Positions 1 to 41,833 of a DNA stretch of 41,833 nucleotides are shown here, piece by piece (position 1 is the stretch's first letter; every line of letters begins with the position of its first letter). The stretch is from Saprospiraceae bacterium (GTDB lineage Bacteria > Bacteroidota > Bacteroidia > Chitinophagales > Saprospiraceae): positions 1 to 41,833 of the forward strand of contig JANTGI010000010.1 of the NCBI GenBank assembly GCA_024762995.1. Reading direction: 5' to 3'. The position numbers were made by a program, and so were the translations under genes. The notes beneath the pieces are model-generated. The model did not search any database and was not told the DNA's origin. It worked only from the letters and a program-made list of their open reading frames with translations.

Positions 1-238
1 AAAGCAAGATACATTACCAACATTTTTCATTGTTTTTGTGAATGGATAGAATGCAATGGGTCCATGGGAGAATTGGAATTCCATAAAATGTCAATCTAGC
101 CAATTAGCCGCAAACACTATGCCAAACATATATAATACGCTCATATATGTAAAATTTATTCATATATTTTGATATAAGTGTGTGACAAATAGTACGGAAC
201 CCAATATAATTGACTCAATAACCGCCCGTCTTTTTTAA

Positions 239-326
239 ACCTGCACGTACTGCAGGCGGGCCTGCCCATTGCAGGCAGGCGCCGAAGGCAATTGAACCTG
301 CCCGTTGCAGGCGGGCGCCAAAGGCA
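239..326. repeat. GC-rich tandem hairpin repeats
   Basis: Three successive hairpin-forming units, about 239-260, 261-290 and 297-326, each begin CCTGC and return as GCAGG. The last two end in near-identical GGCGCC(G/A)AAGGCA. They stand out as G+C-rich islands in A+T-rich intergenic DNA. A reverse-orientation relative (GCGCCTGCCTGCCCCTGCAGG, about 29209-29229) lies inside the palindromic element at 29155-29336, so this is a dispersed family. No coding role is evident. Confidence 0.7.
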
Positions 327-353
327 AAAAAACCACCCCAATCAAATAAATAC

Positions 354-390
354 AAAAAAAAAAGAGCAACCACCCCTCAAGTGATTGCTC
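354..390 (-). terminator. Leftward intrinsic terminator-like hairpin
   Basis: GAGCAACCAC (364-373) pairs with GTGATTGCTC (381-390) with one mismatch and a 7-base loop. On the minus strand the hairpin is followed by a run of about 11 T. It would end a leftward transcript beginning in the 400-560 interval. No established gene lies there, only the small ORFs described in the findings. Confidence 0.55.
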
Positions 391-534
391 TTCAGTTTCT
401 TTTGAAGCAAAGCAATACGAAGAAGACATTATCTTCTCCCTAAAATAACATCAATATTGTTATTTATAACTGCAGCAACTAAAAAACCACCAATTAAAAC
501 GTAAAGTATCAGCATAACTTCGTAATTTTAGACC

Positions 535-699
535 TTGTTAAAAGATCAAACCAAAAATAGCAAACTTCAAGAGAAGGGAGAATCTTGGTTGTCTGCAATA
601 CCGTCTAGTTCAGGGAAGATGTTTGAGTTGGGTACTGGATATGCTGTATCATTTCAAATACGATGCCAAGATAAGGAGAAAATTTTAAATAACAAATGA
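535..699 (+). pseudogene. Small ORF or gene remnant coupled to the helicase
   Basis: An open frame of about 54 codons from a TTG at 535, read as MLKDQTKNSKLQEKGESWLS..., ends with TGA at 697-699. It overlaps the helicase ATG (696-698) by the classic ATGA arrangement. The composition looks protein-like, but I recognise no family and no ATG lies near the beginning. It could be a small coupled upstream gene or the surviving 3' end of a larger gene lost by rearrangement; the flanking repeats at 239-326 make the latter plausible. Confidence 0.35.
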
Positions 700-3600
700 T
701 TGACCAAAAAATTTACAATTATTTCATAAAAAACATATCCAATGTGTTTTTTAGCAAAGACCTTCCGTCAATTAAGCTCGAAAAAATCCAATTCACCTTC
801 CAGACCATTCTCGACCTGGCTGTCCAAAAAGAGCGTTTGCACTTTACCACTCTCTTTGCCAAGCTTTCTTACATCTCCCAAAAATTTAGCTTCTCCCCCA
901 AACTGCATTACTTTGCCAACTCCTTTAGGATAAACAATAGACGTCTTTCTTCCCAAGCTGACGCCTCGGTGTTAGAGCAAAATTACCTTCTTGGCATTGC
1001 CGTTTGTCTGCACCTGTTGGAAGCCCTTGCGGGAAAAAATATCTCCGATGATCTAAAAGAGCAACTCCCCTACTCTTTTCCCCCTAAAAAACGACGAGAT
1101 ACCAAAATCGTCTCTTACTTTGATAACGTCAGAGTCGTTGTCATTGACAACAATCCCCAAAAACAAGAACTTATTGCCCTGCAAGAGCAAAACCCCGAAG
1201 AAAAAATTAGAATCCGATACAACATCCCCGATCGTAATGAAAATTTCAAAAATACCATCATCCTCCTCGACAAGGTTTTTGGCTATCCCACTAATGTCCA
1301 ATTGCTGGATGTCGAAATGGACACCGGCGGAGTCTTTTTCCCGAAAGGGTTTGTCATCGAACCCGACTACCTCGTCGATGTCAGTGCCGTAGCTGCCTCT
1401 ATCGGCATAAAACACAATCTCCCGCTGGCTTATATGGTCAATAAATTTTTACCCTACGAAGTCTCCGCGCCCATCATGCTGGGAAATATCGCCAACTTCT
1501 TCTTGGACGAACTCACCACCAATCCGGATCAATCCTTCCCGACACTTTTCCCAAAGGTCTTTCGACAATATCCGTTAATCTTTTCTATTTGGGAGGATGC
1601 CATGATTCGTACCGTCTATCAAAAAAGTCAAAAACACTTTGTTTCCATTCACAAGGTCATCACCCAAGACTTTAAAAATGAAAAAATCGATCGTAAAACC
1701 GCCGTCCTTGAGCCCGCTTTCTTTTCCAACATTTACGGGATTCAAGGAAGACTAGACCTTTTTTACGAAAGTAAATCTGAACCCAACAAAAGTGTCATCA
1801 TCGAACTCAAAAGCGGCAAACCTTTTCGACCCAATAAATACGGGCTTAGTCAATCACACTACACCCAAACCCTCCTTTATGACTTGTTGATTCGCTCCAT
1901 CTCCAAAAAAAATAATCCAACCAACTATATTCTGTACTCCGCACTGGACGTGGATCAACTCAAATATGCTCCGCGCATCAAATCCATCCAATACGAAGCC
2001 ATTCAAGCCCGCAATGAGCTCGTCGCCATCGAGAAAGCCCTCGTCCAAATCAACGACATCCACTTGGACAAAACATCGATTTTGGAGTACATCACCCCCA
2101 AACAATTTGAACAATATCGGGGATTTACCTTTACCAACTTCCAAGTTTTTCACGAAAAGTACAGCGAACTCTCCCGCCTGGAAAAAAGATATTTTAAGGC
2201 ATTTACTTCTTTTATTGCCCGAGAAAACTGGCTGGCCAAGGTCGGTGACTCTTCCCTAACCAGTCGAAGCGGACAAGCTCAGCTTTGGATGAACTCGAAA
2301 GCCGAAAAAGAAGCAGACTTCTCCATCCTGCAAGGTCTAAAAATGAAGGATAAGGAGGCTTCCACCGAATTTCCGGTGATTACTTTTCAAAAAACAGAGA
2401 CCACCAACCCTCTAGCTAATTTCAGAGTCGGCGATATTGTCATCCTACACCCGGACAACAAAGAAAACGCCTCCGTCATCCAAGCAAGAGTCATCAAAGG
2501 AAGCATTATTTTTATGGATGACAAGGTGGTCCGTGTACAACTCCGTTCCTACCAAGTCAATCCGGAAGACTTGAGCAATGACTCCTTGTGGATGCTCGAA
2601 CCCGATCTGTGGGAGCGGGCATTTCAATCTCTGTATCGGTCTCTTTTTGAATGGGCAGTAACCTCCCCAGAGCGCAGAAACTTATTGCTAACCGAGCAGC
2701 CCCCTAGAAAAACAAAAATAATGGCCCTGCCGGCTAGTCCGAATTTGACAGATGAGCAAGCGGCCATTTTGACCAAAATGCTATCGGCTAAGGATTATTT
2801 TTTGCTTTGGGGACCACCCGGCACCGGCAAAACAAGTGTCATTTTAAAGACGGCTGTTCAGTATCTCGCCACCAAAACCAAACAAACCATCTTGCTCTTG
2901 GCCTATACCAATCGAGCCGTAGATGAAATCTGCGCAGCAATCGAATCGGATAGGCCGGACATCAAGGCACTTTACTTTAGGATTGGAAATATCAACTCCA
3001 CCAACGAACATTTTCGCAGACAACTCCTTTCGGAAAAAATCAAATCACTCCAAACCCGAAAAGAGGTCAAAGCCAAAATTCAAGAACACCGGATTGTGGT
3101 TTCTACCATTTCATCCATTATCAACAAACCGGAGATATTTGAATTTATGCAATTTGATACCACTCTCATCGATGAAGCCTCCCAAATCCTAGAACCCCAA
3201 CTGGTCGGCATTTTGAGTAGGGTGAAGCGATTTATTTTGATAGGAGACCACCGACAACTCCCCGCAGTAGTTGCCCAAAAGAAGATTTTTTCTCAAAAAG
3301 AAGATGATTTATTAGCCAAAGTAGGTATTTATGATTTGGCAAATTCCTTTTTTGAGCGACTATTTATGCGTTGCCGCAAAAATCAATGGGATTGGGCCTA
3401 TGGCATGTTGAGTCGGCAAGGTCGAATGCACCAAGATGTCATGGCTTTTGCCAATAAATATTTTTATGACGGGAAATTACGCATTTTGCCGAAAGGCCTA
3501 AACCCGCGACAATCTGCCCCCCACTACCTACAAACCCAATCATCCAACAACCTGCAAAAAAGAATTGCCCAAAATCGACTTATTTTCTTAGACACTCCCA

Positions 3601-4040
3601 TCGATGAATCCATCGGTTCCGGCAAAAAAAATCTCCATGAAGCCCAAAAAATTGTAGAAATCCTACAACACATCAAATCCATCTATCAAGAAAACAACAA
3701 AGAATTGACCCGTGATTCTATCGGCATCATCACCCCTTACCGGGCACAAATCGCCCAAATTAGAGAAACCATCTTCCAACATGACCCGGATTGGCTCCAA
3801 TACCTTACCATCGATACGGTCGAACGGTATCAAGGCGGAGCCAGAGACATCATCATTATCTCCGTTTGCATCAATAAACCCTACCAACTTCACAACCTGG
3901 TCGCACTTTCGGACGAAAATATTGACCGAAAACTCAATGTGGCACTCACCCGCGCAAGAGACCAAATCATTATGATTGGCAACAAATCCATCTTAGAAAA
4001 AGATAAGCGTTATGGCGCATTTATTGCGGATTATTCATAA
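696..4040 (+). CDS. Dna2-like nuclease-helicase (PD-(D/E)XK + SF1 helicase)
   Basis: A 1114-residue fusion. The N-terminal half carries a RecB/Cas4/Dna2-type nuclease core: GRLDLF near residue 352, IELKSGK near 370, then a QTLLYDLLI helix. The C-terminal half is a superfamily 1B (UPF1/Dna2-like) helicase: Walker A GPPGTGKTS near 705, DEASQ near 825, GDHRQLPAV near 850, TPYRAQI and a final NVALTRARDQ near 1080. By family knowledge such proteins unwind and cleave flapped or broken DNA. Unlike Dna2, Cas4 and AddB, no cysteine cluster for an Fe-S centre surrounds the nuclease motifs. The ATG at 696 overlaps the stop of a small upstream ORF (ATGA). It stands alone, about 130 bp before the next gene. 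A repair or defence role cannot be decided from context. Confidence 0.9.
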   Translation: MIDQKIYNYFIKNISNVFFSKDLPSIKLEKIQFTFQTILDLAVQKERLHFTTLFAKLSYISQKFSFSPKLHYFANSFRINNRRLSSQADASVLEQNYLLGIAVCLHLLEALAGKNISDDLKEQLPYSFPPKKRRDTKIVSYFDNVRVVVIDNNPQKQELIALQEQNPEEKIRIRYNIPDRNENFKNTIILLDKVFGYPTNVQLLDVEMDTGGVFFPKGFVIEPDYLVDVSAVAASIGIKHNLPLAYMVNKFLPYEVSAPIMLGNIANFFLDELTTNPDQSFPTLFPKVFRQYPLIFSIWEDAMIRTVYQKSQKHFVSIHKVITQDFKNEKIDRKTAVLEPAFFSNIYGIQGRLDLFYESKSEPNKSVIIELKSGKPFRPNKYGLSQSHYTQTLLYDLLIRSISKKNNPTNYILYSALDVDQLKYAPRIKSIQYEAIQARNELVAIEKALVQINDIHLDKTSILEYITPKQFEQYRGFTFTNFQVFHEKYSELSRLEKRYFKAFTSFIARENWLAKVGDSSLTSRSGQAQLWMNSKAEKEADFSILQGLKMKDKEASTEFPVITFQKTETTNPLANFRVGDIVILHPDNKENASVIQARVIKGSIIFMDDKVVRVQLRSYQVNPEDLSNDSLWMLEPDLWERAFQSLYRSLFEWAVTSPERRNLLLTEQPPRKTKIMALPASPNLTDEQAAILTKMLSAKDYFLLWGPPGTGKTSVILKTAVQYLATKTKQTILLLAYTNRAVDEICAAIESDRPDIKALYFRIGNINSTNEHFRRQLLSEKIKSLQTRKEVKAKIQEHRIVVSTISSIINKPEIFEFMQFDTTLIDEASQILEPQLVGILSRVKRFILIGDHRQLPAVVAQKKIFSQKEDDLLAKVGIYDLANSFFERLFMRCRKNQWDWAYGMLSRQGRMHQDVMAFANKYFYDGKLRILPKGLNPRQSAPHYLQTQSSNNLQKRIAQNRLIFLDTPIDESIGSGKKNLHEAQKIVEILQHIKSIYQENNKELTRDSIGIITPYRAQIAQIRETIFQHDPDWLQYLTIDTVERYQGGARDIIIISVCINKPYQLHNLVALSDENIDRKLNVALTRARDQIIMIGNKSILEKDKRYGAFIADYS

Positions 4041-4157
4041 ATTTTTGACCATTTTCTCGCCTTCCGGAAATGGCACCCGATGCCCTTCCTGGAGATGAGT
4101 AAGGGGGAAGTTAGATTGTAACTAAATACAAACTATGAAGAATCAAAGATAAAATCT

Positions 4158-4165
4158 TATCTTTG
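4158..4165 (+). promoter_or_regulatory. -7 promoter element (leaderless)
   Basis: TATCTTTG matches the Bacteroidota -7 consensus TAnnTTTG and ends only 6 bases before the ATG at 4172. Transcription would start at or next to the start codon, so the transporter mRNA is predicted to be leaderless or nearly so. No good -33 TTTG is visible at the usual distance. Confidence 0.55.
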
Positions 4166-4171
4166 CTCTCT

Positions 4172-4978
4172 ATGGAATCGATTCTAAGTGGCCGCTCAGC
4201 TAAACTTTTTGTCATTTTAGCGGGTATTTTTGTAACAACTGCATTGGTGGCAGAATTTATCGGGGTAAAAATCTTCTCGATGGAAGCCAGTTTGGGTTTG
4301 CAGCCTGTTAATTGGCAGTTTTTTGGTGTGGGCAATCTAAGTTTTAATCTCACCGCCGGGGTTTTGCTATGGCCTGTGGTTTTTGTGATGACGGATATTA
4401 TCAATGAGTATTACGGCACAAAGGGTGTAAAATTTCTTTCTTGGATGACCGCCGGACTGATAAGCTTTGCCTTTCTCATTACTTTTATAGCCATACAACT
4501 GGAGCCGGCGGGCTTTTGGCCACAATCTCATATCAACCCTTCTCTTTCGCCGGATCAACAAAAAGAAGTTTTGACGAAAGTCGGAGACTACAACTATGCT
4601 TTTCGATTAGTATTCGGTCAAGGTTTATGGATTATTGTGGGGTCTCTTGTGGCTTTTTTAGTCGGGCAATTAGTAGATGTCGTCTCCTTTCATCGCATCA
4701 AAAAAATAACCGGAGAGCAGCATATTTGGCTACGGGCAACCGGCTCTACGTTGATCTCACAACTGATTGACAGTTTTGTCGTTTTATTTGTTGCTTTTTA
4801 CTTGGGAGCGAATTGGTCGCTGAGTCAGGTCTTTGCCATCGGATTGGTGAATTATATCTATAAGTTTTTTATGGCGGTCTTGCTTACGCCTGTGATTTAT
4901 TGGATGCACGCAGTAATTGAGCGGTATCTTGGTCCGGAAGCAGCCCGATTGAGGGCTTTGGCAATGGCCGATGATTGA
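4172..4978 (+). CDS. yhhQ: Queuosine precursor transporter (YhhQ/VUT family)
   Basis: A 268-residue integral membrane protein with about six hydrophobic segments. The family signature FVMTDIINEYYG follows the second segment, and the helix containing GSTLISQLIDSFVVLFVAFY is also typical. Members of the YhhQ (DUF165, VUT) family import 7-cyano- or 7-aminomethyl-7-deazaguanine for queuosine synthesis in tRNA; that role is by family. The frame is open slightly upstream to a TTG at 4163, but that codon lies inside the promoter -7 box, so the ATG at 4172 is preferred. It heads a rightward run that includes two RNA methyltransferase genes. Confidence 0.88.
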   Translation: MESILSGRSAKLFVILAGIFVTTALVAEFIGVKIFSMEASLGLQPVNWQFFGVGNLSFNLTAGVLLWPVVFVMTDIINEYYGTKGVKFLSWMTAGLISFAFLITFIAIQLEPAGFWPQSHINPSLSPDQQKEVLTKVGDYNYAFRLVFGQGLWIIVGSLVAFLVGQLVDVVSFHRIKKITGEQHIWLRATGSTLISQLIDSFVVLFVAFYLGANWSLSQVFAIGLVNYIYKFFMAVLLTPVIYWMHAVIERYLGPEAARLRALAMADD

Positions 4979-5075
4979 TGAGCTTGCCTAACTGCGCCGG
5001 AGATAGATTGAAAAATACCCCTTCATATTCACCAAAGGCGGATGTCCCAAATACAACTTAAACAGAAAAAACGCC

Positions 5076-6017
5076 ATGTCACGCATTCCACTGATTTTGC
5101 TGATTTTTATTCCTTATTGGCTGGCAGCACAGGTGACTGATTCTATTGCTTCGCGTGTCGTTTTGGATACGGAGGTGGTGGTTGCTGCCAAGAAAGGGTT
5201 CGATATCAAAAAGTTTATTGAGATTGTACAGGCGGATAGCGTTTTTGCGCAAGCCTTTCACCGACTGCGGAGTGTACCCTATCAAAGTAGCAATGAGTTT
5301 CACTTTTTTTCCCGAAAGGGGCGAGAAGTAGCCGGTTACAAAAGTGAAATCATCCAAAAAAAAGTGGATAGCTTGTGCATGGTAATGACCATCCTTTCGG
5401 AAAAAGCGACCGGAAATTATTACAAGCGCAAGGGCAAACACCGCTACTATACGGCCAAAATGTTTGAACGACTTTTTTATAAAAAAGGAAAACATTGCCC
5501 CAAACCAAAGCCCGTGACTCCTCCCCAACATACCCGTATGGAAAATTATGTCCAACAACTAAAAAAACTAATCTATAATCCCGGCAAAGAGGTAAAAATC
5601 CCCTTGATAGGACACAAAACAGCTATTTTTGATGAGAAAATGATTAAATACTATGACTTCAAAATCCAATCTAGACGCTATAAAGATGAGACGCCTTGCT
5701 ACGTTTTTACAGCCATCGCCAAGCCCAACCGACCCAACAAAACCGTCATCAAGTACTTGGAAATGTGGCTCGACAAAGCCGAATTAGGCATTATCTCCAA
5801 AAAATATCACCTAAAAACCACCAATCTTGCCTTCAATTTTGATATAAAAATGGATGTGGACTTGATCGAAACACCTTTGGGTATCTTACCTTCCAAGATT
5901 GATTATGACGGCAGTTGGAAAGCACCCATGAAGCGAAAAGAAATATCGAAGTTCCTGCTCCTATTTAATTTCGACTCCGGAGCAATTTTGGAGCCAAAAC
6001 TTAAATCTGATAATTAA
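5076..6017 (+). CDS. Secreted protein of unknown function
   Basis: A 313-residue protein with a clear Sec signal peptide (MSRIPLILLIFIPYWLAAQ), so it is exported to the periplasm or outer envelope. The middle is strongly basic (KKGKHCPKPKP near 140). The last 120 residues look like alternating beta strands (YVFTAIAKPN, KYLEMWLDKAELGIISKKYHLK), which recalls LolA/LolB-like lipoprotein-binding folds; that is only a resemblance. No sorting tail or catalytic motif is seen. It lies 97 bp after the transporter and 33 bp before the rRNA methyltransferase. I do not recognise a named family. Confidence 0.75.
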   Translation: MSRIPLILLIFIPYWLAAQVTDSIASRVVLDTEVVVAAKKGFDIKKFIEIVQADSVFAQAFHRLRSVPYQSSNEFHFFSRKGREVAGYKSEIIQKKVDSLCMVMTILSEKATGNYYKRKGKHRYYTAKMFERLFYKKGKHCPKPKPVTPPQHTRMENYVQQLKKLIYNPGKEVKIPLIGHKTAIFDEKMIKYYDFKIQSRRYKDETPCYVFTAIAKPNRPNKTVIKYLEMWLDKAELGIISKKYHLKTTNLAFNFDIKMDVDLIETPLGILPSKIDYDGSWKAPMKRKEISKFLLLFNFDSGAILEPKLKSDN

Positions 6018-6038
6018 GGCAATTCTCTCAAATTCCCC

Positions 6039-6046
6039 TACCTTTG
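6039..6046 (+). promoter_or_regulatory. -7 promoter element (leaderless)
   Basis: TACCTTTG fits TAnnTTTG and is separated by only 4 bases from the ATG at 6051. It predicts an independent, leaderless transcript for the methyltransferase gene, although the gene also follows 5076-6017 closely. Confidence 0.5.
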
Positions 6047-6050
6047 CCTT

Positions 6051-7244
6051 ATGAGATTACACGCAAATTTAGTGGAAGGAGTAGCGGTGACCTTGTTTGA
6101 GATTTTCCAAAACGGAAGATATGCAGACAAAGCCATCCAGCATACTTTAAAAAACAACAAAAGATGGGGTGCCCGGGACAGAAGTTTTGTGGCCGAATCT
6201 GTCTATGAAATCGTCCGTTGGTATCGTCTTTATTATGAAATTAGGACCTTGGAGCCCCAGACGGTCAAGGACTGGTATCAAATGTTTGCCATCTATTGGC
6301 TCATCAAAGGTGGTGAACTACCCGACTGGAACGAATTTAGGCACCTGAATCAACAGACCTTGCTCGGTCGCTACGAAAGAATAAAAAAACTGGAGTCCAA
6401 AGAATCTATCCCTGATTGGTTGAATGAACTGGGCCGGAAAGAGCTCAAAAAAGATTGGCCGGACACCATCCACGCACTCAACAAAAGAGCACCGATTGTC
6501 CTGCGTGTCAATACCTTAAAAATTTCACGCAAGGAATTGCAAGAAGTGTTGGAAAAGGAGAAAATTTCTACTTACCCGTTTGGAGATGCGGCACTCATCC
6601 TAAAAAAACGGGCCAATGTATTTGGCACAGAAGCTTTTAAAAAGGGATATTTTGAAGTACAAGATGCTTCTTCGCAGGAAGTAGCCGCTTTTGCGGATGT
6701 AAAACCCGGGATGAGAGTCGTGGATACTTGTGCCGGTGCCGGGGGCAAAACGCTCCATCTGGCCGCACTTATGCAAAATAAAGGGCAACTCATTGCGACT
6801 GATATTTTAGAGTGGAAATTGGGCGAGCTAAAGAAAAGAGCCAGACGTGCGGGCGTATCGAATGTCCAAATTCGCCCAATCATCAAGTCTCAAGTGTATA
6901 AGCGGTTGTATGATTCAGCCGATCGGGTGATTATTGATGCGCCATGTTCGGGCTTGGGTGTCTTGCGACGAAATCCGGATTCAAAGTGGAAACTAGCCCC
7001 CGATTTTATCGACAATATCAAAGAAACTCAAAAAGAAATCTTGGACAAATACAGCCCCATCACCAAAAAAGGCGGCATCCTAACTTATGTCACCTGTAGC
7101 ATCTTGCCCTCCGAAAACCAGGAGCAAGTCCAAGCTTTTCTGAAAAGAAATAACCAATTTGAACTCATCGAAGAAAAATCATTGCTTCCCCAAGATTTTG
7201 GGTTTGATGGGTTTTACATGGCCAAAATGCGGAGAAAAAGCTGA
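6051..7244 (+). CDS. RsmB/NOP-family rRNA (cytosine-C5) methyltransferase
   Basis: A 397-residue SAM-dependent methyltransferase. An N-terminal NusB/RsmB-like helical region precedes the Rossmann domain: motif I DTCAGAGGKTLHLA near 225, motif IV DAPCSGLGVLRRNPDSKWK near 297, motif VI TCSILPSENQEQV near 350. The two cysteines (in DAPCSG and TCS) are the releasing and catalytic residues of m5C RNA methyltransferases. The size suits RsmB-type enzymes that modify 16S rRNA, but the exact target base cannot be told from sequence alone. The next gene is another rRNA methyltransferase, 83 bp downstream on the same strand. Confidence 0.9.
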   Translation: MRLHANLVEGVAVTLFEIFQNGRYADKAIQHTLKNNKRWGARDRSFVAESVYEIVRWYRLYYEIRTLEPQTVKDWYQMFAIYWLIKGGELPDWNEFRHLNQQTLLGRYERIKKLESKESIPDWLNELGRKELKKDWPDTIHALNKRAPIVLRVNTLKISRKELQEVLEKEKISTYPFGDAALILKKRANVFGTEAFKKGYFEVQDASSQEVAAFADVKPGMRVVDTCAGAGGKTLHLAALMQNKGQLIATDILEWKLGELKKRARRAGVSNVQIRPIIKSQVYKRLYDSADRVIIDAPCSGLGVLRRNPDSKWKLAPDFIDNIKETQKEILDKYSPITKKGGILTYVTCSILPSENQEQVQAFLKRNNQFELIEEKSLLPQDFGFDGFYMAKMRRKS

Positions 7245-7327
7245 TAGAATCGAAAAACCTACCCGACTCGCCACGTCCATCAAATGGCAGGTAAAAGTGA
7301 CTCCCTTTTCTAGCCCAAAATAAAAAA

Positions 7328-8059
7328 ATGAAGAAAGAAAGAGACCCAATGATAGCCGGGAGACATCCCGTGATAGAAGCCCTAAAGAATAATGCTCCGG
7401 TGGACAAGGTAATGTTTCAAAAAGGTATCCGCGGAGAATATGAAAAAGAGCTGCGTTGGCTATGTCGCTCGCGCAACATCCCTTTGCAAATCGTCCCCAA
7501 GGAAAAACTAGGCAAGCTTTACGGGGGTAATCATCAAGGTGTTTTGGCGATTGGGACAGAGGTTGTTTATCAATCTTTAGCGGATGTCCTTCCCCATTTA
7601 TATGAGCAGGGGCTTACGCCAAAAATCGTGGTCTTAGACGGAATTACGGATGTGCGCAATTTTGGTGCCATCGCCCGCTCGGCCGAAATATTTGGGATTC
7701 ACGCAATTGTTATCTCCGCAAAAAATGGAGCTTCCGCTAATAGTTTCGCCGTCAAAACATCGGCGGGCGCATTGCTAAGAATACCGGTCTGCCGGGAAAA
7801 AAGTCTGGCGCAAGCATTCAAAATACTCAAAGATCATGGCGTAAGCCTGATTGGTACCGACCTTGCGGCCAAAAAGACCATCCGGGAAATTGATTGGAAT
7901 CGACCCGTCGCCATCATTATGGGCGCAGAAGGTACGGGCATTGGCTCGGCGACCAAACGTGAATTGGACGAAACCTGCATCATTCCCCAAGTGGGTCAAA
8001 CGGACTCGCTCAATGTAAGCGTTGCAGCCGGCATCATCTTTTACGAATCCATCCGGTGA
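7328..8059 (+). CDS. rlmB: 23S rRNA (guanosine-2'-O)-methyltransferase RlmB (SpoU family)
   Basis: A 243-residue SpoU/TrmH-family enzyme. The N-terminal substrate-binding domain opens with MIAGRHPVIEAL. The SPOUT core has motif 1 NFGAIARSAEIFG near 116, motif 2 IIMGAEGTGI near 196 and motif 3 LNVSVAAGIIFYE at the end. This architecture is that of RlmB, which methylates G2251 (E. coli numbering) in the 23S rRNA P-loop; related TrmH enzymes act on tRNA, so the target is inferred. It is the last gene of the rightward run and converges with ald. The arms 8086-8094 and 8112-8120 form a weak hairpin in the gap. Confidence 0.9.
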   Translation: MKKERDPMIAGRHPVIEALKNNAPVDKVMFQKGIRGEYEKELRWLCRSRNIPLQIVPKEKLGKLYGGNHQGVLAIGTEVVYQSLADVLPHLYEQGLTPKIVVLDGITDVRNFGAIARSAEIFGIHAIVISAKNGASANSFAVKTSAGALLRIPVCREKSLAQAFKILKDHGVSLIGTDLAAKKTIREIDWNRPVAIIMGAEGTGIGSATKRELDETCIIPQVGQTDSLNVSVAAGIIFYESIR

Positions 8060-8131
8060 CTTCAGTAGGCAAAAAAAGATAAATGGGTAGAAATCAATGA
8101 CTTACAACAATATTTCTGCCAAGGAAAGCAA

Positions 8132-9361
8132 TCAATATCCCGATGTCAACAATAGATCCAAATTAATTGTCTTTATCCCAAAACGTCGGCCTAAATAATC
8201 ATTGGTCAAACTACCTTTGAAAGTATAAACCCCATTGCGCAAGCCTACATCCGTAAAAAGCATTTGCTCTAAGCCTCCGCTATCCTTTGCGCGTTTCATA
8301 ATACTTGTCAAGATGTTACTGATGGCGACTGAAGCCGTTTGAGACACCATCGAAGGGATATTAGGGACACAATAATGGATGACTTCATGCTTGATGAAGG
8401 TCGGATTTTTGTGAGTGGTCACTTCGGATGTCTCAAAACAGCCGCCTTGATCAATACTCACATCAACGATGACAGAGCCGGACTTCATTTGGGTGACTAA
8501 GTCTTCATTGACAACCATCGGCGCCCGCCCCGAATTAGAATGCAATGCTCCGATCGCTACATCTGCTTCCAACAATTGCTTCTTCAAACTAATCGGGTCT
8601 AGTACCGAAGTGAAGAGTTGCTTGCCGATATTATTTTGCAAACGCACCAATTTTTCAATACTGTCATCAAAAATACGAACTTCTGCGCCCAATCCCAAGG
8701 CCGTTCGTGTCGCAAACTCCGCGACCACACCCGCACCCAAAATGACCACTTTGGCCGGTGGAACTCCCGCAATACCCCCGAGCAGAATACCATTCCCATT
8801 GTGAAAATTAGTCAGCAATTCAGCGGCAGTATGCATCGCAAAAATGCCCGAAATCTCACTCATCACTCGCACGACCGGAAAAACACCTTTATCATTGTGT
8901 AGATATTCCATCGCAATGGCGATGACTCGTTTTTGTTTGAGTTTGTTGATGTATTCGGCATTGATTACCGGTATATGCAGAGGAGAAATAAGGATTTGAT
9001 TGGGTCTAAAATACTCAATCTCTTTAATAGAAGGTGGAGTGACCTTGATGATGACGTCGGCCTTATAGACAGCTTCCGCCGAAAAGACCACATCTGCACC
9101 GGCATCTGCATAAGCACTATCGGATATTTTTGATTTCTTGCCGGCTCCGGATTCTACGATCACCCGATATCCGATGGCCACCAAAGTTGCCACAGAATGG
9201 GGCACCAAAGCGACTCTATTTTCTTGAAAAGTAATTTCATTGGGCACACCGATGGCATATTTGCCTTGTCGTTTTTTCACCAACAATTGTTCCGGTTGTG
9301 TCTTTAAATGCTCTTCTAAGATATGTTTTGGTATATCTACCATTCCTTTTTGATCCCCCAT
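8132..9361 (-). CDS. ald: Alanine dehydrogenase
   Basis: A 409-residue protein of the alanine dehydrogenase/PNT family. The N-terminal domain has IGVPNEITFQENRVALVP, with the conserved Arg and Lys contacts. A central NAD-binding Rossmann motif VVILGAGVVAEFATRTALGLGAEVRIFDD lies near 205-235, followed by DVSIDQGGCFETSE. It reversibly converts L-alanine and NAD+ to pyruvate and ammonia. It starts 79 bp after tsaE on the same strand, an adjacency common in Bacteroidota. A TACTTTTG -7 box (9450-9443) overlaps the 3' end of tsaE and could give ald its own promoter with a leader of roughly 75 bases. Confidence 0.92.
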   Translation of the reverse strand: MGDQKGMVDIPKHILEEHLKTQPEQLLVKKRQGKYAIGVPNEITFQENRVALVPHSVATLVAIGYRVIVESGAGKKSKISDSAYADAGADVVFSAEAVYKADVIIKVTPPSIKEIEYFRPNQILISPLHIPVINAEYINKLKQKRVIAIAMEYLHNDKGVFPVVRVMSEISGIFAMHTAAELLTNFHNGNGILLGGIAGVPPAKVVILGAGVVAEFATRTALGLGAEVRIFDDSIEKLVRLQNNIGKQLFTSVLDPISLKKQLLEADVAIGALHSNSGRAPMVVNEDLVTQMKSGSVIVDVSIDQGGCFETSEVTTHKNPTFIKHEVIHYCVPNIPSMVSQTASVAISNILTSIMKRAKDSGGLEQMLFTDVGLRNGVYTFKGSLTNDYLGRRFGIKTINLDLLLTSGY

Positions 9362-9439
9362 GATACTTGTTTGAAAACCATTTTCAAATCCTGTCTTTCC
9401 TTCTACAAATACTGTATTCTAATAGAAAGCGTAACAACC

Positions 9440-9862
9440 TTACAAAAGTACTAATTTTCGATGGGAATTTGCTAACTCTGTGATATTTATTTTACATTCA
9501 TCTCCATCCAACAAAGGCTCAATGATAGCCGGCCACTCAATAAACACCCAATGTCCACTGTCCAATATCTCATAAATCCCAAAATCCAACGCTTCTTCTA
9601 CCGACTCAATTCGATACAAATCCAAGTGATATACCGATTCCGTTTTTCCCGCAAGGGCATAATCATATTTGTTGACAATAGAAAAAGTGGGACTATCCAC
9701 CATGTCTTCTACTCCTAAAAAATGACATATTGATTTCACAAAAGTGGTCTTCCCCACTCCGAGATCGCCTTCTAACAAAAAAACCCGACGCGGACAGGCC
9801 GACAAAACTTCCTTAATAATGGGCAAGTAGTCTTCTATTTTGCTAATTTCATAAGTCTTCAT
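9440..9862 (-). CDS. tsaE: tRNA threonylcarbamoyladenosine biosynthesis protein TsaE
   Basis: A compact 140-residue P-loop ATPase. It has Walker A LEGDLGVGKTTF near 29, the signature SPTFSIVNKY near 58, HLDLYRIES near 79 and VFIEWP near 107, all diagnostic of TsaE. With TsaB and TsaD it drives synthesis of t6A37 in ANN-decoding tRNAs. A TAATTTTG -7 box lies 4 bases before the ATG and a TTG lies 21 bases further upstream, so the mRNA should be essentially leaderless. It is followed by ald on the same strand. Confidence 0.94.
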   Translation of the reverse strand: MKTYEISKIEDYLPIIKEVLSACPRRVFLLEGDLGVGKTTFVKSICHFLGVEDMVDSPTFSIVNKYDYALAGKTESVYHLDLYRIESVEEALDFGIYEILDSGHWVFIEWPAIIEPLLDGDECKINITELANSHRKLVLL

Positions 9863-9866
9863 ACGG

Positions 9867-9874
9867 CAAAATTA
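9867..9874 (-). promoter_or_regulatory. tsaE -7 promoter element (leaderless)
   Basis: TAATTTTG on the minus strand ends 4 bases before the tsaE ATG. A TTG lies 21 bases upstream on the same strand, matching the -33/-7 spacing of Bacteroidota promoters. A second TAATTTTG occurs at 9944-9937. Confidence 0.6.
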
Positions 9875-10002
9875 AGCATTTTAGCCAAGTCTTTACAACA
9901 ATGCTTCGTTCAAAAAACCACATTTGCTAGGCAAGACAAAATTAACTCCCCAATATGACACTCATTGTACCGGACACATTTTCAAGTATAGAACAGCCAA
10001 AA

Positions 10003-10035
10003 AAAAAGCCCATTTCCAAAAGAAATGAGCTTTTT
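10003..10035. terminator. Bidirectional intrinsic terminator after the subtilase gene
   Basis: AAAAAGCCCATTTC pairs with GAAATGAGCTTTTT around a CAAAA loop with a single mismatch. On the minus strand the stem runs into nine T. It lies about 30 bp past the stop of the leftward subtilase gene, so it most likely ends that transcript. Confidence 0.8.
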
Positions 10036-10065
10036 AAGATAATCCCAATAATCATCGGAAAGCCA

Positions 10066-11712
10066 TTAGAATTTATGTTTTTTCTTACGCTTTCCTTTCA
10101 TGTTTTCAGCCATTTTTAGGGCTTTATAGACATTAACAGTTGCCCCGGTCTTACAAAGGCTACTAAAGGGGACCAACTCGTCAGTACCGGGTTTTTTCAC
10201 GCTGTAATTTTGCTTAGGTCCTGACATCTCAATGATGTATTTCAATTGCTCAGCGGATAAGTCAGGATAGTAAGACAACAACAAGGCAGAAGCACCCGCC
10301 GCCGCAGGAGAAGCCATACTTGTACCGGAAGCATCGCCATATCCGTTATCCGGAGTAGTAGAGTAAATCGCCACACCGGGCGCAAAAATATCTACATTTT
10401 TAACACCATAATTGGAGAACGTGGCTACAGCATCTTCATTTTTCTTATAAGACAATGCTCCAATCTCCATCCATGTCGCACAAGTCTTAGCTCCAAGTCC
10501 TAAAAAGCCGTGTTTTTCATATACATCCGTAGGAAAATTATTGCCCATATCATTATTAGAAGCATCATTACCGGCGGCATGCACCAATAATACACCGTGT
10601 TTTTTAGCATATTTCACTGCTTTATCCACCACATCTTTGTTCCAGCTATAACTCTTTCCAAAGCTCATATTGATGATTTGCGCACCATTGTCCACTGCAT
10701 AGCGGATACCATTAGCGACATCCTTGTCTCTTTCATCACCATCCGGCACGACTCTAACGCCCATGATTTTCACATTATTGGCGACTCCTTTAATACCGAT
10801 ATTATTGGAGCGATTGGCAGCGATAATACCGGCGACATGAGTGCCATGAAAAGCATCCGGGCCCTTGATATCATTGTTACCATAATACTTTTCAGAAAAA
10901 TTATCATAGTTGTCTCCGACGATACTTCTCGGATTAAAATCCGGATTATAGTGATATTTGTATTGTGAAGTATAGTAATCCAAGCCACCCTGAATCTGTT
11001 CGAAGATGTCTTTTTTAATCTCATCCACACTAGTTGCGCCTTCTTCCATGGAGCGACGCGCAATGTTGACAGCCATCGCCAAACTCGGGTCATCGGCGGT
11101 ATTCACCTTTGCCAAGTTCTCCTCTGTCAAAGGGGCACCATCCATTGCCGCAGCCAAAGCATCTAAGGCTTTTCCCAGACGATCTTTGGTGCTTTTCATT
11201 TGCTCTAGCCCTTGTTTCGCTTTTTCTCTTTTATCGGTCACTTCCTCCTTAATGGCCAGGTAGCGGTCATATTCCTTTCTTTCTTTCTTAGATAAAGCTG
11301 CCGGATTGGCATTTTTATACTTTTTGTCGTACTTCACAAACAGTCTAGTCACTTCCAACTGATCCGGTCCTACATTTTTTCCATCTTTACCACCGATAAA
11401 ATTCCACCCATAGACATCATCCACATAACCATTATGGTCATCATCAATACCATTGCCGGCAATCTCTCCCGGATTGTGCCACATGACATCTTTCAAATCT
11501 TCATGATAAGGATCCACTCCCCCGTCAATCACCGCCACCACGACAGTTTTTGAATTTTTCCCTTTAAGTAATTCAGCGTAAGCTCTTTCCGAGCTCATCC
11601 CATTAATTCCGTCTTTTTCAAGATCTAAATTAAACCAATTTTTAGGACCTTTTTGGGCATGCATCGTCCCAAAGCCCAATAGCATTAATAATGCAAGCAA
11701 TCTTATTTTCAT
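10066..11712 (-). CDS. Secreted subtilisin-like serine peptidase (S8)
   Basis: A 548-residue protein with a Sec signal peptide (MKIRLLALLMLLGFGTMHAQ). The catalytic triad is complete: Asp in VAVIDGGVDPYHEDL near 64, His in FHGTHVAGIIAAN near 289, Ser in GTSMASPAAAG near 462, with the oxyanion Asn in HAAGND near 378. The spacing between Asp and His is exceptionally long, about 225 residues. It is filled by a lysine/glutamate-rich, probably coiled-coil insert (YDRYLAIKEEVTDKREKAK) and a Tyr/Asn-rich stretch. There is no T9SS sorting tail; the C-terminus ends in a basic run (KGKRKKKHKF). The likely site is periplasm or outer surface and the substrate is unknown. A terminator follows at 10003-10035. 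Confidence 0.92.
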   Translation of the reverse strand: MKIRLLALLMLLGFGTMHAQKGPKNWFNLDLEKDGINGMSSERAYAELLKGKNSKTVVVAVIDGGVDPYHEDLKDVMWHNPGEIAGNGIDDDHNGYVDDVYGWNFIGGKDGKNVGPDQLEVTRLFVKYDKKYKNANPAALSKKERKEYDRYLAIKEEVTDKREKAKQGLEQMKSTKDRLGKALDALAAAMDGAPLTEENLAKVNTADDPSLAMAVNIARRSMEEGATSVDEIKKDIFEQIQGGLDYYTSQYKYHYNPDFNPRSIVGDNYDNFSEKYYGNNDIKGPDAFHGTHVAGIIAANRSNNIGIKGVANNVKIMGVRVVPDGDERDKDVANGIRYAVDNGAQIINMSFGKSYSWNKDVVDKAVKYAKKHGVLLVHAAGNDASNNDMGNNFPTDVYEKHGFLGLGAKTCATWMEIGALSYKKNEDAVATFSNYGVKNVDIFAPGVAIYSTTPDNGYGDASGTSMASPAAAGASALLLSYYPDLSAEQLKYIIEMSGPKQNYSVKKPGTDELVPFSSLCKTGATVNVYKALKMAENMKGKRKKKHKF

Positions 11713-11723
11713 TTTAAAGATTT

Positions 11724-11948
11724 TTATGACTGAAAAGCCATGGTTATAGTATTATCCAGGACATCGAGTGTCCACAGCAATTCATAGGAATACTCCCAAC
11801 AAATGAGCTTTTTGGTCGTCTCTTGCGATAATGACTTTGTGTGGTTACACACCTTTTTCACCCCACAAACTTCCCCTATTAAAGCTCTATAATATTGATT
11901 GTTTTCCTGATTCGCTTCCGCAAAAGCATAGTTCTGAGTAGCAACGTA
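11724..11948 (-). pseudogene. Open frame without ordinary start, possible gene remnant
   Basis: On the minus strand about 73 codons are open between a TAG and the TAA at 11726-11724, ending ...LDVLDNTITMAFQS just 11 bp before the subtilase ATG. The residues look protein-like (YAFAEANQENNQYYRALIGE, LICWEYSYELLWTLD). There is no ATG or TTG at the front; the only candidate is an internal GTG giving about 45 residues. It could be a decayed gene, a small GTG-started gene or chance. I recognise no family. Confidence 0.3.
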
Positions 11949-12112
11949 CTAAAGTATCCGCAAATTTCATAAGAAAATCGCTGATTCCCTAATAAAAGAT
12001 GCTTTTCTTTTGATAAAGTTGCCTTTTCCTACCATTTTGGAGATATTTTGCTTTTTGGGGCCGCACAAACTACCCAATTTTAGGTAATTATCCGATTATT
12101 ATCTAGTCACAA

Positions 12113-12143
12113 TTGAAAAAAAAACTAATCCCCCTTACTTTTG
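12113..12143 (+). promoter_or_regulatory. Promoter of small RNA candidate
   Basis: A TTG at 12113-12115 is followed after 20 bases by TACTTTTG at 12136-12143, a strong match to the Bacteroidota -33/-7 promoter. No coding frame follows; the transcript would end at the terminator at 12225-12254. Confidence 0.65.
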
Positions 12144-12147
12144 TGGG

Positions 12148-12254
12148 AAGCACAAGCCAATACACCCTGATATTGATTGGTAAAAAAGTATAATTTTCGA
12201 GTGAAAGTTTGTTTTGAAGTGAGTGGCCATTGGGAATACCAATGGCCTTTTTTT
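12148..12254 (+). ncRNA. Candidate small non-coding RNA (about 105 nt)
   Basis: The stretch lies between a good promoter (12113-12143) and a strong terminator (12225-12254), in a gap between two leftward genes. Nothing in it resembles a plausible protein on the plus strand. A possible upstream hairpin pairs CCAAT near 12168 with ATTGG near 12176-12180. It does not match 4.5S RNA (no GGAAGCAG loop), tmRNA, RNase P RNA or 6S RNA by length and motif. The exact 5' end is inferred from the -7 box. The function is unknown. Confidence 0.55.
12225..12254 (+). terminator. Strong rightward intrinsic terminator
   Basis: GGCCATTGG (12225-12233) and CCAATGGCC (12239-12247) form a perfect 9-bp stem around GAATA, followed directly by seven T. 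It is the best rho-independent terminator in the window, and no annotated rightward gene precedes it. Confidence 0.85.
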
Positions 12255-12302
12255 ATGCCCCCATTTACTACGCCTGGCGCACATGCAACTGTAAACTTAA
12301 CC

Positions 12303-12989
12303 TCAAGAAGGAATCTTTTCAAAACCATTTCTCACTAAAAAATAAAAGGCCAAGGCCAAAAATTTCTTTTCTTCATCGGGCGACATTTCCGAAAGGAGTT
12401 CAAAGGCTCTAGGATTAACTTTTTTGGCTTTTTTGGTATCACCGATACTTCCGACATCTCTCCCTTCTACAGACATGGGATAATAATCATTATTTTTCAG
12501 TCGAGTAATCTTGGCTAAAACCTTTTTCTTTTCAGAAATCAAGGCATAATCCGGAGTAATTCCCCCAAAATACTTGCCGTTTAAGGCCACTTCCACTCGA
12601 TTATTTTTGATGCGATACAAATACTCATGGTGCGAGGTCATGACGACCAAAATGGCATTTTCTTTTTTGCCCAAATAGCGCTTATAGCCAAACATAACCA
12701 TCGGCTCTTGATAGATGGTCACAAAAGTCCCCTCGGCGGATTTCACACTACCGGTTTTCTCTTTGTAAGGGTTTCTTTTTAGCGAAAGCAGCCCCCTGTC
12801 TTCATCACTCCAAGGCACTAATTCTGCTCGCTTGTTGCTCAATTCTGCTTGTATTTTTCGAAAGTCCGCTTGCACCTTGGCTTTGCCGGGATTCAGGTTC
12901 GAGAAACCATGGAACACCGTGCGTGCACCCATAGCACCACTACTGGCCAAAGCAAAAAAAACAATGAGAATAAGGAAAATTGTCCCCAT
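12303..12989 (-). CDS. Membrane-anchored protein of unknown function
   Basis: A 228-residue protein starting with a single hydrophobic segment (GTIFLILIVFFALASSGAMGA), either a signal anchor or an uncleaved signal. The mature part is basic and beta-rich, for example TIYQEPMVMFGYKRYLGKK and YLYRIKNNRVEVALNGKYFGGITPDYALISEKKK. This layout of strands with a NGKYFGG turn is reminiscent of the tubby-like/scramblase (LURP-one) fold, but that is a weak visual comparison. A short helical C-terminus (SPDEEKKFLALAFYFLVRNGF) follows. A minus-strand TATATTTG box lies about 60 bp upstream. No operon partner; it is divergent from ftsK. The function is unknown. Confidence 0.7.
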   Translation of the reverse strand: MGTIFLILIVFFALASSGAMGARTVFHGFSNLNPGKAKVQADFRKIQAELSNKRAELVPWSDEDRGLLSLKRNPYKEKTGSVKSAEGTFVTIYQEPMVMFGYKRYLGKKENAILVVMTSHHEYLYRIKNNRVEVALNGKYFGGITPDYALISEKKKVLAKITRLKNNDYYPMSVEGRDVGSIGDTKKAKKVNPRAFELLSEMSPDEEKKFLALAFYFLVRNGFEKIPS

Positions 12990-13308
12990 GATGGATATAG
13001 ATTTTGGGTGAAGGATACCGCCTTACGGCAAAAAGCTAAAAAATTTACTCAAATATACGATGGTTTTTGCTGTTGAAGGATATTTTTTCGACAATCTTTG
13101 CGGTTTTGGGGATGAATTGGATGGGTTGAGGAAGGATGGAAGAGTTCGTTTAATTTTGCTTCGGATTTCTTGAGGTAAGTTGGTGCATTGTCAAGGGCTA
13201 TTACTAAAAAAACAGGCAAAATACCGAAAAAAGGAGAATTTTTCGGACAAAATGATTCGCACAGCATAGTTACCACAAATAAATGCAACAAAATATAACA
13301 AAAAGATG

Positions 13309-13316
13309 TAATTTTG
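13309..13316 (+). promoter_or_regulatory. ftsK -7 promoter element
   Basis: TAATTTTG lies 84 bases before the preferred ftsK ATG at 13401. A second TAATTTTG at 13151-13158, with TTG 22 bases upstream, could start a longer leader containing the hairpin CCGAAAAA/TTTTTCGG at 13224-13246. Confidence 0.5.
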
Positions 13317-13400
13317 TCCGTTAAAGGGAGAATCAATGGCCCCCCAGTTACACTTGATAGGGTTGGTAACGCCAGACCACCGACCAAATTACACACCTTA

Positions 13401-15896
13401 ATGAGCATTAGCAAGAAGAAAAAAAATACTAGAAAGAAGAAAAAAGGTCAATTACTATTACCTTTCAAGACTAAAGATGAGAGAATACCCAAAATATTTG
13501 GTGCGTTCCTTTTGTTAATGGCCTTCTACCTGTTTATTGCCTTTACCGCTTATCTTTTTACTTGGAAAGCAGATCAAAGTCTCGTGCAAAAGTACTCTTG
13601 GGGGCTTTTGTTGGAGCCGGATGTTCTCATCCATAATCAACTCGGCAAACTCGGGGCTATTATCTCCAATATTTTTATTTTTTGGACTTTTGGCTTACCG
13701 GCCTTTGCCTTGGTTTTTATTTTGGCCATTACGGGTAGCTCTTTGTTTAAGGGCGTTTCTTTGCGCAAGCATTATCCTTTGATACGCAATGTAGCCATCT
13801 CCATGGTCATTGCCGCTGTATTTTTAGAATTTATCTTTCCTAATGCTTCTTTCCCTGTTGGGGGAGCCATCGGAGAAGGTATCGCCCGGTGGCTTACCGG
13901 TGTATTAGGCACTTTGGGACTGGGCGCTTTATTTATTTTTGCGGCCTTCGCCATGTTAATTTGGGTGGTCAACCCTACTTTCCATGATTTTACCTTTCGG
14001 AAATTCATCTATGATACCAAGCGCAAATTATTTGGCGCAAGCCGACCCCGCACTGATTTGGCGCAAGCAGATGGCAGCACCACTTCTTCTGGAAATAATG
14101 TAACCATCAGCGATGATGGCACCGTAACGGTAGCCCCGCAAGATAATACCGCAGTTGCTCCGATTGTCCCGGCCGGCACGACAACACCCGTGGTGGACTT
14201 TGATATAGAAGTCTCCGACAAAACCGCAAAAACTAAAGCAAAAATTGCAGAAAAAGCCGGGGATAAAGATTTGGATTTAGAAGTCGTAGAAGTCAAAAAA
14301 GAAGCCGTCATCCCTGAAGAAGCGAGAGCCGCCATTCCGGCCAAGACTCCCGACCAAGCTTTTGGCGAGAATATGGAGCCGTATGACCCCACCTTAGAGC
14401 TTCCCAGCTATGAGCACCCCGTTTTGAGCTTGCTCAACGACCATGATGTCGATACTTTTGAAGTAGATCGCGCCGAATTGCAGGCCAACAAGGAAGAAAT
14501 CGTTCAAACCCTACTCCACTTTAAAATTGACATCGATAAAATCAAGGCGACAATCGGCCCGACCGTTACCCTGTATGAGATTGTCCCGGCCAAAGGTGTA
14601 CGTATCTCCAAAATTCGAAACCTTGAAGATGATATTGCCTTGAGTTTATCGGCTTTGGGCATCCGGATTATTGCACCCATTCCCGGAAGGGGAACCATCG
14701 GTATCGAAGTGCCTAATAAAAAGAAACAAATCGTCGGCATGAAAGAGATTTTAATCTCTGAGCAATTCAAACGTACCAAAATGGAGCTCCCGATGGCACT
14801 TGGAAAGACCATTGAGAATGAAGTATTGGTGGCTGACTTGGCCAAAATGCCCCACTTACTGATCGCGGGGGCTACCGGACAAGGTAAGTCGGTGGGGATT
14901 AACTCCATCATTATTTCTTTGTTGTATAAGCATCACCCTTCTACCTTAAAATTAATTTTGATTGACCCTAAGAAGGTTGAGTTATTCCCTTACGGAAAAT
15001 TGGATTCTCACTTCTTGGGATTCTTGCCCGGAGAAAATGAATCCATTTTGACGGATGTCGGCAAGGTGGTGACCACGCTTAATTCTTTGACCATTGAAAT
15101 GGAACGCCGCTACGATTTATTGAAGAGGGCGGAAGTGCGCAACCTGAAGGAATACAATAAAAAATTTATTAGCCGCCGCTTAAACCCCCACAAAGGGCAT
15201 GAGTTCCTACCGTATATTGTCTTGGTTATTGATGAGTTTGCGGATTTGATTATGACAGCCGGAAAAGAAATTGAATTGCCTTTGGGACGGTTGGCACAGT
15301 TGTCTAGAGCCGTTGGTATTCACTTGATTATTGCGACACAGCGTCCATCGGTGAATATCATCACCGGTGTTATTAAAGCGAATTTCCCGGCACGTATCGC
15401 CTTCAAGGTCGCTTCTAAGGTGGATTCCAGAACTATTTTGGATGGTGGTGGAGCAGAGCAGTTAATTGGTAAAGGGGATATGTTGCTGTCTTTTGGTAGT
15501 GATGTGCGTCGATTACAAGGTGCCTTTGTAGATACCCCTGAAGTGGAAAGAGTGATTGAGTTTATTGCCAATCAACCCGGATTTCCGGAGCCGTTTTATC
15601 TTCCGGAATTTCACGAAGAAGAGACTGTTGATGGAGGTGGTGGCTTTTCTTTGGCAGATTTGGATGAGAAGTTTGATGATGCTGCCCGATTGGTTGTACA
15701 AAATCAACATGGCTCTACATCTATGATTCAGCGCCGCATGAAATTAGGGTATAACCGCGCCGGTCGCATCATGGATCAGATGGAAATACTTGGTATCGTT
15801 GGGCCCAGTCAAGGTTCTAAGCCTAGAGAAGTACTCTTCCCCGATCCGATTGAGCTAGAACGTTTCTTGGCCAATCTGCGGGTTAAAAAGGATTAA
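13401..15896 (+). CDS. ftsK: DNA translocase FtsK/SpoIIIE
   Basis: An 831-residue septal DNA pump. A lysine-rich start (MSISKKKKNTRKKKKG) precedes four membrane spans within the first 200 residues. A low-complexity acidic/alanine linker follows, then the motor: Walker A GATGQGKSVGIN near 490 and Walker B YIVLVIDEFADLIM near 610. The C-terminal winged-helix gamma domain (ARLVVQNQHGSTSMIQRRMKLGYNRAGRIMDQME) recognises polar chromosome sequences in the family. The ATG at 13401 is chosen over an in-frame TTG at 13314 because the latter sits inside the -7 box. In many Bacteroidota ftsK is followed by lolA and lptF/G; here a protease and a phosphatase lie between. Confidence 0.95.
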   Translation: MSISKKKKNTRKKKKGQLLLPFKTKDERIPKIFGAFLLLMAFYLFIAFTAYLFTWKADQSLVQKYSWGLLLEPDVLIHNQLGKLGAIISNIFIFWTFGLPAFALVFILAITGSSLFKGVSLRKHYPLIRNVAISMVIAAVFLEFIFPNASFPVGGAIGEGIARWLTGVLGTLGLGALFIFAAFAMLIWVVNPTFHDFTFRKFIYDTKRKLFGASRPRTDLAQADGSTTSSGNNVTISDDGTVTVAPQDNTAVAPIVPAGTTTPVVDFDIEVSDKTAKTKAKIAEKAGDKDLDLEVVEVKKEAVIPEEARAAIPAKTPDQAFGENMEPYDPTLELPSYEHPVLSLLNDHDVDTFEVDRAELQANKEEIVQTLLHFKIDIDKIKATIGPTVTLYEIVPAKGVRISKIRNLEDDIALSLSALGIRIIAPIPGRGTIGIEVPNKKKQIVGMKEILISEQFKRTKMELPMALGKTIENEVLVADLAKMPHLLIAGATGQGKSVGINSIIISLLYKHHPSTLKLILIDPKKVELFPYGKLDSHFLGFLPGENESILTDVGKVVTTLNSLTIEMERRYDLLKRAEVRNLKEYNKKFISRRLNPHKGHEFLPYIVLVIDEFADLIMTAGKEIELPLGRLAQLSRAVGIHLIIATQRPSVNIITGVIKANFPARIAFKVASKVDSRTILDGGGAEQLIGKGDMLLSFGSDVRRLQGAFVDTPEVERVIEFIANQPGFPEPFYLPEFHEEETVDGGGGFSLADLDEKFDDAARLVVQNQHGSTSMIQRRMKLGYNRAGRIMDQMEILGIVGPSQGSKPREVLFPDPIELERFLANLRVKKD

Positions 15897-15912
15897 AAGC
15901 GGCTTCGTCAAA

Positions 15913-15948
15913 TCTAGTAGATACAAGGCTCGCCTTGTATCTACTAGA
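15913..15948. repeat. Perfect palindrome after ftsK
   Basis: TCTAGTAGATACAAGG and its exact complement form a 16-bp stem around CTCG, 17 bp past the ftsK stop. There is no T run, so it is not a standard terminator. A related palindrome (AGTAGAGACAAG/CTTGTCTCTACT) lies at 20887-20915, on the other side of the protease gene. Palindromes of the GTAGAGACAAGG type are widespread in Bacteroidota genomes (established from general knowledge). Confidence 0.75.
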
Positions 15949-15982
15949 CAACATCACATGACTTCACAAAATACGGCAAATC

Positions 15983-18900
15983 CTACTCCCCTTTTACCTT
16001 CAGGAACTTCTTATCGGATTCCGTCCCATCCTTATAATGTACCCGGACAAAATACAATCCTGACTCTAGGGATTCTATGGGAATTTCCATTTTCATGGAA
16101 ATCGGCACATTCCACACTACCTGACCTAATACATTGTAAATCAAAACCTTAGAAGGAGCTTCTGTCAACTCAATATGTAGCACAGATGCTACCGGATTGG
16201 GATACAGCAAAAACGGATGGCCGGAAGTCACTTCAAATATTCCGTCAGGTGATGTTTGGACATTAATATCAGTCGCTGCTCCCCATCCAAATTCACAATA
16301 TGCTCGAACGGAAATAGAATAAACCGAATTGGCCAAAAGACCATCAATGGTACCGCTATTCGTGACGACTTCTTTAGTCTCCACCGGTTCCGGACTGGAA
16401 GCAATACCGTAAGAAATGAGATATTTAGTGGCTCCATCGGTCGCTGTCCATTTTAAACCGACCGAATGAGAAGAGATACTATCGGTGGTCAAATCAAACA
16501 CATGGCACCCGGTCGGCAAAGTATTTTGCGCAAGCTCGCTAAAGTCGGACCAAGCAACCCCGCATTTTGATTGAATTTGAAACTCATAAGTAGCACCGGA
16601 TTCCAAATCATCCAAGGTCACCGTAGTTTCCGAGACGTTGATACTGGCCCAATCGCCGGTACCTACCACCCTATACCTGACGGAATAAATAGTCACTCCG
16701 GATACGGCCTGCCAATCCAACTTAAAGGATTGGTAAGACAAATTCGTTGCCGTAATATTCATCGGCGGGCTACAAGCTTGCATGGTCGTAAACACAAATA
16801 TATCCGTAGAATTAGAAGAGAAGTTGCCGCACTCCGTTTTGACGACAAACTCATAGCTCGTTGCACCTTCTAAACCGGACAAACTGATAGAATTAGCGGA
16901 CGTGGATTGTACTTGCCAGAGACTATTGCCCAATTTTCTATAATTCGCCACATAACCCGTTGCACCACTCACCGCATCCCATCCCAAGGTGGCGGTATTA
17001 GAAGCAACCGTAATGGTAGTGACATTTATCGGCATATCACAGGGAGCCGGAAGGGTAAATTGCTCCAAACCCGAATAATCCGACCACCCGCCGGTACAAT
17101 GTGCCTGAACCTGAAGTTCATAGGTAGCGCTAGGGGTTAATCCGGTTAAAGTGACTGTCTCGCTCATCACCGTTTGCGAAAGCCAGGTCGTTGTTCCCAC
17201 CACTCTATATCTAATTTGGTAACTATCTACTCCTGCGATAGCTCCCCAACTGACTTGTGCCGAGCTACTGCTCAAAATTTGAGTAACTATTTGCGACGGA
17301 ATCAGGCAACTTTCTCCGACGACAAAACTATTGGCGCCCGTACACCCTTTGGAGTCTGTTACGGTGACAAGGTAAGTATTTGCCGCAAGGCCATTAATAT
17401 CTTGCGTGGTCTGTGCATTCGACCAAAGATATGTATAACTTGGTGTCCCCCCCCCAACTGTTAAATTTATTGCCCCGTCAGAAGCTCCCGGACTGGCATC
17501 ACTAATGGAAGCGGTAAGCTCTATAGGACTCGGCTCATGGATGACAAAAGAAGTCGAAGCAGTATCGCCATTATTATCGGTCACCGTCACAGAATAGGAG
17601 CCCGCCGTTAGATTGGAGCCATTACCGGCACTCCAAGCCATATTGTAAGGAGCTGCCCCGCCGGCAATCACTACTTCTGCCGAACCGTCACTTCCATTGG
17701 CGCAAGACACGTCCGTTGTATTCACCATGAGACTTAACGAATCCACCAAATAACAAATATCTAAGGACCAACCGTTCAAAGAGCCTCCGTCATCGGTATA
17801 TACATCTTCCACAGACAAGACCCAATCTCCCTGGACGCTTTCGCCCAAAAGTGTATTCAGTGAGCCGGCCGGATGATAAGTGTCTCCGGACACCGGTGGA
17901 CACGGGATAGAAGCATAGCTATTTGTCGCTGCATCATCAAAACTCATGAAGATATTATTCTCCCCGTTACAGATTTGGTTCAATAGGCTCACCTGAACGC
18001 CCCCGGGACTTATCAGTTTCACCTTCAAATCATTAATCCATGAATGCGTAATATCCAAATTTTTAACCTTTATCGAAGACAGTGCTCCGGAAGCAGGGAT
18101 GTGTATTGTTGAGGTAATAGTCCCGGTAGAAGAACTTGGGATCGTTACAGGGATATCCGTTGCCGAAAAAACGGTGCAAAAGATGGCTTTGGTAGTAAAT
18201 GAAAACACATTGGAGACGACATTCGCTTGGCATGAATTGGTGGTCGTCACCTGCCAAAAATACTCTGTGGCAGGATTCAAATTAGAAGTGAGTTGCAAGG
18301 AGTCCACATCATACACCACATGACTTTCTACCAGATTAGTCAAATTGGCATCCGAAAATACATCTACCTTATACGACAAGGTATTATCTACTGCCGTCCA
18401 TTTTAGTACCGGCGATACGGCAACATCCGTCGCTCCATTGGTAGGCATCAATAAGGTCGTCGCTGCAGGAGCCGCATTGGTCGCAATAACATGCAAAACC
18501 TTCGAAACCGTACCGGTAGAGCCCGTCGCATCAAAATACACATCATACTGCCCGGACAAAGTGCCGGATGCCGTCAAAGTAACCGTTGATGTACCCGGAA
18601 CCGTAACCGTCTGCGGACTAAAACTCACCGACAAACCCGTCGGTACATTAGAAGCCACTAGACTCACATCTCCCGTAAATCCGGCAATAGGATCAATATC
18701 TAGAGTCACATTCGATGTATTGGGCGCACAGACCACCAAACTATCTTGCGAAACAGCCACCGAGAATCCGGATTGCGCCGCACTAATCGTAAAATTAGTA
18801 TTGCCAATATCAAAAAAGACATTCCCATGCGCTTTGACCATTATTCTAGCGGTATTGGTCGTTTGGGCGGGCATCGTCACACTTTCGCTCCCGTCATTCG

Positions 18901-20692
18901 GTACATTCGTCGCCAATATGATCGGATAGGTTTGCCCTCCATCCATCGACAACAAAATATCTACTGTGGTTGCATTTACCGGTGCCGTATTCGTATTGGC
19001 CACATCCCAAGTGACTGTCTGTGTACTTTGAGCCGACCAATCGACATTCGTGTTGGGCTGCGTGACCAAAAAAGGACCTGCATTTGCCGAAGTAGTCAAT
19101 ACGATATCATCTTGCGCCACACAACCACCATTGGGATTATTGTCCCGGACGGTGACCCTAAAATTCATCGTTCTGGATACAGAAGGCAGTACTTCCCAGG
19201 TGGGGCTGTTATTATTCAAAATTTCCGAAAGGGCCGGGAAATATCTCCTTGGGCTTGCGGTTGGATTAAAGGACCTAAAGGCCGGCCCACCGGTAGATGT
19301 AGATTCCGGCGGCATATTGGCCGTTTGGGGATCCATCTGCTCCCAACAATAAGTAATCGGGTCATTATCTCCGTCCGTACCCACCGCTTCCAAAACAAAT
19401 GGAGTAGAAACAGGAATCGTATAATCCGCACCCCCACTGACCGTAGGGGCTTGATTGCTCAAAGTCACCGTTGTAGGACAGCCGCTCCCGGGACCAGTCG
19501 TAATATTACCGTAGATTTCTACCATACTGATGGTATGAAAATAATCATCACTATTGTTTTGCACATTAGGAAAACAAATACCGGCATAGCCCATAATGGT
19601 CGAAGCACTTCCGGGCTCCATAGCCGTGGGATCATTCCGGTAACAAGCATTATTTTGGGTATGGTTGGCGCCATATTGGTGTCCCATCTCATGAGCGACA
19701 TAATCAATATCAAAAGGGTCTCCAACAGGAGCACTCCGCCCGGTAACCCCCTGCGCCTTGTGGGAGGAGCAAGGCGAAAATAACGCCGCAATCCCACCAC
19801 CACCGGTACTAAAAACGTGGCCTATATCATAATTGGCATCACCAATCACATTATCCACTGTGGTTTGATTTTCACCCAGCATGGTGCCCCCGTCGTTATT
19901 GGTATAAGGATCCGTGTCCGGGTCTAAATAAACCAATTGGTCATTATTCCCTACTAACACCATCGTCAAAGCAAATTCTCGCTCATATACTCCATTGACA
20001 CGTGTCATCGAAGTGTTCATTGCTGCCAAGGCACCCGCGACAGTTCCTCCGTGAAACTGGGCATATTCTCCCGTGCAAGCCAGCGCTAATCTGTAAGTTC
20101 TAAATTGACAATCACCATATTCCGGAAGGTCTAAGCTATTTTGCGCAAGCGACGTCCCTGTCTCTTCTACCCCACATACAAAAGGCTCATCGTCCACAAA
20201 ATCTCGTTTGTGATACACGACATAATGCGCCACATCTGCCTTGGCATACGGATCTACATACCAACTACCCTGATCAGAAATAATCATTGCATGAAACCCT
20301 TGCGGGGAAAAATCAAATCTCAACGTCGCAGACGGATCATCAATGCCCCAACCTTTAAAAGATTGTATTTCCGGGTATTTGGCCGCCAATTCCGGCGCAA
20401 AGATAGATGCACTCACTATCTTAAACTGCTGCCATCCACCATCCGGAGTCGGAAGAGATAGCAACGAAGCAGACTCAGGCGTCTTGCCGGGATGCCATAC
20501 AGGCGCATCTGCAAGCGCCATTTTCAGCCCTTTAAAATCCAAGCTCATCAGTCGATACTTCGTTGGTATGATTTGCCGCTCGGCTTCGGTAGCGGTCATC
20601 TGTTTTTCAGAAATATCTTTCCACAATTTCTGCGATTGTGCGGACAAAGAAATCGTGCTGACGAGCACAAACAGGATAATCTTATAAACCAT
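15983..20692 (-). CDS. Secreted metzincin metalloprotease, multidomain, T9SS cargo
   Basis: A 1569-residue exported protease. The signal peptide is MVYKIILFVLVSTISLSAQSQ. A propeptide-like region leads to a reprolysin-type domain with zinc site HEMGHQYGANH near 334, followed by an SxIMGY Met-turn. Ig-like segments span about 400-840. A proprotein-convertase P-domain follows at about 840-982 (SWINDLKVKLISPGG, GDWVLSVEDVYTDDGGSLNGW). Two SprB-like repeats (SYSVTVTDNNGD, TYLVTVTDSKGC) and four FN3 domains span about 1135-1475. The C-terminal type IX sorting domain (LYPNPVASVLHIEL ... SGLYFVRVHYKDG) ends in KKFLKVKGE. It should be secreted through the outer membrane by T9SS and attached or released. 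Palindromes flank the gene at both ends. Confidence 0.93.
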   Translation of the reverse strand: MVYKIILFVLVSTISLSAQSQKLWKDISEKQMTATEAERQIIPTKYRLMSLDFKGLKMALADAPVWHPGKTPESASLLSLPTPDGGWQQFKIVSASIFAPELAAKYPEIQSFKGWGIDDPSATLRFDFSPQGFHAMIISDQGSWYVDPYAKADVAHYVVYHKRDFVDDEPFVCGVEETGTSLAQNSLDLPEYGDCQFRTYRLALACTGEYAQFHGGTVAGALAAMNTSMTRVNGVYEREFALTMVLVGNNDQLVYLDPDTDPYTNNDGGTMLGENQTTVDNVIGDANYDIGHVFSTGGGGIAALFSPCSSHKAQGVTGRSAPVGDPFDIDYVAHEMGHQYGANHTQNNACYRNDPTAMEPGSASTIMGYAGICFPNVQNNSDDYFHTISMVEIYGNITTGPGSGCPTTVTLSNQAPTVSGGADYTIPVSTPFVLEAVGTDGDNDPITYCWEQMDPQTANMPPESTSTGGPAFRSFNPTASPRRYFPALSEILNNNSPTWEVLPSVSRTMNFRVTVRDNNPNGGCVAQDDIVLTTSANAGPFLVTQPNTNVDWSAQSTQTVTWDVANTNTAPVNATTVDILLSMDGGQTYPIILATNVPNDGSESVTMPAQTTNTARIMVKAHGNVFFDIGNTNFTISAAQSGFSVAVSQDSLVVCAPNTSNVTLDIDPIAGFTGDVSLVASNVPTGLSVSFSPQTVTVPGTSTVTLTASGTLSGQYDVYFDATGSTGTVSKVLHVIATNAAPAATTLLMPTNGATDVAVSPVLKWTAVDNTLSYKVDVFSDANLTNLVESHVVYDVDSLQLTSNLNPATEYFWQVTTTNSCQANVVSNVFSFTTKAIFCTVFSATDIPVTIPSSSTGTITSTIHIPASGALSSIKVKNLDITHSWINDLKVKLISPGGVQVSLLNQICNGENNIFMSFDDAATNSYASIPCPPVSGDTYHPAGSLNTLLGESVQGDWVLSVEDVYTDDGGSLNGWSLDICYLVDSLSLMVNTTDVSCANGSDGSAEVVIAGGAAPYNMAWSAGNGSNLTAGSYSVTVTDNNGDTASTSFVIHEPSPIELTASISDASPGASDGAINLTVGGGTPSYTYLWSNAQTTQDINGLAANTYLVTVTDSKGCTGANSFVVGESCLIPSQIVTQILSSSSAQVSWGAIAGVDSYQIRYRVVGTTTWLSQTVMSETVTLTGLTPSATYELQVQAHCTGGWSDYSGLEQFTLPAPCDMPINVTTITVASNTATLGWDAVSGATGYVANYRKLGNSLWQVQSTSANSISLSGLEGATSYEFVVKTECGNFSSNSTDIFVFTTMQACSPPMNITATNLSYQSFKLDWQAVSGVTIYSVRYRVVGTGDWASINVSETTVTLDDLESGATYEFQIQSKCGVAWSDFSELAQNTLPTGCHVFDLTTDSISSHSVGLKWTATDGATKYLISYGIASSPEPVETKEVVTNSGTIDGLLANSVYSISVRAYCEFGWGAATDINVQTSPDGIFEVTSGHPFLLYPNPVASVLHIELTEAPSKVLIYNVLGQVVWNVPISMKMEIPIESLESGLYFVRVHYKDGTESDKKFLKVKGE

Positions 20693-20886
20693 GATAAGCT
20701 TTTAAGGTGATAACGATTCAGATTCCCTGTAGTTATTGCCGTAAAACAGAGACACTAAATTCAAAAACCATTAAACGTAAAACGCTACAAAAATGGTGCA
20801 AGACTGTCTGTTAAAACCACTTACTTTACTTTCGGCACTTTGGTATAACGGCATAATGATACAATGGTATCGGTCAAAGGGTTACG

Positions 20887-20915
20887 AGTAGAGACAAGGC
20901 ATGCTTGTCTCTACT
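20887..20915. repeat. Palindrome upstream of the protease gene
   Basis: AGTAGAGACAAG and CTTGTCTCTACT form a 12-bp stem around GCATG in the divergent gap between the protease and phosphatase genes. It is a relative of the palindrome at 15913-15948. The rest of the gap (20693-21025) holds only the phosphatase promoter. Confidence 0.7.
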
Positions 20916-20970
20916 AATGGATAAAACCGGAAAAACAAATGTTAAGTCTAACACAACTTTCCACATTTCA

Positions 20971-21002
20971 TTTGCCCATCCTCCAAAATATCCGTACTTT
21001 TG
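20971..21002 (+). promoter_or_regulatory. Promoter of the phosphatase gene
   Basis: TTTG at 20971-20974 and TACTTTTG at 20995-21002 are separated by 20 bases, an almost ideal Bacteroidota -33/-7 pair. The -7 box ends 23 bases before the ATG, giving a short leader. Confidence 0.75.
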
Positions 21003-21025
21003 CCCTACAATAAACCTACCAAGTC

Positions 21026-22912
21026 ATGAAGTTTCTTCCTTTCGTTTTTGCACTATTTCTTTCATTGCCAATTAGTTATGCGCAGGAAATTCCGGATGTT
21101 TATGCCGGTTTCAAGTATGACGATGCCGGTCAGCTCTATTATTCGGTTAAAGACCAAAAATATTATGCGACCCCTTTTGAATCATTTCTCACCCTAGACA
21201 ACCTGAAAGGGCATCCAAAAGGCGATAAAGAAGGGCTAAAATTTGACTTTGGGGATTCTTCCTTTAAAGGCTCGATGTATTATGGATTAATTAATTTTAA
21301 CGACTCCAAATATCCAACCCCCGTTTGGTACAAGAAAAAAGCAAAGATTAAAGACGGTAAAGCGTATATCAACATCAAAAAAAGGCTTTCCGGGATTTAT
21401 GACATGTCTGACTGGGAAAAAGCCGGCATAGGGACGCTAGGTTACCGGGTCACCAACAAAAAAGGTAAATTACTCTATGATGGCGTGATTTCTTTCCACT
21501 TTTCGGCAGAAAAAGGATTTGAAGTGGCGACCACCATCACAGAAGGTCCTTTTGTGAATAATTTAGATGCCAACGGAGCGACGATTTGGTTTGAAACCAA
21601 CAAGCCCATTGTTGCCGAAATATCCGTCAATGGTCGTCAATTCCATGATGTCGTCGAAACCACCCAACACGAAATTATCATCAACGGCTTACAGCCCAAT
21701 ACCCAATATGACTACACCGTCCATTACAAGGATTATGCGCAAAGCTACTCCTTCCACACCGCTCCGAAAGATGGCACCCGCCAACCGTTTGTCTTTGCCT
21801 ATGTGAGCGATTCCCGTGCGGGAAAAGGAGGCGGAGAGCGTGATTTGGGAGGCACTAATTTTTATGCCATGCGTAAGATTGCCGCCTTAGCCAATTTCAA
21901 CAAGGTCTCCTTCATGCAATTTACCGGCGACCTTGTCAATGGATACGCCCTTGACAAAAAAGAAATTAATGTAGAATATGCTAATTGGAAGCGGGCGATT
22001 GAGCCCTTCGGACACTATTTCCCAATTATTGCGGCACAAGGTAATCACGAGGCCGTAGGCATGGTCTTTCGGGATGGAAATGGCAAAACAAAGAGTTTCG
22101 TGGATAAATTCCCATTCCAAACAGAGTCTTGTTCGGCAGTATTTGCACAAAATTTTGTCAACCCGCTCAACGGGCCACGCTCCGAAGACGGGGCCTACTA
22201 TGACCCCAACCCCGACAAAGTCGATTTTCCGCCTTACGACGAAACGGTCTTTTATTACACTTACGATAATGTAGCCGTCATTGTCCTCAACTCCAATTAT
22301 TTCTATGCCCCCACCATTACCAGAGACTCTTCCACCGGTGGCAACTTGCATGGCTATATCATGGATCAACAACTGAAATGGCTAAAAAAGACGGTTGATA
22401 TGTTTGAAAATGATGAGGACATCGATCATGTTTTTGTCACCCAGCACACCCCGACTTTCCCTAATAGCGCTCATACTAAGGATGACATGTGGTACAGTGG
22501 GAATAATGGCCCCAGACCAACCATTGCCGGCAAGCCCGTTAAAAAAGGAATTATTGAACGAAGGGACGAATATTTAGACATTCTGGTCAATCATAGCACC
22601 AAAGTCGTGGCCATGCTTACCGGAGACGAACACAATTACAACAAAGTAAAAATAACTCCCGACGTAAATATCTACCCTAATATTTACCCGTACCCTAAGT
22701 TAGAACGCAAGCGCACCATTTGGCAAATCAATAACGGCTCCGCCGGTGCCCCCTACTATGCCCAAGACAAGAACGTCCCTTGGACCAACGCAACGAGCAA
22801 TTTTTCGACCCAATTTGCGTTGGTTTTAATCTATGTGGATGGTCAACATGTCTCAGCTAGGGTATTTAATCCGGATACTTTAGAATTAATGGATGAGTGG
22901 ACCCTAAAATAG
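21026..22912 (+). CDS. Secreted purple acid phosphatase-like metallophosphoesterase
   Basis: A 628-residue protein with signal peptide MKFLPFVFALFLSLPISYAQ. An Ig/FN3-like N-terminal domain (NGLQPNTQYDYTVHYKDY near 230) precedes a calcineurin-like phosphoesterase domain: VSDSRAG near 261, FTGDLVNG near 298, GNHEAVG near 340, TQHTPTFP near 474, TGDEHNYNKV near 532. These supply the two-metal ligands. The first motif reads D-S-R where D-x-G/H is usual, so the first metal site may be atypical. No T9SS tail is seen; it is probably periplasmic or surface-located. The substrate (phosphate monoester or diester) is inferred by family only. It has its own promoter and its stop directly abuts the lptF/G coding region. 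Confidence 0.88.
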   Translation: MKFLPFVFALFLSLPISYAQEIPDVYAGFKYDDAGQLYYSVKDQKYYATPFESFLTLDNLKGHPKGDKEGLKFDFGDSSFKGSMYYGLINFNDSKYPTPVWYKKKAKIKDGKAYINIKKRLSGIYDMSDWEKAGIGTLGYRVTNKKGKLLYDGVISFHFSAEKGFEVATTITEGPFVNNLDANGATIWFETNKPIVAEISVNGRQFHDVVETTQHEIIINGLQPNTQYDYTVHYKDYAQSYSFHTAPKDGTRQPFVFAYVSDSRAGKGGGERDLGGTNFYAMRKIAALANFNKVSFMQFTGDLVNGYALDKKEINVEYANWKRAIEPFGHYFPIIAAQGNHEAVGMVFRDGNGKTKSFVDKFPFQTESCSAVFAQNFVNPLNGPRSEDGAYYDPNPDKVDFPPYDETVFYYTYDNVAVIVLNSNYFYAPTITRDSSTGGNLHGYIMDQQLKWLKKTVDMFENDEDIDHVFVTQHTPTFPNSAHTKDDMWYSGNNGPRPTIAGKPVKKGIIERRDEYLDILVNHSTKVVAMLTGDEHNYNKVKITPDVNIYPNIYPYPKLERKRTIWQINNGSAGAPYYAQDKNVPWTNATSNFSTQFALVLIYVDGQHVSARVFNPDTLELMDEWTLK

Positions 22913-22976
22913 TCAAAAAGCCAAAGTCATCAAAATACTCGACAAATTACTGATCAAAAGCTTCCTACCGCCCTTT

Positions 22977-24497
22977 TTGGTTGCGCTGGGCATTGCTTTA
23001 TTTGTCTTGACCATGCAGTTTTTGTGGCTCTATGTGGATGATATTATGGGCAAGGGCATTAGTGTTTGGGTGTTGATTGAGTTTATTTTCTATCTATCGA
23101 TTTCTTTAGTCCCGATGGCGATGAGCATTGCGATGCTATTGGCTTCGGTAATGACGATGGGTAATTTTGCCGAAAGGTATGAATTGGCCGCCATGAAATC
23201 TTCGGGCATCTCTTTGGCCCGCATCATGCAACCGTTGACTATTTTGGCCATTGGAATGGCCGGTTTGTCATTTATCTTTTCCAACTATCTGATACCCGTC
23301 GCCAACCTAAAATTCAAGTCCAGACTCTATGACATCCGTACCCAAAAACCCGCTTTAAGCTTAGAAGAAAGTGTATTCAACTATGATTTTCAGGGATTTG
23401 TGATTCGAATTGGCAAAAAGAAGAAAGACAAGATCCACTTGGAAGATATTTTAATCATCAACCAAGGCAATCACTCCAGCGAAAACACGGAAATCATTGC
23501 TAAAACCGGTGAAATGTACACCACCAACGACAAAAAATACTTTGTCATGAAACTCCACGACGGGTGGCAGTATCAAGAACTCAACAAATACCAACACCCG
23601 AAAAAAAAATATCCATTAATCCGCACCAAGTTTGGAGAGTGGCAAAAAATATTTGACCTTTCGGAATTTCAAATGGAATCGACCGATGAGAATTTATTCA
23701 AATCTCACCAATCCATGCTTAATGTGCGACAATTGCTGATCGCCATTGACTCGCTAGAAGCCAAAAAAGTACAACGGGTAGCCAACTTATCCAAGGTCAG
23801 TGACTCTTTTTTTTCTTTTCCCAAATCTTCAGAACAAAAGCCCCAAGCGACCAAAGCAAAAGGAAAAAAACAACTAAAGTCACCGCAAAAGTCATCCAAG
23901 AAAAACGCCCCTGTCTTAAAAGAAAAAACCGGCGCTCAAAAACTCTTGGAAAAGCGTCGAAAGCAGCAAGGAATTAACGAGAAAGCGAAAATCCAACAAA
24001 TTCCTTTTAAACTCGATACCATCAAGCATCTTATCCAAACCTTTCCCGAATCACAAAGATATACCATCTTATCGAAGGCCAAAAGCTCCCTTGGAAGAAT
24101 CCAAAGCAGTGCCAACCGTGCCGCTTCCATGCAAGAAGGAATTGACAAAAAATTGCGTTTATTTTGGTTTGAAATGTTAAGTAAATTCAATATTGCCATC
24201 GCTTGTATTGTCTTTTTGTTTATTGGGGCACCGATGGGCGCCATTATCCGCAAGGGAGGATTTGGCTATCCCCTACTCGTGGCCATCGCCTTTTTCATTG
24301 TTTTTATTATGATTACGATGGTCGGCAAAAAAATGAATACCGAGCAAAAAATGAATGTGTGGTTAGCATCATTTTTGTCATCTTTGGTTTTATTACCGGT
24401 TGGGTTTTATCTTACCCGTCAAGCCATGAGGGATGCCAAAGTTTTTGAGCTACGCAATGTCAAAAATTTCTTTGCCAGAATCACCAATCGTCAATGA
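22977..24497 (+). CDS. LptF/LptG-family LPS export permease
   Basis: A permease of the LptB2FG lipopolysaccharide exporter, 506 residues from the TTG given here. Spans sit at the start (VALGIALFVLTMQFLWLY, then VPMAMSIAMLLASVMTMGNFAERYELAAMKSSGISL) and at the end (FNIAIACIVFLFIGAPMGAIIRKGG). A jellyroll-like periplasmic domain and a lysine-rich insert near 290-340 lie between. The conserved N-terminus extends upstream in frame (KILDKLLIKSFLPPFL) to about 22929, but no ATG, GTG or TTG exists between the in-frame TAA at 22905 and the TTG at 22977. The true start may be ATC at 22929, or the 5' end was damaged. The gene overlaps the next by ATGA. Confidence 0.85.
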   Translation: MVALGIALFVLTMQFLWLYVDDIMGKGISVWVLIEFIFYLSISLVPMAMSIAMLLASVMTMGNFAERYELAAMKSSGISLARIMQPLTILAIGMAGLSFIFSNYLIPVANLKFKSRLYDIRTQKPALSLEESVFNYDFQGFVIRIGKKKKDKIHLEDILIINQGNHSSENTEIIAKTGEMYTTNDKKYFVMKLHDGWQYQELNKYQHPKKKYPLIRTKFGEWQKIFDLSEFQMESTDENLFKSHQSMLNVRQLLIAIDSLEAKKVQRVANLSKVSDSFFSFPKSSEQKPQATKAKGKKQLKSPQKSSKKNAPVLKEKTGAQKLLEKRRKQQGINEKAKIQQIPFKLDTIKHLIQTFPESQRYTILSKAKSSLGRIQSSANRAASMQEGIDKKLRLFWFEMLSKFNIAIACIVFLFIGAPMGAIIRKGGFGYPLLVAIAFFIVFIMITMVGKKMNTEQKMNVWLASFLSSLVLLPVGFYLTRQAMRDAKVFELRNVKNFFARITNRQ

Positions 24498-25195
24498 CCC
24501 AAAAAAATAGAAAAAAAGCGGCCTTCTTAGGTCAAACTATTCGGGAGAATCGTGTTTACTTTTCTACCTATTTTATCCTTTTGACCGTAGGTGTCTTCCT
24601 GCTGTCACGCATTCCGCAAGGCGATGAAGACCTTTTTTTTGTTCAATTTCGCGGAAGCATCTGGGATGACATATTCAAATGGGCCACCAAATTAGCCGAA
24701 CCGTACTTCATCTCCGCAGCCCTTATTTTTTTGCTTTTTATTAACTTCAGAAAAGCGACAAGTTTATTAGTCACCGTACTCATCGTGCTAGCTACCGCAG
24801 GACTGACTAAACTGCTATTTCGGCATAATCGACCGGTGCTCTACTTTGACAAACTAAATCGGCTCCATGAATTGACTCCTGTGCAGGGCATTCAATTGCT
24901 CACCGGTGACACGAGTTTTCCTTCCGGTCACACCATGGCGGCTTTTGCTTTTTTCACCTTACTCGCTTTGCAGACAAAATCCAAAGGCCTGACGGCAGCT
25001 CTATACATCTTATTAGCAGCTTCTGTTGGCCTTTCCAGAATCTATCTAGGTCAGCATTTTTTAAAAGACGTTGTAGCCGGAAGCATTATTGGTGTGCTCA
25101 TCGCTCTAATTACCTACTTGCTCTTTGAACGCCTAGCCGACAGACCAAAATGGAATCGGAATCTAATATCCGCTTTCAAAAGAAAACAAGCCTAA
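24494..25195 (+). CDS. PAP2-family membrane phosphatase
   Basis: A 233-residue membrane protein with about six spans and the three phosphatase signatures: KLLFRHNRP near 108, SFPSGH near 140 and SRIYLGQHFLKDV near 180. The catalytic histidines lie in the last two. Members dephosphorylate lipid substrates such as undecaprenyl pyrophosphate, phosphatidylglycerophosphate or lipid A; the substrate here is unknown. The start overlaps the lptF/G stop by four bases (ATGA), indicating translational coupling and a link to envelope lipid or LPS processing. Confidence 0.9.
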   Translation: MTQKNRKKAAFLGQTIRENRVYFSTYFILLTVGVFLLSRIPQGDEDLFFVQFRGSIWDDIFKWATKLAEPYFISAALIFLLFINFRKATSLLVTVLIVLATAGLTKLLFRHNRPVLYFDKLNRLHELTPVQGIQLLTGDTSFPSGHTMAAFAFFTLLALQTKSKGLTAALYILLAASVGLSRIYLGQHFLKDVVAGSIIGVLIALITYLLFERLADRPKWNRNLISAFKRKQA

Positions 25196-25221
25196 TTAAC
25201 TGACAGTCAACTAATTAAACC

Positions 25222-25599
25222 ATGAAAGACAAAAAACTAAACCCTTTAAGCCCTGCAGAATTTTTCGTCATCATCCAAAAAGGTACCGAACGCCCTTTTA
25301 CCGGGGAGTACGACAAGCATTTTCAAAAAGGCACCTACCTTTGCCGACAATGTGATGCCCCACTCTATCGCAGTGATTCAAAATTTGACTCCGGATGCGG
25401 TTGGCCTTCTTTTGACGACGAAATCGAAGGAGCGGTGACCCATGTACTTGATGCCGACGGGCGGCGTACCGAAATTATCTGTGCCAACTGTGGCGGGCAT
25501 CTCGGGCATGTATTCAAGGGAGAGCAGCTTACGCAAAAAAATACCCGTCACTGTGTGAATTCGCTTTCGCTAAAATTCGTGCCGGAGGAAATGGACTAA
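25222..25599 (+). CDS. msrB: Peptide-methionine (R)-S-oxide reductase MsrB
   Basis: A 125-residue, single-domain MsrB. It has both zinc CxxC pairs (CRQCDAPLY near 37 and [10 protein letters not shown] near 87), the GCGWPSFD loop near 57 and the catalytic cysteine in [11 protein letters not shown] near 113. It reduces methionine-R-sulfoxide in proteins or free. No signal peptide, so it is cytoplasmic. It follows the PAP2 gene by 26 bp in the same direction and converges with the GDCCVxC gene. Confidence 0.95.
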
Positions 25600-25667
25600 A
25601 ACCATAGGCGGTCTAACGCTGCAGCGGTTTGATGGGTTTGCGGATTGACGGGTTAGCGAAACTCTGC

Positions 25668-25874
25668 TCAACAACAAGAATGATTGCCACCTTTATTCCG
25701 GCTTTCTTGGATCGGCGGACAAGGCACGGTGGCGTAAGAACAATAGACACAACAATCACCGGGTTTGGGTTTAAGTCTGGCTTTGCAAGCTTCACTTTGA
25801 TAGAAGAATTGGCATGATTCGGTATCCATTTGTTCTTCTTTTTGGTGTCCGATATCTATTGCGTATTTTAGCAA
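25668..25874 (-). CDS. GDCCVxC-domain small protein (Cys form, degenerate N-terminus)
   Basis: A 68-residue protein from a TTG at 25874; an ATG at 25829 would give 53 residues. The core LKPKPGDCCVYCSY followed by VPCPPIQ and a terminal CC is the hallmark of the GDCCVxC-domain (seleno)protein family, often linked to metal or mercury handling. The family, as I recall it, also has two N-terminal CxxC pairs (CPxCGH and CxxC before LKPK). Here the first is gone (AIDIGHQKEE) and the second is reduced to SEAC. Homology upstream of the ATG favours the TTG start. The function is not established. Confidence 0.65.
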   Translation of the reverse strand: MLKYAIDIGHQKEEQMDTESCQFFYQSEACKARLKPKPGDCCVYCSYATVPCPPIQESRNKGGNHSCC

Positions 25875-25936
25875 ATGCTAAAGTATTGGTTTGTCCGTTC
25901 AAAGACACAAGCCATTTGCAAGATAAAAACGTGTGT

Positions 25937-26085
25937 ATAACTTATTGCACCTTTTTCAAGATTTCGGTCAATTCAAGATCCATAGGAGTGACATCTTTGT
26001 AACCCGCAACGTAGTGGCGGGATAAAAGCATCCCCCAACTGCAAGTCATAGCAAGCTATGTTGGAAAAACCAACGCAGAGTAAGG
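25937..26085. repeat. Dispersed repeat copy 1 (hairpin-containing)
   Basis: About 150 bp closely matching 41586-41759: shared blocks include ACCTTTTTCA, ATTTCGGTCAATTC, CATAGGAG.GACATCTTTGTA, GTAGTGGCGGGATAAAAGCA, CATAGCAAGCTATG and CAACGCAGAGTAAGG. Inner hairpins are CCCGC/GCGGG and CATAGC/GCTATG (26047-26060). On the reverse strand part of it reads as protein, but the two copies differ by a single-base indel and a 26-bp duplication, so coding is not conserved. It occupies the gap 25875-26307 with a second palindromic element. Confidence 0.8.
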
Positions 26086-26139
26086 TAAAATTTGAAATAT
26101 CTATAACTGTTATTGTCTAAAAATTAGCTTCAAATTTTT

Positions 26140-26219
26140 TCTTAATCAAGGCGGATTTTGGAGGCATAGCAGGTTATGACGACTGTAGTGTCCCCAAAAA
26201 ATCGGACAATTGGTTAAGA
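26140..26219. repeat. Palindromic element with inverted ends
   Basis: TCTTAATCAA (26140-26149) and TTGGTTAAGA (26210-26219) are near-perfect inverted ends of an 80-bp element. Its middle holds CAAGGCGG and the hairpin CATAGC/GTTATG (26165-26178). It resembles the core of the element at 28647-28778. No ORF is present. Confidence 0.55.
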
Positions 26220-26307
26220 CAAAAAAACCCTACTTTTCTCCGAAGTAACCAACTTTCGTCCTATACCTATACACAAAGAAGCCAAAACCCTACCTAAAAC
26301 CAATAAT

Positions 26308-27321
26308 TCACAGCCTTTCCAAAAACTGCATCACATCCACGCCATCCGCATAATCCATTAAGCCGGGGGTCTGTGTTTTTCCGAAAGGAACCAAAGGCAG
26401 GTTATCGGGAGCGGAAGTCGCCACGACACATTGTATTTCATTTTCTTTTTGCGCAAGCTCCTGATACAACTGGGTCAAATCACCATAATAACCATAGTGC
26501 AGGGTGCTTATCCGCGAAGACAAGGAGGCCGCTTCATGAAGAATAATACAACCGTTATTCATATAAAACTCCTTATTCATGATGTACAAGGTAAAGGCAT
26601 AATCAAAATTATTCTTGTACTTATCATTAAGAATAATTTCTTTGTACTTGTGCAACTCTTCCAGAAGTGGCTGAAAATCATAGGATTGCGGAACATATAT
26701 CTTTGAAACATTCCGGCAGCCTAATCCAAAATACGAAAATATATCTTGCCCTAAGGCATATAACTCTTCTCTAGATTCTTGACCGGTCAAAATGGCCACA
26801 GAATTTCGGTTGTGTCGAATAATATGCGGATACTGCCCAAAATAAGTCTCAAAATATCTCGCTGTATTGTCGCTGCCCGTAGCGATTACCGCATCAAAAT
26901 CTTCCAATTTTTCGACCAATCGAATATAGGTTTTCGTCTTAGGGTTGATTTGGGCCAAGACATCCACCATCCATTTCATCAACGCCGTATCCTTGTCAGA
27001 AAGCTTTACTTTAGCAATGTGTCCGGATAGAAATACCGCCAACAAATCATGGAACCCAACCAAAGGAATATTCCCGGCGACAATCAAACCGACCGCCCTA
27101 GGCCGGATATTTTCCAGGTCATAATGACGTACCCATTTCCGCAAGGCATCTTCCTGCAAAAACTCCTGTCGTATGGCTTCCACAGATGCGTATGAATTTC
27201 TTGGAACAAACCATCGGTTTTCCACAAAAGCCTGCTGTACCGCGCGGTCTAAGGATTCGGGATTACTATCCAACAACACTCCTAACCGGACTAATGCTTC
27301 GATTCTTTCTTCTAATTTCAT
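26308..27321 (-). CDS. Acyl-CoA reductase (LuxC family)
   Basis: A 337-residue protein from MKLEERIEALVRLGVLL. It matches the LuxC/acyl-CoA reductase branch of the aldehyde dehydrogenase superfamily: VGLIVAGNIPLVGFHDLLAVFLSG near 78, VIATGSDNTARYFETYF near 145, and the probable nucleophile in FGLGCRNVSKIYVP near 202. Such enzymes reduce fatty acyl-CoA to aldehyde with NADPH. It starts 23 bp after rluD on the same strand, so the two are likely co-transcribed. The open frame extends back into rluD, but the ATG at 27321 gives the conserved N-terminus. No lux genes are near; a role in lipid or aldehyde metabolism is inferred. Confidence 0.85.
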   Translation of the reverse strand: MKLEERIEALVRLGVLLDSNPESLDRAVQQAFVENRWFVPRNSYASVEAIRQEFLQEDALRKWVRHYDLENIRPRAVGLIVAGNIPLVGFHDLLAVFLSGHIAKVKLSDKDTALMKWMVDVLAQINPKTKTYIRLVEKLEDFDAVIATGSDNTARYFETYFGQYPHIIRHNRNSVAILTGQESREELYALGQDIFSYFGLGCRNVSKIYVPQSYDFQPLLEELHKYKEIILNDKYKNNFDYAFTLYIMNKEFYMNNGCIILHEAASLSSRISTLHYGYYGDLTQLYQELAQKENEIQCVVATSAPDNLPLVPFGKTQTPGLMDYADGVDVMQFLERL

Positions 27322-27343
27322 GGATTTAATTTCTTCCGTGTGG

Positions 27344-28393
27344 TTATTCTTCTCCCAGCACATCTTTACGATGAGACAAATAATGATCCCACTTATCTAA
27401 TACTTGCGCAAAATCATCCGGCAAATCCGAGTCAAAGTGCATGTGCTCTCCGGTCACGGGATGCTCAAACCCCAAAGTCTTGGCGTGCAAAGCTTGGCGC
27501 GACATCAGTTTAAAACAATTTTCAACAAACTGCTTGTATCGGGTAAACACCGTTCCTTTTCTAATCCTATCACCTCCATATTTGCTATCACTAAATAAGG
27601 GATGCCCCAAACTCTTCATGTGCACACGAATCTGGTGCGTGCGTCCTGTCTCCAACTGGCATTCTACCAAAGTGACATAATAAAAACGCTTGATAACCTT
27701 GTAATGCGTAACGGCCCACTTGCCCTGATACTCTTCTTCTACGACGATGCGCTCCGTTCTATTCTTCGGATTCCGCCCGATAAAACTTTCGATAGTGCCG
27801 GCGTCATCCTCTACATCTCCCCAAACCAACGCGTAATACTTTCGCTCGATACTATGATCCACAAATTGCTTGGACAGGTGAGTCATGGCCTGCTCCGTCT
27901 TGGCAATCACCAGCAAGCCCGAAGTTTGCTTGTCAATACGATGCACCAATCCCGGCCGATCCGCGTCATTGCCATATTTGACGGGTAATTCTTTATCTCT
28001 AAAATAACCGGCCAAGGCATTCACTAAGGTACCGCTCGGGTTGCCAATACCGGGATGAACCACCATACCCGCTTCTTTATTGACGACCATCACGTCTTCG
28101 TCTTCATAGATGATTTGGATGGGGATATCTTCCGGCGAGACGGTATAATCGGGATTTAGCGGTTTCATCAGTGCCATGACAATTTTATCATTTGGTCTGA
28201 CTTTGTAATTGACCGGCACGGTGGCATCATTGACGCTAATCAGGGCATCCCGGATGGCACGTTGGATCTTATTGCGAGAGATATTAGTTGTCCTTTCTTG
28301 GATAAACTTATCAATTCTAACGGGTGTCTGCTTTGGATCTACAATAAAAACCCTTTCGGAAATCCAATCGTGCGGCTGTTCATCTTTTTTCAT
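27344..28393 (-). CDS. rluD: Ribosomal large-subunit pseudouridine synthase, RluD-type
   Basis: A 349-residue RluA/RluD-family enzyme. An S4 RNA-binding domain lies near 24-75 (RIDKFIQERTTNISRNKIQRAI). The catalytic domain has VVNKEAGMVVHPG near 104 and the signature GLVHRIDKQTSGLLVIAKT near 150, with catalytic Asp in HRID, then RTHQIRVHMKSLGHPLFSD near 253. RluD-type enzymes modify helix 69 of 23S rRNA; the exact sites are inferred. Minus-strand boxes TAGCTTTG (28480-28473) and TAATTTTG (28488-28481) are candidate promoters. The acyl-CoA reductase gene follows at 23 bp. Confidence 0.92.
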   Translation of the reverse strand: MKKDEQPHDWISERVFIVDPKQTPVRIDKFIQERTTNISRNKIQRAIRDALISVNDATVPVNYKVRPNDKIVMALMKPLNPDYTVSPEDIPIQIIYEDEDVMVVNKEAGMVVHPGIGNPSGTLVNALAGYFRDKELPVKYGNDADRPGLVHRIDKQTSGLLVIAKTEQAMTHLSKQFVDHSIERKYYALVWGDVEDDAGTIESFIGRNPKNRTERIVVEEEYQGKWAVTHYKVIKRFYYVTLVECQLETGRTHQIRVHMKSLGHPLFSDSKYGGDRIRKGTVFTRYKQFVENCFKLMSRQALHAKTLGFEHPVTGEHMHFDSDLPDDFAQVLDKWDHYLSHRKDVLGEE

Positions 28394-28646
28394 TTCCTTC
28401 TATATAGGTGTAAAATTCGTTTTTTGGGGGACATTTTGGTCATTCCTTGCGGAAAAAGTGTCTTAACCAAAACAAAGCTACAAAATTACGGGATAAAATC
28501 TAATGTTTACGGTTATCTTTGATGATGAAATCAAGATGGAAAGTTGAATCCGCTCCAAAAAGTCATTTCTGATAACCGATAATGGTTTAATTACCAAAAA
28601 ACAACAAATAACGGCTCTCCTTCAATCACCTTTGGGACACAAACAG

Positions 28647-28778
28647 AATAAATGTACTTAGTTAGATGAGATTATTTTGGGATTAGACAAGGCGGGAAGA
28701 GCGATGGTAGCCCGGCTACCAGAGTGATGAGCAACGCAGAATAATCACAAAAGAAACCACATAAAAAGTACATTTATT
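28647..28778. repeat. MITE-like palindromic element (full copy)
   Basis: A 132-bp element bounded by perfect 13-bp inverted repeats AATAAATGTACTT (28647-28659) and AAGTACATTTATT (28766-28778). Inner arms GATTATTTT/AGAATAATC flank the central hairpin GGTAGCCCGGCTACC (28706-28720). A second copy begins identically at about 41758 and runs off the window end with no indels over 76 bases; a degraded copy lies near 38731-38790. No ORF. Apart from promoter-like boxes near 28473-28521, the gap 28394-28811 holds nothing else I can name. Confidence 0.8.
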
Positions 28779-28811
28779 TGGGGCGTGTTCCTTAACCATA
28801 AAAATAAATAA

Positions 28812-29147
28812 ATGAGTGACAAGACCTATTTTGACCCAAAAGATTTGAAAAAGTTTGGAGACATTACCGAATTTCAAGAAAAAATGGGACAAAAATTTTT
28901 TACTTGGTACAATGAAGTATTCAAAGAAGGAGCCTTGACGGTTCGCGAAAAAAATCTAATTGCCTTGGCCGTCGCCCATGTTGTCCAATGCCCCTATTGC
29001 ATTGATGCTTATACGACTGCCTCCATGCAAAGTGGGTGCGACGAAGAACAAATGATGGAAGCCGTTCACGTCGGTGCCGCCATCAAAGGTGGAGCAACGC
29101 TGGCTTTTAGCGTCCAAATGATGAATCATGTCAAAAAAATGAGCTGA
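28812..29147 (+). CDS. AhpD/carboxymuconolactone-decarboxylase-like protein, arsenosugar-associated type
   Basis: A 111-residue, all-helical CMD-family protein with the redox pair in VVQCPYCIDAYTTASMQSGCDEEQMMEAV near 57-85, the AhpD-type CxxC active site. The sequence type and position next to arsS match the arsenosugar-biosynthesis-associated peroxidase-like family, whose first cysteine is selenocysteine in some organisms; here both are Cys. It probably carries out a thiol-dependent peroxidase or reductase step. The palindromic element 29155-29336 separates it from arsS. It starts with MSDKTYFDPKDLKKFGDI at an A-rich, Shine-Dalgarno-free site. Confidence 0.85.
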   Translation: MSDKTYFDPKDLKKFGDITEFQEKMGQKFFTWYNEVFKEGALTVREKNLIALAVAHVVQCPYCIDAYTTASMQSGCDEEQMMEAVHVGAAIKGGATLAFSVQMMNHVKKMS

Positions 29148-29154
29148 TTTATTT

Positions 29155-29336
29155 GTAACTATTTAGGTACCCGCAGGTTTTTGCCATAAAATGCCCTTTT
29201 TGCGCCTGCCTGCCCCTGCAGGCCTGTTTTCGCCCATTTTTTCTCACGTAGTCTAGCTACGCATCAAAAAAATGGGCAGCAACATACACAAAAATGACTA
29301 TTTTCTGCCTAAAAACAGAGGCATCTAAACAGTTAC
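29155..29336. repeat. MITE-like element, GTAACTnTTTAG ends
   Basis: Inverted ends GTAACTATTTAGGTACCC (29155-29172) and GGCATCTAAACAGTTAC (29320-29336) enclose nested arms. GCCCATTTTTT (29232-29242) pairs with AAAAAATGGGC (29267-29277) around the core CGTAG-TCTAG-CTACG (29247-29261). A reversed copy of the GC-rich unit seen at 239-326 lies near 29209-29229. The element fills most of the gap between the AhpD-like gene and arsS (29148-29441). No transposase is present. Confidence 0.75.
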
Positions 29337-29441
29337 TTTTTTTAGGAGTTTATGCTTATTCAAGCACTACTTTAAACAAGTGAATGGATAGTCTTCCTAA
29401 ACAGTCATCATAATCAATATTAAAACCATTCAACCATAAAC

Positions 29442-30506
29442 ATGGGTATAAAACAACGTTCCAAATCACTGCTTTCGCAAAAATCCGAACTGGCCGATCC
29501 GCAGTTTCAGTTACAAGTCATCAATGGGCAGGACTCCAAAAAGGACTTTACTAAATTTGAAGACAACTTGGCCCAATCAGGTCATTATCCACTGACTGTC
29601 AGCAAGTTAGAAATATTCCAGATAAACCTTGGCAAAATGTGTAACCAATCCTGCGCCCATTGCCATGTGGATGCCGGACCGGATCGCAAAGAGATTATGA
29701 CGCGGGAGAACTTGGAGATTTGTTTAGATATTTTGCGCAAGCATCCCCAAATACATACCGTCGATTTAACGGGGGGTGCGCCGGAGATGAACCCTCACTT
29801 TTCATGGTTTGTGGAAAGCTGTGCCGAAATGGGCAAAAAAATAATGGTGCGTAGTAATTTGACCATCATTGTCTCTAATCCCAAATATCATTACTTACCG
29901 GAATTCTTTGCCAAACACCGGGTAGAAGTCATTTCGTCCTTGCCTTTTTATAGTGCCAAACGCACGGACAAACAGCGGGGCGAAGGTGTCTTTGAAGATT
30001 CTATCAGAGCCATTGAGTTACTCAACAACCAAGGCTATGGACAAAAAGATAGCGGGTTGATGCTCCACTTAGTCTATAATCCATCCGGAGCTTTTTTGCC
30101 GGGCAATCAATTATCTCTGGAAGCCGAATTTAAGCGCCAATTGGCCAGAAGGCACGACATTGTTTTTAATAACTTGCTGGCCATTACGAATCTTCCGATT
30201 AATCGTTTTTTGGACTATTTGGTGGCTAATGATAATTATGAATTTTATATGGAGCAACTACTTGATGCCTACAATCCCGCCACCATAGATGGGCTTATGT
30301 GCCGCAACACCATTTCGGTCAGTTGGGATGGATTTTTATACGATTGTGACTTTAATCAAATGCTGGACCTTAAAACAGCCTGCACATCTCAACATATCCG
30401 CGATTTTGACGTAAGGTCACTGGAAGAGCGAGCCGTTGTACTTGGCCAGCATTGTTATGGATGTACGGCGGGAGCAGGCTCCAGTTGTGGAGGAACCATT
30501 ACTTGA
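29442..30506 (+). CDS. arsS: Arsenosugar biosynthesis radical SAM protein ArsS
   Basis: A 354-residue radical SAM enzyme. The 4Fe-4S cysteines are CNQSCAHC near 66-73, followed by DLTGGAPEMNPHF near 110. A C-terminal cysteine-rich region (LYDCDFNQ and HCYGCTAGAGSSCGG near 340) is typical of the ArsS family, called a (seleno)protein because some members carry selenocysteine; here all are Cys. By family, ArsS joins the 5'-deoxyadenosyl group to dimethylarsinite on the way to arsenosugars. The arsenite methyltransferase expected in that pathway is not in this window. The AhpD-like gene precedes it. Confidence 0.9.
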   Translation: MGIKQRSKSLLSQKSELADPQFQLQVINGQDSKKDFTKFEDNLAQSGHYPLTVSKLEIFQINLGKMCNQSCAHCHVDAGPDRKEIMTRENLEICLDILRKHPQIHTVDLTGGAPEMNPHFSWFVESCAEMGKKIMVRSNLTIIVSNPKYHYLPEFFAKHRVEVISSLPFYSAKRTDKQRGEGVFEDSIRAIELLNNQGYGQKDSGLMLHLVYNPSGAFLPGNQLSLEAEFKRQLARRHDIVFNNLLAITNLPINRFLDYLVANDNYEFYMEQLLDAYNPATIDGLMCRNTISVSWDGFLYDCDFNQMLDLKTACTSQHIRDFDVRSLEERAVVLGQHCYGCTAGAGSSCGGTIT

Positions 30507-30550
30507 GCGCTATGTGACACCTATTACAGATACCCGAAAGCCGAAAACCT

Positions 30551-30558
30551 TACCTTTG
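30551..30558 (+). promoter_or_regulatory. -7 promoter element of the double-thioredoxin gene
   Basis: TACCTTTG fits TAnnTTTG and lies about 95 bases before the ATG at 30654, downstream of arsS. No -33 TTG is obvious, so support is moderate. Confidence 0.4.
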
Positions 30559-30653
30559 CGGACGATATACAAAACAGAGTGAGATTTTAGACCATTCTGC
30601 CAATAAACATTATAACCGGAGACAATTTGTTTGTTTCCCAAAACCATAAAAAA

Positions 30654-31292
30654 ATGGCATTATTCGATGAGAAAATCACCCAGCAATTAACAGAGTTAAT
30701 TGGTGATTTACCAAAAAAATTAATCATCCAATATTTTAGACAAAAAGATTGTGCTTCTTGTGATGATACACAAGCCTTTGTCTCAGAAATAGCAGAGATG
30801 AATCCTAATATCTCCGTAGTAGTCAATGACTTAGATGAGTCGCCGGAGACTTTTCAGAAATTTGACATTGAGCGGACTCCGGCCATTGCCATGGTTGCGG
30901 AAGATGGAACGGATTACGGTATTCGTTTCTTTGGGATTCCTGCCGGCTATGAAATCAATTCCTTTGTCGCTTCTATCAGAGAAGTAGGCGGGATGGATGA
31001 GCCGTTACCCGAAGACATCCTAAAGCGCATCAAAGCCATTGACAAGGATGTCCACATCAAAGTATTTGTGACACCGACCTGTCCTTATTGTCCGGGTCCC
31101 GTTATTTTGGGTCACAAATTAGCCTTATTGAACAAGCACATCAAAGCAGATATGGTGGAAGCAACTACCTTTCCGGAGCTTTCGCAAAAATATGCTGTGC
31201 GGGGAGTACCCAAGATTGTCATCAATGAAACCAACGAATTTGTTGGTTCTCAGCCCATTGCGAAATTCTTGGAAGTCATTGAAAGTTTATAA
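30654..31292 (+). CDS. Double thioredoxin/glutaredoxin-fold protein (PDO-like)
   Basis: A 212-residue protein with two consecutive thioredoxin folds. The first carries CASC near 33 (FRQKDCASCDDTQAF), the second CPYC near 142 (FVTPTCPYCPGPVILGHK), followed by VRGVPKIVINE with the cis-proline. This matches glutaredoxin-like/protein disulfide oxidoreductase (PDO) proteins that pass electrons between dithiols. No signal peptide, so it is cytoplasmic. The ATG at 30654 is used; a longer reading from 30627 adds nine residues. Its neighbours are arsS upstream and a redoxin gene converging on it. Confidence 0.85.
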   Translation: MALFDEKITQQLTELIGDLPKKLIIQYFRQKDCASCDDTQAFVSEIAEMNPNISVVVNDLDESPETFQKFDIERTPAIAMVAEDGTDYGIRFFGIPAGYEINSFVASIREVGGMDEPLPEDILKRIKAIDKDVHIKVFVTPTCPYCPGPVILGHKLALLNKHIKADMVEATTFPELSQKYAVRGVPKIVINETNEFVGSQPIAKFLEVIESL

Positions 31293-31320
31293 ACGCCCTA
31301 TTGGGTAGATTTCGGTATTC

Positions 31321-31352
31321 CGGTTGGGATGTACGGTCGTGCATCCCAACCG
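31321..31352. terminator. Bidirectional terminator-like hairpin
   Basis: CGGTTGGGATG (31321-31331) and CATCCCAACCG (31342-31352) form a perfect 11-bp stem with a 10-base loop, between the convergent double-thioredoxin and redoxin genes. ATTATTTTTT follows on the plus side after a few bases. Confidence 0.75.
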
Positions 31353-31361
31353 AAGTCCGGA

Positions 31362-31919
31362 TTATTTTTTCCATTTAATATTACAGCCCATACTCGGCCA
31401 TTGATCGGCAGGTGCCTTTTTGTGCTGCAACAAAGCATCCAAGGCTTCTCTTAAATCTTTTCCGGTAACGGGATGACCATTGCCGGGTGTAGCATTGTCC
31501 ATTCGCCCGCGATAATACAATCGGACATCCCCGTCAAATACATAAAAATCAGGCGTGCAAGCCGCATCATAGGCTTTCGCAATGTCTTGTGACTCATCAT
31601 AAAGATAGGGAAAAGTAAAGCCTTCTTTTTGCGCAAGCGCTTTCATCAAATCCGACGAATCTTGCGGATAATTTTCGACATCATTGGCACTAATCGCCAC
31701 AAAACCAATACCTTTTTCTTGATATTCTTTGGCGAGCTTTAACAGCTCGGGTAAGACCAAAATGACATAAGGACAGTGATTACAAATAAACATCACCACG
31801 GTACCCGAAGGTCGGACGACATCATTCAAAGACACCATCTTCCCCGAAATCGTATCCGGTAAGGAAAAATCAGGTGCCGGAGTGCCTAAAGGCAGCATAT
31901 TGGACAAAGTTTCTGACAT
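31362..31919 (-). CDS. Redoxin/thioredoxin-family protein (AhpC/TSA-like)
   Basis: A 185-residue thioredoxin-fold protein of the peroxiredoxin/redoxin type. It opens LPLGTPAPDFSLPDTISGK and has the active-site region FICNHCPYVI near 45 (CxxC). GIGFVAISANDVENYPQDS and the cis-proline in CTPDFYVFD follow. No signal peptide. It likely acts as a cytoplasmic thiol reductase or peroxidase; the CNHC pair makes a reductase as likely as a classic peroxiredoxin. A MITE-like element (31933-32007) begins 14 bp upstream of the start, so its promoter may lie in or beyond that element. Confidence 0.88.
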   Translation of the reverse strand: MSETLSNMLPLGTPAPDFSLPDTISGKMVSLNDVVRPSGTVVMFICNHCPYVILVLPELLKLAKEYQEKGIGFVAISANDVENYPQDSSDLMKALAQKEGFTFPYLYDESQDIAKAYDAACTPDFYVFDGDVRLYYRGRMDNATPGNGHPVTGKDLREALDALLQHKKAPADQWPSMGCNIKWKK

Positions 31920-31932
31920 GTTTTTTTATTTT

Positions 31933-32007
31933 GTAACAGTTTAGGTAAGTGGACAAAAACAAATTCGGCATTTTATGATCAAAATTTGCGAATACCTGAA
32001 TAGTTAC
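31933..32007. repeat. Short MITE-like element upstream of the redoxin gene
   Basis: GTAACAGTTTAGGTA (31933-31947) and TACCTGAATAGTTAC (31993-32007) are near-perfect inverted ends of the same family as 29155-29336. The centre holds a smaller palindrome ATTTTATGATCAAAAT. It may carry regulatory sequence for the redoxin gene. Confidence 0.7.
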
Positions 32008-32146
32008 GACTACATGATACTCCATTTTGATTAGAATTAGCACCAAGATTTCTATGCTAACGCATGAGTACGTCCACCTACTTACAACCTACTTCAAAAC
32101 AATATTGTTTTTAAAACTTTGGCTTTTTTCGGCAGAGATGCTCCGG

Positions 32147-34636
32147 CTACTGCCCCAAAAACAAGGCATTGGCGACCAGCAGCTTCCCTTCTTCCCAAAA
32201 ACCCCGAAAGAGGGGATCTGCCACCAAATATATCACATGTCCATCCCCTAGCCGGCGTTGCCCAAACAGCATATTCTCCCCAAAATGGGATAAAAATCGT
32301 TGCCCGAAAAAGCCCACCACCTTGGGATTGCCGGAGGTGTATCCGACATTCATCCCGGTGGTCATCAAGAAAAAGGACAAATCATCATTCTTCATAAAAT
32401 AGCTACGCTTACCATATCCATAAGCCAACGGATGGGTGTTGTCTAAAAGCACTTCGACCAGACCACCGGGCACAGAGGAAGAAATATTTGCCCGGAGTCG
32501 CTCGGACATCAATAGGGACTTGGTCGAAATAACCGCCGACGCGTGTTCCGTGCTCCGAATCAAATTAAAGTCATCATCATCTATAGCCAAACATGCCTGC
32601 CCCATCAAAATAAGCTTCCCTCCCTTTTTAACCCAGCCCTTAATAAGGTTTTTTGTCCCATATTTTTGAAAGTGATAATCCCCGTCGGCCAATACAATCG
32701 TATTAAAATCCCAAATACGACCACCTTCCAATTGCTCCATAGACAGTGCCACAAAAGGAAGCTCCAAATCAACATCCATAAAATGCCACATCTCACCGTA
32801 TTGATAAGCATTCACGCCTTTGCCATAAACCATTGCCACTTTGGGTGTCTTGATTAGTTTCATAGACCAAGAGCCTAAGTCCGGCCCATTATCGGAATAT
32901 CCCGTCTTCATAGCGTCTATAGACACCAGGTGATCCTTGGCAGCTTGACGCAAAATGGCTTCTAACTTATTGATTTTAAAACGATTATCAGCTTCCGCAA
33001 TCATTAGACTGCCCCGTCTATAAGTTTTACCATGAAATGAAAAAGGCTTTGTGGCCCGTCGCACTCTCACTCCTTCTTGAAGCAATCGCACCAAAAAGGC
33101 AGCACTATTGACACCTTGCCACGGGGCCACCCAAGCGTAATGCCCTTGGCCGTTTATCCCAAAAGTAGGGACTATTTTTGCGAAAGCAGTTAACCCCGGA
33201 ATCCCTTCCTTGACGGCATAGGCTTCCAATCCATAGGCATAAGGTAGAGACCAAGCCGTCACATCATAAGTCAAAGAATCTTCCAAGTAAGAATTGGGCT
33301 CCAACAAAACACTCGCTAATACCCCCATCGGTTGCTTAGCCGGAATCACTAAGTCATCTTTTCCAATATCAAACATCGTCTCTTCTCGAAATTGATAACT
33401 GTAAGCTTTAAGATTTTTGGACTTCTTTACAGAAAAATATTTGATTCGATGCCGGTCGAGCAATTCGACAAATTGACGTAGCCGATAGGGATTATCGCCC
33501 CTTTTGATGACAAATGCCTGATAACCACTAAGACTCTTTTTTTGGCTATTCTCAAAATAAGTCTGAAAAGCTTTGACTAACTCCTGACGACTTTGGGCGG
33601 CAGTCCGTATCGTCGAGATGGAAGCGACCACAAAATGATCTATCCGCTCACGTATGGTCAAAGTATCTCCAATATCTAACTGTATGGCTCTTCCTGCGAC
33701 CCCATGACCGGCCTGTTCATAAGTCATACCTATCGCTCCATTAAACAACGGATAAGTATCACCATATCCCGGATAAAACAAGTCAAAAGTCTCTTTGGTA
33801 AAATACAACCAACCCCGCTCGTCAAAGGCATGGGCATTAGCCAAACCTATTTTTTTCTGAAATTCACTCTGAAAAACAGACAAATATTCATGAAAGGGAT
33901 GGGCCGCCGGAGCAAAATAAAAACTATTGTTTGGATATTGTTCGTGCATATCCGGGACGACATGGGGCATCCACGATTGATAAGTCTCCAACAATGCTTT
34001 TGTCTCCTTCTGAGTCGCCCACGCCCAATCTCGATTCAAATCAAAATAATAATGATTGGACCGACCCGTTGGCCATGGCTCCCTGTGCTCTCGACTTTGC
34101 GAATTAGGCATCAACACTTGGTGCGCGACGCTCCTATTCCAATTGACATATCGATCAAAGCCATCAGGATTGGCGCAAGGATTGAGAATCACCACCACAT
34201 CTTCTAACCAAGGAGCCTTGGTCGTCGCCAACTCAAAAAGTACTTCCATGGCACTTTCCGTCGCTGCGGCTTCATTACCATGCACGCCAAAATTAACCCA
34301 AACAATGGCCTTATCCAGTTTTTTATCTGTTTTTCCTGCGAGCAATCCGGTCTTTTTGAGATTATTCAACCGAATCTGCTCCAACTGACTCATATTTTTT
34401 TCGGAAGAAATAATGGCGATACCGAGTTGTCTTTTTTCGGTAGAAAACCCATAAGGGCGATACTCCACACGCGGGCTCCGACGGGCAATCTGCTCAAAAT
34501 AATTGACAACCAAGTGATAAGGCGTAAATTCCTTCCCGTAATCGGTCACCAAAAAGTCATCAGGAGACTCTATATCCGCTTGCGCAAAAACGAGTCCTGA
34601 TGCAAAAATAAAAAAGGCAGTTAGTATGTTTTGCAT
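32147..34636 (-). CDS. Secreted M14-family zinc carboxypeptidase
   Basis: An 829-residue protein with a signal peptide (MQNILTAFFIFASGLVFAQ). The catalytic domain shows IVWVNFGVHGNEAAATE near 117 (HxxE zinc ligands), NPCANPDGFDRYVNWNR near 152 and HVVPDMHEQ near 215 (third zinc ligand). The C-terminal half is long and lacks obvious motifs except a GATase-like beta-rich part (GGRIWDFNTIVLADGDYHFQKYG), common in this Bacteroidota subgroup. No T9SS tail. It probably trims peptides in the periplasm. It is monocistronic, separated from metF by a hairpin at 34692-34729. The gap 32008-32146 holds only a 16-bp palindrome AAAACAATATTGTTTT (32096-32111). Confidence 0.9.
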   Translation of the reverse strand: MQNILTAFFIFASGLVFAQADIESPDDFLVTDYGKEFTPYHLVVNYFEQIARRSPRVEYRPYGFSTEKRQLGIAIISSEKNMSQLEQIRLNNLKKTGLLAGKTDKKLDKAIVWVNFGVHGNEAAATESAMEVLFELATTKAPWLEDVVVILNPCANPDGFDRYVNWNRSVAHQVLMPNSQSREHREPWPTGRSNHYYFDLNRDWAWATQKETKALLETYQSWMPHVVPDMHEQYPNNSFYFAPAAHPFHEYLSVFQSEFQKKIGLANAHAFDERGWLYFTKETFDLFYPGYGDTYPLFNGAIGMTYEQAGHGVAGRAIQLDIGDTLTIRERIDHFVVASISTIRTAAQSRQELVKAFQTYFENSQKKSLSGYQAFVIKRGDNPYRLRQFVELLDRHRIKYFSVKKSKNLKAYSYQFREETMFDIGKDDLVIPAKQPMGVLASVLLEPNSYLEDSLTYDVTAWSLPYAYGLEAYAVKEGIPGLTAFAKIVPTFGINGQGHYAWVAPWQGVNSAAFLVRLLQEGVRVRRATKPFSFHGKTYRRGSLMIAEADNRFKINKLEAILRQAAKDHLVSIDAMKTGYSDNGPDLGSWSMKLIKTPKVAMVYGKGVNAYQYGEMWHFMDVDLELPFVALSMEQLEGGRIWDFNTIVLADGDYHFQKYGTKNLIKGWVKKGGKLILMGQACLAIDDDDFNLIRSTEHASAVISTKSLLMSERLRANISSSVPGGLVEVLLDNTHPLAYGYGKRSYFMKNDDLSFFLMTTGMNVGYTSGNPKVVGFFGQRFLSHFGENMLFGQRRLGDGHVIYLVADPLFRGFWEEGKLLVANALFLGQ

Positions 34637-34691
34637 AAAAAATGGGCTTTGGGTTAGGTAGTAATTGAATGCTGCTCAGACCAAACCTTTG

Positions 34692-34729
34692 AACCCGAGT
34701 TCGACGAAATCTTTAATCGAGCTCAGGTT
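34692..34729 (-). terminator. Hairpin after metF
   Basis: AACCCGAGTTCGA (34692-34704) pairs with TCGAGCTCAGGTT (34717-34729), with 12 of 13 pairs including one wobble. It lies immediately after the metF stop on the minus strand. No T run follows leftward, so it could be a processed or imperfect terminator. Confidence 0.45.
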
Positions 34730-35686
34730 TTAAAAAACTTGCTCTACAATCTGTTGAATGATTGCAGAATCTCCCATAGTGTAATAGTGTATTCCGGGCA
34801 CTCCGGCCGCTTTCAATTCCTTCGATTGCATCACGGCCCACTCTATGCCTACCCGGGTTCGAGCGGTTGCATCCTTGGCAGCCAGCAAGGCTTTGACCAA
34901 ATCTTCCGGAAAGTTAACATAAAATTTCCTAGGAATTGAATTTAATTGATATTTTTTTGTTACCGGTTTTAATCCGGGTACTATGGGCACCTGTATGCCG
35001 GCTGCCCGACATTTTTTGACAAACTCAAAGAAATTTTTATTATCGAAGAATAACTGCGTCACGATATAATTAGCGCCGGCATCGACCTTTCTTTTTAGAT
35101 TGATGATATCCGCTTCCATATTGGGCGACTCAAAATGCTTTTCGGGGTAGCCGGCCACGCCAATACAAAAATCGGTATTCGCTCCATTGATGACATGCTC
35201 ATCCATATACTTTCCGTGATTCATATCCACAATCTGCTTCACGAGATCGATGGCATATTCATGACCGTTTTCTTCCGGTACAAACTTTCCTTCAAAGGCC
35301 CTGGCATCTCCGCGCAAAGCCAGTACATTGTTGATATTCAAGAAATTAAGGTCAATCAAAGCATTTTCCGTCTCTTCCTTCGTAAATCCACCACATAGTA
35401 GATGGGGCACGGCATCCACACCATATCTCATCGAAATCGCCGAACAAATTCCTATTGTCCCCGGACGCTTGCGAATAGCCACCTTCTCAAAGTGCCCCGA
35501 AGGCATACTCTTATAAATAAACTCTTCTCGATGATAGGTAACATCTACAAATGGCGGCTTAAACTCCATCAAAGGATCTAGAGCATCAAATATCTGATGT
35601 ATCGTTCCCCCCTTTAGCGGCGGCAATATCTCAAAAGACACTAAGGTTTGACCATTTGCTTTTTCGTAATACTCTGTTACTTTCAT
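34730..35686 (-). CDS. metF: Methylenetetrahydrofolate reductase
   Basis: A 318-residue TIM-barrel flavoprotein. Key segments are VSFEILPPLKGG near 16-27 (catalytic Glu region), a DVTYHREEF loop near 49, NNVLALRGDARAF near 132 (FAD and folate contacts), DFCIGVAGYPEKH near 172 and IVTQLFFDN near 205. It reduces 5,10-methylene-THF to 5-methyl-THF for methionine synthesis. It follows kbl by about 44 bp on the same strand. The pairing makes sense: Kbl releases glycine, whose cleavage can yield methylene-THF. Confidence 0.94.
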   Translation of the reverse strand: MKVTEYYEKANGQTLVSFEILPPLKGGTIHQIFDALDPLMEFKPPFVDVTYHREEFIYKSMPSGHFEKVAIRKRPGTIGICSAISMRYGVDAVPHLLCGGFTKEETENALIDLNFLNINNVLALRGDARAFEGKFVPEENGHEYAIDLVKQIVDMNHGKYMDEHVINGANTDFCIGVAGYPEKHFESPNMEADIINLKRKVDAGANYIVTQLFFDNKNFFEFVKKCRAAGIQVPIVPGLKPVTKKYQLNSIPRKFYVNFPEDLVKALLAAKDATARTRVGIEWAVMQSKELKAAGVPGIHYYTMGDSAIIQQIVEQVF

Positions 35687-35730
35687 TTATTGCGTATTAG
35701 TTGAATGTAGATTGAATATTGTATAATTCA

Positions 35731-36924
35731 TTAAATAACTCCTAACTCTCGACCTACTTTCGTAAAGGCGGCTATGGCCTTTTTCAAATCCGGACGGCTA
35801 TGAGCGGCAGAAATTTGAACTCTTATTCTTGCCTTTTCTTTGGGTACCACCGGATAGAAGAAGCCTATCACATAGATGCCTTCATCGAGTAAAAGGTTGG
35901 AGAATTTTTGCGCAAGCTTGGCATCATACAACATAATCGGCACTATGGGATGGGTGCCGGGAATAATGTCAAAACCTGCTTTTTCCATCTCCTTGCGGAA
36001 AAATTTTGTATTCTTAGCCAATTTGTCCCGCAACTTGGTGGTCTCATTCAGCATGTCTAACACCGCAATCGAAGCACCCACCACAGACGGGGCTAAGGTG
36101 TTAGAAAACAAATAAGGTCTTGACCGCTGTCTCAAAATCTCCACAATCTCCTTTTTGGCCGCCGTAAATCCACCGGATGCGCCCCCCAAAGCCTTTCCAA
36201 ATGTGCCTACAATAATATCCACACGCCCCATCGCATTACAATGCTCTGCAGAACCACGCCCGGTCGGCCCCGTAAAGCCGGTAGCATGGCTATCGTCCAC
36301 CATCACCAACGCCCCGTATTTGTCCGCAAGGTCACAAATCTTATCAATCTGTGCAATCGTCCCATCCATAGAAAACACCCCGTCAGTGGCAATCATTATC
36401 CGTCTGGCCCCGGCTTCCTTCGCTTCTTTTAATTTTACTTCCAAATCAGCCATATCATTGGTGGCATAACGATAACGCACTGCTTTGCAAAGCCGAATAC
36501 CATCAATAATAGAAGCATGATTCAATGAATCAGAAATAATGGCATCTTCCTTACCCAAAAGTGGCTCGAAAAGTCCACCATTTGCATCAAAAGCAGCCGC
36601 ATACAAGATGGCATCTTCCATACCTACAAAATCCGCAATCTTTTCTTCTAATTCTTTGTGGATATCCTGTGTGCCACAAATAAAACGCACCGAAGACAGC
36701 CCAAAACCATGCGTATCAATCGCCTTTTTAGCTGCTCTGATGACTTTTCTATTCGACGAAAGTCCCAGATAGTTATTGGCACAAAAATTAAGGACTTCTT
36801 GCCCATCCGACACCCGAATAGTCGCTCCTTGCGGAGTCACAATGATGCGTTCGTCTTTGAAGAGTCCGGCTTCTCGAATATCAGCGATTTCTTTGGTTAA
36901 TTGGTTTTTTATTGCTCCGTACAT
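35731..36924 (-). CDS. kbl: Glycine C-acetyltransferase (2-amino-3-ketobutyrate CoA ligase)
   Basis: A 397-residue alpha-oxoamine synthase. It has [13 protein letters not shown] near 52, [19 protein letters not shown] near 210 and the PLP lysine in [16 protein letters not shown] near 243. It uses PLP and CoA to convert 2-amino-3-ketobutyrate to glycine and acetyl-CoA in threonine breakdown. The ATG at 36924 (MYGAIKNQL) is preferred to a TTG at 36948. A TACTTTTG -7 box lies at 37031-37024, with GTTG 22 bases upstream. metF follows on the same strand. Confidence 0.93.
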
Positions 36925-37023
36925 GATTAGTTTATTTAGCTTTCGCAAAAAGAGATACGAAAGTACGGAGAATTTGAGAAATGATGGCTAAAAATGCATA
37001 GATTTACCTAAATCTTGCTCTAA

Positions 37024-37031
37024 CAAAAGTA
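37024..37031 (-). promoter_or_regulatory. kbl -7 promoter element
   Basis: TACTTTTG on the minus strand with TTG about 22 bases upstream. The leader to the kbl ATG would be roughly 95 bases. A weaker TACTTTCG lies closer, at 36965-36958. Confidence 0.55.
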
Positions 37032-37111
37032 CCTTGCACCTTGACTGTCCGGACAACTCCCACCGGAATCGGGCAAATCCGCTCATCAAACCCATGCCTA
37101 AGTGCCGAAAT

Positions 37112-38572
37112 TTACCGCAATACCACCACCTTCTGCCAATTCAGCACCTGAAGTTGATTCTGAATTTGAACATAATAAATGCCTTCCGGCAAAACAGACA
37201 CGTCTATTGCTTTGGACAAATCATTGATTATCAGCACATTATTGCCAAAGGAATCATAAACAACCGCTTGCACATTTCCCGCAAGGTGATGCTGGATAAA
37301 TAGTTGTTTGTTAGCAGGATTAGGATAAAGCCGAATGCTTTTCTCCTTTCCTTCATAATACGTACTGATGACATGAGACCATTCTTCTTTGCCGTCGTAA
37401 TCGACCTGCTTTAAACGATAATAATTAATCCCTTCATAAGGTAATTCATCGACAAAGCTGTAATCCTGCAATTCTTCTGTCGTCCCATGACCATCCACCC
37501 AAGCTATTTCTTGCCAATCTCGACCATTATGACTTTTTTCGACAAATTGTCCATCGTTATTTTTTTCGGAAGAAGTCTCCCACTCCAAATAGACCGTACC
37601 ATGAGTTATGCGACTTGAAAAATAGGTCAACCCAATAGGCAAGGTGGCGCAGTGACTCTGTAAGACGGTTAAATATTGACATGGAGAATTCAATTTGTTA
37701 CTGCCCACTATGTACCCCGTCGCCAAACTATCATTCAGAATATGACAAACCGCATCACAATCTCCCAACTCTCCATTTTCTGAAATATAAAGGTCGCCAT
37801 TGATGCTTGTTACATTTTCAAGGCCGGTTAAATTGGTCAATAGCGGATTATTTGAAATATTTAATACATTATTTCCTACCGTAGATAAAGAGGATAAGGC
37901 GGATATATCCGTAATAACGGGCTCTTCTCGGACATTTAAAAAGCCGCCAATGGTTTGCAAATTATCTAAGCCTGAAAGCGTCGTCAAATGATTACGCTTA
38001 ATGGTCACATCTGAACCTGCCGCCGTAATATTACTAAGTGGCGTCATACTACCTAGTTTTGGATTATCCGTAATTTTTATTCGACCGGTCAAACTTCCGG
38101 AGAGCGTACCCATTCCCGAAAGACTCTCCAAGTTATCATTTAATCGAATGGTAATACTACTCCCCACAGAAGTCAAGGCGTCCAATCCGGCGAGCGTCTT
38201 AAAATCAGTATGATCATTTTCATTAATAAATAAGTCTGTCCCAACAGATTGAATATGATTCAGTCCTTGCAGAGAAGGCAATTGAGAACAACTTCTAATC
38301 GTCAAACTACCGGTGATGGTGTCTAATTTACTCAAACCTGCCAAGGAGGTGATGTCAGCGGTATAGTTGCCATTGACCACGTCCGAGCTATCATTAATCA
38401 CTAAGTCACCATTTATCTTGGTGCAATTTGGATAAGCTGTCTGAAAATCCGTAACACTTTGTTGCGAAAAAATTTCCACTCCACCGGAAGGGCATTGTGC
38501 CTGAAGACGGATAGAGCCAAAAAATATAGACAACAAAAAGAAGAATGGAAAGACTTTTAAAAAGCTTTTCAT
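37112..38572 (-). CDS. T9SS cargo protein with receptor-L-like repeats
   Basis: A 486-residue secreted protein with a signal segment (FPFFFLLSIFFGSIRLQAQ). The region 40-290 is a solenoid of repeats such as LAGLSKLDTITGSLTIRSC and LTGLENVTSINGDLYISENGE, typical of receptor-L/LRR-like beta-helical domains. An Ig-like module follows near 315-400 (LTYFSSRITHGTVYLEWETSSEKNN), a common Bacteroidota linker. The C-terminal type IX sorting domain (IRLYPNPANKQLFIQH ... LPEGIYYVQIQ) ends in VLNWQKVVVLR. It is likely a surface-displayed adhesin or binding protein with no enzymatic motif. The gap upstream (38573-39452) contains repeats only. Confidence 0.88.
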   Translation of the reverse strand: MKSFLKVFPFFFLLSIFFGSIRLQAQCPSGGVEIFSQQSVTDFQTAYPNCTKINGDLVINDSSDVVNGNYTADITSLAGLSKLDTITGSLTIRSCSQLPSLQGLNHIQSVGTDLFINENDHTDFKTLAGLDALTSVGSSITIRLNDNLESLSGMGTLSGSLTGRIKITDNPKLGSMTPLSNITAAGSDVTIKRNHLTTLSGLDNLQTIGGFLNVREEPVITDISALSSLSTVGNNVLNISNNPLLTNLTGLENVTSINGDLYISENGELGDCDAVCHILNDSLATGYIVGSNKLNSPCQYLTVLQSHCATLPIGLTYFSSRITHGTVYLEWETSSEKNNDGQFVEKSHNGRDWQEIAWVDGHGTTEELQDYSFVDELPYEGINYYRLKQVDYDGKEEWSHVISTYYEGKEKSIRLYPNPANKQLFIQHHLAGNVQAVVYDSFGNNVLIINDLSKAIDVSVLPEGIYYVQIQNQLQVLNWQKVVVLR

Positions 38573-38687
38573 GGGAATGAAATTTAATTATAAAATAGTC
38601 AAAAACCTGTACGTCTAAAACGACAGAGAGTTCAAATTAATCCGTTTTTCCGGATATAAAAAAAGCGAGGAATTTTATTACTAAAAA

Positions 38688-38704
38688 GTAACTGTTTAGT
38701 TACC
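38688..38704. repeat. Solo GTAAC inverted-repeat end
   Basis: GTAACTGTTTAGTTACC matches the ends of the elements at 29155-29336 and 31933-32007, but no second end was found, so it may be a remnant. Confidence 0.5.
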
Positions 38705-38730
38705 TAAAAAACACCTTCCTATAGAAAGGC

Positions 38731-38790
38731 ACTTAATTTAGTGAGATTATTTTAAAACTAAAGAAGGACAAAGGCACAGCGATGATTTAA
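38731..38790. repeat. Degraded copy of the 28647-28778 element
   Basis: The order CACTTAATTTAG, TGAGATTATTTT, GACAAAGGC, AGCGATG follows that of the left half of 28647-28778 with many substitutions. The right half is not recognisable. Confidence 0.45.
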
Positions 38791-39306
38791 CCACCCAAAA
38801 TAAAAAACCTTGACCCGGCAACTACAAAAAAATGGGGAAACACCTAACAGACTCAATATCATTACCATACACATAAGGTAGAAGAGCAATAACACAAATC
38901 CGGCAAAATATTAAAAACGAGTGGCACGCCTTAGTTTACTCTCAAAGTATCTAAGAGACACAAAGTTAAGCATTTAGCAAGAGAAAAGGGCCAAAAATCT
39001 CAAAATACAAGAAACATGTTAAGGAATACTTATAAAAAAACGCCATATTAAAAATATGTCCACTTGTTTAGGCGTAAAAGGTTTAGCTTGTCTGCTGTTG
39101 GCAGGGGGCAAATACAGGCAAGGGGCAAAGGTTTGTAAATTTTGACTTCTGTCTATTTTCCTTAATATTTGGATTCTGTTAGATTCGTGGAGAAGGAATT
39201 TAAGATTTAAGATATACGAAATAAGATTTTTGAAGGGCTGCCGCAGCGACATGCAAAACAAAGATTTTGTGGGATACTAACTTCTTAAATCTATTAGGAG
39301 TTAAGA

Positions 39307-39405
39307 TTTATAGTTCCCCCACTCAAGATTTATGATTTTTCGGACCGTTAGAAAATTGATTAAGCTTCTCGCTTTTTCACTAATCTAACATTGGGGAACT
39401 ATAAA
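39307..39405. repeat. Inverted-repeat element with perfect 13-bp ends
   Basis: TTTATAGTTCCCC (39307-39319) and GGGGAACTATAAA (39393-39405) are exact inverted repeats 99 bp end to end. Inner GTTAGA/TCTAAC arms suggest a nested structure. No ORF. It lies about 50 bp past the dnaG stop (leftward) and differs from the other repeat families here. Confidence 0.7.
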
Positions 39406-39452
39406 AGAAAATTTAGGCTTAGGGAGACACCCAATAAATGCCCCAACCAATG

Positions 39453-41456
39453 CTACAGAATAACCTGATTTAATTCCTTTGTCAGTTCTGTGATGGCCTT
39501 ATTGATATTTTGTTGAGTTTTTAATAATTTCAGCATATCATCGATGTCATCTTGTGGCATTTTTTTTATTCGTTCAGTATTTTGTTGGGCTATTTTTTTT
39601 AGCCAAGCCAATTTTAATTTTTTGACTTCCCGAATGGCATCGCGACGAAAATTTTCTTCCGGAATAGGCTGCGAACGAAGCGGCATATCTTTTTTAGTTA
39701 TCCAATTTGGGCTCATTTCATATTTAGAAATGACTAATTCTTGGGCAATTTCCCGAAAGGCGTCATTTTCATGAATGGAATAGGTTTTATAATTCACCGG
39801 CTTGGATTGCTCCACTAACTGCCGGCACAAAACCACCATAGCTCGATAGTCTTCATGTTCAAAGCCGTCAAAAGTCTCTCCAATCTCGGATACGACATAA
39901 GCCGCCACAGTCATATCTTCCGTCAACATTTTTTTGTCACCATGCTGGACAAGCACGCGCACAATCTCCCTTTCTCGAAAATAGGAGGGCTTTGATTCTG
40001 TTTTTTTTGCGGAAGCAAATTCGCTATACAACTCGTCCGGTGGCGGCTGTTCTCCATCACCTAAAAAAGGAGGGGGCTCTTGCGGGAAAGAGGCATCTGT
40101 AGCTGCTTTTCGTTCCTTCTCACGTTGTTGACGATTAATTTCCTTTTGCCGATTAAAAACTTGAGCCTTAACGACTTTATTCGTTTCTCCAATTAAGATG
40201 GCTTCGTCAATTTGTAGTTTTTGGGCACATTCCTTGATGTACAGGTTTCTTTTTAGCGGATCGGGTATTCGGCCAATGGAGCTGATAATATCCTTTATCA
40301 TGGCCGTCTTTTTTACGGGATCATCCGCATCTTTTTCCAGTAATCTAAGCTTAAAGAAGATAAAATCATCGGAATTTTCTGCCAGATAAGTACGAAAAAC
40401 CGTCGCTCCTACTTGTTTAATAAAGGAATCGGGGTCTTGCCCTTCGGGTAACATGACAATATTTACATTCAAATCTTGCTCCAACGCCAAGTCCAGTCCC
40501 CGCAAAGCCGCATTGACTCCGGCGGCATCCCCGTCATAAATGATTTTTAGGTTGGACGTATTCCTTTTAATTAACTGCAACTGCTCCACCGTCAATGAAG
40601 TCCCAGAAGAAGCGACCACGTTCTCAATGCCATTTTGATGCAAAGAAATCACATCCGTATAACCTTCGACCAAGAGGCATTCATCTTCTTTGCGAATGGA
40701 CTTTTTGGCTTCATAAATCCCATAGACGATTTTACTTTTTATGTAAATCTCCGTCTCCGGGGAATTGATGTATTTTGGGGCTTTTTTGTGGTTACCCATT
40801 ATCCTTCCGGCAAAAGCAATGACTTTTCCGGACACACTTTTAATCGGAAACATCACGCGATTACGGAAAAAATCCATCCCGGACGACTTGGAAACCAGAC
40901 CGAGCTTTTTCAAGGATTCTTCTTTAAACCCATGATTTAGAGCCGCTTGCAAAAGCCCATCCTTCGTATATGGCGTATATCCCAGCCCAAATTTTTTGAT
41001 GGTATCTTCCCTAAATCCCCTTTCTTTGAAGTAGGGCAAGGCAATTTTTCGACCTTCGTCAGTCTCATGTAATTGCTTCACAAAATAGTCCTGGGCAAAG
41101 CTATTAATGATGTAAAGACTTTCTTCTTCCTTGTATTTTTGCTGCTGCTCGTCAGAATAGACGGTTTTTTCGAGGGTGATTCCATATTTATTGGCCAACC
41201 ATTCGATGGCTTCAATAAACGTAAACTTCTCATGTTCTCTCAAAAACTTAACCGGATCTCCCCCATTACCACATCCAAAGCATTTGTACATATTCAAGGA
41301 GGGAGTGACGGTAAAGGAAGGGGTCTTTTCGTTATGAAAAGGGCACAAACCTTTAAGCCTAGGCCCGGACTTCTTGAGTTGTACGAACTCCCCGACAACG
41401 TCTTCAATCTGCGCAGTCTCGAGTACTTGCTGTATGCTTTTCTTTGAAATGGACAT
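39453..41456 (-). CDS. dnaG: DNA primase DnaG
   Basis: A 667-residue bacterial primase. The CHC2 zinc-binding domain (LCPFHNEKTPSF near 37, then YKCFGCGNGGD near 58) is followed by the catalytic core with the TOPRIM domain (LLVEGYTDVISLHQNGIENVVASSG near 255, IYDGDAAG near 305). The helicase-binding C-terminus begins after a low-complexity linker (QEPPPFLGDGEQPPP near 480). It makes RNA primers for replication. The ATG at 41456 (MSISKKSIQQVLETA) is used rather than a longer reading from 41552, since the minus-strand -7 box TATCTTTG lies at 41483-41476, inside that extension. This leaves a leader of only about 15 bases. Confidence 0.95.
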   Translation of the reverse strand: MSISKKSIQQVLETAQIEDVVGEFVQLKKSGPRLKGLCPFHNEKTPSFTVTPSLNMYKCFGCGNGGDPVKFLREHEKFTFIEAIEWLANKYGITLEKTVYSDEQQQKYKEEESLYIINSFAQDYFVKQLHETDEGRKIALPYFKERGFREDTIKKFGLGYTPYTKDGLLQAALNHGFKEESLKKLGLVSKSSGMDFFRNRVMFPIKSVSGKVIAFAGRIMGNHKKAPKYINSPETEIYIKSKIVYGIYEAKKSIRKEDECLLVEGYTDVISLHQNGIENVVASSGTSLTVEQLQLIKRNTSNLKIIYDGDAAGVNAALRGLDLALEQDLNVNIVMLPEGQDPDSFIKQVGATVFRTYLAENSDDFIFFKLRLLEKDADDPVKKTAMIKDIISSIGRIPDPLKRNLYIKECAQKLQIDEAILIGETNKVVKAQVFNRQKEINRQQREKERKAATDASFPQEPPPFLGDGEQPPPDELYSEFASAKKTESKPSYFREREIVRVLVQHGDKKMLTEDMTVAAYVVSEIGETFDGFEHEDYRAMVVLCRQLVEQSKPVNYKTYSIHENDAFREIAQELVISKYEMSPNWITKKDMPLRSQPIPEENFRRDAIREVKKLKLAWLKKIAQQNTERIKKMPQDDIDDMLKLLKTQQNINKAITELTKELNQVIL

Positions 41457-41475
41457 GAAAGTGCTTATATTTCTA

Positions 41476-41483
41476 CAAAGATA
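41476..41483 (-). promoter_or_regulatory. dnaG -7 promoter element
   Basis: TATCTTTG on the minus strand, 19 bases before the dnaG ATG. It fits the TAnnTTTG consensus; no clear -33 TTTG is seen. Confidence 0.5.
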
Positions 41484-41585
41484 AGATTTTTTGGAAGTGT
41501 TTTCTTGAATACGCAATACAATCAGAACAAATAGGCAAATTACTGGAATCAATAGTCAAAAGAAAAAACCTTAGGCAAAGACCTG

Positions 41586-41759
41586 CATAACACATTACAC
41601 CTTTTTCAAAATTTCGGTCAATTCCAGCTCCATAGGAGCGACATCTTTATAGCTCCATAGGAGCGACATCTTTGTAGCCGCAACGTAGTGGCGGGATAAA
41701 AGCATCCCCAAATTGCAAGTCATAGCAAGCTATGTCGGAAAAACCAACGCAGAGTAAGG
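41586..41759. repeat. Dispersed repeat copy 2 (with internal duplication)
   Basis: Matches 25937-26085 along its length. It has a direct 26-bp duplication of AGCTCCATAGGAGCGACATC plus TTT (about 41626-41675) that copy 1 lacks. It contains the hairpin CATAGCAAGCTATG at 41721-41734 and is followed at once by a copy of the 28647-28778 element. Confidence 0.8.
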
Positions 41760-41833
41760 GACACAATCAGAATAAATGTCCATAATTAGGCGAGATTATT
41801 TTGAGATTAGACAAGGCGGGAAGAGCGATGGTA
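41758..41833. repeat. Partial copy of the 28647-28778 element, cut by the window end
   Basis: The 76 bases align without gaps to 28634-28709, including GGGACACAA, CAGAATAAATGT, GAGATTATTTT and the exact GATTAGACAAGGCGGGAAGA and GCGATGGTA blocks. The rest lies outside the window. Confidence 0.8.

Follow-up and report, generated by a model that had tools for sequence, protein, structure and literature searches.

The window, the whole 41,833-nt stretch of DNA that was analysed and whose contig belongs to the 3.7-Mb genome of a Saprospiraceae bacterium (G000), almost certainly contains an RNA gene of about 107 nt. It very probably encodes a previously undescribed regulatory small RNA. The preferred reading, with a probability of roughly 0.6, is a stand-alone gene for an activator-controlled, Hfq-independent small RNA that acts in trans and has a pairing region at its 3' end. 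The gene lies between two leftward genes, an S8 peptidase (10066-11712; PF00082) on the left and a 228-aa ORF (12303-12989) without Pfam match on the right. The elements of the locus, compared among the five genomes of the genus (G000 to G004), are as follows:

12071..12086, plus strand: 16-bp palindrome TACCCAATTTTAGGTA, consensus TACC-N8-GGTA, probable activator site, present in all five congeners.
12106..12123, plus strand: conserved GTCACA-n-TTGAAAAAAAA, including the TTG of the −33 region; kept in G000, G001 and G002, mostly in G004, not in G003.
12113-12115, plus strand: TTG of the promoter (−33 region), followed by 20 bases and the −7 box.
12136..12143, plus strand: −7 box TACTTTTG, Bacteroidota consensus TAnnTTTG, kept in all five genomes.
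12148..12254, plus strand: predicted small RNA of about 107 nt, its start placed from the box position at −12 to −5.
12148..12191, plus strand: variable 5' part, with individual hairpins in each genome.
12192..12209, plus strand: small hairpin AATTTTC-GAGT-GAAAGTT, nearly invariant and, since it never varies, without covariation support.
12210..12224, plus strand: linker TGTTTTGAAGTGAGT, candidate pairing region, identical in all five genomes.
12225..12254, plus strand: intrinsic terminator, −16.3 kcal/mol; nine pairs, six of them changed on both sides, with 100% of cells paired.

An earlier note on this DNA had proposed a compact small RNA gene, with a promoter followed about 110 bp later by a terminator, and every point of it that could be checked proved correct. 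The promoter, TTG-N20-TACTTTTG, spans 12113-12143, and the terminator ends 111 bases past the −7 box with no rightward gene in between. In Bacteroidota, the sigma-A −7 consensus TAnnTTTG sits at −12 to −5 (PMC9723704), which places the RNA start near 12148 and gives the predicted transcript its length. The terminator stem, GGCCATTGG-GAATA-CCAATGGCC, covers 12225-12247 and is followed by seven T up to 12254. Its folding energy is the lowest among T-tract hairpins on both strands of the window, the runner-up reaching −14.8 kcal/mol, in agreement with the claim that this is the strongest terminator present. Due to the location of the T tract, which flanks the stem in the plus direction only, the stem is not the terminator of a leftward gene, and neither neighbour explains it, as had also been argued. 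A generic sigma-70 scan, being built on the E. coli consensus, does not list the promoter; the top plus-strand match of the scan (12167-12194) is situated within the RNA and is not conserved. The note had named no standard RNA as a match, and indeed no Rfam match in the window reaches the gathering threshold. Weak matches at relaxed thresholds were judged to be chance, and a phage origin was rejected, with no match in viral contigs.

Comparison with related genomes (DNA search, 60 relatives) revealed the locus in all five members of the genus but not in the other genera tested; three relatives sharing the 3' block are recorded as Saprospiraceae MAGs. The gene is single-copy, with one instance per genus genome and none in about 390 other genomes of the family. 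A covariance model of the 3' half (R1) gave one match of 77-93 bits in each genus genome, and in 248 family genomes it found outside the genus only weak matches of at most 36 bits, which on reading have little in common beyond a terminator. A 23-base pattern with 3 mismatches, applied to 398 family genomes, yielded five matches outside the genus, a number not above the reversed control, and all five represent unrelated sequence without a terminator. Judged at this search sensitivity, the gene is restricted to the genus.

Sequence conservation is missing from the 5' half of the RNA and peaks at the 3' end. The 3' half, AATTTTCGAGTGAAAGTTTGTTTTGAAGTGAGTG, is identical in the four syntenic genomes, which are distant from each other, with an identity of only 30-36% at fourfold-degenerate sites of the adjoining S8 gene; in G003 it shows a substitution and a deletion. 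The sequence of the terminator stem varies, but its pairing is kept in every genome. A lack of conservation of the stem or the promoter among relatives had been named in the earlier note as evidence against an RNA gene; both are conserved, the stem with compensatory changes, and the conservation of promoter, stem and 34-nt 3' block in five congeners supports, at the level of sequence, the small RNA gene that the note had proposed. The S8 peptidase gene is the left neighbour in G000, G001, G002 and G004, and the right neighbours of these four differ where readable. In G003 the copy is relocated and both neighbours are different, unrelated genes. Here the unit is intact, consisting of palindrome, 49 bp, TATTTTTG, variable part, 3' block and terminator, from which it follows that the co-kept unit runs from the palindrome to the terminator. 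The RNA gene is independent of its neighbouring genes.

In view of these data, the idea that promoter and terminator adjoin by chance and lack a function has practically no standing. Single boxes are common, with 27 TAnnTTTG on the plus strand of the window, but the combination of TTG-N19..21-TAnnTTTG with a hairpin of −12 kcal/mol or lower within 170 nt is present a single time in the window and never in 200 shuffles that preserve dinucleotides, and the conservation is far above that of neutral sites. The proximity of the S8 peptidase gene in four of the five genomes could also suggest a cis element in the promoter region of this divergent gene, the transcript being a by-product or a local regulator. 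This is improbable, since operator, promoter and 3' block are intact between the unrelated genes of G003 and conservation is strongest at the RNA end that points away from the S8 gene. Translation of a short peptide from GTG or TTG (VKVCFEVS...) would agree with a 53-aa plus-strand ORF, which starts from TTG and overlaps the 3' block. However, no ATG was found in the RNA, no frame is conserved beyond the block, and identity extends to every base, third positions included. Moreover, the only shared reading frame is broken in G003 by a 1-base deletion, with loss of the GTG codon. Such a peptide is thus very improbable, and the absence of an ATG in combination with the broken frame indicates that selection acts on the RNA.

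For the preferred reading, a trans-acting regulatory RNA, the following mechanism is proposed. A dimeric transcription activator would bind TACC-N8-GGTA at about −69 and, together with sigma-A RNA polymerase at TTG-N20-TACTTTTG, would start the transcript of about 107 nt, which would end at the terminator. The working part would be the 3' third of the RNA, formed by the small hairpin, the invariant 15-nt linker and the terminator, and the linker UGUUUUGAAGUGAGU would most likely base-pair with mRNAs without the aid of Hfq. Small RNAs of this type usually act by pairing with mRNAs, and the same role is considered moderately probable here. Structure predictions gave a mixed picture of linker accessibility, in that the linker is not clearly single-stranded and, in the G003 prediction, pairs with the 5' part of the same RNA. 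Hfq (PF17209) is absent from G000 in a search that matched its controls, and the Bacteroides small RNA GibS pairs with mRNA targets without Hfq (PMC7366714). Searching the five genomes for complements of the linker, with patterns of up to 3 mismatches, revealed no site common to orthologous genes, and complements of the 3' block were at most slightly commoner than reversed-pattern controls. Four similar target matches (L075, L144-L146) were rejected, as they occupy unrelated positions or lie antisense to a coding region. No consistent signal emerged from duplex energies with the leader of the S8 gene or with the cohesin-gene leader and second RNA described below.

The main rival to base-pairing is a protein-binding role, according to which the invariant 3' block would not be a seed but the site of an RNA-binding protein, with the RNA acting as a decoy or as a 6S-like regulator of a protein. 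The length of the invariant stretch, about 34 nt including the hairpin, exceeds that of most seeds and is consistent with such a role, as is the outcome of the search for shared targets. Like the locus, 6S RNA (RF00013) is a small stand-alone RNA gene with its own promoter. However, the locus is shorter and without the long interrupted hairpin, and 6S RNA was rejected as a candidate, with no RF00013 match in the window or the whole genome. The alternative structure predicted for the linker in G003 also argues against a conserved protein site, and a protein-binding role is regarded as rather unlikely.

The palindrome in front of the promoter was missing from the earlier note and begins about 40 bp before the first coordinate given there. 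In all five genus genomes, including the relocated copy of G003, TACC-N8-GGTA is located exactly 49 bp before the −7 box, a fixed distance that positions its centre about 69 bp ahead of the inferred start. Thirty relatives were screened for TACC-N8-GGTA with a TAnnTTTG box 20 to 50 bp behind it, and the family accounted for 92 matches. The spacing was 22 bp in 29 and 23 bp in 8 of these, 37 of 92 versus 6 expected, corresponding to a binomial P of ~2e-20, which overstates the independence of the sites because orthologous promoters were counted separately. Lower numbers, which likewise include orthologous copies of the same promoter, were observed at spacings of 38 (6 matches) and 49 bp (7 matches). 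In other families of the order, a spacing of 22-23 bp was found in 8 of 34 matches (P ~0.001). When searched with a short extension and without the promoter spacing, the palindrome was not clearly enriched over the control; it is the spacing analysis, not the extension search, that makes the enrichment convincing. Judged by this spacing, the palindrome is a position-specific promoter element. The 49 bp at the locus differ from the 22-23 bp of the main class. Given a box at −12, the palindrome centre falls near −42 when the spacing is 22 bp and near −69 when it is 49 bp. Positions near −42 and −69 are used by activators, adjoining or upstream of the polymerase, and we infer activation rather than repression. 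Presumably, TACC-N8-GGTA would fit the 7-2-7 inverted heptamers bound by regulators of the NarL/FixJ type.

Promoters with the 22-23 bp spacing precede at least one other small RNA family as well as genes for secreted proteins. All five genus genomes possess a further operator promoter of similar sequence with a spacing of 22 bp (G000:C1:94057 in G000), which precedes a related secreted protein in G000-G003, the four that were read. In G000, this protein (L255:579-1352 on G000:C1) displays both a cohesin and a type IX sorting domain. Related secreted-protein genes are found in L256, L257 and L258, and in all four genomes a leader of about 130-195 nt lies between the 22-bp operator promoter and the gene. 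In two loci from other families of the order (L225 and L230), the palindrome with a spacing of 22-23 bp precedes lipoprotein genes, whose products resemble each other (YNFxNVSYSGQTxRLDM). This location in front of lipoprotein genes outside the family suggests that the regulator of the palindrome may be older than the family. A further operator-linked stretch of about 120 nt (L269; G013:C99, promoter 31849-31894) is without an ORF and ends in GTGAGTTGGTGATGCGACTCAC-T7.

In G000, G002 and G004, a 22-bp operator promoter is followed by an unannotated candidate RNA of about 200 nt (G000:C24:5961-6204, L062/L100, promoter 5961-6006; G002:C212, L054/L101; G004:C256, L063/L102). Its 3' end consists of AATCGGTTTTTGGGATGGCCTCTC-loop-GGGGGGC-T7. 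Among 60 sampled relatives, this 3' block turned up in 21 genera, all belonging to the family, and a class-wide sample likewise gave strong matches in family members only; no match to Rfam was obtained. The block frequently occurs in at least two copies, one further copy in G000 being G000:C96:14614-14675, and three more genera (L109, L114, L119) show the block, or a sequence close to it, behind an operator promoter with a spacing of 22-23 bp. Other copies are situated behind the stop codons of genes whose products have a type IX-like sorting tail (...KKMIIIE), in most cases no more than about 45 nt away, and lack a promoter box of their own. This second family (AAATCGGTTTTTGGGATGGCC-terminator) shares with the locus a variable 5' part, an invariant stretch directly before a terminator opening with GCC, and a promoter composed of the TACC-N8-GGTA operator and TAnnTTTG. 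In contrast to the locus, it has another sequence, is family-wide, is often present in at least two copies, also forms the 3' end of protein-gene transcripts, and shows a spacing of 22-23 instead of 49 bp.

Two described cases from Bacteroidota resemble the locus in their general features. GibS of Bacteroides thetaiotaomicron (PMC7366714) is likewise an intergenic small RNA conserved in one genus; it contains a highly conserved stretch, and its lineage has no obvious Hfq. However, its seed is situated in the 5' part and its targets are known, whereas the locus is conserved at the 3' end beside the terminator. Rfp18 and other independent transcripts of Flavobacterium psychrophilum (PMC9723704) are short, without coding potential and conserved in the genus; for Rfp18, protease mRNAs are predicted as targets and expression was measured, whereas the locus is known from sequence alone.

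Stand-alone regulatory small RNAs are a known kind, among which this gene is new, and no paper on small RNAs of Saprospiraceae was found in the open-access literature. The finding stands out from routine cases by the extreme conservation of the 3' end, by the relocated but intact unit of one genome, and by an operator that connects the gene with a wider set of small RNAs and secreted proteins. The locus offers a Saprospiraceae small RNA whose ends are inferred, whose regulatory site is defined and whose conservation is extreme, and this makes its regulation and presumed targets directly testable. Moreover, its operator led to a second, family-wide candidate family of small RNAs and to a promoter-linked palindrome common to secreted-protein genes. 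Tentatively, this may reflect a family-wide circuit of the Saprospiraceae, in which one activator recognising TACC-N8-GGTA would drive several small RNAs in which an invariant stretch adjoins the terminator, together with genes for secreted type IX-sorted proteins, and in which the 3' stretches would represent a new working part of Hfq-independent small RNAs.
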